Assembly (NCBI GenBank): GCA_031256905.1
Contig: JAIRPY010000038.1
Span: 1 to 40,976, forward strand
Origin: Spirochaetaceae bacterium
GTDB taxonomy: Bacteria; Spirochaetota; Spirochaetia; Treponematales; Breznakiellaceae
Direction: 5' to 3'
DNA: 40,976 nt
Numbering within the stretch: the first letter of the stretch is position 1; each line of letters begins with the position of its first letter. Position numbers and translations under genes: made by a program. This document shows, in pieces, positions 1 to 40,976 of the stretch. A model generated the notes under the pieces. That model searched no databases. It saw only the letters and a list, made by a program, of their open reading frames with translations, and was not told the DNA's origin.

Positions 1-930
1 TTTATAATGTTTTTCATAGTATTGGCTGTTGCCGCGGGATTAATTTTTATTCCGTCGTTGCTGGCGGGAAACGGTTCGGCCATGCCGGCGGGAAAACCCG
101 GAAGTCCTCGTCCCGGGGCGTCGGTCTTCACGGTTCGGGCTGAAACCGCCGAATCCCGGACTCTTCAGGCGTATATCGAAGTAAACGGCGATATTGTAAG
201 TAAACAGCAAGTAACCGTCGTTCCTGACATAGGAGGAAAACTCGTTACTATGAACGCGGTACAAGGTTCGATAGTAAAGAAAGGCGCGTTGCTGGCAGAA
301 GTCGATCCTTCCCGGCCCGGGGAAGTGTATGTTTTGCGTCCGGTATACGCGCCGATTTCCGGGACGGTAGTAGCTAATCCGGCGTCGGTAGGTTCTACGG
401 TTTCCGTGGGAACAGCGTTACTAACCATAGCCGCGGACGGCGCGGCAGAGATAGAAGCTCTGATTCCAGAGCGGGAAGTAGGACAGCTTCGCATCGGCCT
501 GAAAGCTGAAGTGCGTCTCGAAGCCTTTCCAGGGGAAGTATTTGAAGCGGAAGTAATCCGGCTTTCGCCGGCGGTTGATCCGGTTTCGCGGACAAAAAAG
601 ATAACCCTTCGGTTTGTTAAAAACGAAGGACGAGTCGATCCCGGAATGTTCGCCCGGATACGTCTCAACACCCGGCAGTACGAGAATGTAGTAGCAATCC
701 CTGAAGGCGCGGTAGTCGAGCATCGGGGAACCCAGGCAGTATTTGTGTTGAATAAAACTTCGCTGGATGGAACATCCCAAGTATCTATGCGGGAGGTCGT
801 CCTCGGCGTAACCATAGACGGCGAAACGGAAATCAAGAGCGGGCTTAAAGCCGGCGAATCGGTAGTCGTACAAGGTCAGCAGTTCCTAACCGACGGCGCG
901 CAGGTGCGCGTTCTCGGAGAACGTTCTTAA
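1..930 (+). CDS. RND efflux periplasmic adaptor (HlyD/MFP family), 5' end probably outside window
   Basis: Periplasmic adaptor that links an inner-membrane RND pump to an outer-membrane channel. The first ATG in the window is at 7, but the reading frame is open to the left edge and that ATG would begin directly in the hydrophobic anchor with no basic residues, so the true start is probably upstream. From position 7 the product is 307 aa: a membrane anchor (about residues 1-20), a lipoyl-like half-motif (VVPDIGGKLVTMNAVQGSIV), a second half (APISGTVVANPASVGSTV), then a beta-barrel and membrane-proximal domain. The two lipoyl halves are separated by only about 25 residues, so the usual long alpha-helical coiled-coil hairpin is missing, as in Borrelia BesA (family knowledge). 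The next gene starts 10 nt downstream and encodes the pump, so the two form an operon. A TolC-like gene would be expected to the left. Confidence 0.88.
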   Translation, partial: FIMFFIVLAVAAGLIFIPSLLAGNGSAMPAGKPGSPRPGASVFTVRAETAESRTLQAYIEVNGDIVSKQQVTVVPDIGGKLVTMNAVQGSIVKKGALLAEVDPSRPGEVYVLRPVYAPISGTVVANPASVGSTVSVGTALLTIAADGAAEIEALIPEREVGQLRIGLKAEVRLEAFPGEVFEAEVIRLSPAVDPVSRTKKITLRFVKNEGRVDPGMFARIRLNTRQYENVVAIPEGAVVEHRGTQAVFVLNKTSLDGTSQVSMREVVLGVTIDGETEIKSGLKAGESVVVQGQQFLTDGAQVRVLGERS

Positions 931-940
931 AGGATATAGT

Positions 941-3900
941 ATGAGTCTTGCGCAAAATATTGTTAAACGTCCGGTTTTGGGAATCGTGATTTTCGGGCTG
1001 ACCGCAATCGTGGCGTTATATTTAGTTTCCGGTATAGCCATTGATATGTTTCCTGACGTTGATATGCCGATTCTCTCGGTTAGTACAACTTATCAGGGCG
1101 CAGGTCCGGAAACCGTAGAAAAGTCAGTAACAAAATTACTGGAATCCCAACTGGTAAACCTAAGCGGCTTAGAAAGTATTACTTCTACTTCAAGCGAAGG
1201 TTCGAGTCTTATCCGGATGGAATTTAAATACGGAACAAATCTCGACGATAAAACCAACGACATCCGAGACCGGATCGACCGGGTTAAAGGGAGACTCCCG
1301 GATGACGCGGATACCCCTTCAATTATGCGTTTTGACGCCAGTTCTCAGCCGATTCTCAGCATTGCGGTACAGGGAAATCGCAGTCAGAATGAATTGCGAT
1401 CTATTGCGGTCAATAGCATCCAAGACCGGCTCGAGCAAATCGACGGCGTAGCTTCTACCAATGTTATGGGCGGCCGGGACCGGATCGTACGGGTTGATAT
1501 CGCCCAGAACCGGCTTGAAGCTTACGGCCTTACTATTACCGGTATAGCAGGAACACTGTCAGCGCAGAACATCGAATTAGGCGCGGGTTCTATTACCGAC
1601 GGCGCGAAAAATTACAGTATTCGTACCGTCGGGGAATTCGCTTCCCTGCAAGACATCGCGGAAACCGTTATCGCCCGGCGGAACGGCGCGGACATCCGAC
1701 TCCTCGATATTGGAACAGTAAATCTTACCTATCCGGACGAAACTTCCACGGTGTTTATCAACGGCGAAAACGGCGTGTATATAGCGGTAACCAAGCAAAG
1801 CGGCACTAATTCCGCGGCGGTAGCCGATAAGGTGTACACGAAACTTAAAGAAATACAAGCTCTCCTTCCCGCGGATGTTACCCTTGAAATCACCGAAGAC
1901 GATACCACCCAAATTCGGGATATGATTAATGAACTGGTAAACTCAGCGGTTCTCGGCGCGGCTTTGGCGATGGGCGTATTGTTTCTGTTTCTACGGAATA
2001 TTAAAAGCTCAATCATCATCGGCATTTCCATTCCCTTCTCGATTTTGGCGACCCTTCTTGTGATGTACCTTACGGGACTTACCCTGAATATGCTGACCAT
2101 GGCGGGTCTCATCTTGGGCGTCGGCATGATCGTAGACTCTTCTATTGTTATTCTTGAAAATATCGTTAAATACCGGGAACGCGGCGCAAAACCCGATATA
2201 TCCGCAATCTTGGGAAGTCAGGAAGTGATGTCTTCTATCGTCGCTTCCACTTTGACGACCCTTGCGGTGTTTGTTCCTATCTTTCTCTTCAAGAACAAAC
2301 TTGGAATGATGGGCGAGTTGTTTCAGCCTTTTATCCTTACGATAGGCATCGCTTTGGCGTCGAGTCTGCTGGTTGCGATTTTTCTGGTTCCTATTCTTGC
2401 CGGTAAATTTCTGATCCTGAATACGAAAAAACAGAAATCCTTACGGAATTTTTTTCTTATCAAAATTGATAGGAGCATAGAAAAAATACTTAACGTCCTT
2501 ACTGAGGGGTATACGAAACTGCTTGCCAAAGCGGTCAGACACCGATTCCTTACGGTAATACTGGTAATCGCCGCTTTTATCGGTTCGGTATTGGCTCTTT
2601 CAAAACTTGGGATAGTGATGATGCCTCCGATGAATGAAGACTCGGTTACGCTGAATGTGGAAATGCCCCTGGGAACAAAATACGAAGATACAAAAGCAGT
2701 AATACTACAGCTTCAAGAAATTGCTATCGATGAAATCCGAGGGGCAAAAAACATCATCGCTAACGTTGGGTCTTCGGGAAACGCCTTCGGCGGAGAAGGT
2801 ACGCATAAAGGCTCTCTCAGTATAACTATCGATATAAACGCTCCCGGCTCGGATACTTCGGATCAGGTAATGCAAAAACTTCGGGGCCACTTCAGCGAAT
2901 TTCCCGGCGCGGCTTTGACTTTCGGTCAGGGGATGGCCCAAATGTTATCCGGAGGCTCAGATATCGATCTCGCGCTTAGAATCGACGATATTAACGCCGG
3001 ACTAACTACAGCGCAAGAAATAGCGGATCTAATTAAAGCGAAAGTTCCTGAATTGAACGAAGTTTCTATCGACATGACCGAAGGACTGCCCCAGGTAGAA
3101 GTGATCATCGACCGCAAACGGGCCTACAACTTGGGCCTTTCGGTAAGCGGCATTGCCCGGGAAATCGCCGCGGGGATGAACGGACTTTCCGCCACGACTT
3201 TCCGCCATACCGGAAATGAATATAAGATAATGCTGGAATTGCGGGAAGAAGACCGGAAAAAAATTCCGGACCTAGAACGGATATTTATGCTTTCCAGCGC
3301 GGGAACTCTCGTTCCGCTTTCCAATGTCGCGGCTTTGAAAAAAGGCTTAGGTCCCGTGAACGTCAAACGGGAAGATCAAGCGAGAATGATTCACCTTACC
3401 GGTAATATCGCCAATGGAAAAAGCCCTCGGGAAGTTGAGCAGAAAATTAAGGATGTGTTAGACAGTAACTATATTTTACCTGAAGGCATTACCTTAACTT
3501 ACGAAGGGCAATGGGGACAGGTTAGCGATACGCTCAATACGTTTATTATGATTATCACGTTAGCTATACTGTTGGTATTCGGCGTTATGGCGGGACAGTA
3601 TGAATCGTTTAAAGCACCTTTTATCAATCTCTGCACGATACCGCTGATGCTTATCGGAGTAGTTGGGATTTATCTGATAACCGGACAGAATCTCAATATG
3701 TTTTCTCTGGTAGGGATAGTGATGCTGGTAGGCATTGTGGTGAACAACGGCATTGTATTGGTTGACTACACGAACTTGCTTGTCGGGCGGGGGGTTCCGG
3801 TAATGCAGGCGTGTGTTGAAGCGGGAACTTCTCGTCTGCGCCCGGTGCTGATGACTACGTTAACTACTATTTTGGGGCTTATTCCGATGGCTTTTTTCCC

Positions 3901-4081
3901 CAGCGAGTCTTCGATGATGATTCAGCCTATCGGTCTTACGGTCACCGGGGGGCTTGTGTCTTCGACGTTTATTACGTTGTTTTTTATTCCGGCATTGTAT
4001 TCTTTTGTAAATGGAAAAGCCCGGAAATCCGGCAAGCCCGGAAAAGCAAAACCGGCAGAGCCGATTGACGCCGCGGCCTAA
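941..4081 (+). CDS. RND efflux pump, AcrB/HAE family inner-membrane transporter
   Basis: Cation-driven export of drugs, lipids or other amphiphiles across the envelope with the preceding adaptor. The 1046 aa length is full for the family: first TM at about residues 10-30, a periplasmic porter domain beginning MFPDVDMPILSVSTTYQG, the TM2-6 block (about 330-500), a second periplasmic loop and the TM8-12 block. An AAAGGA ribosome site lies about 8 nt before the ATG. In TM4 the AcrB Asp407-Asp408 pair reads V-D399-S400, and in TM10 the AcrB Lys940 position is Asn935 (LVGIVVNNGIV), while the TM11 segment RLRPVLMTTL keeps the equivalents of Arg971 and Thr978. The proton-relay network therefore differs from AcrB. 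The substrate cannot be read from sequence. The C-terminus is a short Lys/Pro/Ala-rich tail. Confidence 0.93.
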   Translation: MSLAQNIVKRPVLGIVIFGLTAIVALYLVSGIAIDMFPDVDMPILSVSTTYQGAGPETVEKSVTKLLESQLVNLSGLESITSTSSEGSSLIRMEFKYGTNLDDKTNDIRDRIDRVKGRLPDDADTPSIMRFDASSQPILSIAVQGNRSQNELRSIAVNSIQDRLEQIDGVASTNVMGGRDRIVRVDIAQNRLEAYGLTITGIAGTLSAQNIELGAGSITDGAKNYSIRTVGEFASLQDIAETVIARRNGADIRLLDIGTVNLTYPDETSTVFINGENGVYIAVTKQSGTNSAAVADKVYTKLKEIQALLPADVTLEITEDDTTQIRDMINELVNSAVLGAALAMGVLFLFLRNIKSSIIIGISIPFSILATLLVMYLTGLTLNMLTMAGLILGVGMIVDSSIVILENIVKYRERGAKPDISAILGSQEVMSSIVASTLTTLAVFVPIFLFKNKLGMMGELFQPFILTIGIALASSLLVAIFLVPILAGKFLILNTKKQKSLRNFFLIKIDRSIEKILNVLTEGYTKLLAKAVRHRFLTVILVIAAFIGSVLALSKLGIVMMPPMNEDSVTLNVEMPLGTKYEDTKAVILQLQEIAIDEIRGAKNIIANVGSSGNAFGGEGTHKGSLSITIDINAPGSDTSDQVMQKLRGHFSEFPGAALTFGQGMAQMLSGGSDIDLALRIDDINAGLTTAQEIADLIKAKVPELNEVSIDMTEGLPQVEVIIDRKRAYNLGLSVSGIAREIAAGMNGLSATTFRHTGNEYKIMLELREEDRKKIPDLERIFMLSSAGTLVPLSNVAALKKGLGPVNVKREDQARMIHLTGNIANGKSPREVEQKIKDVLDSNYILPEGITLTYEGQWGQVSDTLNTFIMIITLAILLVFGVMAGQYESFKAPFINLCTIPLMLIGVVGIYLITGQNLNMFSLVGIVMLVGIVVNNGIVLVDYTNLLVGRGVPVMQACVEAGTSRLRPVLMTTLTTILGLIPMAFFPSESSMMIQPIGLTVTGGLVSSTFITLFFIPALYSFVNGKARKSGKPGKAKPAEPIDAAA

Positions 4082-4097
4082 ATAAGAATCCTGATCT

Positions 4098-4134
4098 GCC
4101 CCCGTCCGCATGGGTTCAAGAGCGGGCGGCGGGC
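4098..4134. terminator. GC-rich hairpin between convergent genes
   Basis: An inverted repeat, GCCCCCGTCCGC (4098-4109) against GCGGGCGGCGGGC (4122-4134), lies between the stop of the RND pump and the stop of the helicase gene. Pairing is near-complete with one bulge and a G-U pair. No T-run follows on either strand, so this may be a bidirectional end structure or simply 3'-end protection. It is not a textbook intrinsic terminator. Confidence 0.4.
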
Positions 4135-4141
4135 TTCCATG

Positions 4142-6658
4142 TTAGGTTAGGAAGTTGGAAAGGCGGCGGTAGGTTTGGCTTACGATCTGTTTAACTTCTG
4201 CGTTGGCGGCGTCGCCGAGTTCGTCGATGAGGGTCTCCAGACTAGCAAGACTTTCATTCAGACTTGTGGAAAAGCCTCGGGAACAGGTAAACCAATAATT
4301 CCCATTGCTGTCAGTGAGCAGACAAATAAATCCTAAATCTTTTTTATCCGCTTTCCATAAACCCGGCGTCAACGTTAACGGAAGACAGCCGAGCAATTCC
4401 CAAAGATTTTCCTGCGAATTAAACCGGGTTTTTCGGGACCACTTTTTTTCTAATACGCCGTCCAGATTCAACGACGGCAAAAGGGATAAGATAAACCCTA
4501 GTTTCTCGCCTTCAAGCAGTTTGTACATATTTTGAAAAACAATCGTGCCTCGCAAGCCTGACCACTGTCCTTTTTTTCCGGCTTTTCCGGTGAGGATGTC
4601 TTTTACCCGAATAAGCCGTTCATAAGGCAGAATCACCAGCCGTTTCTTTTTAATTGTCATAATCTCGAATGTTTCGTCTCCTAGGGTAAGCGCGGAATTC
4701 GAGGGCGGTATAATTTTTGCCTGTTTCGGTTCTTTCGCTTTCTTTTCAGCCTTAATGGGGCGTCTTTCCAGAGCCGCGAGAAGATCGGTTTTTATTTTGT
4801 CCAGAGACGATCTCGTCAGAGGCGATACTGACATTGCGTACATACGGGTCGTCTTAATAATTTCCCCGGCGACAATGTATTGAGGATCCATCCTGAACAT
4901 GACAGATCCAGGATGAATAAGAATCCGATCTGCCGTGAGACTGCGGTACATTCCTCGGGATTCCTGAATGCAGACAAACTGAATAAGCCCGCGGGCTATC
5001 GCGCAGAGGTAATTGTCAACAGACCCGCCGGACAAAATAGGAACCTTCATTCCAGACACAATCTCGCCAAGCTGATACACCACATTTTCTATCTCTGCCA
5101 GAGCTTGTTCATCCAAATAATTTTTTTCACAAAACTTGGATTTACTCTTTGATTCTTTGTAGGCCCGGTAGAGTTTTAGATAGGATACGAAATCGCCTTT
5201 GTCGTCCCGGAATCGGTGATGCGCCATGCGCGCATCGAGTTCTTCTCCCGGGGGCAGAAGGTAGGGACTCTGGGTGGAAAGAAAAGCCGCCGCAATCAGG
5301 GTCTCTTCAAGGCAGTTCGGGTAATGCAGTATCGCTTCCACAATGATTCTCGATTCCCGCGGGGAAAGCGGAAACTCGGTCATCATTTTTCCGATTTTAG
5401 AAAGACTGCGGCTGTCTTCAATCGCATCAAGGAGCCGCAGAGTTTCTACCGCGCCCACAAGCCCCTCGCGGTTCGGCGGGGCGATGAAGTCGAATTCTTC
5501 AAAAGCGGTCAGTCCCAAATCCGCCATCCGAAGCACCACTTCGGAAAGATCCGTCCGGTAAATTTCCTCGATGGTAAAAGGTATCCGGTTTTCAAAATCC
5601 CGGCGGCTGTAGAGCCGGTAACACGTTCCCGGACGAGTTCTTCCGGCTCGGCCTCTGCGCTGATTCGCGGAGGCCTTCGATATGGGGGATTCAACCAAAC
5701 TCGATGTAAACGTCCGGGGACTGTAGTAATTCAGTTTCGCCATACCGCAATCAATAACCGTCGTAATGCCGTCAATCGTAACCGAAGTTTCCGCGATGTT
5801 CGTTGAAATCACAACTTTTATTTTTCCCGGCGGCGGCGGCTCGAAAACCCGTTCCTGCTCGTCCTTGCCGAGTCTGCCGTACAGCGGAATTAAATGCAGA
5901 TACGCTCCGACCGCGCCCCGGCTTAACCTCGACATACAAGCTTTAATCAATTTTTCCCCGGAAAAGAAAATTAAAATATCCCCGGGCCGTTCATCTCCTA
6001 TAACCCGCTCTACAATCGAATCGATTTTAAAGAGCAAAACTTCTTCCGGGCTTTGGCTTTCAGAAATATTTTGCTTTTCCGACAAAGGATCGTAGATAAC
6101 CGTGACAGGATAGGTATCCGCATCGATTTTGACGATCGGGCAGTTCCCGAAATACTCGGAAAAGACTTGGGCGTTGATGGTCGCAGAAGATATAAGCACT
6201 TTGAATTCCGTCCGGACTTCCAAAACCCGCTTTAAAAGTCCAAGGACGAAATCGATGTTAAGACTGCGCTCATGGGCTTCATCCACAATGATACAGCCGT
6301 ATTTTGACAAATACGGATCGAGTTTCATTTCTTGCAGGAGGATGCCGTCAGTCATGATTTTAATTTTTGTATGCGGATCGGTTCTATCCTCAAAGCGCAT
6401 TTTAAAACCCACGAGGCCGGGAATTGTCGTTCCCATCTGCCGCGCTATAAATTCGCTCACCGATACTGCGGCGATTCGTCGGGGCTGGGTCACGCCGATG
6501 ACGCCGTTTCCGCAATATCCCGCATCGTGCAGTATTACCGGCAACTGAGTTGTCTTTCCCGAACCGGTAGGGCTTTCCACCACCACTGCTTGATGATTTT
6601 TTAAAGCTTCAAGAATCCGTTCTTTGTGTTTGTATACTGGAAGGTCTAAATAATTCAT
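4142..6658 (-). CDS. hrpA: DEAH-box ATP-dependent RNA helicase, HrpA-like (short form)
   Basis: Superfamily 2 DEAH RNA helicase that probably remodels mRNA or rRNA in the cytoplasm. Visible motifs are Walker A ESPTGSGKTT (residues 28-37), motif Ia TQPRR (58-62), DEAH (126-129), SAT (158-160) and motif VI QRRGRAGR (333-340). A helicase-associated (HA2) region and an OB-fold segment (around HPGSVMFRMDPQYIVAGEI) follow. At 838 aa it is much shorter than E. coli HrpA (about 1300 aa) and lacks the long C-terminal DUF3418 region. The OB segment and motif set fit HrpA better than HrpB, although the length is near HrpB's. The start codon lies just past a terminator for the upstream gene and has no recognisable Shine-Dalgarno sequence. 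Family assignment is firm; the subfamily is less so. Confidence 0.88.
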   Translation of the reverse strand: MNYLDLPVYKHKERILEALKNHQAVVVESPTGSGKTTQLPVILHDAGYCGNGVIGVTQPRRIAAVSVSEFIARQMGTTIPGLVGFKMRFEDRTDPHTKIKIMTDGILLQEMKLDPYLSKYGCIIVDEAHERSLNIDFVLGLLKRVLEVRTEFKVLISSATINAQVFSEYFGNCPIVKIDADTYPVTVIYDPLSEKQNISESQSPEEVLLFKIDSIVERVIGDERPGDILIFFSGEKLIKACMSRLSRGAVGAYLHLIPLYGRLGKDEQERVFEPPPPGKIKVVISTNIAETSVTIDGITTVIDCGMAKLNYYSPRTFTSSLVESPISKASANQRRGRAGRTRPGTCYRLYSRRDFENRIPFTIEEIYRTDLSEVVLRMADLGLTAFEEFDFIAPPNREGLVGAVETLRLLDAIEDSRSLSKIGKMMTEFPLSPRESRIIVEAILHYPNCLEETLIAAAFLSTQSPYLLPPGEELDARMAHHRFRDDKGDFVSYLKLYRAYKESKSKSKFCEKNYLDEQALAEIENVVYQLGEIVSGMKVPILSGGSVDNYLCAIARGLIQFVCIQESRGMYRSLTADRILIHPGSVMFRMDPQYIVAGEIIKTTRMYAMSVSPLTRSSLDKIKTDLLAALERRPIKAEKKAKEPKQAKIIPPSNSALTLGDETFEIMTIKKKRLVILPYERLIRVKDILTGKAGKKGQWSGLRGTIVFQNMYKLLEGEKLGFILSLLPSLNLDGVLEKKWSRKTRFNSQENLWELLGCLPLTLTPGLWKADKKDLGFICLLTDSNGNYWFTCSRGFSTSLNESLASLETLIDELGDAANAEVKQIVSQTYRRLSNFLT

Positions 6659-6663
6659 ATATT

Positions 6664-6701
6664 TAAAAAGAGGGGAATCGAAAACGCGAGTTCCGATTCC
6701 C
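6664..6701 (-). terminator. Rho-independent terminator of the BspA-like gene
   Basis: On the minus strand an 8-bp stem, GGGAATCG (6701-6694) with CGATTCCC (6680-6673), encloses a 13-nt loop and is followed by CTCTTTTT. It sits just after the BspA-like stop codon and before the helicase start, which makes it a convincing intrinsic terminator. Confidence 0.78.
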
Positions 6702-6711
6702 GATTCCTAGG

Positions 6712-9060
6712 TTAATTCCAGGGACTCTGATAACTGTACCTTTGGGTACCTTCAAGATTCCACTGGTTCTGCAAGATGTACCGGCCCGCCTGCCGGTTAT
6801 TGCTTTCGTAGGCTTGAGAAAATCCTTCGATAAAAGCTGTAGGATTCACAATGGCGTCGGAAGCCTGCATCGCAATGGCGGTAAGATCGGGATTGTCCGT
6901 AAAGGCGTTATCCCCGATGCTCTCGACAGTCCGGGGAATCGCAACGGCGGATAAGGCATTGCCGGAAAAGGCCCCTTCTCCAACAGAAGTAATCCCGTTA
7001 GGCATCGAAACGCTTGTAAGCTGATTCTGGAAAAAAAGCCAATCCGCGATGTCCTTAACGCCTTCGGGTATGACAATATCGGTCAACAGATTCTGGGCAA
7101 ACGCGCCTTTGCCAATACCGGTGACGCTCGAAGGAATAGTAATACTGCCGAGCTTGTTATCGGTAAACGCGGCATCCCCAATTTTCTGAACTCCCTCCGG
7201 GATAACCAGATCCGTAATTTCATTTCGGGCAAAAGCCCCGGCCGGAATAACTTCCAGAGTAGGAGGAAGGGTTATATTCGACAGCTTGTTGTTGCTGAAG
7301 GCCCCGTCGCCGATGCTTGTCAGGTTTTCGGGAATAGTCACGATTTTCAACTGATTTTCCGCAAAAGCTTTTTCCTTAATAACCGTAACCGATTCAGGCA
7401 GTAAAGCTATACTCAATTGCTTCTGCGCGAAGGCTTCTTCGCCGATAACCGATACCGGCAAACCGTTAATTTTATCAGGAACCCGGATGGATTTTTCTTT
7501 GCCGATGTAACTCATAATAAGAATACTTTTCACGGTTCCGGTGTTCAAAATATCGATTTCGAAATCTTCAGGCTTTCCTTGAACAACATAGTTCCAATCC
7601 GAGTTGTATCCTAAAAAATATTCCCCATCGCGGCTCTGAAATTTTCGGTAACCTTCGTCAAGAAACTGATATTCAAAACTATTCGCCGCAAGAGTCACAT
7701 TCGCGCTGATCATAACGCTGGAGACAGGATTATCCACAAAGGCCGCTTCCCCGATACTTCGCAGGGTTCCGGGCAATTTCACCTGTTTTAAGGCATTTTC
7801 TGCAAAGGCCGCTTCGCCGATGCTCGTAATGCCTTCGGGCAGGGCGATGCTTCCAAGCTGATTTCCGTAAAACGCCCAATCTCCAAGGGTTGTAACTTTA
7901 TCGGGAATACTTACCGAGACGAGTTTATTTTTGGCGAAAGCCCAATTCTCAATCGTCCTAACTGACGAGGGAAAACTGATTCGCCCGATGCTGTTGTACG
8001 CAAAAGCTCCTTCTCCGATGGTATCGATGCCGTCAGGAATCGTAACGCTGGTCAGTCCTTTTTGGCGGAACGCGTTTTTCGCTATCGACTTTACCGGAAT
8101 GTTATTTATCTTCTGGGGAATCGATATCATCGCATCTTTGCCTTTGTAACCGGTTATGACCAGATACCGAGCTGGGCCGGACCCTTGAGCTTGGATAAGG
8201 TAATCTTCCGGTTTTTCTTCCGGTCCGTAACGCCACTGTTTATTCGATCCTAAAGCGTAGATGCCATCCTGTTTGTTCAGCCGGTTGTACACATCCGTGA
8301 AATTGTTATCAAAACTGCTGGATTGGATTTCAACATTCCGAGGCATTGCGATGCTTTTCAACGGATTTTCAAAAAAGGCGGCTTCTCCGATGCTTTTTAC
8401 GTTTTCAGGAATAACGAGGATCGTCAGCTTATTCTGCCGAAACGCAAAAGCGTCGATGCTCGTCAAACTTTCGGGAAATATAATAGAAGAAAGCTGGTTA
8501 TACGCAAAAGCCACCGGACCGATACTGCTTAATTTCTTCCCGAAGGCGACGGAGGTCAGCCGGTTTTCCCGGAATGCATGACTTCCGATGCTGACCACGC
8601 TGTCCGGGATGGTTATAGCCGTCAAGTTATTTTGGTAAAACGCGGCTTCTCCGATGGCGGATACCTTGGCTCCAAGAACCGCCCGGCTGAGGCTGTTTTC
8701 CCGAAACGCATGGCCCCCGATAGCGGTGACCGTATCGGGAATGACGACGCTGGTCAGGGCATTTCCGGCGAAGGCTCCTTCGCCTATACTTACCATTCCG
8801 CTGGGCAGGACGACGCTGGTTAGATGTTTTTCCCGAAAGGCCTCTTTTCCAATCTCGGCGACCGGGAGACCGTCGATTTTTTCCGGGATCACCACGTCTT
8901 TCCGGCTTCCTATATAGCCGGTGATGGTAAGGCCCTGGGTTCCGCCTATTCTGCTTAGGGAAGTTTGAAAATCTCCTGCGGCAGAGGGTATATCCGCTCC
9001 GAACACTACATTTGCCGTTATGACGACAGCAAAGCCGATAAAACAAAACATTTGTTTCAT
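6712..9060 (-). CDS. BspA-like leucine-rich-repeat surface protein
   Basis: Secreted or surface LRR protein of the BspA type (LRR_5), a family often involved in adhesion or host interaction (family knowledge). The start at 9060 is chosen because AAGGAG lies 8 nt upstream and it begins a clean signal peptide, MKQMFCFIGFAVVITANVVFGA; an in-frame ATG at 9141 lies in the promoter region. The product is 782 aa with repeats of about 23 aa such as LTSVVIPDTVTAIGGHAF. A longer period is also present: three modules of about 210-285 residues begin near residues 30, 285 and 498, each opening with a conserved strand block (for example VITGYKGKDAMISIPQKIN) and ending with a Tyr/Trp-rich segment such as YALGSNKQWRYG. 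No anchor, lipobox or C-terminal membrane helix is visible. A terminator follows and a palindrome lies in the promoter region. Confidence 0.9.
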   Translation of the reverse strand: MKQMFCFIGFAVVITANVVFGADIPSAAGDFQTSLSRIGGTQGLTITGYIGSRKDVVIPEKIDGLPVAEIGKEAFREKHLTSVVLPSGMVSIGEGAFAGNALTSVVIPDTVTAIGGHAFRENSLSRAVLGAKVSAIGEAAFYQNNLTAITIPDSVVSIGSHAFRENRLTSVAFGKKLSSIGPVAFAYNQLSSIIFPESLTSIDAFAFRQNKLTILVIPENVKSIGEAAFFENPLKSIAMPRNVEIQSSSFDNNFTDVYNRLNKQDGIYALGSNKQWRYGPEEKPEDYLIQAQGSGPARYLVITGYKGKDAMISIPQKINNIPVKSIAKNAFRQKGLTSVTIPDGIDTIGEGAFAYNSIGRISFPSSVRTIENWAFAKNKLVSVSIPDKVTTLGDWAFYGNQLGSIALPEGITSIGEAAFAENALKQVKLPGTLRSIGEAAFVDNPVSSVMISANVTLAANSFEYQFLDEGYRKFQSRDGEYFLGYNSDWNYVVQGKPEDFEIDILNTGTVKSILIMSYIGKEKSIRVPDKINGLPVSVIGEEAFAQKQLSIALLPESVTVIKEKAFAENQLKIVTIPENLTSIGDGAFSNNKLSNITLPPTLEVIPAGAFARNEITDLVIPEGVQKIGDAAFTDNKLGSITIPSSVTGIGKGAFAQNLLTDIVIPEGVKDIADWLFFQNQLTSVSMPNGITSVGEGAFSGNALSAVAIPRTVESIGDNAFTDNPDLTAIAMQASDAIVNPTAFIEGFSQAYESNNRQAGRYILQNQWNLEGTQRYSYQSPWN

Positions 9061-9119
9061 ACAAAAATCTCCTTTTAAAACCCCCGGTCCCAAAGCAGAG
9101 GCTCGGCGAGGTATCAGTA

Positions 9120-9137
9120 TATTCTTACCTAAGAATA
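9120..9137. promoter_or_regulatory. Perfect 18-bp palindrome upstream of the BspA-like gene (putative operator)
   Basis: TATTCTTA-CC-TAAGAATA is a perfect dyad with 8-bp arms and a 2-bp centre. It lies about 60 bp upstream of the start codon. A TTGACG hexamer at 9154-9149 (minus strand) is 11 bp upstream of it and a TATACT hexamer at 9121-9116 overlaps its downstream edge. The two hexamers are too far apart (27 bp) to form one standard promoter. The site looks like a repressor or activator operator; the binding protein is unknown. Confidence 0.5.
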
Positions 9138-9189
9138 CCATATTTCGGCGTCAAATACAAGCTCGGTAACTTGGGTCAGGGTCCCCGGG

Positions 9190-11061
9190 TTAGTGAGGAA
9201 AAATTCGGACCCCGAGGGAGCCGATAAATCCAAAGGACCTGGGATATTCGGCCGTGTTGACTATCGAGTAGTCTGAGGGACTGCCGGAATTCGGGGGGCC
9301 CTTGATGTTCGTAAAGTAAGCGATGACAAAACCGGCTTCCGCGAAAAGCGTGACCGGCAGATTATGCCGGGCCAGCCCGTACTCGCCTCCGACCTTGAAA
9401 ATATGCATCCATTGATACGCGCCGTCCTGGAGAAAATATTTTCTCAACACGTCTTTTGTGCTTCGGCCCGAGGGATCCAGCTCCGACCGAATCGAACTGC
9501 CGTCTACCGCGCCGGACCCGAACGTCGCGCCCTGCCGAATCATCTGATACTGGACCCGGATTTTAGTGTGCAGAGCGGGAATCGTTTCAAACCGGAGAAG
9601 CAGTTCATCCGAATTCGGAGGCAAATACGAACCTAAACTCACGCCGTTATTTATGTACGCAGTTTCCATGGGAGTATTTCCATACCATGGGACAAATACT
9701 CGCATATGGGTGTAACAATAAGGCTCAATCTTCGTATAACTCACAGTCACCGAGGTGAAGGACCAAATCGGAATAGCCAAGGAACCTCCAATTTGGAGCG
9801 CGTACATCCCCCGATCAAGGACAAAAATATTTTTCTCAATATTTATCTCATCTAAAAAGAAAGAAAACCAAAGATTTCCCACACCGGGATACTGTCCTTT
9901 GAGGTTGAAAAACAATCCCATATTATCAAAATCTCCAATGTTATTTTGATAAAAAAAGTTATCCGCCAGAGGAAACATATAGCCGAGTTCAAAACGTTTG
10001 GGCCACAGCGCGGAACTTCCAAAATCAAGATGAGCGTAATTTTTATAATTAAATTCCAGCATGGCTAGAGAAAAGGCATTCTGCGAAGAACGAGCGGAAT
10101 CTTGGATGCTTTTTTCGTTATAAAACTCTAGGACTCCGGTCAAACTTGAAAAGATAAACCACCTAAAGGGCTGAACCGTGGTTTCTAGGGCGACAAAGGG
10201 ACGCGCGGACTGGTTCAGCACGAGACTGCTTCCTTTTGCCATGCCCCCCCATTCCCGGTCCAGCCGGGCGAATCGCCAGGTTAGGTGATTGTTAAAAAGG
10301 GATCCGGCCAATTCCGGGAGTATACTATAGCCCCCAGAAATTTCATCGGGCCATGGGAAGGGATCCATGCCGTTCGAGCTGGCAAAACTCGTAACAAATC
10401 CATCCCAACGTTTTTTGTAAGTGTAAGGGAAGTAGGACCGGGGTTCGCTGTATACGTCGATCTGCTGGTTAATATAACTGGTTGGATCGTCGTCATCGAC
10501 GTATCCGGGGTAGTAGGTATCGTAAGTTCCGAGGTATCTTCGGGGAGCTAGGAGGAGCCAGCCTGAAAGGGTCAGTCCGTAGGAAAGGCTTCTGCCGATG
10601 TCTCCTTTGAGGAATCCGGTAAGTCCGGAATCGGTTCCTCCGGCGGCGTTCTGCTCTGAGCCGGGGTAGACTCCGCCGGAGAGGTTGACTTCTCCGCTTA
10701 TGCCGGCGTGGGCGGAAAATCGGATCCAATCCCAAGTATGCTCGAAGTAATATTCACCCCTGGACCAATCAAGCCCCGCCGAGGGGATGAGTTTTTTCCG
10801 GGTTTGTTCGAGGATGCGGCGTTCCGCTTCGGTAAGGGTCCCGAATCTGCCGGTTTCGTCCTGTCCGAGGATTTCTTCTATGGCTGTAAGGATTGTCTTC
10901 CGGGAATAGGGCTTTGCCTTGGGGAGTTGGGGGCAAAGTCCCCGAATTTGGGCTTGTTCAAGCACGTAATAGATGCCGTCATCCAAAGGGACCGATGTAT
11001 GGGTCTGCGCCGCAAGAGAAAAACTTCCCCCGGCAAACAGAATCAAGATGTATTTTCTCAT
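9190..11061 (-). CDS. Wzi-like outer-membrane beta-barrel protein
   Basis: The product is 623 aa with a short signal peptide (about residues 1-19, ending SLAAQT) and an N-terminal helical segment, VPLDDGIYYVLEQAQIRGL followed by PYSRKTI, that resembles the start of the capsule-assembly Wzi family. The rest alternates aromatic and polar residues typical of an outer-membrane beta-barrel (for example YAHLDFGSSALWPKRFELGY) and ends in a barrel-like strand, FGFIGSLGVRIF. It probably sits in the outer membrane; a role in polysaccharide binding or export is only suggested by the family. No polysaccharide genes are adjacent. The start has no Shine-Dalgarno sequence, and a promoter-like pair lies directly upstream, so a leaderless mRNA is likely. 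An unrelated treponemal outer-membrane protein family remains possible. Confidence 0.62.
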   Translation of the reverse strand: MRKYILILFAGGSFSLAAQTHTSVPLDDGIYYVLEQAQIRGLCPQLPKAKPYSRKTILTAIEEILGQDETGRFGTLTEAERRILEQTRKKLIPSAGLDWSRGEYYFEHTWDWIRFSAHAGISGEVNLSGGVYPGSEQNAAGGTDSGLTGFLKGDIGRSLSYGLTLSGWLLLAPRRYLGTYDTYYPGYVDDDDPTSYINQQIDVYSEPRSYFPYTYKKRWDGFVTSFASSNGMDPFPWPDEISGGYSILPELAGSLFNNHLTWRFARLDREWGGMAKGSSLVLNQSARPFVALETTVQPFRWFIFSSLTGVLEFYNEKSIQDSARSSQNAFSLAMLEFNYKNYAHLDFGSSALWPKRFELGYMFPLADNFFYQNNIGDFDNMGLFFNLKGQYPGVGNLWFSFFLDEINIEKNIFVLDRGMYALQIGGSLAIPIWSFTSVTVSYTKIEPYCYTHMRVFVPWYGNTPMETAYINNGVSLGSYLPPNSDELLLRFETIPALHTKIRVQYQMIRQGATFGSGAVDGSSIRSELDPSGRSTKDVLRKYFLQDGAYQWMHIFKVGGEYGLARHNLPVTLFAEAGFVIAYFTNIKGPPNSGSPSDYSIVNTAEYPRSFGFIGSLGVRIFPH

Positions 11062-11069
11062 AATAAAGA

Positions 11070-11098
11070 AGTATAATCAAAAGGGAATCTTTGTTAAA
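11070..11098 (-). promoter_or_regulatory. Promoter of the Wzi-like gene, positioned for a leaderless mRNA
   Basis: The -35 TTTAAC (11098-11093), a 17-bp spacer and the -10 TATACT (11075-11070) lie on the minus strand. Only 8 nt separate the -10 box from the ATG at 11061, so transcription would begin within one or two bases of the start codon. The surrounding 11100-11150 stretch is strongly A/T-rich, which could act as an UP element. Confidence 0.55.
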
Positions 11099-11195
11099 GC
11101 GTCTTTTAAAATAAAATAAAAAAATATTAAAATAAAAAATATTAAAAAAACGAAGGGAATCGGCAAGGCGGATTTCCGGAGACCGCCGGCGGGTT

Positions 11196-12044
11196 TCAGC
11201 GGAAGGATAGGCCGGCTTTGCCGGCCAGCGCGCGGATCGATTCGGCGGCTTCGTCATACCGGGCTTCGGTTTCGAGATGCTCCAGCATACCAGGAGTATC
11301 CGGGGGCAGTTTATCGATGAGTTTCAGCAGGGCGATGTAATCAATACTGCCTTTTCCGATGACAACTTCTTCCATCTGCACGGTAAATTCCCGAGGGTTG
11401 AGCCGTAGATCTTTCAGATGAATTGAGATAACCCCAGAGCCGAGGAGGGCGAATTCGTTTTTGAAGAATGACGCATTATTGTAAAGCCATCGGGGCGCCG
11501 TGATACTATTTGTTGGATCCAGGTGAATCCCGGCGGCTTTTCGGTCTACGGCTTTGAGGAAGCGCAAATACTCGGCCGCGCAGTCGATGAACTGGCAGGG
11601 CATAATCTCGAAGGTCATTTTTGTTTTTTTCGGATTTACCGCGTCGATTACTTTTCGCGCGGATTCCACCGCGGCGTCGAAAAAGTCGGCCCGGTAATGG
11701 GCCTCGTGAGGCCCGTCCCAATTAGTTTCGCACCAGGAACCGACGATGTTTACCGCGCATTTCGCTTCCAGTTCTTCTGCGGTTTGGAGCCGGCGCACGG
11801 AATATTCAAAGGCCGCTTTTGCTTCCTCTGGATTTGGAGAAAGCGTGTTTCGCCAGATCCCGACTTCTGCAAGGATAAGATCCTGCTTTTCAAGAGCTTT
11901 TTTAAACACCCGGCCTAAAACAGCATCCCTGTCTTGGTTGATCCAATCGGGACAATACGCGGCGCGATAGCCTTTGCGGATATGTTCATACACAAAGGCT
12001 TCCGGGTCTTTCGTATCGATAAAAACAGGGCCTCCGAGTCTCAT
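11196..12044 (-). CDS. Sugar phosphate isomerase/epimerase-like TIM-barrel protein
   Basis: The product is a 282-aa xylose-isomerase-like (AP-endonuclease-2 superfamily) TIM barrel. Candidate metal ligands are a Glu in MTFEIMPCQF, the Asp in HLDPTN, the His in SIHLKDLRL and the Glu in MLEHLE. Members isomerise or epimerise sugars and keto-sugars, or dehydrate related compounds, so the substrate cannot be fixed. It is the last gene of an apparent operon: one base separates its start from the stop of the VOC gene before it. Context with an ABC sugar importer and two VOC proteins suggests catabolism of an unusual sugar, polyol or sugar acid. Confidence 0.78.
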   Translation of the reverse strand: MRLGGPVFIDTKDPEAFVYEHIRKGYRAAYCPDWINQDRDAVLGRVFKKALEKQDLILAEVGIWRNTLSPNPEEAKAAFEYSVRRLQTAEELEAKCAVNIVGSWCETNWDGPHEAHYRADFFDAAVESARKVIDAVNPKKTKMTFEIMPCQFIDCAAEYLRFLKAVDRKAAGIHLDPTNSITAPRWLYNNASFFKNEFALLGSGVISIHLKDLRLNPREFTVQMEEVVIGKGSIDYIALLKLIDKLPPDTPGMLEHLETEARYDEAAESIRALAGKAGLSFR

Positions 12045-12045
12045 G

Positions 12046-12555
12046 CTATAAATCCTGTTTATGAAAATCCGGGTCTTTCAAAAGCTGTTCTTTCTTAGGA
12101 GTGTTATCGTCGTTAGTTTTGATGTTGATTTCCACTCCGAGCTGTTTTACGCAATCGGTGAACGAGTAAGTTCCTCCGGGATAATAGCCGATGTGATAAG
12201 GTTTCGGCGCGCCGAGGGCTTGCAACGCGGCCTGGGCTTTTTTCCGATCCGGTACGACGAAACTAAGATGTTGCAAGCCTTCGCCGTCCCGGTCGAGTTT
12301 ATCCCGCCAGGGGCTTGGGTTTTTGCCGGGCTGTACAAACTCAAGGATGCAGTTATCGAGTTGAATCACCGCGAGACGGCAATCGGTGTAATCCCCGAGG
12401 CCGCCGTTGGTAAAGGCCGGAACTTCGGAAGCCGGCGGAAGATAAAAAGCCTCTCCTGCTTTAACTCCGAGAATTTGTTCCCAGTTTTGCAAGGCCTTAT
12501 CGAGGTCTCTGACCAGTATTGCGATATGGCAGAGCTTGGTTGTTCCGATACTCAT
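12046..12555 (-). CDS. VOC-family (glyoxalase-fold) protein, methylmalonyl-CoA-epimerase-like
   Basis: The 169-aa product has two beta-alpha-beta-beta-beta units typical of the vicinal oxygen chelate fold. Candidate metal ligands are His in LCHIAILV, Glu in CILEFVQP, His in LQHLSFVV and Glu in GVEINIK. The spacing and the YYPGG-YSFTD segment resemble methylmalonyl-CoA epimerase-type members, but no CoA pathway genes are nearby, so another epimerase or isomerase role is equally likely. Its start overlaps the stop of the preceding VOC gene by 4 bp and its stop is one base from the next start, so translation is probably coupled. Confidence 0.78.
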   Translation of the reverse strand: MSIGTTKLCHIAILVRDLDKALQNWEQILGVKAGEAFYLPPASEVPAFTNGGLGDYTDCRLAVIQLDNCILEFVQPGKNPSPWRDKLDRDGEGLQHLSFVVPDRKKAQAALQALGAPKPYHIGYYPGGTYSFTDCVKQLGVEINIKTNDDNTPKKEQLLKDPDFHKQDL

Positions 12556-12986
12556 CGGGAAAGTTCCTGTATCGCTTGGTAATGGGGCGATTTTTTATCG
12601 ATCTGCATAAGCTCGACTCGGATGCCGTCGGGGTCTTTTGTCCAGGCCTGCCAGTTATTATCGCATCCTTGTTTGGGACCGTCGGTAATTTCCGCGCCTT
12701 CTTTTTTGATGCGTTCCACCACGCTCTGGATGTCATCGACCTGAAGACAGAGGTGGTTAAAGCCCCGAAGCTCTTCAGACCAGGGATTATCTTTTGTGCC
12801 GTTATAAAACAGTTCGATGAACTGTCCGCCCCCGATGTACAGATATTCTATCCAGGGCGCGCCGGTTTGAGGTTCGGGGATTTCAAACGCTTTTTTGAAA
12901 CCCAGAATACGGGTGTAAAAGTCCAGAGACTTTTTCATGTCTTTGACAGTGATCGCGATATGCGCGATGCCGGTAATTTTTTCCAT
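12552..12986 (-). CDS. VOC-family (lactoylglutathione-lyase-like) protein
   Basis: The 144-aa glyoxalase-fold protein has candidate metal ligands His in GIAHIAIT, Glu in FIELFYN, His in FNHLCLQV and Glu in IRVELMQI, placed as in glyoxalase I-type enzymes. A good ribosome site (AAGGAG) lies 5 nt before the ATG. It starts the downstream part of the operon, 75 bp after the stop of the permease gene, and overlaps the second VOC gene by 4 bp. Two tandem VOC genes plus a TIM-barrel isomerase suggest stepwise epimerisation or detoxification of a reactive keto intermediate. The substrate is unknown. Confidence 0.8.
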   Translation of the reverse strand: MEKITGIAHIAITVKDMKKSLDFYTRILGFKKAFEIPEPQTGAPWIEYLYIGGGQFIELFYNGTKDNPWSEELRGFNHLCLQVDDIQSVVERIKKEGAEITDGPKQGCDNNWQAWTKDPDGIRVELMQIDKKSPHYQAIQELSR

Positions 12987-13061
12987 ATATGCTCCTTAAT
13001 CGTTATTGCGTTGATCTGGTTTTGATTTAAAATATCCCGGATTTTTTTTCCTTAATTAAAA

Positions 13062-13961
13062 TTACTCTTGAGAAAACCGTTTCATGGCTTTAAAGAGCAG
13101 GAAAATAACCGCTAACGCAATAAGCAGTAACATCCAAGCCATTGCGGAAGCGTAGCCCATTTTGAAAAATTGAAACGCGTTTTGGTAGAGGTATAGCGAA
13201 TAAAACATAGTTGCGTTATCCGGACCCCCTTCGGTCATGACGAAGGGTTCGGCGAACCATTGAAATGCCGCGATTACTAACGTTACCGCGTTATACAGTA
13301 TTACCGGCGATAATTGCGGTATAGTTACATATACTGTCTTTTGCAAAAAGTTTGCGCCCTCAAGGGATGCGGCTTCGTAGAGAGATTCGGATATATCCTG
13401 CAAGCCTGCAAGGAAGATGATAATCGTTCCTCCGCATCCCCAGATCATCATTAAGATAAGCGCGGGTTTCGCCCAGGCCGGGGATCCAAGCCAGGAGGGT
13501 CCTTGTATGCCGAATACCCCAAGAAACGCGTTAATCAGTCCATTCTCCGAGTTTAAAAGCCATATCCACAAAAGACAGTTTATAATCAACGGCACGAGAG
13601 TCGGCAGGAAAAAAATAATACGGAAAAAAGTATACCGTTTAAATTCTTTCGCATTGAGCAGTACCGACACAGTAAGCGCGGAAAGAAGCGTAAGCGGAAC
13701 GCCGACGCATACAATATACAAGGTGTTGGAAAAGGCTTTGAGAAAAACTTTATCTTTTAATAAAGCGGCATAGTTTCCCAATCCGATGAATTCAGGGTCT
13801 GCAATGACTTTATATTCGGTCAAAGAATAGTAAAAGGACATGATAATCGGATAGATCGTAAACGCGATGACTCCAAGGATCCAGGGGGAGATGAATATCA
13901 TAGCCGCCCAAAATTCCCGGCGTTCAGATTTGTTTGGTGAAAACGGCGAACCTGCGATCAT
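13062..13961 (-). CDS. Carbohydrate ABC transporter permease, MalF/UgpA type
   Basis: Inner-membrane permease subunit of a CUT1-type sugar importer, 299 aa, with six predicted TM segments (first around WAAMIFISPWILGVIAFTIY). The cytoplasmic EAA loop, which docks the ATPase, reads EAASLEGANFLQKTVYVTIP. GGAGG lies 6 nt upstream of the ATG and overlaps the stop region of the previous permease gene, giving tight coupling. Its partners are the permease and lipoprotein immediately upstream. No ATP-binding subunit is encoded in the module, so a shared MsmK/UgpC-type ATPase elsewhere is likely. Confidence 0.9.
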   Translation of the reverse strand: MIAGSPFSPNKSERREFWAAMIFISPWILGVIAFTIYPIIMSFYYSLTEYKVIADPEFIGLGNYAALLKDKVFLKAFSNTLYIVCVGVPLTLLSALTVSVLLNAKEFKRYTFFRIIFFLPTLVPLIINCLLWIWLLNSENGLINAFLGVFGIQGPSWLGSPAWAKPALILMMIWGCGGTIIIFLAGLQDISESLYEAASLEGANFLQKTVYVTIPQLSPVILYNAVTLVIAAFQWFAEPFVMTEGGPDNATMFYSLYLYQNAFQFFKMGYASAMAWMLLLIALAVIFLLFKAMKRFSQE

Positions 13962-13970
13962 ACTCCCCTC

Positions 13971-14828
13971 CTAACCTTTAATGCCTGACATGGAAATGCC
14001 TTCGATAAAATATTTCTGCATCAGAAAAAATATAATCAGCACCGGAAGAACCATCACAACTCCCAAGGGCATAAGAATTTCCCAATTCGGCTGAAGCCGG
14101 GATCGGATAAGTTGCGCGCCTATAGCGAGGGTGTACAATTTATCGTTTGCTAAAAAGATTAAGGGGCCGATAAAGTCGTTCCAGGATCGCAGAAACGAAA
14201 AAATCGCTACTGTCGCTAATACCGGCGAAGAAAGAGGGATCGCTATCTGAAAGAAGGTGCGAAATTCTCCCGAACCGTCAATCCGGGCGGCTTCGTTGAG
14301 TTCTTCGGGAAGAGAAAGAAAAAATTGGCGCATCAAAAAGATGTAAAACGGATTACCGAAAAAACAAGTAAGCGTCAGGGGCAGAAATGTTCCGATCCAG
14401 CCGATCTGCTGAAACAGCATGAATAACGGCACCATGACCGCTTGAAACGGCAGTATCATCGTAATAAGCACCAGGACGAATACTTTGTCCCGGCCTTTCC
14501 AGTGAAGCCGGGAAAAACCGTACGCGATAACCGCGCTCGAAACCGTTGAACCGAGAATGTTAAAAAAGACAATTATCAACGTGTTTTTCAAATACCGCAT
14601 GAACGGAAAATAGCTGAACATTCGGGTGTAGTTTTCAAAACTGAATTTCTTGGGAAGCCATTGCACCGGCACAGCGAACAGTTCCGCGGCCTGCTTAAAA
14701 GAACAAGTTAAAAGCCAGAACAACGGTACGACAAAGAGAAAAGAAACCGCGATTAAGCATAAAAATAAAAGGCCCAATCCTAGTTTGTTAAAAACTATTT
14801 TTTGTTTATTTTCTGAGGTTACAACCAC
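13971..14828 (-). CDS. Carbohydrate ABC transporter permease, MalG/UgpE type
   Basis: Second permease of the sugar importer, about 285 aa, with six TM segments and the EAA motif EAARIDGSGEFRTFFQIAIP. I choose the GTG at 14828 because AAGGAGG (14840-14834) sits 5 nt before it. A GTG at 14843 in the same frame would put that ribosome site inside the gene. The upstream spacer carries a small hairpin separating it from the binding-protein gene. The next permease follows within 9 nt. The system resembles transporters for oligosaccharides or glycerol-3-phosphate (CUT1); the substrate is not determinable. Confidence 0.88.
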   Translation of the reverse strand: MVVTSENKQKIVFNKLGLGLLFLCLIAVSFLFVVPLFWLLTCSFKQAAELFAVPVQWLPKKFSFENYTRMFSYFPFMRYLKNTLIIVFFNILGSTVSSAVIAYGFSRLHWKGRDKVFVLVLITMILPFQAVMVPLFMLFQQIGWIGTFLPLTLTCFFGNPFYIFLMRQFFLSLPEELNEAARIDGSGEFRTFFQIAIPLSSPVLATVAIFSFLRSWNDFIGPLIFLANDKLYTLAIGAQLIRSRLQPNWEILMPLGVVMVLPVLIIFFLMQKYFIEGISMSGIKG

Positions 14829-14845
14829 ACATACCTCCTTCACAA

Positions 14846-14858
14846 GGGCTAAAAGCCC
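14846..14858 (-). promoter_or_regulatory. Intercistronic hairpin between binding-protein and permease genes
   Basis: GGGCT-TTT-AGCCC forms a compact perfect 5-bp stem on the minus-strand mRNA, between the binding-protein stop codon and the permease ribosome site. No T-run follows. Such hairpins commonly protect the upstream message and let the binding protein be made in excess over the permeases; that role is inferred here. Confidence 0.45.
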
Positions 14859-14867
14859 CGGTAAAAG

Positions 14868-16232
14868 TTATCTTTTAAGTTTGTCTAATTCAGGCTGAAG
14901 TTTGTCTTGCAGTTCCTTCAAAAGCGTTTGGGGGTCTGCGTCATTATAAATGACGTTATCCCGAAGCGCAATGAGTTGCTGATTCAGTTCAGCGGAAACC
15001 GGACTGAGCGCAGGATGCGCCGACTTAGGCGAATTAGCTATTTTCCGTTCCAATTTGTAAATCGGATCGTTTTTCTGAGTCCAGGATACTTGATCGAAAA
15101 TAGCGTCGATGCACGGAATAGAACGCCACGTATCGAAGTTGTCCGCGTTAATTTCCGGCCGCTGGGTAAATTTAAAAAACAGCGCGGCAAGATCAGGACG
15201 TTTCGAGCCTTTGGGAATCGCAAACACATTCGACCCCAAGGGCGTTGATGTTTCCCGCCCCCCGGCCGGCACAGGAATCGGTATCACTGTGTAGTTTATC
15301 TGAGGCGCGTAAATTCGAAGCGCGTTAGACACCCAATTTCCAGTTACGGTCATGGCGAGTTTGTTTTGGAAGAAGGGATGATCCGGCGAGAAAAATCCGC
15401 CAGCCGACTGAGTAAAACCTTTAATCGCTACCGGATCATACGTTTTTGCCCACTCCCGCATCCATTGAAAGGCCGCGACCACCTTAGGGTCAGTAAGTTC
15501 AAGTTTGTTAGAGCTTTGATCGTACAGTTCCGCGCCGAACATAAAGGGCCACAGCGTCGGCGCATCCCCGGGCTGATCCTGCCAGGGAATAAAACCATAA
15601 CGCGTAATCTTTCCAGCCCCATCCCGAACAGTTAGTTTTTCTGCCCAAATCATAAGCTCATCAAGGTTAGTAGGATAACTGTTTATATCAAGTCCCGCTT
15701 CGGCAACCATGTCAGTATTTATGTAGAGCATGATAACATTTGAATCCTGAGGAAGAAGATACGTCTTCCCGTTATATTGCATGAGACTGCGGAAGCCGGG
15801 TAAAAAATCGTTAAGCGAAAGATTAATGGCGTCAAGATAATTATCCCAAGGATCGAATGCGCCTTGCCCCGCAAAACCGAAAGAACTCACATAATCGTCT
15901 GAAACAAGCACGTCCGGAGCGTTTTTACCCGCAATCGCCGCGAGCAGTTTTCCGTTAGTCATGCCGGCCTGGGGAACCGACTGAATATCAACGGTAATGT
16001 CGGGATACCGTTTTTTAAATTCATCCACCCGCCATTGATCCCACTTGAGGGAATCACCGGTAAATGCAGACCAATAAGAAAGGGATCCTACCGCTTTTTC
16101 GAGATCTTCCGCGGTGAGTGTCTTGCCGTTTGAAGCCGTGACCGCGCTCGATCCGCCCCCGCTTTTGCCGCAAGATAAAATAAGAACCCCGAGAACTATG
16201 CTGAACGCTATACTAGCTGTTTTTTTTGTCAT
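14868..16232 (-). CDS. ABC sugar transporter substrate-binding lipoprotein
   Basis: Extracytoplasmic solute-binding protein (family 1, CUT1 type), 454 aa. The N-terminus is a lipoprotein signal with lipobox LILSC, so the mature protein would be lipid-anchored at Cys22. A Gly/Ser linker follows, then two lobes with typical segments such as FKKRYPDITVDIQSV and MTVTGNWVSNALRI, and many Trp residues suited to stacking on sugar rings. GGAG lies about 8 nt before the ATG. It is the first transporter gene and lies directly downstream of the AraC regulator. Specificity is not readable from sequence. Confidence 0.92.
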   Translation of the reverse strand: MTKKTASIAFSIVLGVLILSCGKSGGGSSAVTASNGKTLTAEDLEKAVGSLSYWSAFTGDSLKWDQWRVDEFKKRYPDITVDIQSVPQAGMTNGKLLAAIAGKNAPDVLVSDDYVSSFGFAGQGAFDPWDNYLDAINLSLNDFLPGFRSLMQYNGKTYLLPQDSNVIMLYINTDMVAEAGLDINSYPTNLDELMIWAEKLTVRDGAGKITRYGFIPWQDQPGDAPTLWPFMFGAELYDQSSNKLELTDPKVVAAFQWMREWAKTYDPVAIKGFTQSAGGFFSPDHPFFQNKLAMTVTGNWVSNALRIYAPQINYTVIPIPVPAGGRETSTPLGSNVFAIPKGSKRPDLAALFFKFTQRPEINADNFDTWRSIPCIDAIFDQVSWTQKNDPIYKLERKIANSPKSAHPALSPVSAELNQQLIALRDNVIYNDADPQTLLKELQDKLQPELDKLKR

Positions 16233-16335
16233 TTCCTGCCTCCGAATTTACTTTACCAGAGGAAAGAAAAATCAGCTTACCAATTATTGTCCAAATTTCT
16301 CAAAAATTGCTTTTTTTAGGTTTTTTTCTTTAAAT
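16233..16335 (-). promoter_or_regulatory. A/T-rich leader between AraC gene and transporter operon (probable control region)
   Basis: These 103 bp separate the regulator stop from the lipoprotein start and are the natural place for the operon promoter and the AraC-family binding site. I see A/T-rich tracts but no clear -35/-10 pair and no strong repeat, so neither the promoter nor the operator can be placed exactly. Confidence 0.35.
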
Positions 16336-17196
16336 TTAATTTTTTCTTTTTTCTGTATTTAAATACTTGTTTTCAAATCTGCTTGTAGGAATACTATTTT
16401 CCCGGCGGTAGTCTCTGGGGACAAAACCCGTGAGATTTTTGAAAACCCGATTAAAGGTTTGTAAAGAATTAAAACCCGCCCGAAAGGCTACTTCCGTAAT
16501 GGTCATCTTCGATTCAATAAGATACCGTTTAGCGAAATCAACCCGAGTTTTTGTCAAATACGAATGGAATGAATAGCCGGTGTGTTTTTTAAAAAACCGA
16601 GTGAAATAAAATTTAGTCAGACTCAAAGCATTTGCTCCGTCTTCAAGGGTAAGATCAGGATCATCGAAATGTTTAAACACAAACGCGAGAATCTGCTTTG
16701 ATCGGGACGAAAGTTTCTTTTCCGGGATTTTAGGCGCGTTTCGGGCGGTTAGAGCCATAAATTCATATAATTTTGATTTCACCGCAAGCTGATACCCGAT
16801 GTCTTTTCTACGGTATTCCCGGGCCGTTTCACGTAATAACGGCTGTATCCGACGGTCAGACAAAATAAGGGGATTTTGAAATATCATATCCCGCAGAGTA
16901 ATAAATACCTCGTCAAAAAATGTAATTCCAAACTGCATACCTAAAATCGCCGTCTCCTGTTTAGCGTCGAAAAAGCCATGCACAGCTCCGGCGTTTATCA
17001 TAACCACATCTCCCGCTGAGGCTTCGTACAACGCATCGTCTACCGAAATATACATACCCCCTTTAGTAAGCAGAAGAATCTCAAAACAGTCATGCCAATG
17101 CGGAGGAAACGTTACGTTTTCACTTTCCCATGCTAGAAATGGAAAGGTTATCTCCAGTTGTTTTTTCTCCCGCCGGAAAGTATTACTGTTTTCCAT
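16336..17196 (-). CDS. AraC-family transcriptional regulator with cupin sensor domain
   Basis: The 286-aa regulator has an N-terminal AraC-type cupin (about residues 20-100, including FPPHWHDCFEILLL and a GDVVMINAGAVHGF strand) that would bind a sugar-like ligand. Its C-terminal double helix-turn-helix domain (about 175-275) includes MTITEVAFRAGFNSLQTFNR. It probably activates the sugar transporter operon directly downstream on the same strand. The start is 22 nt after the rodA stop without a good ribosome site, so it may be partly read through from the cell-shape operon. No own promoter was identified. Confidence 0.88.
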   Translation of the reverse strand: MENSNTFRREKKQLEITFPFLAWESENVTFPPHWHDCFEILLLTKGGMYISVDDALYEASAGDVVMINAGAVHGFFDAKQETAILGMQFGITFFDEVFITLRDMIFQNPLILSDRRIQPLLRETAREYRRKDIGYQLAVKSKLYEFMALTARNAPKIPEKKLSSRSKQILAFVFKHFDDPDLTLEDGANALSLTKFYFTRFFKKHTGYSFHSYLTKTRVDFAKRYLIESKMTITEVAFRAGFNSLQTFNRVFKNLTGFVPRDYRRENSIPTSRFENKYLNTEKRKN

Positions 17197-17217
17197 ATTT
17201 ATTTAAAACGTCGGTTT

Positions 17218-18540
17218 TTATCGCGTGAAACGGCGCATATGAATACTCAGCGCAAAGCCTATGCCCATCATCGCGGTAATAATCGATGAGCCGCCGTAAG
17301 ACATAAACAGTAAAGGTATTCCCGTAATCGGCATCATACCCATCGTCATTCCTACGTTTATCATGAAATGAAAAATATACAGAGCCGAAAGCCCCGCGGC
17401 AATGTACGATCCAAAAGCGTCCGCCGCGGTCGCCATAATCCGCGCCATCCGTACAGAAATCAACAGAAACAACAAAAACATAATAAGCCCGCCGACAAGC
17501 CCCCACTCTTCGGAAAAAATCGAAAAAATAAAATCCGTACTTTGTTGTGGCAGAAAACGATAGTGACTGTGAGTCCCTCCGAGATAGCCCTTCCCCATAA
17601 CTCCCCCGGAGCCTATCGCCGTCAAAGATTGAATAATATGCCATCCCGCGCCTTGGGGATCAATGTTCGGATTGAGAAAAATAATAAGCCGCAGTAACTG
17701 ATACTCTTTAAGTACCTTAAAGGCCATGTAAGAGCCGCCGAGAGAAAACACAACAACCAGACAGAAATAGAGAATCCAAAAAAAATATTGCTTCTTATAC
17801 AGCAAAAATCCCGCCAGGGCAATCAGCCCGATAAGCCCCAAAGCAAGGCAAATAACCGACACAAACCGCTTATTGGTAAGCATAGTAATCGCCATGTACG
17901 TTTCCGCTTTGGAAGTTTTCAGAATGTATTCCTGCCAAAGAGTCAAAAATAAAAGAAAGGCCCCCATACAAATAACAAAAAATAAAAAGAAAACATACCG
18001 CAGTGGAACGCCCGCGACAAAACACATTATCAAAAGAATCGGAATAAATACCAACGATGTTCCCAAATCCGGTTGCAGGAGTATAAGCGACATCGGAACA
18101 AACGCGATAACACAAGAAATCACAAACCGCGCAAAGGAAGCCCGTTTTTCCTTAGTGGAATCCAGATACCGGGCAAGTAAAAGAATAGTTGTAATTTTGG
18201 TGAATTCCGACGCTTGAATCCCGAACATCCCAAATCTAAGCCACGCCCGCGCGCCGCTGACGTACCGTCCGAATTTCAGAGTACATACAAGCAGTAAAAG
18301 GGTTATAATATACAGATAAAGCGCAATCCCATGAAACCGCCGGTAATGAATCATCGAGATAATCAGAGCGATGAGAAAACCGCTTCCGCCCCAAACAATC
18401 TGTTTTATATACTCGTAAGACACTAACTCTCCCGTGGCGGTCACGCCGGAAGAGTAAATAAACAGGATCCCGAAAGTAGTTAAACTAATCGACGCAATCA
18501 AGAGCAGAAAATCTATTCCTAAAATATCCTTAACTTTCAT
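17218..18540 (-). CDS. rodA: Rod-shape peptidoglycan glycosyltransferase RodA (SEDS family)
   Basis: SEDS-family glycosyltransferase that polymerises lipid II during lateral wall growth, working with PBP2. It is a 440-aa polytopic membrane protein. Characteristic segments are QPDLGTSLVFIPILL, the conserved loop QSLTAIGSGGVMGKGYLGG, FIFSIFSEEWGLVGG and the C-terminal MPITGIPLLFMSYGGSSI. It is the last gene of the mre operon, 35 nt after the PBP2 gene, with an AAGGAA site about 10 nt upstream. Slightly longer than E. coli RodA (370 aa), mainly through extra residues in the central region. Pairing with mrdA in the same operon argues for RodA rather than FtsW. Confidence 0.94.
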   Translation of the reverse strand: MKVKDILGIDFLLLIASISLTTFGILFIYSSGVTATGELVSYEYIKQIVWGGSGFLIALIISMIHYRRFHGIALYLYIITLLLLVCTLKFGRYVSGARAWLRFGMFGIQASEFTKITTILLLARYLDSTKEKRASFARFVISCVIAFVPMSLILLQPDLGTSLVFIPILLIMCFVAGVPLRYVFFLFFVICMGAFLLFLTLWQEYILKTSKAETYMAITMLTNKRFVSVICLALGLIGLIALAGFLLYKKQYFFWILYFCLVVVFSLGGSYMAFKVLKEYQLLRLIIFLNPNIDPQGAGWHIIQSLTAIGSGGVMGKGYLGGTHSHYRFLPQQSTDFIFSIFSEEWGLVGGLIMFLLFLLISVRMARIMATAADAFGSYIAAGLSALYIFHFMINVGMTMGMMPITGIPLLFMSYGGSSIITAMMGIGFALSIHMRRFTR

Positions 18541-18575
18541 TATTTAATATTTCCTTTTTTCTAAAAAAATTAAAA

Positions 18576-20459
18576 CTACTCCCGGCGGGCGGATGCCGCA
18601 GGCTGATACAGAGAACCTAAAGTCGCTACCGCTTCCTCGTAGGTCTGATGCGCGAAAATTCCCTGATAAATAATCGCCGTAGCGTAGGGCGCCCACCATT
18701 CCCAGTTATTTACCGCTTCTACTATAATCGCAATCACTATCCGTTCGTCCGGATTGTTCGTTTCATACGGGGCAAAAGACGCAAGCCACGAATGCCAGTG
18801 ATTTTGCAGTCCCACTTCGCTCGTGCCGGTTTTGCCGGCGATCTCGACAGCGTTGATGTTCACCGGAAACCGCGCGGTGCCGTCGGCAATAACGCCCCGC
18901 ATATCCCGGCGCACTGCCCGCAAAATGCTCGGACTAATATCGCTTTTGTGCAGTACCTTAGGCTCCACAGAACTTTCTACTTCTCCGGTAATCGGATTCC
19001 GCACTTCCTTCAAAACATGAGGTTCATAGATAGTTCCGCTGTTCACCGTCATGGCAACCATATTCGCCATCTGAAGAGGCGTAACCAGCGTGTAGCCCTG
19101 ACCTATCGACATATTCATCGTATCCCCGTTCTGCCAACGCTCATGAAAACGGCGATCCTTCCACTGGGGAGTAGGTATAAATCCTGCAATCTCATTCGGG
19201 AGGTCGATGTTCGTCAGCTCGCCATAGCCGTAATCCTTCGCGTAAGATACTATTCGTTCAACTCCAAGATGATCCCGTCCCACAACCCAATAGTAAATAT
19301 CGCAGGATTGGGCCATCGCCTGATGCAAGTTGACCCATCCATGACCGGGCTTGCGGATGTGACACCGCCAAAGCCGGTCGCCGTAAGTAATTTCCCCCGG
19401 ACATTCCACGACTTTATCCTGAGGAAAAGCATTCTCCGCGTAAATGCCTGTGGACATCACAATCTTAAATGTAGACCCCGGAGGATAACTCGACTGAATC
19501 GTCCGATTGAGAAAGGGCTTATTCGGATCATTGAGCAGAGCCTGATACTGAGTTCCCATATCGCTCTGATTAAAAATATTCGGATCATAATACGGATAAG
19601 AAACCATCGCAAGAATCTCGCCGGTAGTCGGGCGCAGTACCACTGCCGCGCCGATGCGCTTCCCCAACGCCTTTTCCACAAGAGTCTGAATAGAACGATC
19701 AATCGTAAGCACAACGTTTTTGCCCATTTCAGGCGGTTCCCGGACAAAGCCCTCGTTAGAGATTCGGCGCCCCCGAACATCCACCGTTCGGATCTCCCGT
19801 CCTTCTTTTCCCCGCAGAAGTTCGTCGTACTGTTTTTCAACTCCCATCTTTCCAATGATGTCGCCCATCCGGTAATTCTGATTAAAGAGCTTCATTAACT
19901 CATCTTGGGTAATATTTCCCACATACCCAAGCACATGGGAGAGACTGCCGGGATCAATGTAATTCCGTAAAGGCTTAGACTGCCAATCAACTCCGGGAAG
20001 CGAATCTTTCCGTTCCGCCAGGGCCGCAATAGCCGTAAAAGGCACGTTTACGGCTATTTCAACGGGCTGATACAGAGAGTAATACTGGGGCGGAATTTTC
20101 TTGTCTATAACTTCGCGGTTTATTTCAAGAATAGCCGCAACCCGGCCGATAACATCCGAAATCTCATCCTGGGGCGCCTCTGCGGGAGTAAGGCTCACCG
20201 CAAAAGAGTCGCTGTTCAGCACAAGAGGATTCGTGTACGTCCTGTCGTATATCTCGCCTCGCTGGGCCGGAATAGCAGTAATCCGGCGGGCAATTTTCTG
20301 CGCGGCCGAAGCGTATACATCCCCCTGCAGAATCTGCATACTAAACAGCTTTACTCCATAGATGATAAACACCGCGACGAAAATAACCGTAAGCACCCGG
20401 ATGCGCCGGGCGGGACGGGCTTCGTCCTTCTGATCCGGCGTAGGAAGATATAACGGCAT
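18576..20459 (-). CDS. mrdA: Penicillin-binding protein 2 (elongation transpeptidase)
   Basis: Class B PBP that cross-links peptidoglycan during elongation. The 627-aa product has one N-terminal TM segment (VLTVIFVAVFIIYGVKLF), a PBP dimerisation/pedestal domain, and a transpeptidase domain with the three active-site motifs: SxxK in YPPGSTFKIVMS, SxN-type SCD in MAQSCDIYY, and KTGTSEVG. GAGGAG lies 6-7 nt upstream of the ATG. It sits between mreD and rodA, the standard elongasome gene order. It matches, by position, the T. pallidum PBP recalled as TP0500. Confidence 0.95.
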   Translation of the reverse strand: MPLYLPTPDQKDEARPARRIRVLTVIFVAVFIIYGVKLFSMQILQGDVYASAAQKIARRITAIPAQRGEIYDRTYTNPLVLNSDSFAVSLTPAEAPQDEISDVIGRVAAILEINREVIDKKIPPQYYSLYQPVEIAVNVPFTAIAALAERKDSLPGVDWQSKPLRNYIDPGSLSHVLGYVGNITQDELMKLFNQNYRMGDIIGKMGVEKQYDELLRGKEGREIRTVDVRGRRISNEGFVREPPEMGKNVVLTIDRSIQTLVEKALGKRIGAAVVLRPTTGEILAMVSYPYYDPNIFNQSDMGTQYQALLNDPNKPFLNRTIQSSYPPGSTFKIVMSTGIYAENAFPQDKVVECPGEITYGDRLWRCHIRKPGHGWVNLHQAMAQSCDIYYWVVGRDHLGVERIVSYAKDYGYGELTNIDLPNEIAGFIPTPQWKDRRFHERWQNGDTMNMSIGQGYTLVTPLQMANMVAMTVNSGTIYEPHVLKEVRNPITGEVESSVEPKVLHKSDISPSILRAVRRDMRGVIADGTARFPVNINAVEIAGKTGTSEVGLQNHWHSWLASFAPYETNNPDERIVIAIIVEAVNNWEWWAPYATAIIYQGIFAHQTYEEAVATLGSLYQPAASARRE

Positions 20460-20472
20460 CTTTTGCTCCTCT

Positions 20473-20976
20473 TTATATATTTCTGTCGCTGATAAGAAGC
20501 GATTTGAAGAGTTTCAAAAATCCGAAGATAATCGGCGCGAAAACCGTATTAAACCCTAGTTCTACCCATACCATCGGCCCGGAAAACGAATATGACGGAA
20601 CCCCCTGGGTAAACAAAAGATGCAAACCGGAAAGAATCAAAGCTTTCAGAGCCGTAGCTCCCGCGCAGAGAAACATCGGCAGAAACACGGTATCCAAATA
20701 AAAGGCCCCTTTAATAAGCCCCGCCAGCGCGCCGATTAACGTGCGGACCAGCATATTCAGACCGAGAGGCGCGGCGGACAGAAAGTCGAGCATCAGCCCG
20801 GAAAAAAAACCCGTGAGCTGACCGGTCATCATGCCGTTGCTGTACGCGGAAAATACGATTATCACCAAAACAAAATCCGGAACAGCATGATACACCGCCA
20901 GACGGCGCAAAAGCGTGGATTGCAACATCGCCGCCAAGAGCGCGAATCCTACCGCGCCAGCTATATTTTTAGCCAT
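20473..20976 (-). CDS. mreD: Rod-shape-determining protein MreD
   Basis: Small integral membrane protein of the elongasome, 167 aa, with about five TM helices (for example VGFALLAAMLQSTLL and FVLVIIVFSAYSNGM). The start is the ATG at 20976, preceded by AAGAAGGG. It overlaps the last 8 bp of mreC, so translation is coupled. An upstream in-frame extension reaching 21129 encodes a run of Lys/Pro/Arg that is only the shifted frame of mreC's charged tail and is not part of the protein. Sequence conservation in MreD is low, so the assignment rests on size, topology and position. Confidence 0.88.
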   Translation of the reverse strand: MAKNIAGAVGFALLAAMLQSTLLRRLAVYHAVPDFVLVIIVFSAYSNGMMTGQLTGFFSGLMLDFLSAAPLGLNMLVRTLIGALAGLIKGAFYLDTVFLPMFLCAGATALKALILSGLHLLFTQGVPSYSFSGPMVWVELGFNTVFAPIIFGFLKLFKSLLISDRNI

Positions 20977-21952
20977 TCCCTTCTTTTTCCTTTTCGGCTT
21001 TTTCCTTTTCGGCCTGGGCTTTTTGCGCGGCTTCCGCTTCCTGCCGGGCGGCTTCGGCTTCTTCTTCAGCCCGGCGCTGGAGAACTTCAGGACGAATCTC
21101 ATGGGCGTTGATGACGAAGATATGCTCAAGCCGGGAAAAATCTACCGCGCTTTCCACTTCCAAATTCATCGAAATTTCATTTTCTTGATATAAAATTTTA
21201 CTCACCCGGCCTATGGTAATTCCCGGAGCATACACGCTGTTCTGCCCCCCAATTCCGCTGGTGATCACCACATCCCCGATGCTCACTTCGTCCCGGGCCC
21301 GTTTCTGAACAAACCGCATCAGTAAAGGCACTTCGGGTCCCCCCTGTCCTTCGGCTATGCCCTCGTACCGAGCCTCCGCAAGCCGGGCGGGAATAAACGA
21401 ACTGCCGTCATACACCGGCATCACAAGGCTTTCAAACTGCCCGGTCTGAATTACTTTTCCAACTAAACCTTGTACGCCATTCTGATAGGATATTACCGGC
21501 ATATCATTAGCGATACCGGCGCGCTTTCCTTTATTAATCACAAAGGCCGAAAATAAATTATCCGGGTCCCGGCCGATAATCTCCGCCGGAACCGACACAT
21601 ACTCAAGGCGTTCCGCAAACCCAAGCTGTTCCCGTAACCTGCGGTTTTCCTGCCGGATTTCCGCGGAGCTTCGTTCCAATTTTTCGTATTCGGTCACCCG
21701 CCGGGTGAGTTCCGCGTACTCTTCCCGCAATTTGGCAAGTTCCCGCACCGAAAGTACCGTTCGGGATGCAAAGGACGAAACTTCGTAGACTCCGCTTCGG
21801 ACCCCTAAAAAAAAGGATAATCCCAAATCTCTAAAATCTATGATAAAACTGCTGTTTGAAAAATAGAGAATCAAAAACGAAAGCAACGTGAGAACCACAA
21901 AAACGTACACATCCGCGACCACATGACCCTTTTGTTTTTTACCTTCGTCCAT
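20969..21952 (-). CDS. mreC: Rod-shape-determining protein MreC
   Basis: Bitopic periplasmic scaffold that links MreB/MreD to the wall synthases. The 327-aa product has an N-terminal cytoplasmic stretch, one TM helix (VFVVLTLLSFLILYFS), a coiled coil (about residues 70-105, LAKLREEYAELTRRVTEYEK) and two beta-domains with the family segment GIANDMPVISYQNGVQGLVG. The last 35 or so residues are an Ala/Glu/Lys/Gln-rich tail with strong helical, possibly coiled-coil, character, which is longer than in many MreC proteins. The ribosome site is weak. The gene ends inside the mreD start region. Confidence 0.94.
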   Translation of the reverse strand: MDEGKKQKGHVVADVYVFVVLTLLSFLILYFSNSSFIIDFRDLGLSFFLGVRSGVYEVSSFASRTVLSVRELAKLREEYAELTRRVTEYEKLERSSAEIRQENRRLREQLGFAERLEYVSVPAEIIGRDPDNLFSAFVINKGKRAGIANDMPVISYQNGVQGLVGKVIQTGQFESLVMPVYDGSSFIPARLAEARYEGIAEGQGGPEVPLLMRFVQKRARDEVSIGDVVITSGIGGQNSVYAPGITIGRVSKILYQENEISMNLEVESAVDFSRLEHIFVINAHEIRPEVLQRRAEEEAEAARQEAEAAQKAQAEKEKAEKEKEGNG

Positions 21953-21964
21953 ACCGGCGTCGTC

Positions 21965-22999
21965 CTAGCTGTTTAGGCTGTCGTAGATACTGCGGTTATT
22001 GTCAAAGTTTCGGGCGTATTCAAAATATTTTCCCGCGCCCAGGGCAACGCAGTCCAGAGGGTTTTCCGCGATGATAACCGGTACGCCGGTTTCTTTGGAC
22101 ACGAGTTTGTGTAAGCCTTTGAGCAAGGACCCGCCGCCGGTCATGACGATGCCTCGTTCCACAATATCGGCGGCTAATTCCGCCGGGGTCTGGCCTAAGG
22201 TAGATTTAATGACTTCGATGATCTGATTTATCGGGTCCTTGAGGGCTTCCCGGACTTCGACGGAATCGATTTCGAGTCTTCGGGGAAGACCGGTTATGGC
22301 GTCGGTGCCTTTGATTTCGACTTTTTCGATAGTTTTGTCCGGCGCGGCGTTGCCGATTTCGATTTTGAGGCGTTCCGCGGTCTGTTCTCCGATGATAAGA
22401 TTATGGACGCTTCGGACTTGCTTGATAATAGCCTCGTCGAATTCGTCGCCGCCAAGCCGGATGGCGTTGGTGACGACCATTCCGCCGAGGGAAATTACCG
22501 AAACTTCGGTGGTGCCTCCGCCGATGTCGCAGACCATGTGTCCCATGGGTTCCCAGATTTGGATGTCCGCGCCGATGGCCGCGGCGAGGCTTTCCTCGAT
22601 GACCATAACGTCCCGGGCGCCGGCTTTGTAGGCGCTTTCTTCGACGGCCCGGCGTTCTACTTCGGTGATGCAGGAGGGGATGCCGATGACCATTCGGGGT
22701 TTCACCACCCGGAAGGGACCCCTCGGCAGGACCTTGGAGATGAAAAACCGGATCATTTTTTCGCAGGATTCGAGGTCCGCGATGACCCCATCCCGCATGG
22801 GACGGATAGCGATAATATTCCCCGGGGTTTTCCAGAGCATCCGTTTTGCGTCCGCCCCGACCGCCACGACTCGTTTTGTGCCGCGTTCGACCGCCACGAC
22901 TGAAGGCTCATTCAAGACGATGCCTTTGCCTTGTATATAGATAAGGGTATTACAGGTCCCTAAATCGATGCCTATATCTGATGCATTGCTTCCAAACAT
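21965..22999 (-). CDS. mreB: Actin-like cell-shape protein MreB
   Basis: Cytoplasmic actin homologue that polymerises at the membrane and directs lateral wall synthesis. The 344-aa length is normal. Actin-fold motifs are visible: phosphate 1 [14 protein letters not shown] (about residues 9-22), phosphate 2 [15 protein letters not shown] (about 157-171) and the adenosine motif [14 protein letters not shown] strong GGAGGAA site lies just upstream of the ATG. It follows the TPR gene by about 30 nt and is followed by mreC after 12 nt. Confidence 0.97.
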
Positions 23000-23030
23000 A
23001 CTTCCTCCGTTTCGTTTCTCCTGCCGGGTC

Positions 23031-24002
23031 CTACATATTAAGCCGTAACCGCGCTTGTTTATGAGATGGGTCTATCCGGACCGCTTTACGCCATTCCGCT
23101 CTGGCTTTGGTGGGATCCTGGGCTACGTATATCTCGCCTAACTGATAGTGGGCTTCCGCGCTTTCCCCGTTTTCCTTGAGAATCTTGTTATATTGTTCTT
23201 CCGCGCCTTTGATATCCCCGCGTTTTTTCAAAATTTCACCTATCAAAAGCTGGGCCGCCAGGACTCGTTTCGAGTCCTTCGAGATTTCAATACAGCGCAC
23301 CAGGTATGCATGGGCCGTTTCAAGCTCATCCAGCTCGATATACGATCTGGCAATAGCAAGAAACAGCAAATCCGAAGGGTATATTACCTCTCCATCCTCG
23401 GATTCGGGCTGTTCGATTTCAAGGGGATTCAAAGCAAGGGTGAAGGAAGCCACACTGTTGCGGTAATCCTGGAGAGAAGCATAGGCCAAGCCTAAATATT
23501 CGGGAATGTCCGGCGCGGCGTACGCGGCTCGCCGGGCTTCTTCAAGAAACTTGACCGACAGATCCGCATACCCAAAGCCTTTGTAATAGTACGCTTTCCC
23601 AAGAACGTACTGTAAGCGTCCGTCTTCGCCGCCATTCTTGAGGAGCAGAGCTTTTCTAAGGGACCAAATGCAGGTATCGATGTACGTTTGGGTGTCTCCG
23701 CTGTTTATCTGAGCGATAGCAAGCTGATACGCGGCGAAGCCCCGGACCGTGAGCAGGAAATGGTCCATCGGTTTGAGGACCAGCATTTCTCCGCTTACGG
23801 CGAAGGCTTTATCGTAAGCGGCGGCTTCCCAGAGTTGGGCCAGCTCCTGTTTTTCGTTCCCAAGTTTCTTTTTCCAGTCTTTTAAAAAGACGAATCCCAG
23901 GGATGCTATACTCACAATCAGGACGGCGACAACCGCCGTATATAAGGTCTGTTTCCAATGAAGCTGTACGCCGTACGCAGACCGGGAATAGCTATGCGTC
24001 AT
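23031..24002 (-). CDS. Membrane-anchored TPR protein, first gene of the mre operon
   Basis: The 323-aa product has one N-terminal TM helix ([18 protein letters not shown], about residues 24-41) and a TPR array in the rest: helices such as [39 protein letters not shown] and [23 protein letters not shown] arrays bind proteins, so it may be an extra elongasome scaffold; that role is inferred from its leading position before mreB. A strong promoter lies only 11 nt from the ATG and there is no Shine-Dalgarno sequence. I recall a TPR gene at the same place in T. pallidum (near TP0495). Confidence 0.85.
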
Positions 24003-24013
24003 AATTCTATTAA

Positions 24014-24042
24014 GGTATACCAGTTTTATCGTAAAAAGTCAA
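24014..24042 (-). promoter_or_regulatory. Sigma-70-like promoter of the cell-shape operon
   Basis: The -35 TTGACT (24042-24037), a 17-bp spacer and the -10 TATACC (24019-24014) lie on the minus strand. The TPR gene starts 11 nt beyond the -10, so the leader would be only about 4-5 nt. A GGGG-ATTTA-CCCC dyad (24045-24058) lies directly upstream, and the 9-mer TTTTATCGT within the spacer recurs at 24110-24118. Confidence 0.72.
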
Positions 24043-24173
24043 AGGGGGTAAATCCCCTATTTCTTATATATCGTATTATCTTTCTCTGAAAAAAAAACAT
24101 TTATAGAAATTTTATCGTTTTTTTTACGATTTTTTAAAAAATATCTGCCGACTGGGTTACTAAAAAAGAAAAA

Positions 24174-24536
24174 AAGCGATGCATCATAAGCCGGGTTCTG
24201 TGGATCAGGGGGAAGCCCTGACGTGCCGCCATTTATCTTGACCGCGTCTTGCGATGCGGTTCTTCGCAGTCTACCCGCGGCGGGAACGGGCAATTCTGCC
24301 GCTGTCTGACTTTGCTCCTGATGAGGCTTGCCGTGCCGAAACCGTTGCCGGTTCCGCGGTAGGCTTTTACCCTGCCGTTTCACCCTTACCGCCCCGGGGG
24401 GCGGCGGTTTATTTTCTGTTGCGCTGGCTGTCGTTTTCTTGCGAAAACGCCCGGGGGTTACCCGGCATCATGCCCTGCGGAGCCCGGACTTTCCTCACCT
24501 TTTTGGGAAAAGGCGCGGCGGCGGGATGCATCGCTT
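24174..24536 (-). ncRNA. rnpB: RNase P RNA (M1 RNA)
   Basis: Catalytic RNA that removes 5' leaders from pre-tRNAs. On the minus strand the 5' conserved block GAGGAAAGTCCGGGCTCC and the 3' block ACAGAACCCGGCTTAT are present, together with the GGGTAA and AAACGGCAGGGTAA-type core segments. The ends are set by a perfect 12-bp P1 helix, AAGCGATGCATC (24536-24525) with GATGCATCGCTT (24185-24174), giving about 363 nt. A T-rich tract (TTTTTTTTCTTTTTT) follows the 3' end and probably terminates the transcript. The 5' end is only 4 nt past the stop codon of the zinc-ribbon gene and no separate promoter is evident, so it may be processed from the operon transcript. Confidence 0.95.
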
Positions 24537-24540
24537 AGAA

Positions 24541-25383
24541 TTACTCGTCGTAGTCGATTTGGACCTTATCTTCCTCTTCTTCGTCGAAGTCTTCTTCCTC
24601 TTCTTCGAGGTCGTCGAGGTCTGCGAGGCTTCCGGCTTCGTCTAAGTCGAAGGAATATTCTTCATCCGCTTCGGATTCTTCAAAGTAGAGAATTCGGGAA
24701 CAATAGGGGCAGAAGACGATTTCCTCTCCCAATCTGACCATATTGGCGAACTGAACGGGCAGTATCATGTGACAGCCCAAGCAGACGCCGCTTTTGAGGG
24801 GGACGATGCCTTTGCCCTTTTTATTCCGGATGATGCGGTCGAATTTGAAGAGGATTTCTTCGTTGAGATCGGGCATGACCTCGTCTTCCTGTTTTTGCAG
24901 TTCCGCGAGGCGGGCTTTTTTTTCCGCGACTTCCGCTTCGATTTTTGTGCGGCGTTCCGCGAGTTCCTGCTCTTGTTGGAGAATCATAGCTTCGTTTTGG
25001 CCTAACTCGGTCTTGAGGTCCGATAAACGTCGTTCTTGTTTCAGCAGTTCTTTGCGGTAGTGCTGTTCTTTGTCTGCGGCGTCCCGAATTTCTTTGTCGA
25101 GAGCTTCATATTCCCGCTGAGTTTTGATGGCGTCCATATTTTTTTCCGCCCCTTCTCGGGAATGTTCGGCTTCGTGGAGGTTGTTCCGGAGTTCCGTTTC
25201 CTGGGCCCGGGCTTCGTCGTACTCCGCGCTTTTATCGATGAATTTTTTCTTGAGCAGGACAAGCATTTCTTCCTGACTGACGAGAACTTTCGGAATATCT
25301 TCAATATTCAGTTCGCATTCTATTTTGTGCGAAAGGATGTCCTGCAAGGACCGCAATTTTGCAAAAAGCTCTTCTTTTGCCAT
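24541..25383 (-). CDS. Coiled-coil zinc-ribbon protein (CT398/DUF164-like)
   Basis: The 280-aa product is mostly a long antiparallel coiled coil (about residues 10-175). A C4 zinc ribbon follows with CLGCH about 25 residues before CPYCSRILYF, and the protein ends in a very acidic tail (DLEEEEEDFDEEEE). This is the architecture of the CT398-type family found beside rpoD in several lineages; proposed roles involve transcription or secretion factors, but none is established here. An AAGGGA site precedes the ATG. The gene lies between rpoD and rnpB, and I recall the same neighbour in T. pallidum (TP0494). Confidence 0.85.
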   Translation of the reverse strand: MAKEELFAKLRSLQDILSHKIECELNIEDIPKVLVSQEEMLVLLKKKFIDKSAEYDEARAQETELRNNLHEAEHSREGAEKNMDAIKTQREYEALDKEIRDAADKEQHYRKELLKQERRLSDLKTELGQNEAMILQQEQELAERRTKIEAEVAEKKARLAELQKQEDEVMPDLNEEILFKFDRIIRNKKGKGIVPLKSGVCLGCHMILPVQFANMVRLGEEIVFCPYCSRILYFEESEADEEYSFDLDEAGSLADLDDLEEEEEDFDEEEEDKVQIDYDE

Positions 25384-25394
25384 GGTTTTCCCTT

Positions 25395-27134
25395 TTAGTG
25401 GTCTAAATAGTCTTTGAGACGTCGGCTTCGTTTCGGATGCCGCAGGCGTCTGAGGGCCTTCGCTTCGATTTGGCGGATTCGTTCTCGGGTGACGTTGAAG
25501 TAGAGACCGACTTCTTCAAGGGTGAGGGAATAGCCGTCGTTAAGACCGAAGCGCATACTGAGAACTTCCTGCTCCCGGGCGGGAAGGGTGGACAGAACCG
25601 AGGAAAGCTGTTCCTGCAAGAGTGTAAAGGCGGTGAGGCTCGCGGGATTTTCGACTTCTTTGTCTTCGATGAAGTCTCCGAGGAGGGAATCTTCCTCTTC
25701 GCCGATAGGCGTTTCGAGGCTGATGGGTTCCCGGGCGACGTTTTTGACCGATTTAACCCGCTGGGCGTTCCAGCCGAGGCGTTCCGCGATTTCCTCGTCT
25801 GTCGGTTCCCGGCCGAGGACCTGCATAAGTTGCCGGGATTCCCGGACTACTTTGTTGATCTGCTCGATCATGTGAACTGGGACCCGGATGGTTCGGGCTT
25901 GGTCGGAAATGGACCGGGTAATTGCCTGCCGGATCCACCAGGTCGCGTAGGTTGAAAATTTGAAGCCCTTTTGGTACTCGAATTTTTCGACCGCTTTGAT
26001 GAGTCCGATGTTGCCTTCTTGGACAAGATCGAAGAAATGCAAGCCCCGGTTGGTGTATTTTTTGGCGATAGAAACCACCAGCCGCAGGTTCGCTTTGATG
26101 AGCCGGTCCTTGGCGTTTTTCATCATAATTCTGCCTCGGTTAATTTCTTTCGCCATAAGGTTTATGTCTTCGATATTTTCCTCGAATTCGGCTTCCATTT
26201 GGCGGAGCCGTTTTTCGGTAACCTGAATGACCCGGATTTTTTCTTTGATTTCGTCCGCGCTGAGGAGAAGGTCCGTTTCAAGGCGTTCCCGTTCTTCTTT
26301 TATGGTGAGATTCCGCCCCAGGGTTCGGAGTTCCCGCAGGGAATGCACCTGCAAATGTTTTTCGATGCGTTCCTGCTCTTTTTTACACCGCTTGATTTTT
26401 TTGGCGGCTTGGATGAATTTTTCAGAGAATTCGGCGATTTCTTCGGGATGAATTTCCGCGGATCCCAGGGCTTCCATAATCCGTTCCCGCAGGATTTGCA
26501 GTTCCGGATCTTTTGGGAGGCTTATCCCCCGGTTTAGGAGCCGCCGTTTCAGGTCGATGTAACTTTTGAGGTCCCCCAAGACCACCCGCAGGGTTTCCTT
26601 GTAAAACTGACTGAGTCTTCTGCGTTCCGTCATGTGTTCGGTAATCTCTTTTTTGGTGAGATTCATCTCCCGGAGGTCCTTTTTGGAAAAGGCTTTCTGC
26701 GCGATGTGATAGAATTCGTGAATGATCATCCCGGACCGTTTAATCACGCCTTTGATGATATTTTCTCCTTCTTCCATTTGCTTAGAAAGCTCGATTTCCT
26801 GTTCCGCGGAAAGCAGGTGTTCTCGGCCGATTTCCCGCAGGTACATCCGGATCGGGTCGTCCACCGAGGACTCCTTTTCGTTGGAAACGAGCCGTTTCTT
26901 CTCGGTATCCGGGGCTTTCCGGGCTTCCGGTTCGCTTTCTTCGTCACTAGAGGCGTCTTCTTCAAGAAGCTGAACGTTATTTTCCTCTAATAAGACCATT
27001 ACCTGTTCGATTTTATCAGAATTGGCGATATATTCCGGCAAATAATCGAACAATTCCTCGTAAGACAAGGATTTTTTCTCTTTTGCGTAAGCGATCAGCT
27101 TCACAATAGCGGGATCAAGCTGTAAATCCGTCAT
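25395..27134 (-). CDS. rpoD: Primary RNA polymerase sigma factor RpoD (sigma-70)
   Basis: Housekeeping sigma factor, 579 aa from the ATG at 27134, chosen because AAGGAAG precedes it and the protein then begins directly with region 1.1 ([20 protein letters not shown]). A longer in-frame reading to 27224 only overlaps the end of dnaG. Region 1.2 starts at [11 protein letters not shown], region 2 contains the -10-binding segment [15 protein letters not shown], region 3 has [13 protein letters not shown], and region 4.2 has [20 protein letters not shown]. The start lies 11 nt after the dnaG stop, the classic primase-sigma pairing. Promoters seen in this window fit the consensus expected for this factor. 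Confidence 0.97.
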
Positions 27135-27144
27135 AGCTTCTTCC

Positions 27145-28947
27145 TTACCTTTGGTATAATTCGGCGTCAATGTGCTTTTTTTCAGCAAACAACTCCTCCA
27201 AACGGCTTCCTTGGGGGAAACCATTCACCTTTTCTCCATCCGCGCCTTGAATCTGGGCGATAATATCAGCCCTTCGCTTTTCAAGCCGCCGGCGCGTCAC
27301 GTTCTTGATGCCATCCGGAACGGTTCGTTCCGGGTTTGACACATACTCCTTTGCGCTTCCAATTTTTACCACCCAATTTCGCAAATCCTCAGACCCAAGC
27401 CGAGCCAGCACCGCATCCAAACCAAACTCGTCCTGAAGGTAACACCCTTCCAAAGCGCGGAACAGCTCTTTTGTCTGGGGGTCTTCAAAATCTTTCTCCA
27501 GCAGTTTGGCCCGAACCTCCGGATACCAGTCCTGATGCACCGCCGCAGTGACCAGCAGAATCAGCTCATCCCGGTAACGGGTCTTTTGCGCCGGCCACGA
27601 GGTTTCCCCGGAATTCTTCTGCGGATTGGGGACGGGCCGGCTTGGGGGTCCAAAGGGCCGGCGCTCAAAATCGGAGCGAATCGCTGTCCGGTCCACCTTG
27701 AAAAGGCCGGCAATCCGGTCCATCGCGATCTCCCTTGAAACATCCGAATCCAGAGCTTCCAAATAGGGGAACATAAAAGTTATCGCCCGGGTCTTGCCTT
27801 CGGCGTTGGATATGTCAAACAGAGATTTGCTATAGAACATAAGATATTCACAATCAAGCATAGAATTTTTTACTTGACCGCGCAATACCTCTCCGCCAGA
27901 TTCTTTCAAAATATCCGCGGGGTCCTTATTATTCCCCTCGGGAACCGCGACTCGGCAGGACAGCCCATTCCGCCGGCACACCAAGACCGCCCGAACCGCG
28001 GCGTCCCGGCCGGCCTTATCCGCGTCAAACACAAGGTGGGCTTGTTCCGCCCACCGGCCCAGGAGCCGAGCCTGCTCATCCGTCAGGGACGTACCTAAGG
28101 GCGCCACCGCGTTCGTCACCCCCGCCTGATGCAGAGCAATCACATCCATATACCCTTCCGCGATAAATACCTCCTTGGTTTTCCGAATTTCGAGAACCGC
28201 CCGATCCAAAGCAAACAAGGTCTGTCCCTTTTTGTAAAAATCCGATTCCCCGGAATTCAGATACTTGGGACCCGATTCAGAAAGTAAACGCCCCCCAAAA
28301 GCGACAACCCGCTCCTGATGATCCCTAATGGGAAACATCAGCCGATGCGAAAAAAACGCAAGCCCCGGATCCTTGGGATTAAAAAGCTTCGAGGATGCGA
28401 GAAAGGCCTCCGAATAACCCTTCCCGGTAAGAAACCGAAACAGCCAACGCTTGTCCCTCGGCGCGTAGCCCAGCCTAAAGGCTTTCAGCATTTCAATGCT
28501 GATCCCTCGGTCTAAAACATACTGAAAAGCCGGTTTGCCTTCAGACGTTTCGGTGAGAAAATAGTGAAAACTTCCCGCCACCCGGTGGTACAATTCCGCC
28601 ATTTGATCCCGCCGGGCGAGCCGGGCTTCCGCATCGGACCGGGATAAGGAAGATTCGTACGCCACCGGCACGCCGTAACGTTTCGCCAGGGTTTCCACCG
28701 TTTCCGCGAAGGTGAGTTTGTCCATATCCATCACAAAGCCGATGACCGTTCCCCCCTTGCCACACCCGAAGCAGTGGTACAATTTTTTTTCGGGATTTAC
28801 CGAAAAGGACGGAGTTTTTTCAGTATGAAACGGACAAAGGCCCATATACCGGCCCCCCCGCTGTTCAAGGCGCACGTAATTCCCGATCACATGGACCGCA
28901 TCGATCCGATCCGTTAATTCCTGTATTGTCGATTTTGCGATACTCAT
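27145..28947 (-). CDS. dnaG: DNA primase DnaG
   Basis: Synthesises RNA primers at the replication fork. The 600-aa product has an N-terminal CHC2 zinc finger (Cys38-His41-Cys59-Cys62), the RNA-polymerase core with [13 protein letters not shown] and the TOPRIM acidic motif [11 protein letters not shown], and a C-terminal helicase-binding region (about 440-600). The ATG follows a weak AGG site, 32 nt after the mltG stop, and rpoD follows closely. No rpsU gene is present upstream, unlike the E. coli macromolecular-synthesis operon. Confidence 0.97.
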
Positions 28948-28979
28948 CCGGAACCTACTTTTGATTAAACCGCCCGGGG

Positions 28980-30008
28980 CTAACTGTTCTGATTTCCCTT
29001 GACATATAACACGCCTGCTTTTATATGATCGTCAAAGGTGCGGGAAAAATAATGCTTTCCTGTGGCGCCGTCGACCAGTCTGAAATAAAGATAATCGCTC
29101 GATTCCGGGTTGAAGGCCGCCTCCAGGGCAATCGCCCCCGGCGCGGAGATGGGACCCGGCGGAAGACCCGGCATAACGTAAGTGTTATAGGGATTTTTGA
29201 TTTCCGTGTCCTTATTATAAATAACCTTAGGATGGGGTTTGCCGAGAATTTCGGTGATTACATATTCCACAGTCGCGCAGGATTGTAGGGGCATCCCGAT
29301 ATTCAGCCGGTTGTAGAAAACCCCGGACATAACCTTCGCTTCTTCATCGACTCGGTATTCCCGTTCAATGATTGAGGCGAGGGTGACTTTGCGGTAGAGT
29401 TCCTCCGGACTGAGGCTTCCGGGGTCTGCTCCGGTTTCTGCAAGTCTGCGGAAAAAGGTGTCCGCCATAGCCTTCACCGCGAGACTTGGGGGATACTCGG
29501 CGGGAAAGAGGTACGTTTCGGGATATAAAAATCCTTCCATCGTATCCCCTGGAATCCGGTACTCCCGGAGAATTTCCGGGTCCCCCGCCGCCGCGAGAAA
29601 CTTTTCGGCCTCGCAGACTCCGGCGGCATCGAAAATATGAGCTATCTTCTTTAAGGTGACGCCTTCGGGGATGGTCACCCGCAGGAGCGGTTCCTTCGCC
29701 CCGGCCACGAGCATTTCCCGAAGGTCTGTCTGGGATATGGGCATGGCAATACGATACCTTCCCGCCTTGATCGACCGCTCATCCAGGCGCAAGAGCACGT
29801 ACCAGAGATGTCTGCTCTTAATAAGCCCGGCTTGTTCGAGGCGGGTTCCCACGGACAGAGCGGTTTCGCCTTTGTAGACCTCGAAAGAAACGGTCTCCCC
29901 GGCTTGGCGGGGCGGGGCGTTCCAGTACCAATACGCGCCCCCGGCAAGCCCCGCGCTTACCAGGGCAAAAGCTCCGATCCCGGCTAGGATGCTGATGGCC
30001 CGATGCAC
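28980..30008 (-). CDS. mltG: Endolytic murein transglycosylase MltG (YceG-like)
   Basis: Inner-membrane enzyme that cleaves nascent glycan strands and helps set their length. The 342-aa product has an N-terminal TM helix (ILAGIGAFALVSAGLAGG), a LysM-like segment (YKGETALSVGTRLEQAGLI) and the YceG catalytic domain with the active-site glutamate in VTLASIIEREY and the family segments MPLQSCATVEYVI and NPYNTYVMPGLPPGPIS. The start is GTG at 30008, preceded by GGGAGGG at good spacing. It lies between a metallo-hydrolase gene and dnaG. Confidence 0.94.
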   Translation of the reverse strand: MHRAISILAGIGAFALVSAGLAGGAYWYWNAPPRQAGETVSFEVYKGETALSVGTRLEQAGLIKSRHLWYVLLRLDERSIKAGRYRIAMPISQTDLREMLVAGAKEPLLRVTIPEGVTLKKIAHIFDAAGVCEAEKFLAAAGDPEILREYRIPGDTMEGFLYPETYLFPAEYPPSLAVKAMADTFFRRLAETGADPGSLSPEELYRKVTLASIIEREYRVDEEAKVMSGVFYNRLNIGMPLQSCATVEYVITEILGKPHPKVIYNKDTEIKNPYNTYVMPGLPPGPISAPGAIALEAAFNPESSDYLYFRLVDGATGKHYFSRTFDDHIKAGVLYVKGNQNS

Positions 30009-30034
30009 CTTTTCCCTCCCTTTGGCTGAATCGT

Positions 30035-30985
30035 TTACAAGATAAGCTCCAACCCTTCTACGGCTAGAGTTACCGGCCCTGAGAATTCTTTTTCCTCGGC
30101 GTAGCTTTTGGCGGACTGGAGGATATTATATACCTCTTTATCGGTATACGTCGGTTCGTGGTGGAAAAGAACAAGATGTTTTACTCCCCACTTGGCCGCA
30201 AAGTCCACCGCGGACCGGAAGGAGCTGTGTCCCCAGTTATATTTTTCGATAGCGTCTTCCAGAGTGTATTGGGAATCCACCACCGCGAGGTCCGCGTTTT
30301 TGAAAAACGAGGCGTTTTCGTCGGTATCGAGGAAATCCGCGGGGCATAATTCCGCGTCGGTGGCGTAGATGAAGCTATGTTTGCCGTCATCCACCCGATA
30401 TGCGTAGGAATCCCCGGGATGTTTCACCTTTTTGTGCCGTATGGCGAGGAATCCCCCGGAAGACGGCAGGGACAAGGGTTTGTCTAGGAGATTGTACGTT
30501 TTTGCCGCGCCCATCATATCGAGGGTTACGGGAAAGTAGGGGTTTCGCATCTGTCCTTGTAATGCTTCTTCGAGGTTCGGCTTGGGGGAGTAGAAGCTCA
30601 GATTCACCGAGGGATCGTAGCCCGGATTGAAAAACGGCAAGCCCATCAAGTGATCCCAATGGAAATGGGAAAAGAAGATGTGATACGATGCCGGTTTCGG
30701 CTTGACTTTAGCGGCGGCGAGGCCGAGTTCCCGAAGCCCCGAGCCGGCGTCAAAGACGATGCGCTGAGTTGGGTCCCCCCAATCGAGGGATACGCAGGAG
30801 GTATTGCCTCCTACGGTACCGAAGACCCAGGTGGGTAGTCCCAGGAGGAACTGTTCTTTTGCCTCGGGGCTTTCGATGTCTTTTGCGGTAAGGTGTTCGA
30901 GGATTGACCGGACTTTATTCTGAATTTCCGCCGGGACCTTCGGCGCCGGCAGGGACCCTCGGACGCCCCAAAATCGGATACGCAT
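30035..30985 (-). CDS. Metallo-beta-lactamase-fold hydrolase
   Basis: The 316-aa MBL-fold protein has the metal-binding motif FSHFHWDHLMG, an early strand RFWGVRGSLPAP, a GGNTSCV segment typical of the RNase Z/PhnP-like branch, and downstream ligand positions in YATDAEL, VDSQYT and HHEPTYTD. The RFWGVRGS start is common in a widespread uncharacterised group that includes domains near response-regulator or cyclic-nucleotide proteins; a phosphodiesterase is likely but the substrate is unknown. A GGGGGA site precedes the ATG. It lies 14 nt after the YkgJ-like gene. Confidence 0.85.
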   Translation of the reverse strand: MRIRFWGVRGSLPAPKVPAEIQNKVRSILEHLTAKDIESPEAKEQFLLGLPTWVFGTVGGNTSCVSLDWGDPTQRIVFDAGSGLRELGLAAAKVKPKPASYHIFFSHFHWDHLMGLPFFNPGYDPSVNLSFYSPKPNLEEALQGQMRNPYFPVTLDMMGAAKTYNLLDKPLSLPSSGGFLAIRHKKVKHPGDSYAYRVDDGKHSFIYATDAELCPADFLDTDENASFFKNADLAVVDSQYTLEDAIEKYNWGHSSFRSAVDFAAKWGVKHLVLFHHEPTYTDKEVYNILQSAKSYAEEKEFSGPVTLAVEGLELIL

Positions 30986-30999
30986 TTAGCATCCCCCGG

Positions 31000-31446
31000 C
31001 TAACGGCGTTTCCGGGTAATAAGCGGTTCCGCTGACTGTTTTTGTAAGCATGATTCAATATCATCCCTTGTAAATAATGTTCCCTTTCCCATTCCGGGGC
31101 ATTCCTCGGCTATCCGGTCCCATATCTGTTGGGATCTGAGGTGGGCCTGCCAAAATGGGAAGGTCCTGCATTGGAGGGGGCGTCCTTCATACACTGAGCA
31201 TCCGTTATTCCAGAAAATACAATCGAAATCGGATGTTTCTTTGAGGGAAAGACGTTCTTCTTCCGGCGCAGGAACCCATCGACAATAGGTTTCTATAAAA
31301 GAAGTATAGCTCATTTTAAGACATTTTGCTAGAATAAGCGCATCTTTTTCAGAAAGAAACACAAACCCGCTTTCGTAACGGCAACAGGCAGAGCAACGAG
31401 CGCAGGTAAATCGAAGCCCCGGGGCGTAAAACGGCTGATCTGGCAT
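31000..31446 (-). CDS. YkgJ-family cysteine-cluster protein
   Basis: The 148-aa cytoplasmic protein has the N-terminal cluster CARCSACCRYESG and later cysteines in DCIFWNNGCSVYEGRPLQC, the pattern of the YkgJ/UPF0153 family of putative Zn or Fe-S chelating proteins. The specific function is not known; some relatives take part in flagellin methylation or metal handling. GGAG lies about 10 nt upstream of the ATG, immediately after the tRNA terminator, so expression may depend on read-through. The metallo-hydrolase gene follows. Confidence 0.82.
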   Translation of the reverse strand: MPDQPFYAPGLRFTCARCSACCRYESGFVFLSEKDALILAKCLKMSYTSFIETYCRWVPAPEEERLSLKETSDFDCIFWNNGCSVYEGRPLQCRTFPFWQAHLRSQQIWDRIAEECPGMGKGTLFTRDDIESCLQKQSAEPLITRKRR

Positions 31447-31460
31447 ATTCTGAAGACTCC

Positions 31461-31490
31461 AAAAAAGAAAACCGCCCCAGGGGACGGTTC
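31461..31490 (-). terminator. Rho-independent terminator after the tRNA genes
   Basis: On the minus strand a stem made from AACCG...CCC and GGGGCGGTT (31489-31469) is followed by TTTTCTTTTTT (down to 31461). It lies 7 nt beyond tRNA-Tyr and just before the ribosome site of the YkgJ-like gene. Confidence 0.78.
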
Positions 31491-31496
31491 TCCTGA

Positions 31497-31577
31497 TGGG
31501 GAGAGAAGGATTCGAACCTACGAAGCCGAAGCAACAGATTTACAGTCTGCCCCCTTTGACCGCTCGGGAATCTCCCC
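31497..31577 (-). tRNA. tRNA-Tyr (GTA)
   Basis: 81 nt, type II. Acceptor GGGGAGA/TCTCCCC with discriminator A, D-stem CCC/GGG, anticodon loop CTGTAAA (anticodon GTA), a 12-nt variable region (TGCTTCGGCTTC) and T-loop TTCGAAT. CCA is not encoded. The T-stem GTAGG/CCTTC has a U50-U64 mismatch where most bacterial tRNA-Tyr genes have GAAGG. Confidence 0.96.
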
Positions 31578-31589
31578 GGATATACACGA

Positions 31590-31663
31590 AGCCATCTCCC
31601 GGAGTCGAACCGAGGACCTCGTGATTACAAGTCAGGCGCTCTAACCGGCTGAGCTAAGATGGC
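31590..31663 (-). tRNA. tRNA-Thr (TGT)
   Basis: 74 nt. Acceptor GCCATCT/AGATGGC with discriminator T, D-stem GCTC/GAGC, anticodon loop CTTGTAA (anticodon TGT), T-stem CTCGG/CCGGG with loop TTCGACT. CCA is not encoded. The anticodon stem CCTGA/TCACG has a C28-C42 mismatch where TCAGG would pair fully. It lies 12 nt upstream of tRNA-Tyr in the same transcript. Confidence 0.96.
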
Positions 31664-31681
31664 GTCTTTCCATACATTGTA

Positions 31682-31710
31682 ATAATACTCATTTCTTCTT
31701 TTTCGGTCAA
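31682..31710 (-). promoter_or_regulatory. Promoter of the tRNA-Thr/tRNA-Tyr operon
   Basis: The -35 TTGACC (31710-31705), a 17-bp spacer and the -10 TATTAT (31687-31682) lie on the minus strand, 18 bp before the first tRNA base. This is a near-consensus sigma-70 promoter. Confidence 0.8.
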
Positions 31711-31780
31711 GGCCCATTTCCTTTTTTTAAAAAAAATCGGAATCAAACTCTACTTTCAGGAAAAATTCAGCAAAAAATAG

Positions 31781-31809
31781 TTGAAAAAAACGTTGAAAAA
31801 AGACACTAT
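31781..31809 (+). promoter_or_regulatory. Possible promoter of the MOSC-mogA operon
   Basis: TTGAAA (31781-31786), 17 bp and CACTAT (31804-31809) lie just before the ATG at 31816, which would make the mRNA leaderless. The -10 is poor and the region is A-rich, so this is tentative. Confidence 0.3.
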
Positions 31810-31815
31810 AAACTT

Positions 31816-32244
31816 ATGGGAAAAGTGCGGGCTGTTTGTATCAGCGAAGCAAAAGGAACGCCGAAACGTAATGTAGGGTCCGGAGAATTTGCGGTTCAGC
31901 ACGGCATTAAAGGCGACGCTCACGCCGGAAATTGGCATCGGCAGGTCAGCCTTCTAGCTTACCAAAAAATCGCGGATTTCCGGGCAAAAGGCGCGGAAAT
32001 AGAAGACGGAGCTTTCGGGGAAAACCTCATCGTGGAAGATATCGATTTCAAAAACCTGCCTGTCGGCGCAATCCTCCACTGCGGAGACGTAACCCTCGAA
32101 ATAACCCAAATCGGGAAAGAATGTCACAGCCATTGCGAAATTTTTAAAAAAATGGGAGACTGCATCATGCCGAGAGAAGGAGTTTTCGCCAAAGTCCTCC
32201 ACGGAGGAACCATAAAAATAGGAGATAACCTCTATGCCGAATGA
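31816..32244 (+). CDS. MOSC-domain protein (molybdenum-sulphur carrier type)
   Basis: The 142-aa stand-alone MOSC domain resembles the C-terminal domain of Moco sulphurases and may carry or transfer sulphur to the molybdenum cofactor. Family segments are the VQHGIKGDAHAG stretch, GAFGENLIVEDID and the conserved cysteine in GKECHSHCEIF. No Shine-Dalgarno sequence precedes the ATG. It overlaps mogA by 11 bp, so translation is coupled, which supports a cofactor role. Another MOSC-dependent reaction cannot be excluded. Confidence 0.88.
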   Translation: MGKVRAVCISEAKGTPKRNVGSGEFAVQHGIKGDAHAGNWHRQVSLLAYQKIADFRAKGAEIEDGAFGENLIVEDIDFKNLPVGAILHCGDVTLEITQIGKECHSHCEIFKKMGDCIMPREGVFAKVLHGGTIKIGDNLYAE

Positions 32245-32734
32245 ACCTTACCGAGTCGGCGTCATTACCGCCAGCGATAAAGGCGCGCAGGGAGCTCGGG
32301 AAGACCTAAGCGGGCAGGTTATCCGGGAACTCGTGGAAAAAGCCGGGTACGTCGTGACCAGCTACCGGCTCCTGCCGGACGACCAACCCGGCTTGGAAGA
32401 AGAACTAAAACGGCTCTGCGATGGAGAATTGGCGGACCTCGTTTTAACTACCGGCGGAACCGGATTTTCTCCCCGGGACTGGATGCCGGAAGCTACTATT
32501 GCCGTCGCGGAACGGCTGGTCCCGGGGATCCCGGAAGCCCTCCGGCAGTACAGCCTGAGCATCACCAGCCGGGCTATGCTTAGTCGGGCCGCCGCAGGAA
32601 TCCGCGGGCGAACCTTGATCGTCAATTTGCCCGGCAGTCCCAAAGCCGTCCGGGAACACCTGACGTACCTCCTCCCGGAATTACCGCATGGTTTGGCCAT
32701 CCTTACCGGCCAAGCCGGCGAATGCGCCGGGTAA
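32234..32734 (+). CDS. mogA: MogA/MoaB-type molybdopterin adenylyltransferase
   Basis: Activates molybdopterin as its adenylate before molybdenum insertion. The 166-aa product shows the family motifs GVITASDKGAQG at the N-terminus, TTGGTGFSPRDWMPEAT and VNLPGSPKAV. It overlaps the MOSC gene and lies across from the XdhC/YqeB genes, which also serve molybdenum hydroxylases. MogA and MoaB are hard to separate by sequence alone. Confidence 0.92.
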   Translation: MPNEPYRVGVITASDKGAQGAREDLSGQVIRELVEKAGYVVTSYRLLPDDQPGLEEELKRLCDGELADLVLTTGGTGFSPRDWMPEATIAVAERLVPGIPEALRQYSLSITSRAMLSRAAAGIRGRTLIVNLPGSPKAVREHLTYLLPELPHGLAILTGQAGECAG

Positions 32735-32743
32735 GAAAAGTCC

Positions 32744-32759
32744 CGGGGCCTAAACCCCG
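32744..32759. terminator. Hairpin between convergent mogA and epsC
   Basis: CGGGG (32744-32748), a 6-nt loop and CCCCG (32755-32759) form a short perfect stem between the two stop codons. No T-run is present on either side, so it is only a candidate terminator. Confidence 0.35.
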
Positions 32760-32767
32760 CGGGCGGG

Positions 32768-33724
32768 TCAGATTACGTAGTCCCAAAACTCTTCCTGCTG
32801 GAATTCCTGATATTTCCAAACAGGTTGTTCATCGGTTTTGTATTGGAGTTCGGGGTTTTTCACGCTTACCTTTGTTTTTTCCGGCACTGACTTGGTAACA
32901 AAGGCGTTACTGCCTATTACCACTCCGGTACCGATAATCGTATTTCCTCCCAAGATCGACGCCCCGGAGTAAATGGTCACGTTATCTTCGATAGTAGGAT
33001 GCCGTTTCGCGCCTTTCATGCTTTGTCCGCCCCGAGTAGACAGTCCGCCTAGGGTAACCCCCTGATACAACTTGACGTGGTTGCCGATAATCGTAGTTTC
33101 CCCGATAACAATGCCCGTGCCATGATCGATAAAGAAATGATGCCCTATCCGCGCGCCGGGGTGAATATCGATGCCGGTGACGTTATGCGCGTACTCGGTC
33201 ATGATACGGGGTATCAGGGGAATCTCCAATTCGTAGAGAACATGGGCCAGCCGGTACACCATAATCGCAAAGATCCCCGGATAAGAAGAAATGATTTCGT
33301 CTTTGCTGTACGCCGCGGGGTCTCCGTCGAAAGACGCGGAAACGTCCATCGCAAGGTACTCCCGAACCTGGGGCAGACGGGACAAGAAATGGTAGGTGAG
33401 TTCCTCGGCTTTGGCGTCCGCTTCTTGAGCCGATTCAGCGCAATCCTGCCGATGCTGGAGGGCTTTTGCGATTTGCTTGGAAAGGTTGAACATAATCCCT
33501 TCGAGTAAATCTCCGGCGTAATACTCCACCGAGCCGGCGGAGATATTTTTCTTGCCGAAGTAGCCTGGAAAAATAATACATCGCAGTTTATCGATTATAT
33601 CGATAAGAACACTCCGGTTAAGCTGATTCTCGCTGTCTATTTTGATAATTCCGGCTTGATCCCGATAACTTTGCAACAGAAGATGCATTAGTTCTTTGAT
33701 GTGGGTATCCGCTTCTTTTTTCAT
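32768..33724 (-). CDS. epsC: Serine O-acetyltransferase, EpsC type
   Basis: First step of cysteine synthesis: serine plus acetyl-CoA to O-acetylserine. About 318 aa, with a helical N-terminal domain and a left-handed beta-helix containing [19 protein letters not shown] and [11 protein letters not shown]. The longer N-terminal domain fits the EpsC form rather than enteric CysE. I prefer the ATG at 33724, with GGAGG 11 nt upstream; a GTG at 33757 in the same frame lacks a usable ribosome site. A strong promoter lies about 60 bp upstream of the ATG. No cysK is adjacent. Confidence 0.9.
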
Positions 33725-33783
33725 GATTTTTAAAACCTCCGCTTTCTTATAAAACACCTAATACTACTAGGGATGTTTCTATC

Positions 33784-33812
33784 AAGATAGCCGAATCCCC
33801 AAAAAATGTCAA
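33784..33812 (-). promoter_or_regulatory. Promoter of epsC
   Basis: The -35 TTGACA (33812-33807), a 17-bp spacer and the -10 TATCTT (33789-33784) lie on the minus strand. Downstream, around the expected +10 to +25, is a small dyad CCTA-N7-TAGG (33757-33771) that could be an operator. Confidence 0.75.
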
Positions 33813-33881
33813 GATTTTCCCCCGGTCCGCCCCCGGCGGCAAGGCAGAAAAAAGCTGGAAACTGTAAATTTTTAGAAAAAA

Positions 33882-33904
33882 CCCCTCCCGGATGATTGGA
33901 ATGG
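33882..33904 (-). terminator. Weak terminator candidate after the YjfB-like gene
   Basis: On the minus strand CCATTCC and GGAGGGG can form a 7-bp stem with one A-G mismatch and one wobble, followed directly by TTTTTT. Position and T-run fit, but the stem is imperfect. Confidence 0.35.
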
Positions 33905-34090
33905 CTAGGCCAGAATATTCACTATATTTCCCACGTTGGGGTCCGTAAATACTCCGGTCTTTTCCAACAGTTTCGACAAGGCGTCGCCTTGAGTCTGTGC
34001 TTCGTCCAATACCATACTTTGGACCTGTACCGCCGCCTGTTCTCGGGTTTGCTGGAGGTAAAACCCCACAGATAATTGTTCTATATTCAT
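33905..34090 (-). CDS. YjfB-family putative motility protein
   Basis: Small 61-aa protein starting MNIEQLSVGFYLQQTREQAA, with an N-terminal helix pattern and the VLDEAQTQGDALSKLLE segment resembling the YjfB family (annotated as putative motility proteins, function not established). The ATG at 34090 aligns with the family start; a longer frame to 34129 is unlikely because it runs through the promoter. It lacks a Shine-Dalgarno sequence and has a promoter-like pair directly upstream. Confidence 0.72.
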   Translation of the reverse strand: MNIEQLSVGFYLQQTREQAAVQVQSMVLDEAQTQGDALSKLLEKTGVFTDPNVGNIVNILA

Positions 34091-34096
34091 GCTTTC

Positions 34097-34125
34097 AGTA
34101 TCGGTTGATGGGGCGAATAACGCAA
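34097..34125 (-). promoter_or_regulatory. Possible promoter of the YjfB-like gene (leaderless geometry)
   Basis: TTGCGT (34125-34120), 17 bp and GATACT (34102-34097) lie on the minus strand, with only 6 nt (GAAAGC) before the ATG. The same ACTGAAAG-ATGAA arrangement precedes the cyclohydrolase gene at 40949. Confidence 0.42.
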
Positions 34126-34133
34126 GCAATACT

Positions 34134-34925
34134 TTAACGCCGCCGCAGTAAGGCTTCTAAGACGCCGCCGGCGATGGCTAAAGCTTTATCCGATACGGTA
34201 AAGCAGTGGGCCCTTTCGCATCGGGGATCGATGTCGCCGGCTTTAAGTCCTTTCCATACAGCTATACCGGAGGGCAGAATCCCCCGCAGAATTCCGTCTA
34301 ATCCGGCCCGAATCGGAACATCCGGAGCTTTTTCGGTATGAATTATCCCTACGAGATCTCCTTTTTTTACCGAATCTCCGATTTCGGCTTTTCCCTCGAA
34401 GATACCGTCGGCTTCTGCCCGGAGTAATCGCTCGATGGTAAAGCCTCCGATATCTCCTGGAACTCCGGTGTTGGGTAACGCGCCGCCTTTGGTAATAACC
34501 CGTCCCAGGGTATGTCCTCGTTGGGTCTCGATTACGGCATGGCAGTCAAGCCCGGCGATAAACCCCGGTCCAAGGCCGATAACTATCGGCGCATCGGTTA
34601 TCCGGGTCCCGAGATTCCGCTTCCCGAGAATCGCATCGATTAGCCCGGCGGGTTTCAGCCGTTTTACTGCCGCCCCGGCCGGATCGACCAGGATCGGAAT
34701 CCGTTTTTTCTCCAGAGCCTCCCGGAGACCCGCATCGTCCGGCACTAACACGCCGACGGCGTCTTCGACTTGGGCGGTTCCTTCGTACACGGCCCGGCAG
34801 AACGAAACGGTTCGCCGGACCGCCATAGGCTGAGGAATTTCGGTCAGGGCGATGGCAAAACCCGCATGAAACAGCCGCAGGGCGATTCCGGACCCGATAT
34901 CCCCGGCGCCTTTTATGATTATAAT
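34134..34925 (-). CDS. yqeB: YqeB/EF2563-family selenium-dependent molybdenum hydroxylase accessory protein
   Basis: Accessory protein of the selenium-dependent molybdenum hydroxylase system; the exact reaction is not known. The first in-frame ATG (34826) would give 230 aa and lose the conserved N-terminus. In-frame sequence upstream encodes IIIKGAGDIGSGIALRLFHA, the expected family start, but contains no ATG, GTG or TTG back to at least 35015. The likely start is ATT (34925-34923) or the adjacent ATA, with GGAGGG a few bases upstream, giving about 263 aa. The start overlaps the xdhC stop, so translation is coupled. Other family segments are MAVRRTVSFCRAVYEG, IGLGPGFIAGLDCHAVIET and GGFTIERLLRAEADG. 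Confidence 0.85.
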   Translation of the reverse strand: MIIIKGAGDIGSGIALRLFHAGFAIALTEIPQPMAVRRTVSFCRAVYEGTAQVEDAVGVLVPDDAGLREALEKKRIPILVDPAGAAVKRLKPAGLIDAILGKRNLGTRITDAPIVIGLGPGFIAGLDCHAVIETQRGHTLGRVITKGGALPNTGVPGDIGGFTIERLLRAEADGIFEGKAEIGDSVKKGDLVGIIHTEKAPDVPIRAGLDGILRGILPSGIAVWKGLKAGDIDPRCERAHCFTVSDKALAIAGGVLEALLRRR

Positions 34926-35923
34926 ATTTCCCTCCGTTCGGCCCGGCGTAAAATAAGCTCTCCGGCGATGCTGATGGCGATCTCCGCCGGGGTTTCCGAG
35001 CGGATTTTTATACCGATAGGAGCGTTCATTTTGTTAAGGACTGCTTCCTTTGCCCCTTCCTGCAAAAGCCGTTCTTTTATAGTAGCGATTTTTGTTTTAC
35101 TGCCGATGCATCCAAGGTACGCCCAATCCCGGGCGATAAGGCGCCGCAATACCTGAAAATCCGAGTTGTGAGTCATCACAATGACATAATCCTCCGGAGA
35201 AACCGGAACGTCAATATGATCGTAATCGATCAACTCCAACTTGGCGGACCTCGAAAACTTCTGGGGATTCAAAAATTCCGGCCGGTTATCGAATACCGCG
35301 CATCGGAATCCCAGGCCGCTTAACACCGGTTCCAGGGCCTGGGCGACGTGTCCCGCGCCGAAAATTAAAACCCTTCCGGGGGTGTTTATAGGTTCGCTGT
35401 AGATGCATCGGTTTGGGCCCTGGAGGAGCGCGGTTTTGGGCTTCGCTAGGGAGGCCGCTTCTTCGGGGGTCACCGGGCCGGGGGTGAGGGGGAAACCGGG
35501 TCCGTAAAGCTGAATCTCCCATCGGCGGGGATTCGTAAGGTCGATGAACAGCCATAGGGATTGGTTGGTGCTTTCGATGTAATCCAAGCCTTTCCGGAGC
35601 AAGTCCCGGACCGGACTTTCCCGGGGGATATATTGAAAGAGAAGATCCACATCTCCGCCGCAGATCATGCCGAGGTCTTCTTCGTCGTTGCGCCGGAGCC
35701 GATAGGACTTCCGTAAGGAACGCCCTTCCCGGAGCAAGGTTAGGCCCTGGCGAATCGCCGCGTATTCGACAGGCCCCCCGCCGATGCTTCCGCAGACCCG
35801 GCCGGCTTGGGTTATCAGCATATTTGCGCCGGCTCCTCGGGGGCTGGACCCCCTTTGGGATACGATAGTCGCCACGAGGGCATCTTCATCCCGGCGGCCT
35901 AGGATTTTGCATATTTCTTTCAT
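34919..35923 (-). CDS. xdhC: XdhC/CoxI-family molybdenum hydroxylase maturation protein
   Basis: Binds molybdenum cofactor and aids its sulphuration and insertion into xanthine-dehydrogenase-type enzymes. The 334-aa product has the N-terminal XdhC/CoxI domain (VSQRGSSPRGAGANMLIT, CGSIGGGPVE, GMICGGDVDLLFQYIP) and a C-terminal Rossmann domain (VLIFGAGHVAQALEPVL; YVIVMTHNSDFQVLRR; YLGCIGSKTK). It overlaps the next gene, yqeB. The start lacks a Shine-Dalgarno sequence and a promoter sits 8 nt before it. The cognate hydroxylase is not in this window. Confidence 0.93.
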   Translation of the reverse strand: MKEICKILGRRDEDALVATIVSQRGSSPRGAGANMLITQAGRVCGSIGGGPVEYAAIRQGLTLLREGRSLRKSYRLRRNDEEDLGMICGGDVDLLFQYIPRESPVRDLLRKGLDYIESTNQSLWLFIDLTNPRRWEIQLYGPGFPLTPGPVTPEEAASLAKPKTALLQGPNRCIYSEPINTPGRVLIFGAGHVAQALEPVLSGLGFRCAVFDNRPEFLNPQKFSRSAKLELIDYDHIDVPVSPEDYVIVMTHNSDFQVLRRLIARDWAYLGCIGSKTKIATIKERLLQEGAKEAVLNKMNAPIGIKIRSETPAEIAISIAGELILRRAERREIL

Positions 35924-35931
35924 ACTTTAAT

Positions 35932-35960
35932 ATTTTACAGCAGGCAATAAAGAAAAACAA
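35932..35960 (-). promoter_or_regulatory. Promoter of xdhC-yqeB, positioned for a leaderless mRNA
   Basis: TTGTTT (35960-35955), a 17-bp spacer and TAAAAT (35937-35932) lie on the minus strand, with 8 nt from the -10 box to the ATG at 35923. No ribosome site could fit in the leader. Confidence 0.55.
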
Positions 35961-35980
35961 ATTTTTTATCCTGAAAAGGG

Positions 35981-37108
35981 TTACTTGCCCAGGGTATCCT
36001 GAAGGACGGCTAAGGTTCGTTTTGCGCATTCGTCCCAAGAGAATAGGGCCGCCCGTTCAAGTCCTAATCGGCGGCATTCCCGGTAGACTTCTCGGTTGGT
36101 GCTGAGGGTTATCATTCGGGTGGCCATATCTTCGGGGCTGTAGGGGTCGAAGTAGAGCGCGCTGGCATCGGCGGTTTCCGGGAGACTTGAGGTTCGGGCG
36201 CAGGCCACCGGCGCGCCTGAAGCCATGGCCTCCAGGGCCCCGGTGCCGAAGCCTTCGTATAAAGAAGGAATGACCACAAAATCCGCGCCGGCGTACAATT
36301 CCGGGAGGTTTTTGACGGGGAAATGGCCCGTAAAGAAAATATCGTTTTTGTAGGCCGAGGCGGCCGCGGCTTCCTTTACTTTTTCCGCCTGATAATCATC
36401 CGAACCGGCCAGCACCAGCCGATGCGGGTAATTCGTTTGATCCTTAAAAATCCCGAAGGCCTCGATTAACCTTACATGGTTTTTTACCGGATGCTCAATT
36501 CGGGAGATGTAAAGGATATAGGGTCTTCGGAAACTGAAAGGCTGAATGAGAACCACCCGTTCCTCGTTTCGGGGCCGAGGATAAAAGGCCGAATGATCCA
36601 GGCCGTTCAGGACCACCTCAATGAGGGATTCCTTTACTCCGGCCAGTTCCACCAGTTCCTGTTTGATCCAATTACTCACGGCGATGATTCTATCGAGGCG
36701 CCCCAGGGCCTTGATGAGCAGGGGCCGCCCCAGGATATCCCCTAAATCTCCCTTCTTTTTATTTATCCAAGCCATATCATGGACTACCCCGATCGTAGGA
36801 CAGGGCGATTTATAGGGCAAACCCTTATGGGCCGCCGGAAAAAAGCAGGCCTCGTAGGAGCGTTCCCGGGCAAACCGAGGATACGCGGCCAGCCGCCAGA
36901 GCATATTCGCGGTCCGGCCGGGAAACCGGCATCGGGAAACAAATTCTAAATCCAGCTCGGCTTCGCTATAGGCAAAGCGGTCGAAATCCCACCCAAATAA
37001 TTCAAACAAAGCCCCGGACGGCGGAGCCCGTTTTAATATCTGAGTCATATAAACGCCAATCGCTGTTTTGCCGCCTTCGCACCCGAAGGTATCAACCCCT
37101 ATCTTCAT
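35981..37108 (-). CDS. Glycosyltransferase family 4 protein
   Basis: GT-B fold glycosyltransferase, 375 aa. Typical GT4 segments are the N-terminal KIGVDTFGCEGGKTAIG, the middle LYISRIEHPVKNHVRLIEAF and the donor-binding E-x7-E motif in YEGFGTGALEAMASGAPVA. It probably transfers a sugar from a nucleotide donor to a glycolipid or polysaccharide on the cytoplasmic face; donor and acceptor are unknown. It stands alone, 57 bp upstream of xdhC, with its own promoter candidate and no clear Shine-Dalgarno sequence. Confidence 0.88.
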   Translation of the reverse strand: MKIGVDTFGCEGGKTAIGVYMTQILKRAPPSGALFELFGWDFDRFAYSEAELDLEFVSRCRFPGRTANMLWRLAAYPRFARERSYEACFFPAAHKGLPYKSPCPTIGVVHDMAWINKKKGDLGDILGRPLLIKALGRLDRIIAVSNWIKQELVELAGVKESLIEVVLNGLDHSAFYPRPRNEERVVLIQPFSFRRPYILYISRIEHPVKNHVRLIEAFGIFKDQTNYPHRLVLAGSDDYQAEKVKEAAAASAYKNDIFFTGHFPVKNLPELYAGADFVVIPSLYEGFGTGALEAMASGAPVACARTSSLPETADASALYFDPYSPEDMATRMITLSTNREVYRECRRLGLERAALFSWDECAKRTLAVLQDTLGK

Positions 37109-37122
37109 ACAAAACCAAAATA

Positions 37123-37151
37123 AGCATATCAGCAGAAGCCGGCTATAACAA
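37123..37151 (-). promoter_or_regulatory. Promoter candidate of the glycosyltransferase gene
   Basis: TTGTTA (37151-37146), 17 bp and TATGCT (37128-37123) lie on the minus strand, 14 nt before the ATG at 37108. The implied leader is about 7 nt. Confidence 0.5.
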
Positions 37152-37242
37152 GTATACCCAAAAATGAAACCCCGCCCCGCCCCGGGCTTCTGCGCCGAGG
37201 GGGCTCATAGTCCGGCGGGACTTTTCCCGATCCGGCTCTGAG

Positions 37243-37473
37243 AGCCTCGTAGCCTGGGGGGAAAGCCTCATCCCATGGGGGGAGAGCCTCGTAGCCTGGG
37301 GGGAAAGCCTCATCCCATGGGGGGAGAGCCTCGTAGCATGGGGGGAAAGCCTCATCCCATGGGGGGAGAGCCTCGTAGCATGGGGGGAGAGCCTCGTAGC
37401 ATGGGGGGAGAGCCTCGTAGCATGGGGGGAAAGGCTCGTAGCATGGGGGGAGAGCCTCGCAACATGGGGAGAG
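37243..37473. repeat. Eleven tandem copies of a 21-bp repeat (minisatellite)
   Basis: Exactly 11 units of 21 bp fill most of the 477-bp gap between the divergent glycosyltransferase and cobM genes. Two main unit types are seen: A, AGCCTCGTAGCATGGGGGGA(A/G), and B, AGCCTCATCCCATGGGGGGA(G). Units 1-6 alternate A-B-A-B-A-B, a 42-bp higher-order repeat; units 7-11 are all A-like, and the last is the most diverged. Each unit has a run of 4-6 G on the plus strand. Because 21 is divisible by 3, five of six frames stay open (for example heptads LSPHATR on the minus strand), so open frames here are not evidence of a gene. I see no riboswitch or tRNA in the flanks. Confidence 0.95.
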
Positions 37474-37507
37474 AACTTCCCGGCAAGAACGGGCCGGCGC
37501 AAGAGAC

Positions 37508-37536
37508 TTGAAGGAACTGCCTCAGAAGGCTAATGT
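37508..37536 (+). promoter_or_regulatory. Promoter candidate for cobM-cbiG
   Basis: TTGAAG (37508-37513), 17 bp and TAATGT (37531-37536) lie downstream of the minisatellite and about 50 bp before the cobM ATG. The -10 is a weak match. Confidence 0.35.
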
Positions 37537-37585
37537 AAAGGGACGCAAAAGGGTAATTGCAAAATATCAGACGGGAGGAAAAAGG

Positions 37586-38341
37586 ATGATATACTTTATC
37601 GGCGCGGGCCCGGGCGCGCCGGATTTGATAACCCTCCGGGGACGGGAGCTTTTAGGCCGAGCCGACCGGATTATTTACGCCGGCTCTTTGGTCAACCCGG
37701 AACTGCTGGGTTTTGCCAGGGCCTCCTGCAAGGTCTTAAACAGCGCGGCCCTGACTTTGGAGGAAGTGATTGCCGAATTCGCGGCCGGGGAAAGGCAAAA
37801 GGAAATGACCGTCCGGCTCCATACCGGAGACCCCAGTCTCTACGGAGCGGTTCGGGAACAGATGGAGGCCCTGGATCTTTTGGGGCTGGCCTACGAGGTC
37901 GTCCCCGGGGTGAGTTCTTTTTGCGCGGCCGCCGGGACCCTGGGGGCGGAGTATACTCTGCCCGGGGTTTCCCAAAGTCTTATTATCACCCGGGCTGAGG
38001 GCCGAACCTCGGTTCCCCGCCGGGAAGGAATAGCCGAGCTGGCCTCCCATGGGGCGTCCATGGCGATATTTCTCAGCGCGGGCCTGCTGGCGGAAGTCCA
38101 GAAGGACCTCCTCGCCGGGGGCTACTCCGAAGACACTCCGGCGGCTCTGGTGTACCGGGTCTCCTGGCCTGACGAAAAGGTTCTCCGGGGAACCGTAGGG
38201 ACCTTGCTCGCCTTGGGGGAAGAAAACCGCATCAGCAAAACCGCGCTTATTCTCGTGGGAGATTTCCTCCGGGGCCGGAAAGAACGGAGCCGCCTCTATG
38301 ATCCGGCCTTTTCCCATGGGTTCCGTCCGGGGCCGGCATGA
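37586..38341 (+). CDS. cobM: Precorrin-4/cobalt-precorrin-4 C11-methyltransferase (CobM/CbiF)
   Basis: SAM-dependent methyltransferase of corrin-ring synthesis. The 251-aa product begins MIYFIGAGPGAPDLITLRG, preceded by GGGAGGA at good spacing, and contains GDPSLYGAVREQM, VPGVSSFCAAAGTLG and the ISKTALILVGDFL end motif of the family. An in-frame upstream ATG-like start at 37508 would add 26 residues with no family match. It overlaps cbiG by 4 bp (ATGA). Together with CbiG it suggests the anaerobic (CbiF) route; the other corrin genes are not in this window. Confidence 0.93.
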   Translation: MIYFIGAGPGAPDLITLRGRELLGRADRIIYAGSLVNPELLGFARASCKVLNSAALTLEEVIAEFAAGERQKEMTVRLHTGDPSLYGAVREQMEALDLLGLAYEVVPGVSSFCAAAGTLGAEYTLPGVSQSLIITRAEGRTSVPRREGIAELASHGASMAIFLSAGLLAEVQKDLLAGGYSEDTPAALVYRVSWPDEKVLRGTVGTLLALGEENRISKTALILVGDFLRGRKERSRLYDPAFSHGFRPGPA

Positions 38342-39399
38342 CTATCGCTCTTTTCGCCTTTTCCGGGGCCGGCCAAGCCCTCAAAGCCAAACTGGCCGGC
38401 CTGCTCGAACAGGAGGGCCACCGCATCTTCCCGGAACCCCCGGAATCTTCCTGGTCCGAAAGAGTCGGCCGGGCCTTTCATGCCGCGGAAGCTCTTATTT
38501 TCATCGGGGCCTGCGGAATTGCAGTTCGGGGGATCGCGCCCTTCGTAGCGTCAAAAACCACGGACCCGGCAGTACTAGCCATGGACGAAAAAGCTACCTG
38601 GGTCATTGCCCTGCTTTCCGGCCATATCGGCGGGGCCAATGCCTTAGCCCGGTCCGTAGGAGCCCTGCTGAAAGCTCAGCCCGTGATTACCACCGCCACG
38701 GATTTGCATCAGGTCTTCGCGGTGGATCTTTGGGCTAAGAAACAGGGCTTGACCCTCAGCTCCCTGGAAAAAGCAAAAGTTTTTTCGTCCCGGCTTTTGG
38801 CGGGCCAGGAAATTCCGGTAAAAAGCGATTATCCTCTGCCGGCCCTTTTGCCAAAGGGATTAAAACCAACCTCCCAGGGCACCGAATCCTTCGGCCTAGC
38901 CCTAACAATCTTTTCCGAGCCCCAAAAGGATTGGCTTCGGGGTATTCCCCGAAGGGTGTATTTGGGAATTGGATGCCGAAAGGGAATCCGCCGGAATACC
39001 TTGGATCGGGTTGTCGCCGAAATTCTTGCGGAACAGCACATTGACATCCGAAGCATCGCCGGCGTAGGAACGATCGACCTGAAAAAAAAGGAACCCGGGC
39101 TCCTGGAACTATGCCAAACCCGAGGCTGGACCTTGACTTGGTATTCCCTGGAAGAACTCAAGGCTCTGCCGGGAAATTTTACAGCTTCGGCTTTTGTAGA
39201 AAAAATTACCGGCCTAGATAACGTCTGCGAACGATCCGCGGTTAGGGCCTCCGAGGGCGGGAAACTGCTTTTCGGTAAACGCTCCGGCGAAGGAATTACC
39301 GTCGCCGGAGCGGAAAAATTCTTCCCCCTCAGCTTCGAGGAAGATTCCCCCGGTTTCCCAGGAAACGAAAACCGGCTAATCTCGAATTCCTCTTGCTGA
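38338..39399 (+). CDS. cbiG: Cobalt-precorrin-5A hydrolase CbiG
   Basis: Opens the delta-lactone of cobalt-precorrin-5A, releasing acetaldehyde, in anaerobic cobalamin synthesis. The 353-aa product has an N-terminal domain with FIGACGIAVRGIAPFVASK and LLSGHIGGANALARSVGALL, a middle linker and the C-terminal CbiG domain VYLGIGCRKG with IAGVGTIDLKKKEPGL. It starts within the cobM stop and is translationally coupled. It is the last gene of this short operon, and converges on the amidohydrolase gene. Confidence 0.93.
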   Translation: MTIALFAFSGAGQALKAKLAGLLEQEGHRIFPEPPESSWSERVGRAFHAAEALIFIGACGIAVRGIAPFVASKTTDPAVLAMDEKATWVIALLSGHIGGANALARSVGALLKAQPVITTATDLHQVFAVDLWAKKQGLTLSSLEKAKVFSSRLLAGQEIPVKSDYPLPALLPKGLKPTSQGTESFGLALTIFSEPQKDWLRGIPRRVYLGIGCRKGIRRNTLDRVVAEILAEQHIDIRSIAGVGTIDLKKKEPGLLELCQTRGWTLTWYSLEELKALPGNFTASAFVEKITGLDNVCERSAVRASEGGKLLFGKRSGEGITVAGAEKFFPLSFEEDSPGFPGNENRLISNSSC

Positions 39400-39442
39400 A
39401 ATTCCGCCTCAAACCGCTGGAAATAAAATAAATATATTCAGG

Positions 39443-39465
39443 TTTTTGCTTTGAGCTTGCAAAAA
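39443..39465. terminator. Symmetric hairpin between cbiG and the amidohydrolase gene
   Basis: TTTTTGC (39443-39449), a 9-nt loop and GCAAAAA (39459-39465) form a perfect 7-bp stem in the 72-bp convergent gap. The stem is A/T-rich with no extra T-run, so termination activity is uncertain. Confidence 0.3.
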
Positions 39466-39471
39466 TCGCAG

Positions 39472-40323
39472 TCAACGGTTATACGATAAAGGCAGTAAAA
39501 GGGTGTTACCGTTTCCGCCGAGGATTCGCGTTTTGGCTTCTTCGGAAACGCCGCTGGCGTCTAGGTCTTTGAGATACCGGGAAATCGGTATCAGCGGAAA
39601 ATCACTGCCAAAGAGTATTTTTTCCCCCAAACCAAGGGCGCAAAGGGTTCTATAGATTTTCGCATCGTACAGAAAAACTGAAGCCGCAGTATCGTAATAA
39701 ACCTTCCGGCACTTTTCCCGCATTTCCGGCATCAGCTCGTAAAAGAGAAGCCCTCCGCCCCAATGAGCTAGGATAACCGTCAGATCAGGATACTGCTCAA
39801 TAAACCGTTCCAAGGAATGCAGAGGAGTATCAGTTTTTCCGGGATAGTAATGCCCAACCGGTTCATTGGCGTGAATCAGCACAGGAAGGTTTCGTTCAAT
39901 GCAGGCTTCCGCGAAGACCCGGGTATCTTCAGCCTCGTCGATGCGGAAATCCTGCCCGGCGGGAAAAATCTCGCCGGCTCCCCGAAGCCCGGCGCGATAA
40001 CAGCGGTCTATTTCTCGTTCCGCTTCTGGATGCTTCGGCGGAATCGCCATATACCCGATAAGCCTTTTCGGAAATTCCCGAACTTTAGCAATTACATAAT
40101 CATTGACCAGCCGGCAAAGCCCCAAATCCCGAAAGCCGAATCCGAAAACTACGGCCTGATCAAATCCGGCGGCATCCAATTCCCGAATTACCTCTTCCGC
40201 AGAAGCGAATCTGTTTTTGGGATTTTCCGCCAGCCGAGCGAAATACGGCTCATTTCCGGCGTATCGGGAAACGTTCCCGCTAATCTCCGGCGGCGTAATA
40301 TGCACATGAAAATCTATTTTCAT
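39472..40323 (-). CDS. Amidohydrolase-2 family metal-dependent hydrolase
   Basis: The 283-aa TIM-barrel protein of the amidohydrolase-related (PF04909-type) family shows metal-binding HxH in DFHVHITP, further ligands in VLIHANEPVGHYY, VILAHWGGGLLFYE and GSDFPLIPISRYL. Members are decarboxylases, lactonases or hydrolases; the substrate is unknown. It lies 11 nt after the cyclohydrolase stop on the same strand and probably shares its transcript. Only a weak ribosome site (AAAAG) is seen. Confidence 0.85.
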   Translation of the reverse strand: MKIDFHVHITPPEISGNVSRYAGNEPYFARLAENPKNRFASAEEVIRELDAAGFDQAVVFGFGFRDLGLCRLVNDYVIAKVREFPKRLIGYMAIPPKHPEAEREIDRCYRAGLRGAGEIFPAGQDFRIDEAEDTRVFAEACIERNLPVLIHANEPVGHYYPGKTDTPLHSLERFIEQYPDLTVILAHWGGGLLFYELMPEMREKCRKVYYDTAASVFLYDAKIYRTLCALGLGEKILFGSDFPLIPISRYLKDLDASGVSEEAKTRILGGNGNTLLLPLSYNR

Positions 40324-40334
40324 CTTTTCAAAAT

Positions 40335-40949
40335 TTAAAAACGTTCCTGAAGATACATTCTTACTTCGCCGTAAATTTCGTCCGCAAGGGAAAGGGATTC
40401 TTCCAGCAAAGCCCGGCTTTCATAGAGATACTGTTTCCCGAAAGCGGCATCCGAAATGGACGCAAGATTGATAAGAATAGTAAGCTCCGCGCCCTGGGCC
40501 GCGGTTTTCAGGCTTTGAGCGGCTAAACCTAAATCGCTGGCGGTAACAAGGTAATAGGACGACGAAACCTGCTTCGCCAAACGCAAACCCTCCAGCGATG
40601 CGCTCAGAATGGCGTAGGGAACAAGAGCCGCGTTCTTCAGGGCGGTCTGCACTTCCTCGGAATCCTTCGGCATTGCCTGTACCGCCCGGTAAGCCTCGTA
40701 AGCAGAGGAATCTTCGTCTATCAACGACAAGAGCCTTTTCTGCAAGGTTTCGGCGGATTCGGTTATGCGCTGAAACTCTTCCGCCTGGTCAGCGAAAGCG
40801 CGCCGCCCCGCGGTTATGACTGATACCTTCGCGATAAGGCTCGCCCCCAAGGCGCCGGACAGCGCGGCTGTCGAACCGCCTCCCGGGGTCGGACTCTTAG
40901 AACCGAGAGCCCGGGTAAAATCTTCTATGCTTTTCTCCGCTAATTTCAT
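40335..40949 (-). CDS. fchA: Methenyl-THF cyclohydrolase / formimino-THF cyclodeaminase (FchA/FTCD_C)
   Basis: The 204-aa all-helical protein of the cyclodeaminase/cyclohydrolase family has the N-terminal signature SPTPGGGSTAALSGALGASL and conserved DEDSSAYEAY. Stand-alone forms interconvert methenyl- and formyl-THF (one-carbon metabolism, important in acetogens) or deaminate formimino-THF; no histidine-utilisation genes are present, which slightly favours the cyclohydrolase role. A TATACT hexamer (40961-40956) lies 6 nt before the ATG; its -35 would be beyond the right edge. Confidence 0.88.
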   Translation of the reverse strand: MKLAEKSIEDFTRALGSKSPTPGGGSTAALSGALGASLIAKVSVITAGRRAFADQAEEFQRITESAETLQKRLLSLIDEDSSAYEAYRAVQAMPKDSEEVQTALKNAALVPYAILSASLEGLRLAKQVSSSYYLVTASDLGLAAQSLKTAAQGAELTILINLASISDAAFGKQYLYESRALLEESLSLADEIYGEVRMYLQERF

Positions 40950-40976
40950 ACTTTCAGTATACGGCGTTTTTCCAGG

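Follow-up and report, generated by a model that had tools for sequence, protein, structure and literature searches.

A yqeB gene without a canonical start codon at its overlap with xdhC, with a probable AUU start, in a Breznakiellaceae genome

The window analysed here is the whole stretch of 40,976 nucleotides from the genome of a Spirochaetaceae bacterium (family Breznakiellaceae). In it the genes xdhC and yqeB overlap, and both of them, as well as the candidate start codons of yqeB and a GGAGG motif, are located on the minus strand:

34919..35923, minus strand: xdhC, the upstream partner of yqeB, with PF13478 and PF02625 over their cut-offs
34931..34935, minus strand: GGAGG Shine-Dalgarno site within the xdhC coding sequence, read from the sequence
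34923..34925, minus strand: ATT, the proposed yqeB start, 5 nt 3' of GGAGG and one codon 3' of where most relatives have ATG
34920..34922, minus strand: ATA, the second-best candidate for the yqeB start, 8 nt 3' of GGAGG
34919..34921, minus strand: xdhC stop codon TAA, overlapping the first yqeB codons, at the same codon position in the congener G001
34827..34925, minus strand: conserved N-terminal 33 codons of yqeB, before the first in-frame ATG
34134..34925, minus strand: yqeB (TIGR03309), 263 codons from the proposed AUU start to a TAA (stop at 34134-34136)

The product of xdhC reached 242.3 bits against NF045664, which is below the cut-off of 350. The open yqeB frame extends from 35033 to 34137 and lies in the -1 frame of xdhC, with which it shares an overlap of 114 nt that is open throughout. 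Both reading frames are free of frameshifts and stops, and yqeB is intact over its 263 codons. An earlier note on this DNA had claimed that yqeB has no ATG, GTG or TTG start, and the codon-by-codon reading agreed with it, as none of these codons occurs between the upstream stop (35034-35036, minus strand) and the ATG at 34826. The GGAGG(G) site at 34931-34935 and the run of AUN codons over the xdhC stop were likewise as that note had described them, the run consisting of ATT (34925), ATA (34922), ATC (34919), and ATA (34916). It had also placed the conserved YqeB N-terminus (IIIIKGAGDIGSGIAL) upstream of the first ATG, where it is indeed encoded, from ATT 34925 onwards, while ATG 34826 corresponds to residue 34 and falls past the GAGDIGSG loop.

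In order to be read as part of the gene, the stretch before the first ATG has to be coding, and several lines of evidence point in this direction. The yqeB product translated from 34925 scored 341.8 bits against TIGR03309 (cut-off 220) in a nearly full-length alignment (residues 2-261 on profile positions 1-255 of 256). When compared with six relatives, residues 2-33 had pN/pS ratios of 0.22-0.41, similar to those of the rest of the gene (0.25-0.34). In a homology-free scan of 496 genes, sampled from 881 kb (42% of the genome), yqeB ranked first for coding signal 5' of the first canonical start with 12.7 bits, the runner-up having 6.0 bits and the median gene 0.46 bits. The stretch upstream of the first ATG is thus real coding sequence under purifying selection, and yqeB is best read as a working gene that lost its usual start signal.

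YqeB has a role in assembling a selenium- and molybdenum-containing enzyme. As the genome keeps both selD (TIGR00476, 361.7 bits, cut-off 125) and a molybdenum hydroxylase domain, the protein is expected to be needed. Their retention also speaks against yqeB being a recent pseudogene whose start is gone and which, although untranslated, has not yet decayed. Such a pseudogene would be compatible with the loss of the ATG only in this genome among the three congeners bearing the gene, but we regard it as very unlikely, given 263 codons without stop or frameshift and an N-terminus under selection similar to that on the rest of yqeB (a very recent loss would look alike).

YqeB was present in 43 of the 195 family genomes (this one included; weak partial matches in G015, G166, and G186 were left out of the count). 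Of the 40 other yqeB loci in the family, 4 had no N-terminus on the contig, and among the remaining 36 a canonical start was located within 11 codons in 34. In most cases this start was the codon directly preceding the ATT position (ATG in 23 of 36, GTG in 2 of 36) and in 9 of 36 it lay elsewhere within the 11 codons. The two loci that have no such start in this range of the conserved N-terminus (L007 and L035) belong to one genus, whose third member (L034) has an ATG six codons upstream. A scan of genome contigs added only three distant yqeB loci, which are outside these counts. The gene xdhC adjoins yqeB in only some relatives.

Three congeners, this genome included, carry yqeB, and the ATG is missing only here. 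In G001, where xdhC stops at the same codon position, the yqeB ATG lies one codon before the ATT position, and in G004 the junction reads TGATG; near the position of GGAGG, the congeners have AGGGAG or GGAGGGG. When the junctions were compared by eye, the distance from AGGGA to ATCATAAAA was nine bases shorter here than in G001, so that the ATG could have been lost through a small deletion or through base substitutions at this point. The comparison of related junctions, which the earlier note had put forward as a check, showed that the missing canonical start is not conserved, as G001 and G004 both have ATG. A rare yqeB start in more than one strain was not found when one assembly of the species was compared with the two other gene-bearing congeners, and a search of viral contigs for the exact xdhC-yqeB junction returned nothing.

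The main threat to reading the codon as an AUU start is an assembly or sequencing error, in which the living organism has a canonical yqeB start and the ATT was miscalled in the consensus. The ATG of the congeners would fit such an error. The sequence comes from a single metagenome-type assembly of one strain (73% complete, 137 contigs), and one base difference would suffice to give yqeB a canonical start. We nevertheless consider such an error unlikely. Frameshifts and stops are absent from both xdhC and yqeB, and another gene, ygiQ (see below), lacks ATG, GTG and TTG starts in each of two separately assembled genomes of the genus, so errors do not account for every absent start in this group. 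Fixed non-canonical starts are given for 6 of 2265 conserved genes in Listeria (PMC13068326), and each genome can thus be expected to hold a few natural ones; by our estimate, consensus errors at start codons would be rarer than natural cases.

Taking the yqeB sequence as it stands, the spacing from GGAGG is 5 nt for ATT 34925, 8 nt for ATA 34922, and 11 nt for ATC 34919. Among the 76 pairs of GGAGG and a canonical start found in the genome, 43 were spaced by 4-6 nt, with 15 at 5 nt and another 15 at 6 nt, whereas only 3 were spaced by 8 nt. AUU 34925 is favoured over AUA because its spacing is one of the commonest here and that of AUA is rare. A start at AUA 34922 is quite unlikely in our judgement: this codon is in frame, its 8-nt distance is inside the observed range, and ATA outperformed ATT at Listeria rsbW (PMC13068326), but the same distance occurs in just 3 of the 76 pairs (5 nt in 15), and the resulting N-terminus would be two residues shorter than that of most relatives. 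The in-frame CTG codons at 34880, 34874, and 34847 were rejected, all being past the GAGDIGSG loop, as was ATG 34826, which would cut off the conserved N-terminus since it is positioned after this glycine-rich loop. The gene has two of the features expected of a natural AUU start, namely no canonical start for the conserved N-terminus and a Shine-Dalgarno site at suitable spacing. A natural AUU or AUA start is the most economical reading of the junction, and it is probable, though well short of certain, that yqeB is functional, lacks the ATG of its congeners, and starts at AUU 34925. The proposal of an ATT or ATA start in the earlier note is hence upheld as regards the absence of a canonical start, the coding N-terminus, and the spacing of GGAGG, with ATT now ahead of ATA; that AUU itself is used is what we infer from them.

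Two further aspects of the start region were considered. A 60-nt segment folded at -13.8 kcal/mol, as strongly as or more strongly than 86% of 385 other start regions (median -8.0 kcal/mol), while a 101-nt stretch at the same place had a weaker fold than all 200 of its shuffles, and because the two measures disagree no claim is drawn from the structure. ARAGORN, run on the 60 sampled stretches (about 40% of the genome), detected a single tRNA-Met and no aberrant anticodon, and an unusual initiator tRNA was set aside as the cause on the basis of this sample.

The open -1 frame of yqeB across the whole overlap would permit another route to its N-terminus, namely an XdhC-YqeB fusion made by -1 frameshifting within these 114 nt, and in-frame fusions of the two proteins occur elsewhere in the order. 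A slippery heptamer of the type X_XXY_YYZ was sought in the overlap and not found, and the frameshift fusion was rejected for this reason; six weaker sites permit re-pairing of one tRNA. With a Shine-Dalgarno site right at the junction and a separate yqeB ATG in relatives also standing against it, we consider this route extremely improbable. In other families of the order, six loci (L011, L012, L015, L017, L019, and L020) have XdhC-like and YqeB parts in one open frame, which indicates a fusion of the two genes in those families, as opposed to the separate genes of this genus. Such fusions have also been described in print (PMC2276186).

Initiator tRNA reads AUU imperfectly, and a strong Shine-Dalgarno sequence partly makes up for the weakness of this codon. 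Under the AUU start that we favour, the initiator tRNA would pair with the first two bases of the codon at 34925, aided by the GGAGG inside xdhC. Part of the translation would probably take place by coupling or re-initiation after xdhC, which is likely because the yqeB site sits where ribosomes finishing xdhC arrive. Judging from reporters in other bacteria, the output of yqeB would be expected to be well under the AUG level, and YqeB is likely to be scarcer than XdhC: all tested non-canonical sites in Staphylococcus aureus, including the AUU of cvfC1, reached about 10% of the AUG level in poor medium (PMC13009471), and the Listeria rsbW reporters, whose start overlaps rsbV by 17 bp, ranked ATG > ATA > ATT (PMC13068326). 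It is therefore plausible that YqeB is held at a lower level than XdhC, as the earlier note had suggested, and a weakly made yet needed protein would fit a role in maturation. That the ATG could be lost is probably explained by the many Ile and Val residues in the first strand of YqeB, owing to which near-cognate AUN codons would be present beside the Shine-Dalgarno site in any case. The AUU start of yqeB can be explained without invoking regulation.

In other bacteria, infC starts at ATT or ATC. The analogy with infC autoregulation drawn in the earlier note was not supported for yqeB, considering that infC is TTG-started in this genome and in the parsed relatives (15 of the 15 loci parsed out of 16, this genome included and L086 left out), that no link between YqeB and IF3 control emerged, and that its rare start is not conserved. 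Membership in the class of IF3-autoregulated starts was rejected, as the product is YqeB and not IF3. The TTG of infC occurs in a GGAGGTCAGTTG-like context, which is conserved in most of the parsed relatives (L085-L100, with L091 on C121 of this genome).

The closest parallels are found in genes of other groups. Like yqeB, E. coli infC and pcnB are conserved genes initiated at AUU (cited in PMC5472188 and PMC13009471, respectively), but infC is autoregulated by IF3 (PMC5472188), a loop that YqeB lacks. The S. aureus gene cvfC1 also combines an AUU start with a strong Shine-Dalgarno sequence outside infC, although its start is conserved among staphylococci and was mapped by ribosome profiling (PMC13009471). 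In Listeria monocytogenes, the ATT or ATA start of rsbW overlaps the end of the upstream gene and reflects a recent loss of ATG as in yqeB; unlike here, the alleles came from laboratory selection, affect a regulator, and had their translation measured (PMC13068326). Streptomyces sigR resembles yqeB in having a non-canonical start in a translationally coupled pair, where it affects the ratio of the products, and differs in being the upstream gene of the pair, in using GTC, and in that IF3 dependence was shown for sigR only (PMC5472188).

AUU starts are thus already known but uncommon, with few AUU-started genes documented (examples in PMC13009471, PMC13068326, and PMC5472188), and yqeB would be an added case. 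If confirmed, it would be a gene of metabolism rather than regulation whose ATG was lost in one lineage where two genes overlap, and a natural example of a decayed start codon being rescued by a Shine-Dalgarno site close by. Gene callers that accept only ATG, GTG, and TTG would place the yqeB start at residue 34 and miss the glycine-rich loop.

Other genes without a canonical start were observed in the same genome and its relatives. A ygiQ-like radical SAM gene (named by eye; L148, 5057-6880, on C49 of this genome) has no ATG, GTG or TTG before its conserved N-terminus, and the ygiQ of the congener G003 (L222) is also without one; both share one arrangement, across the stop codon of a gene that by eye is NifU-like. 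In G013, the place that ATG or GTG occupies in three family kin is taken by a CTG, and in G020 the canonical start is absent; in the alignment, this amounts to 4 of 9 family loci. A DeoR-like regulator gene (named by eye; L108, 3838-4695, on C9 of this genome) reads GGAG-AAAAA-ATT with no canonical start before the conserved part, but its start may be further in, as the alignment with its G003 match (84% identity) covers the query only from residue 20 onwards.

The base rate of such cases was assessed in 61 stretches (60 contig stretches and the window; 881,058 of 2,090,473 bases), with the first 20 kb taken from longer contigs except for the window, and compared with 1.2 Mb of G031, a single-contig genome. 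A homology test for missing starts flagged 5 of 186 genes here (yqeB being excluded from this denominator) and 2 of 216 in G031; by eye, three of the five and both in G031 had an ATG at or just past the start of the alignment, leaving 2 of 186 vs. 0 of 216, a difference too small to claim. The top rows of the coding scan in G031 are presumably IS3-type transposase orfB and broken genes. It appears doubtful that non-canonical starts are tolerated in this lineage to a greater extent than in most bacteria, with several conserved genes having drifted to AUU, CUG or other codons and been missed by gene callers; since no one obvious replacement codon recurs across the cases, they lend little weight to relaxed start choice. 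Should the ygiQ cases prove true as well, the stringency of start-codon choice in this uncultured lineage would become a testable question. Elsewhere in the window, a short tandem repeat array that is open on both strands (37143-37511; SPHATRL / MGGEPRS units) is located upstream of a glycosyltransferase-like gene (35981-37108).
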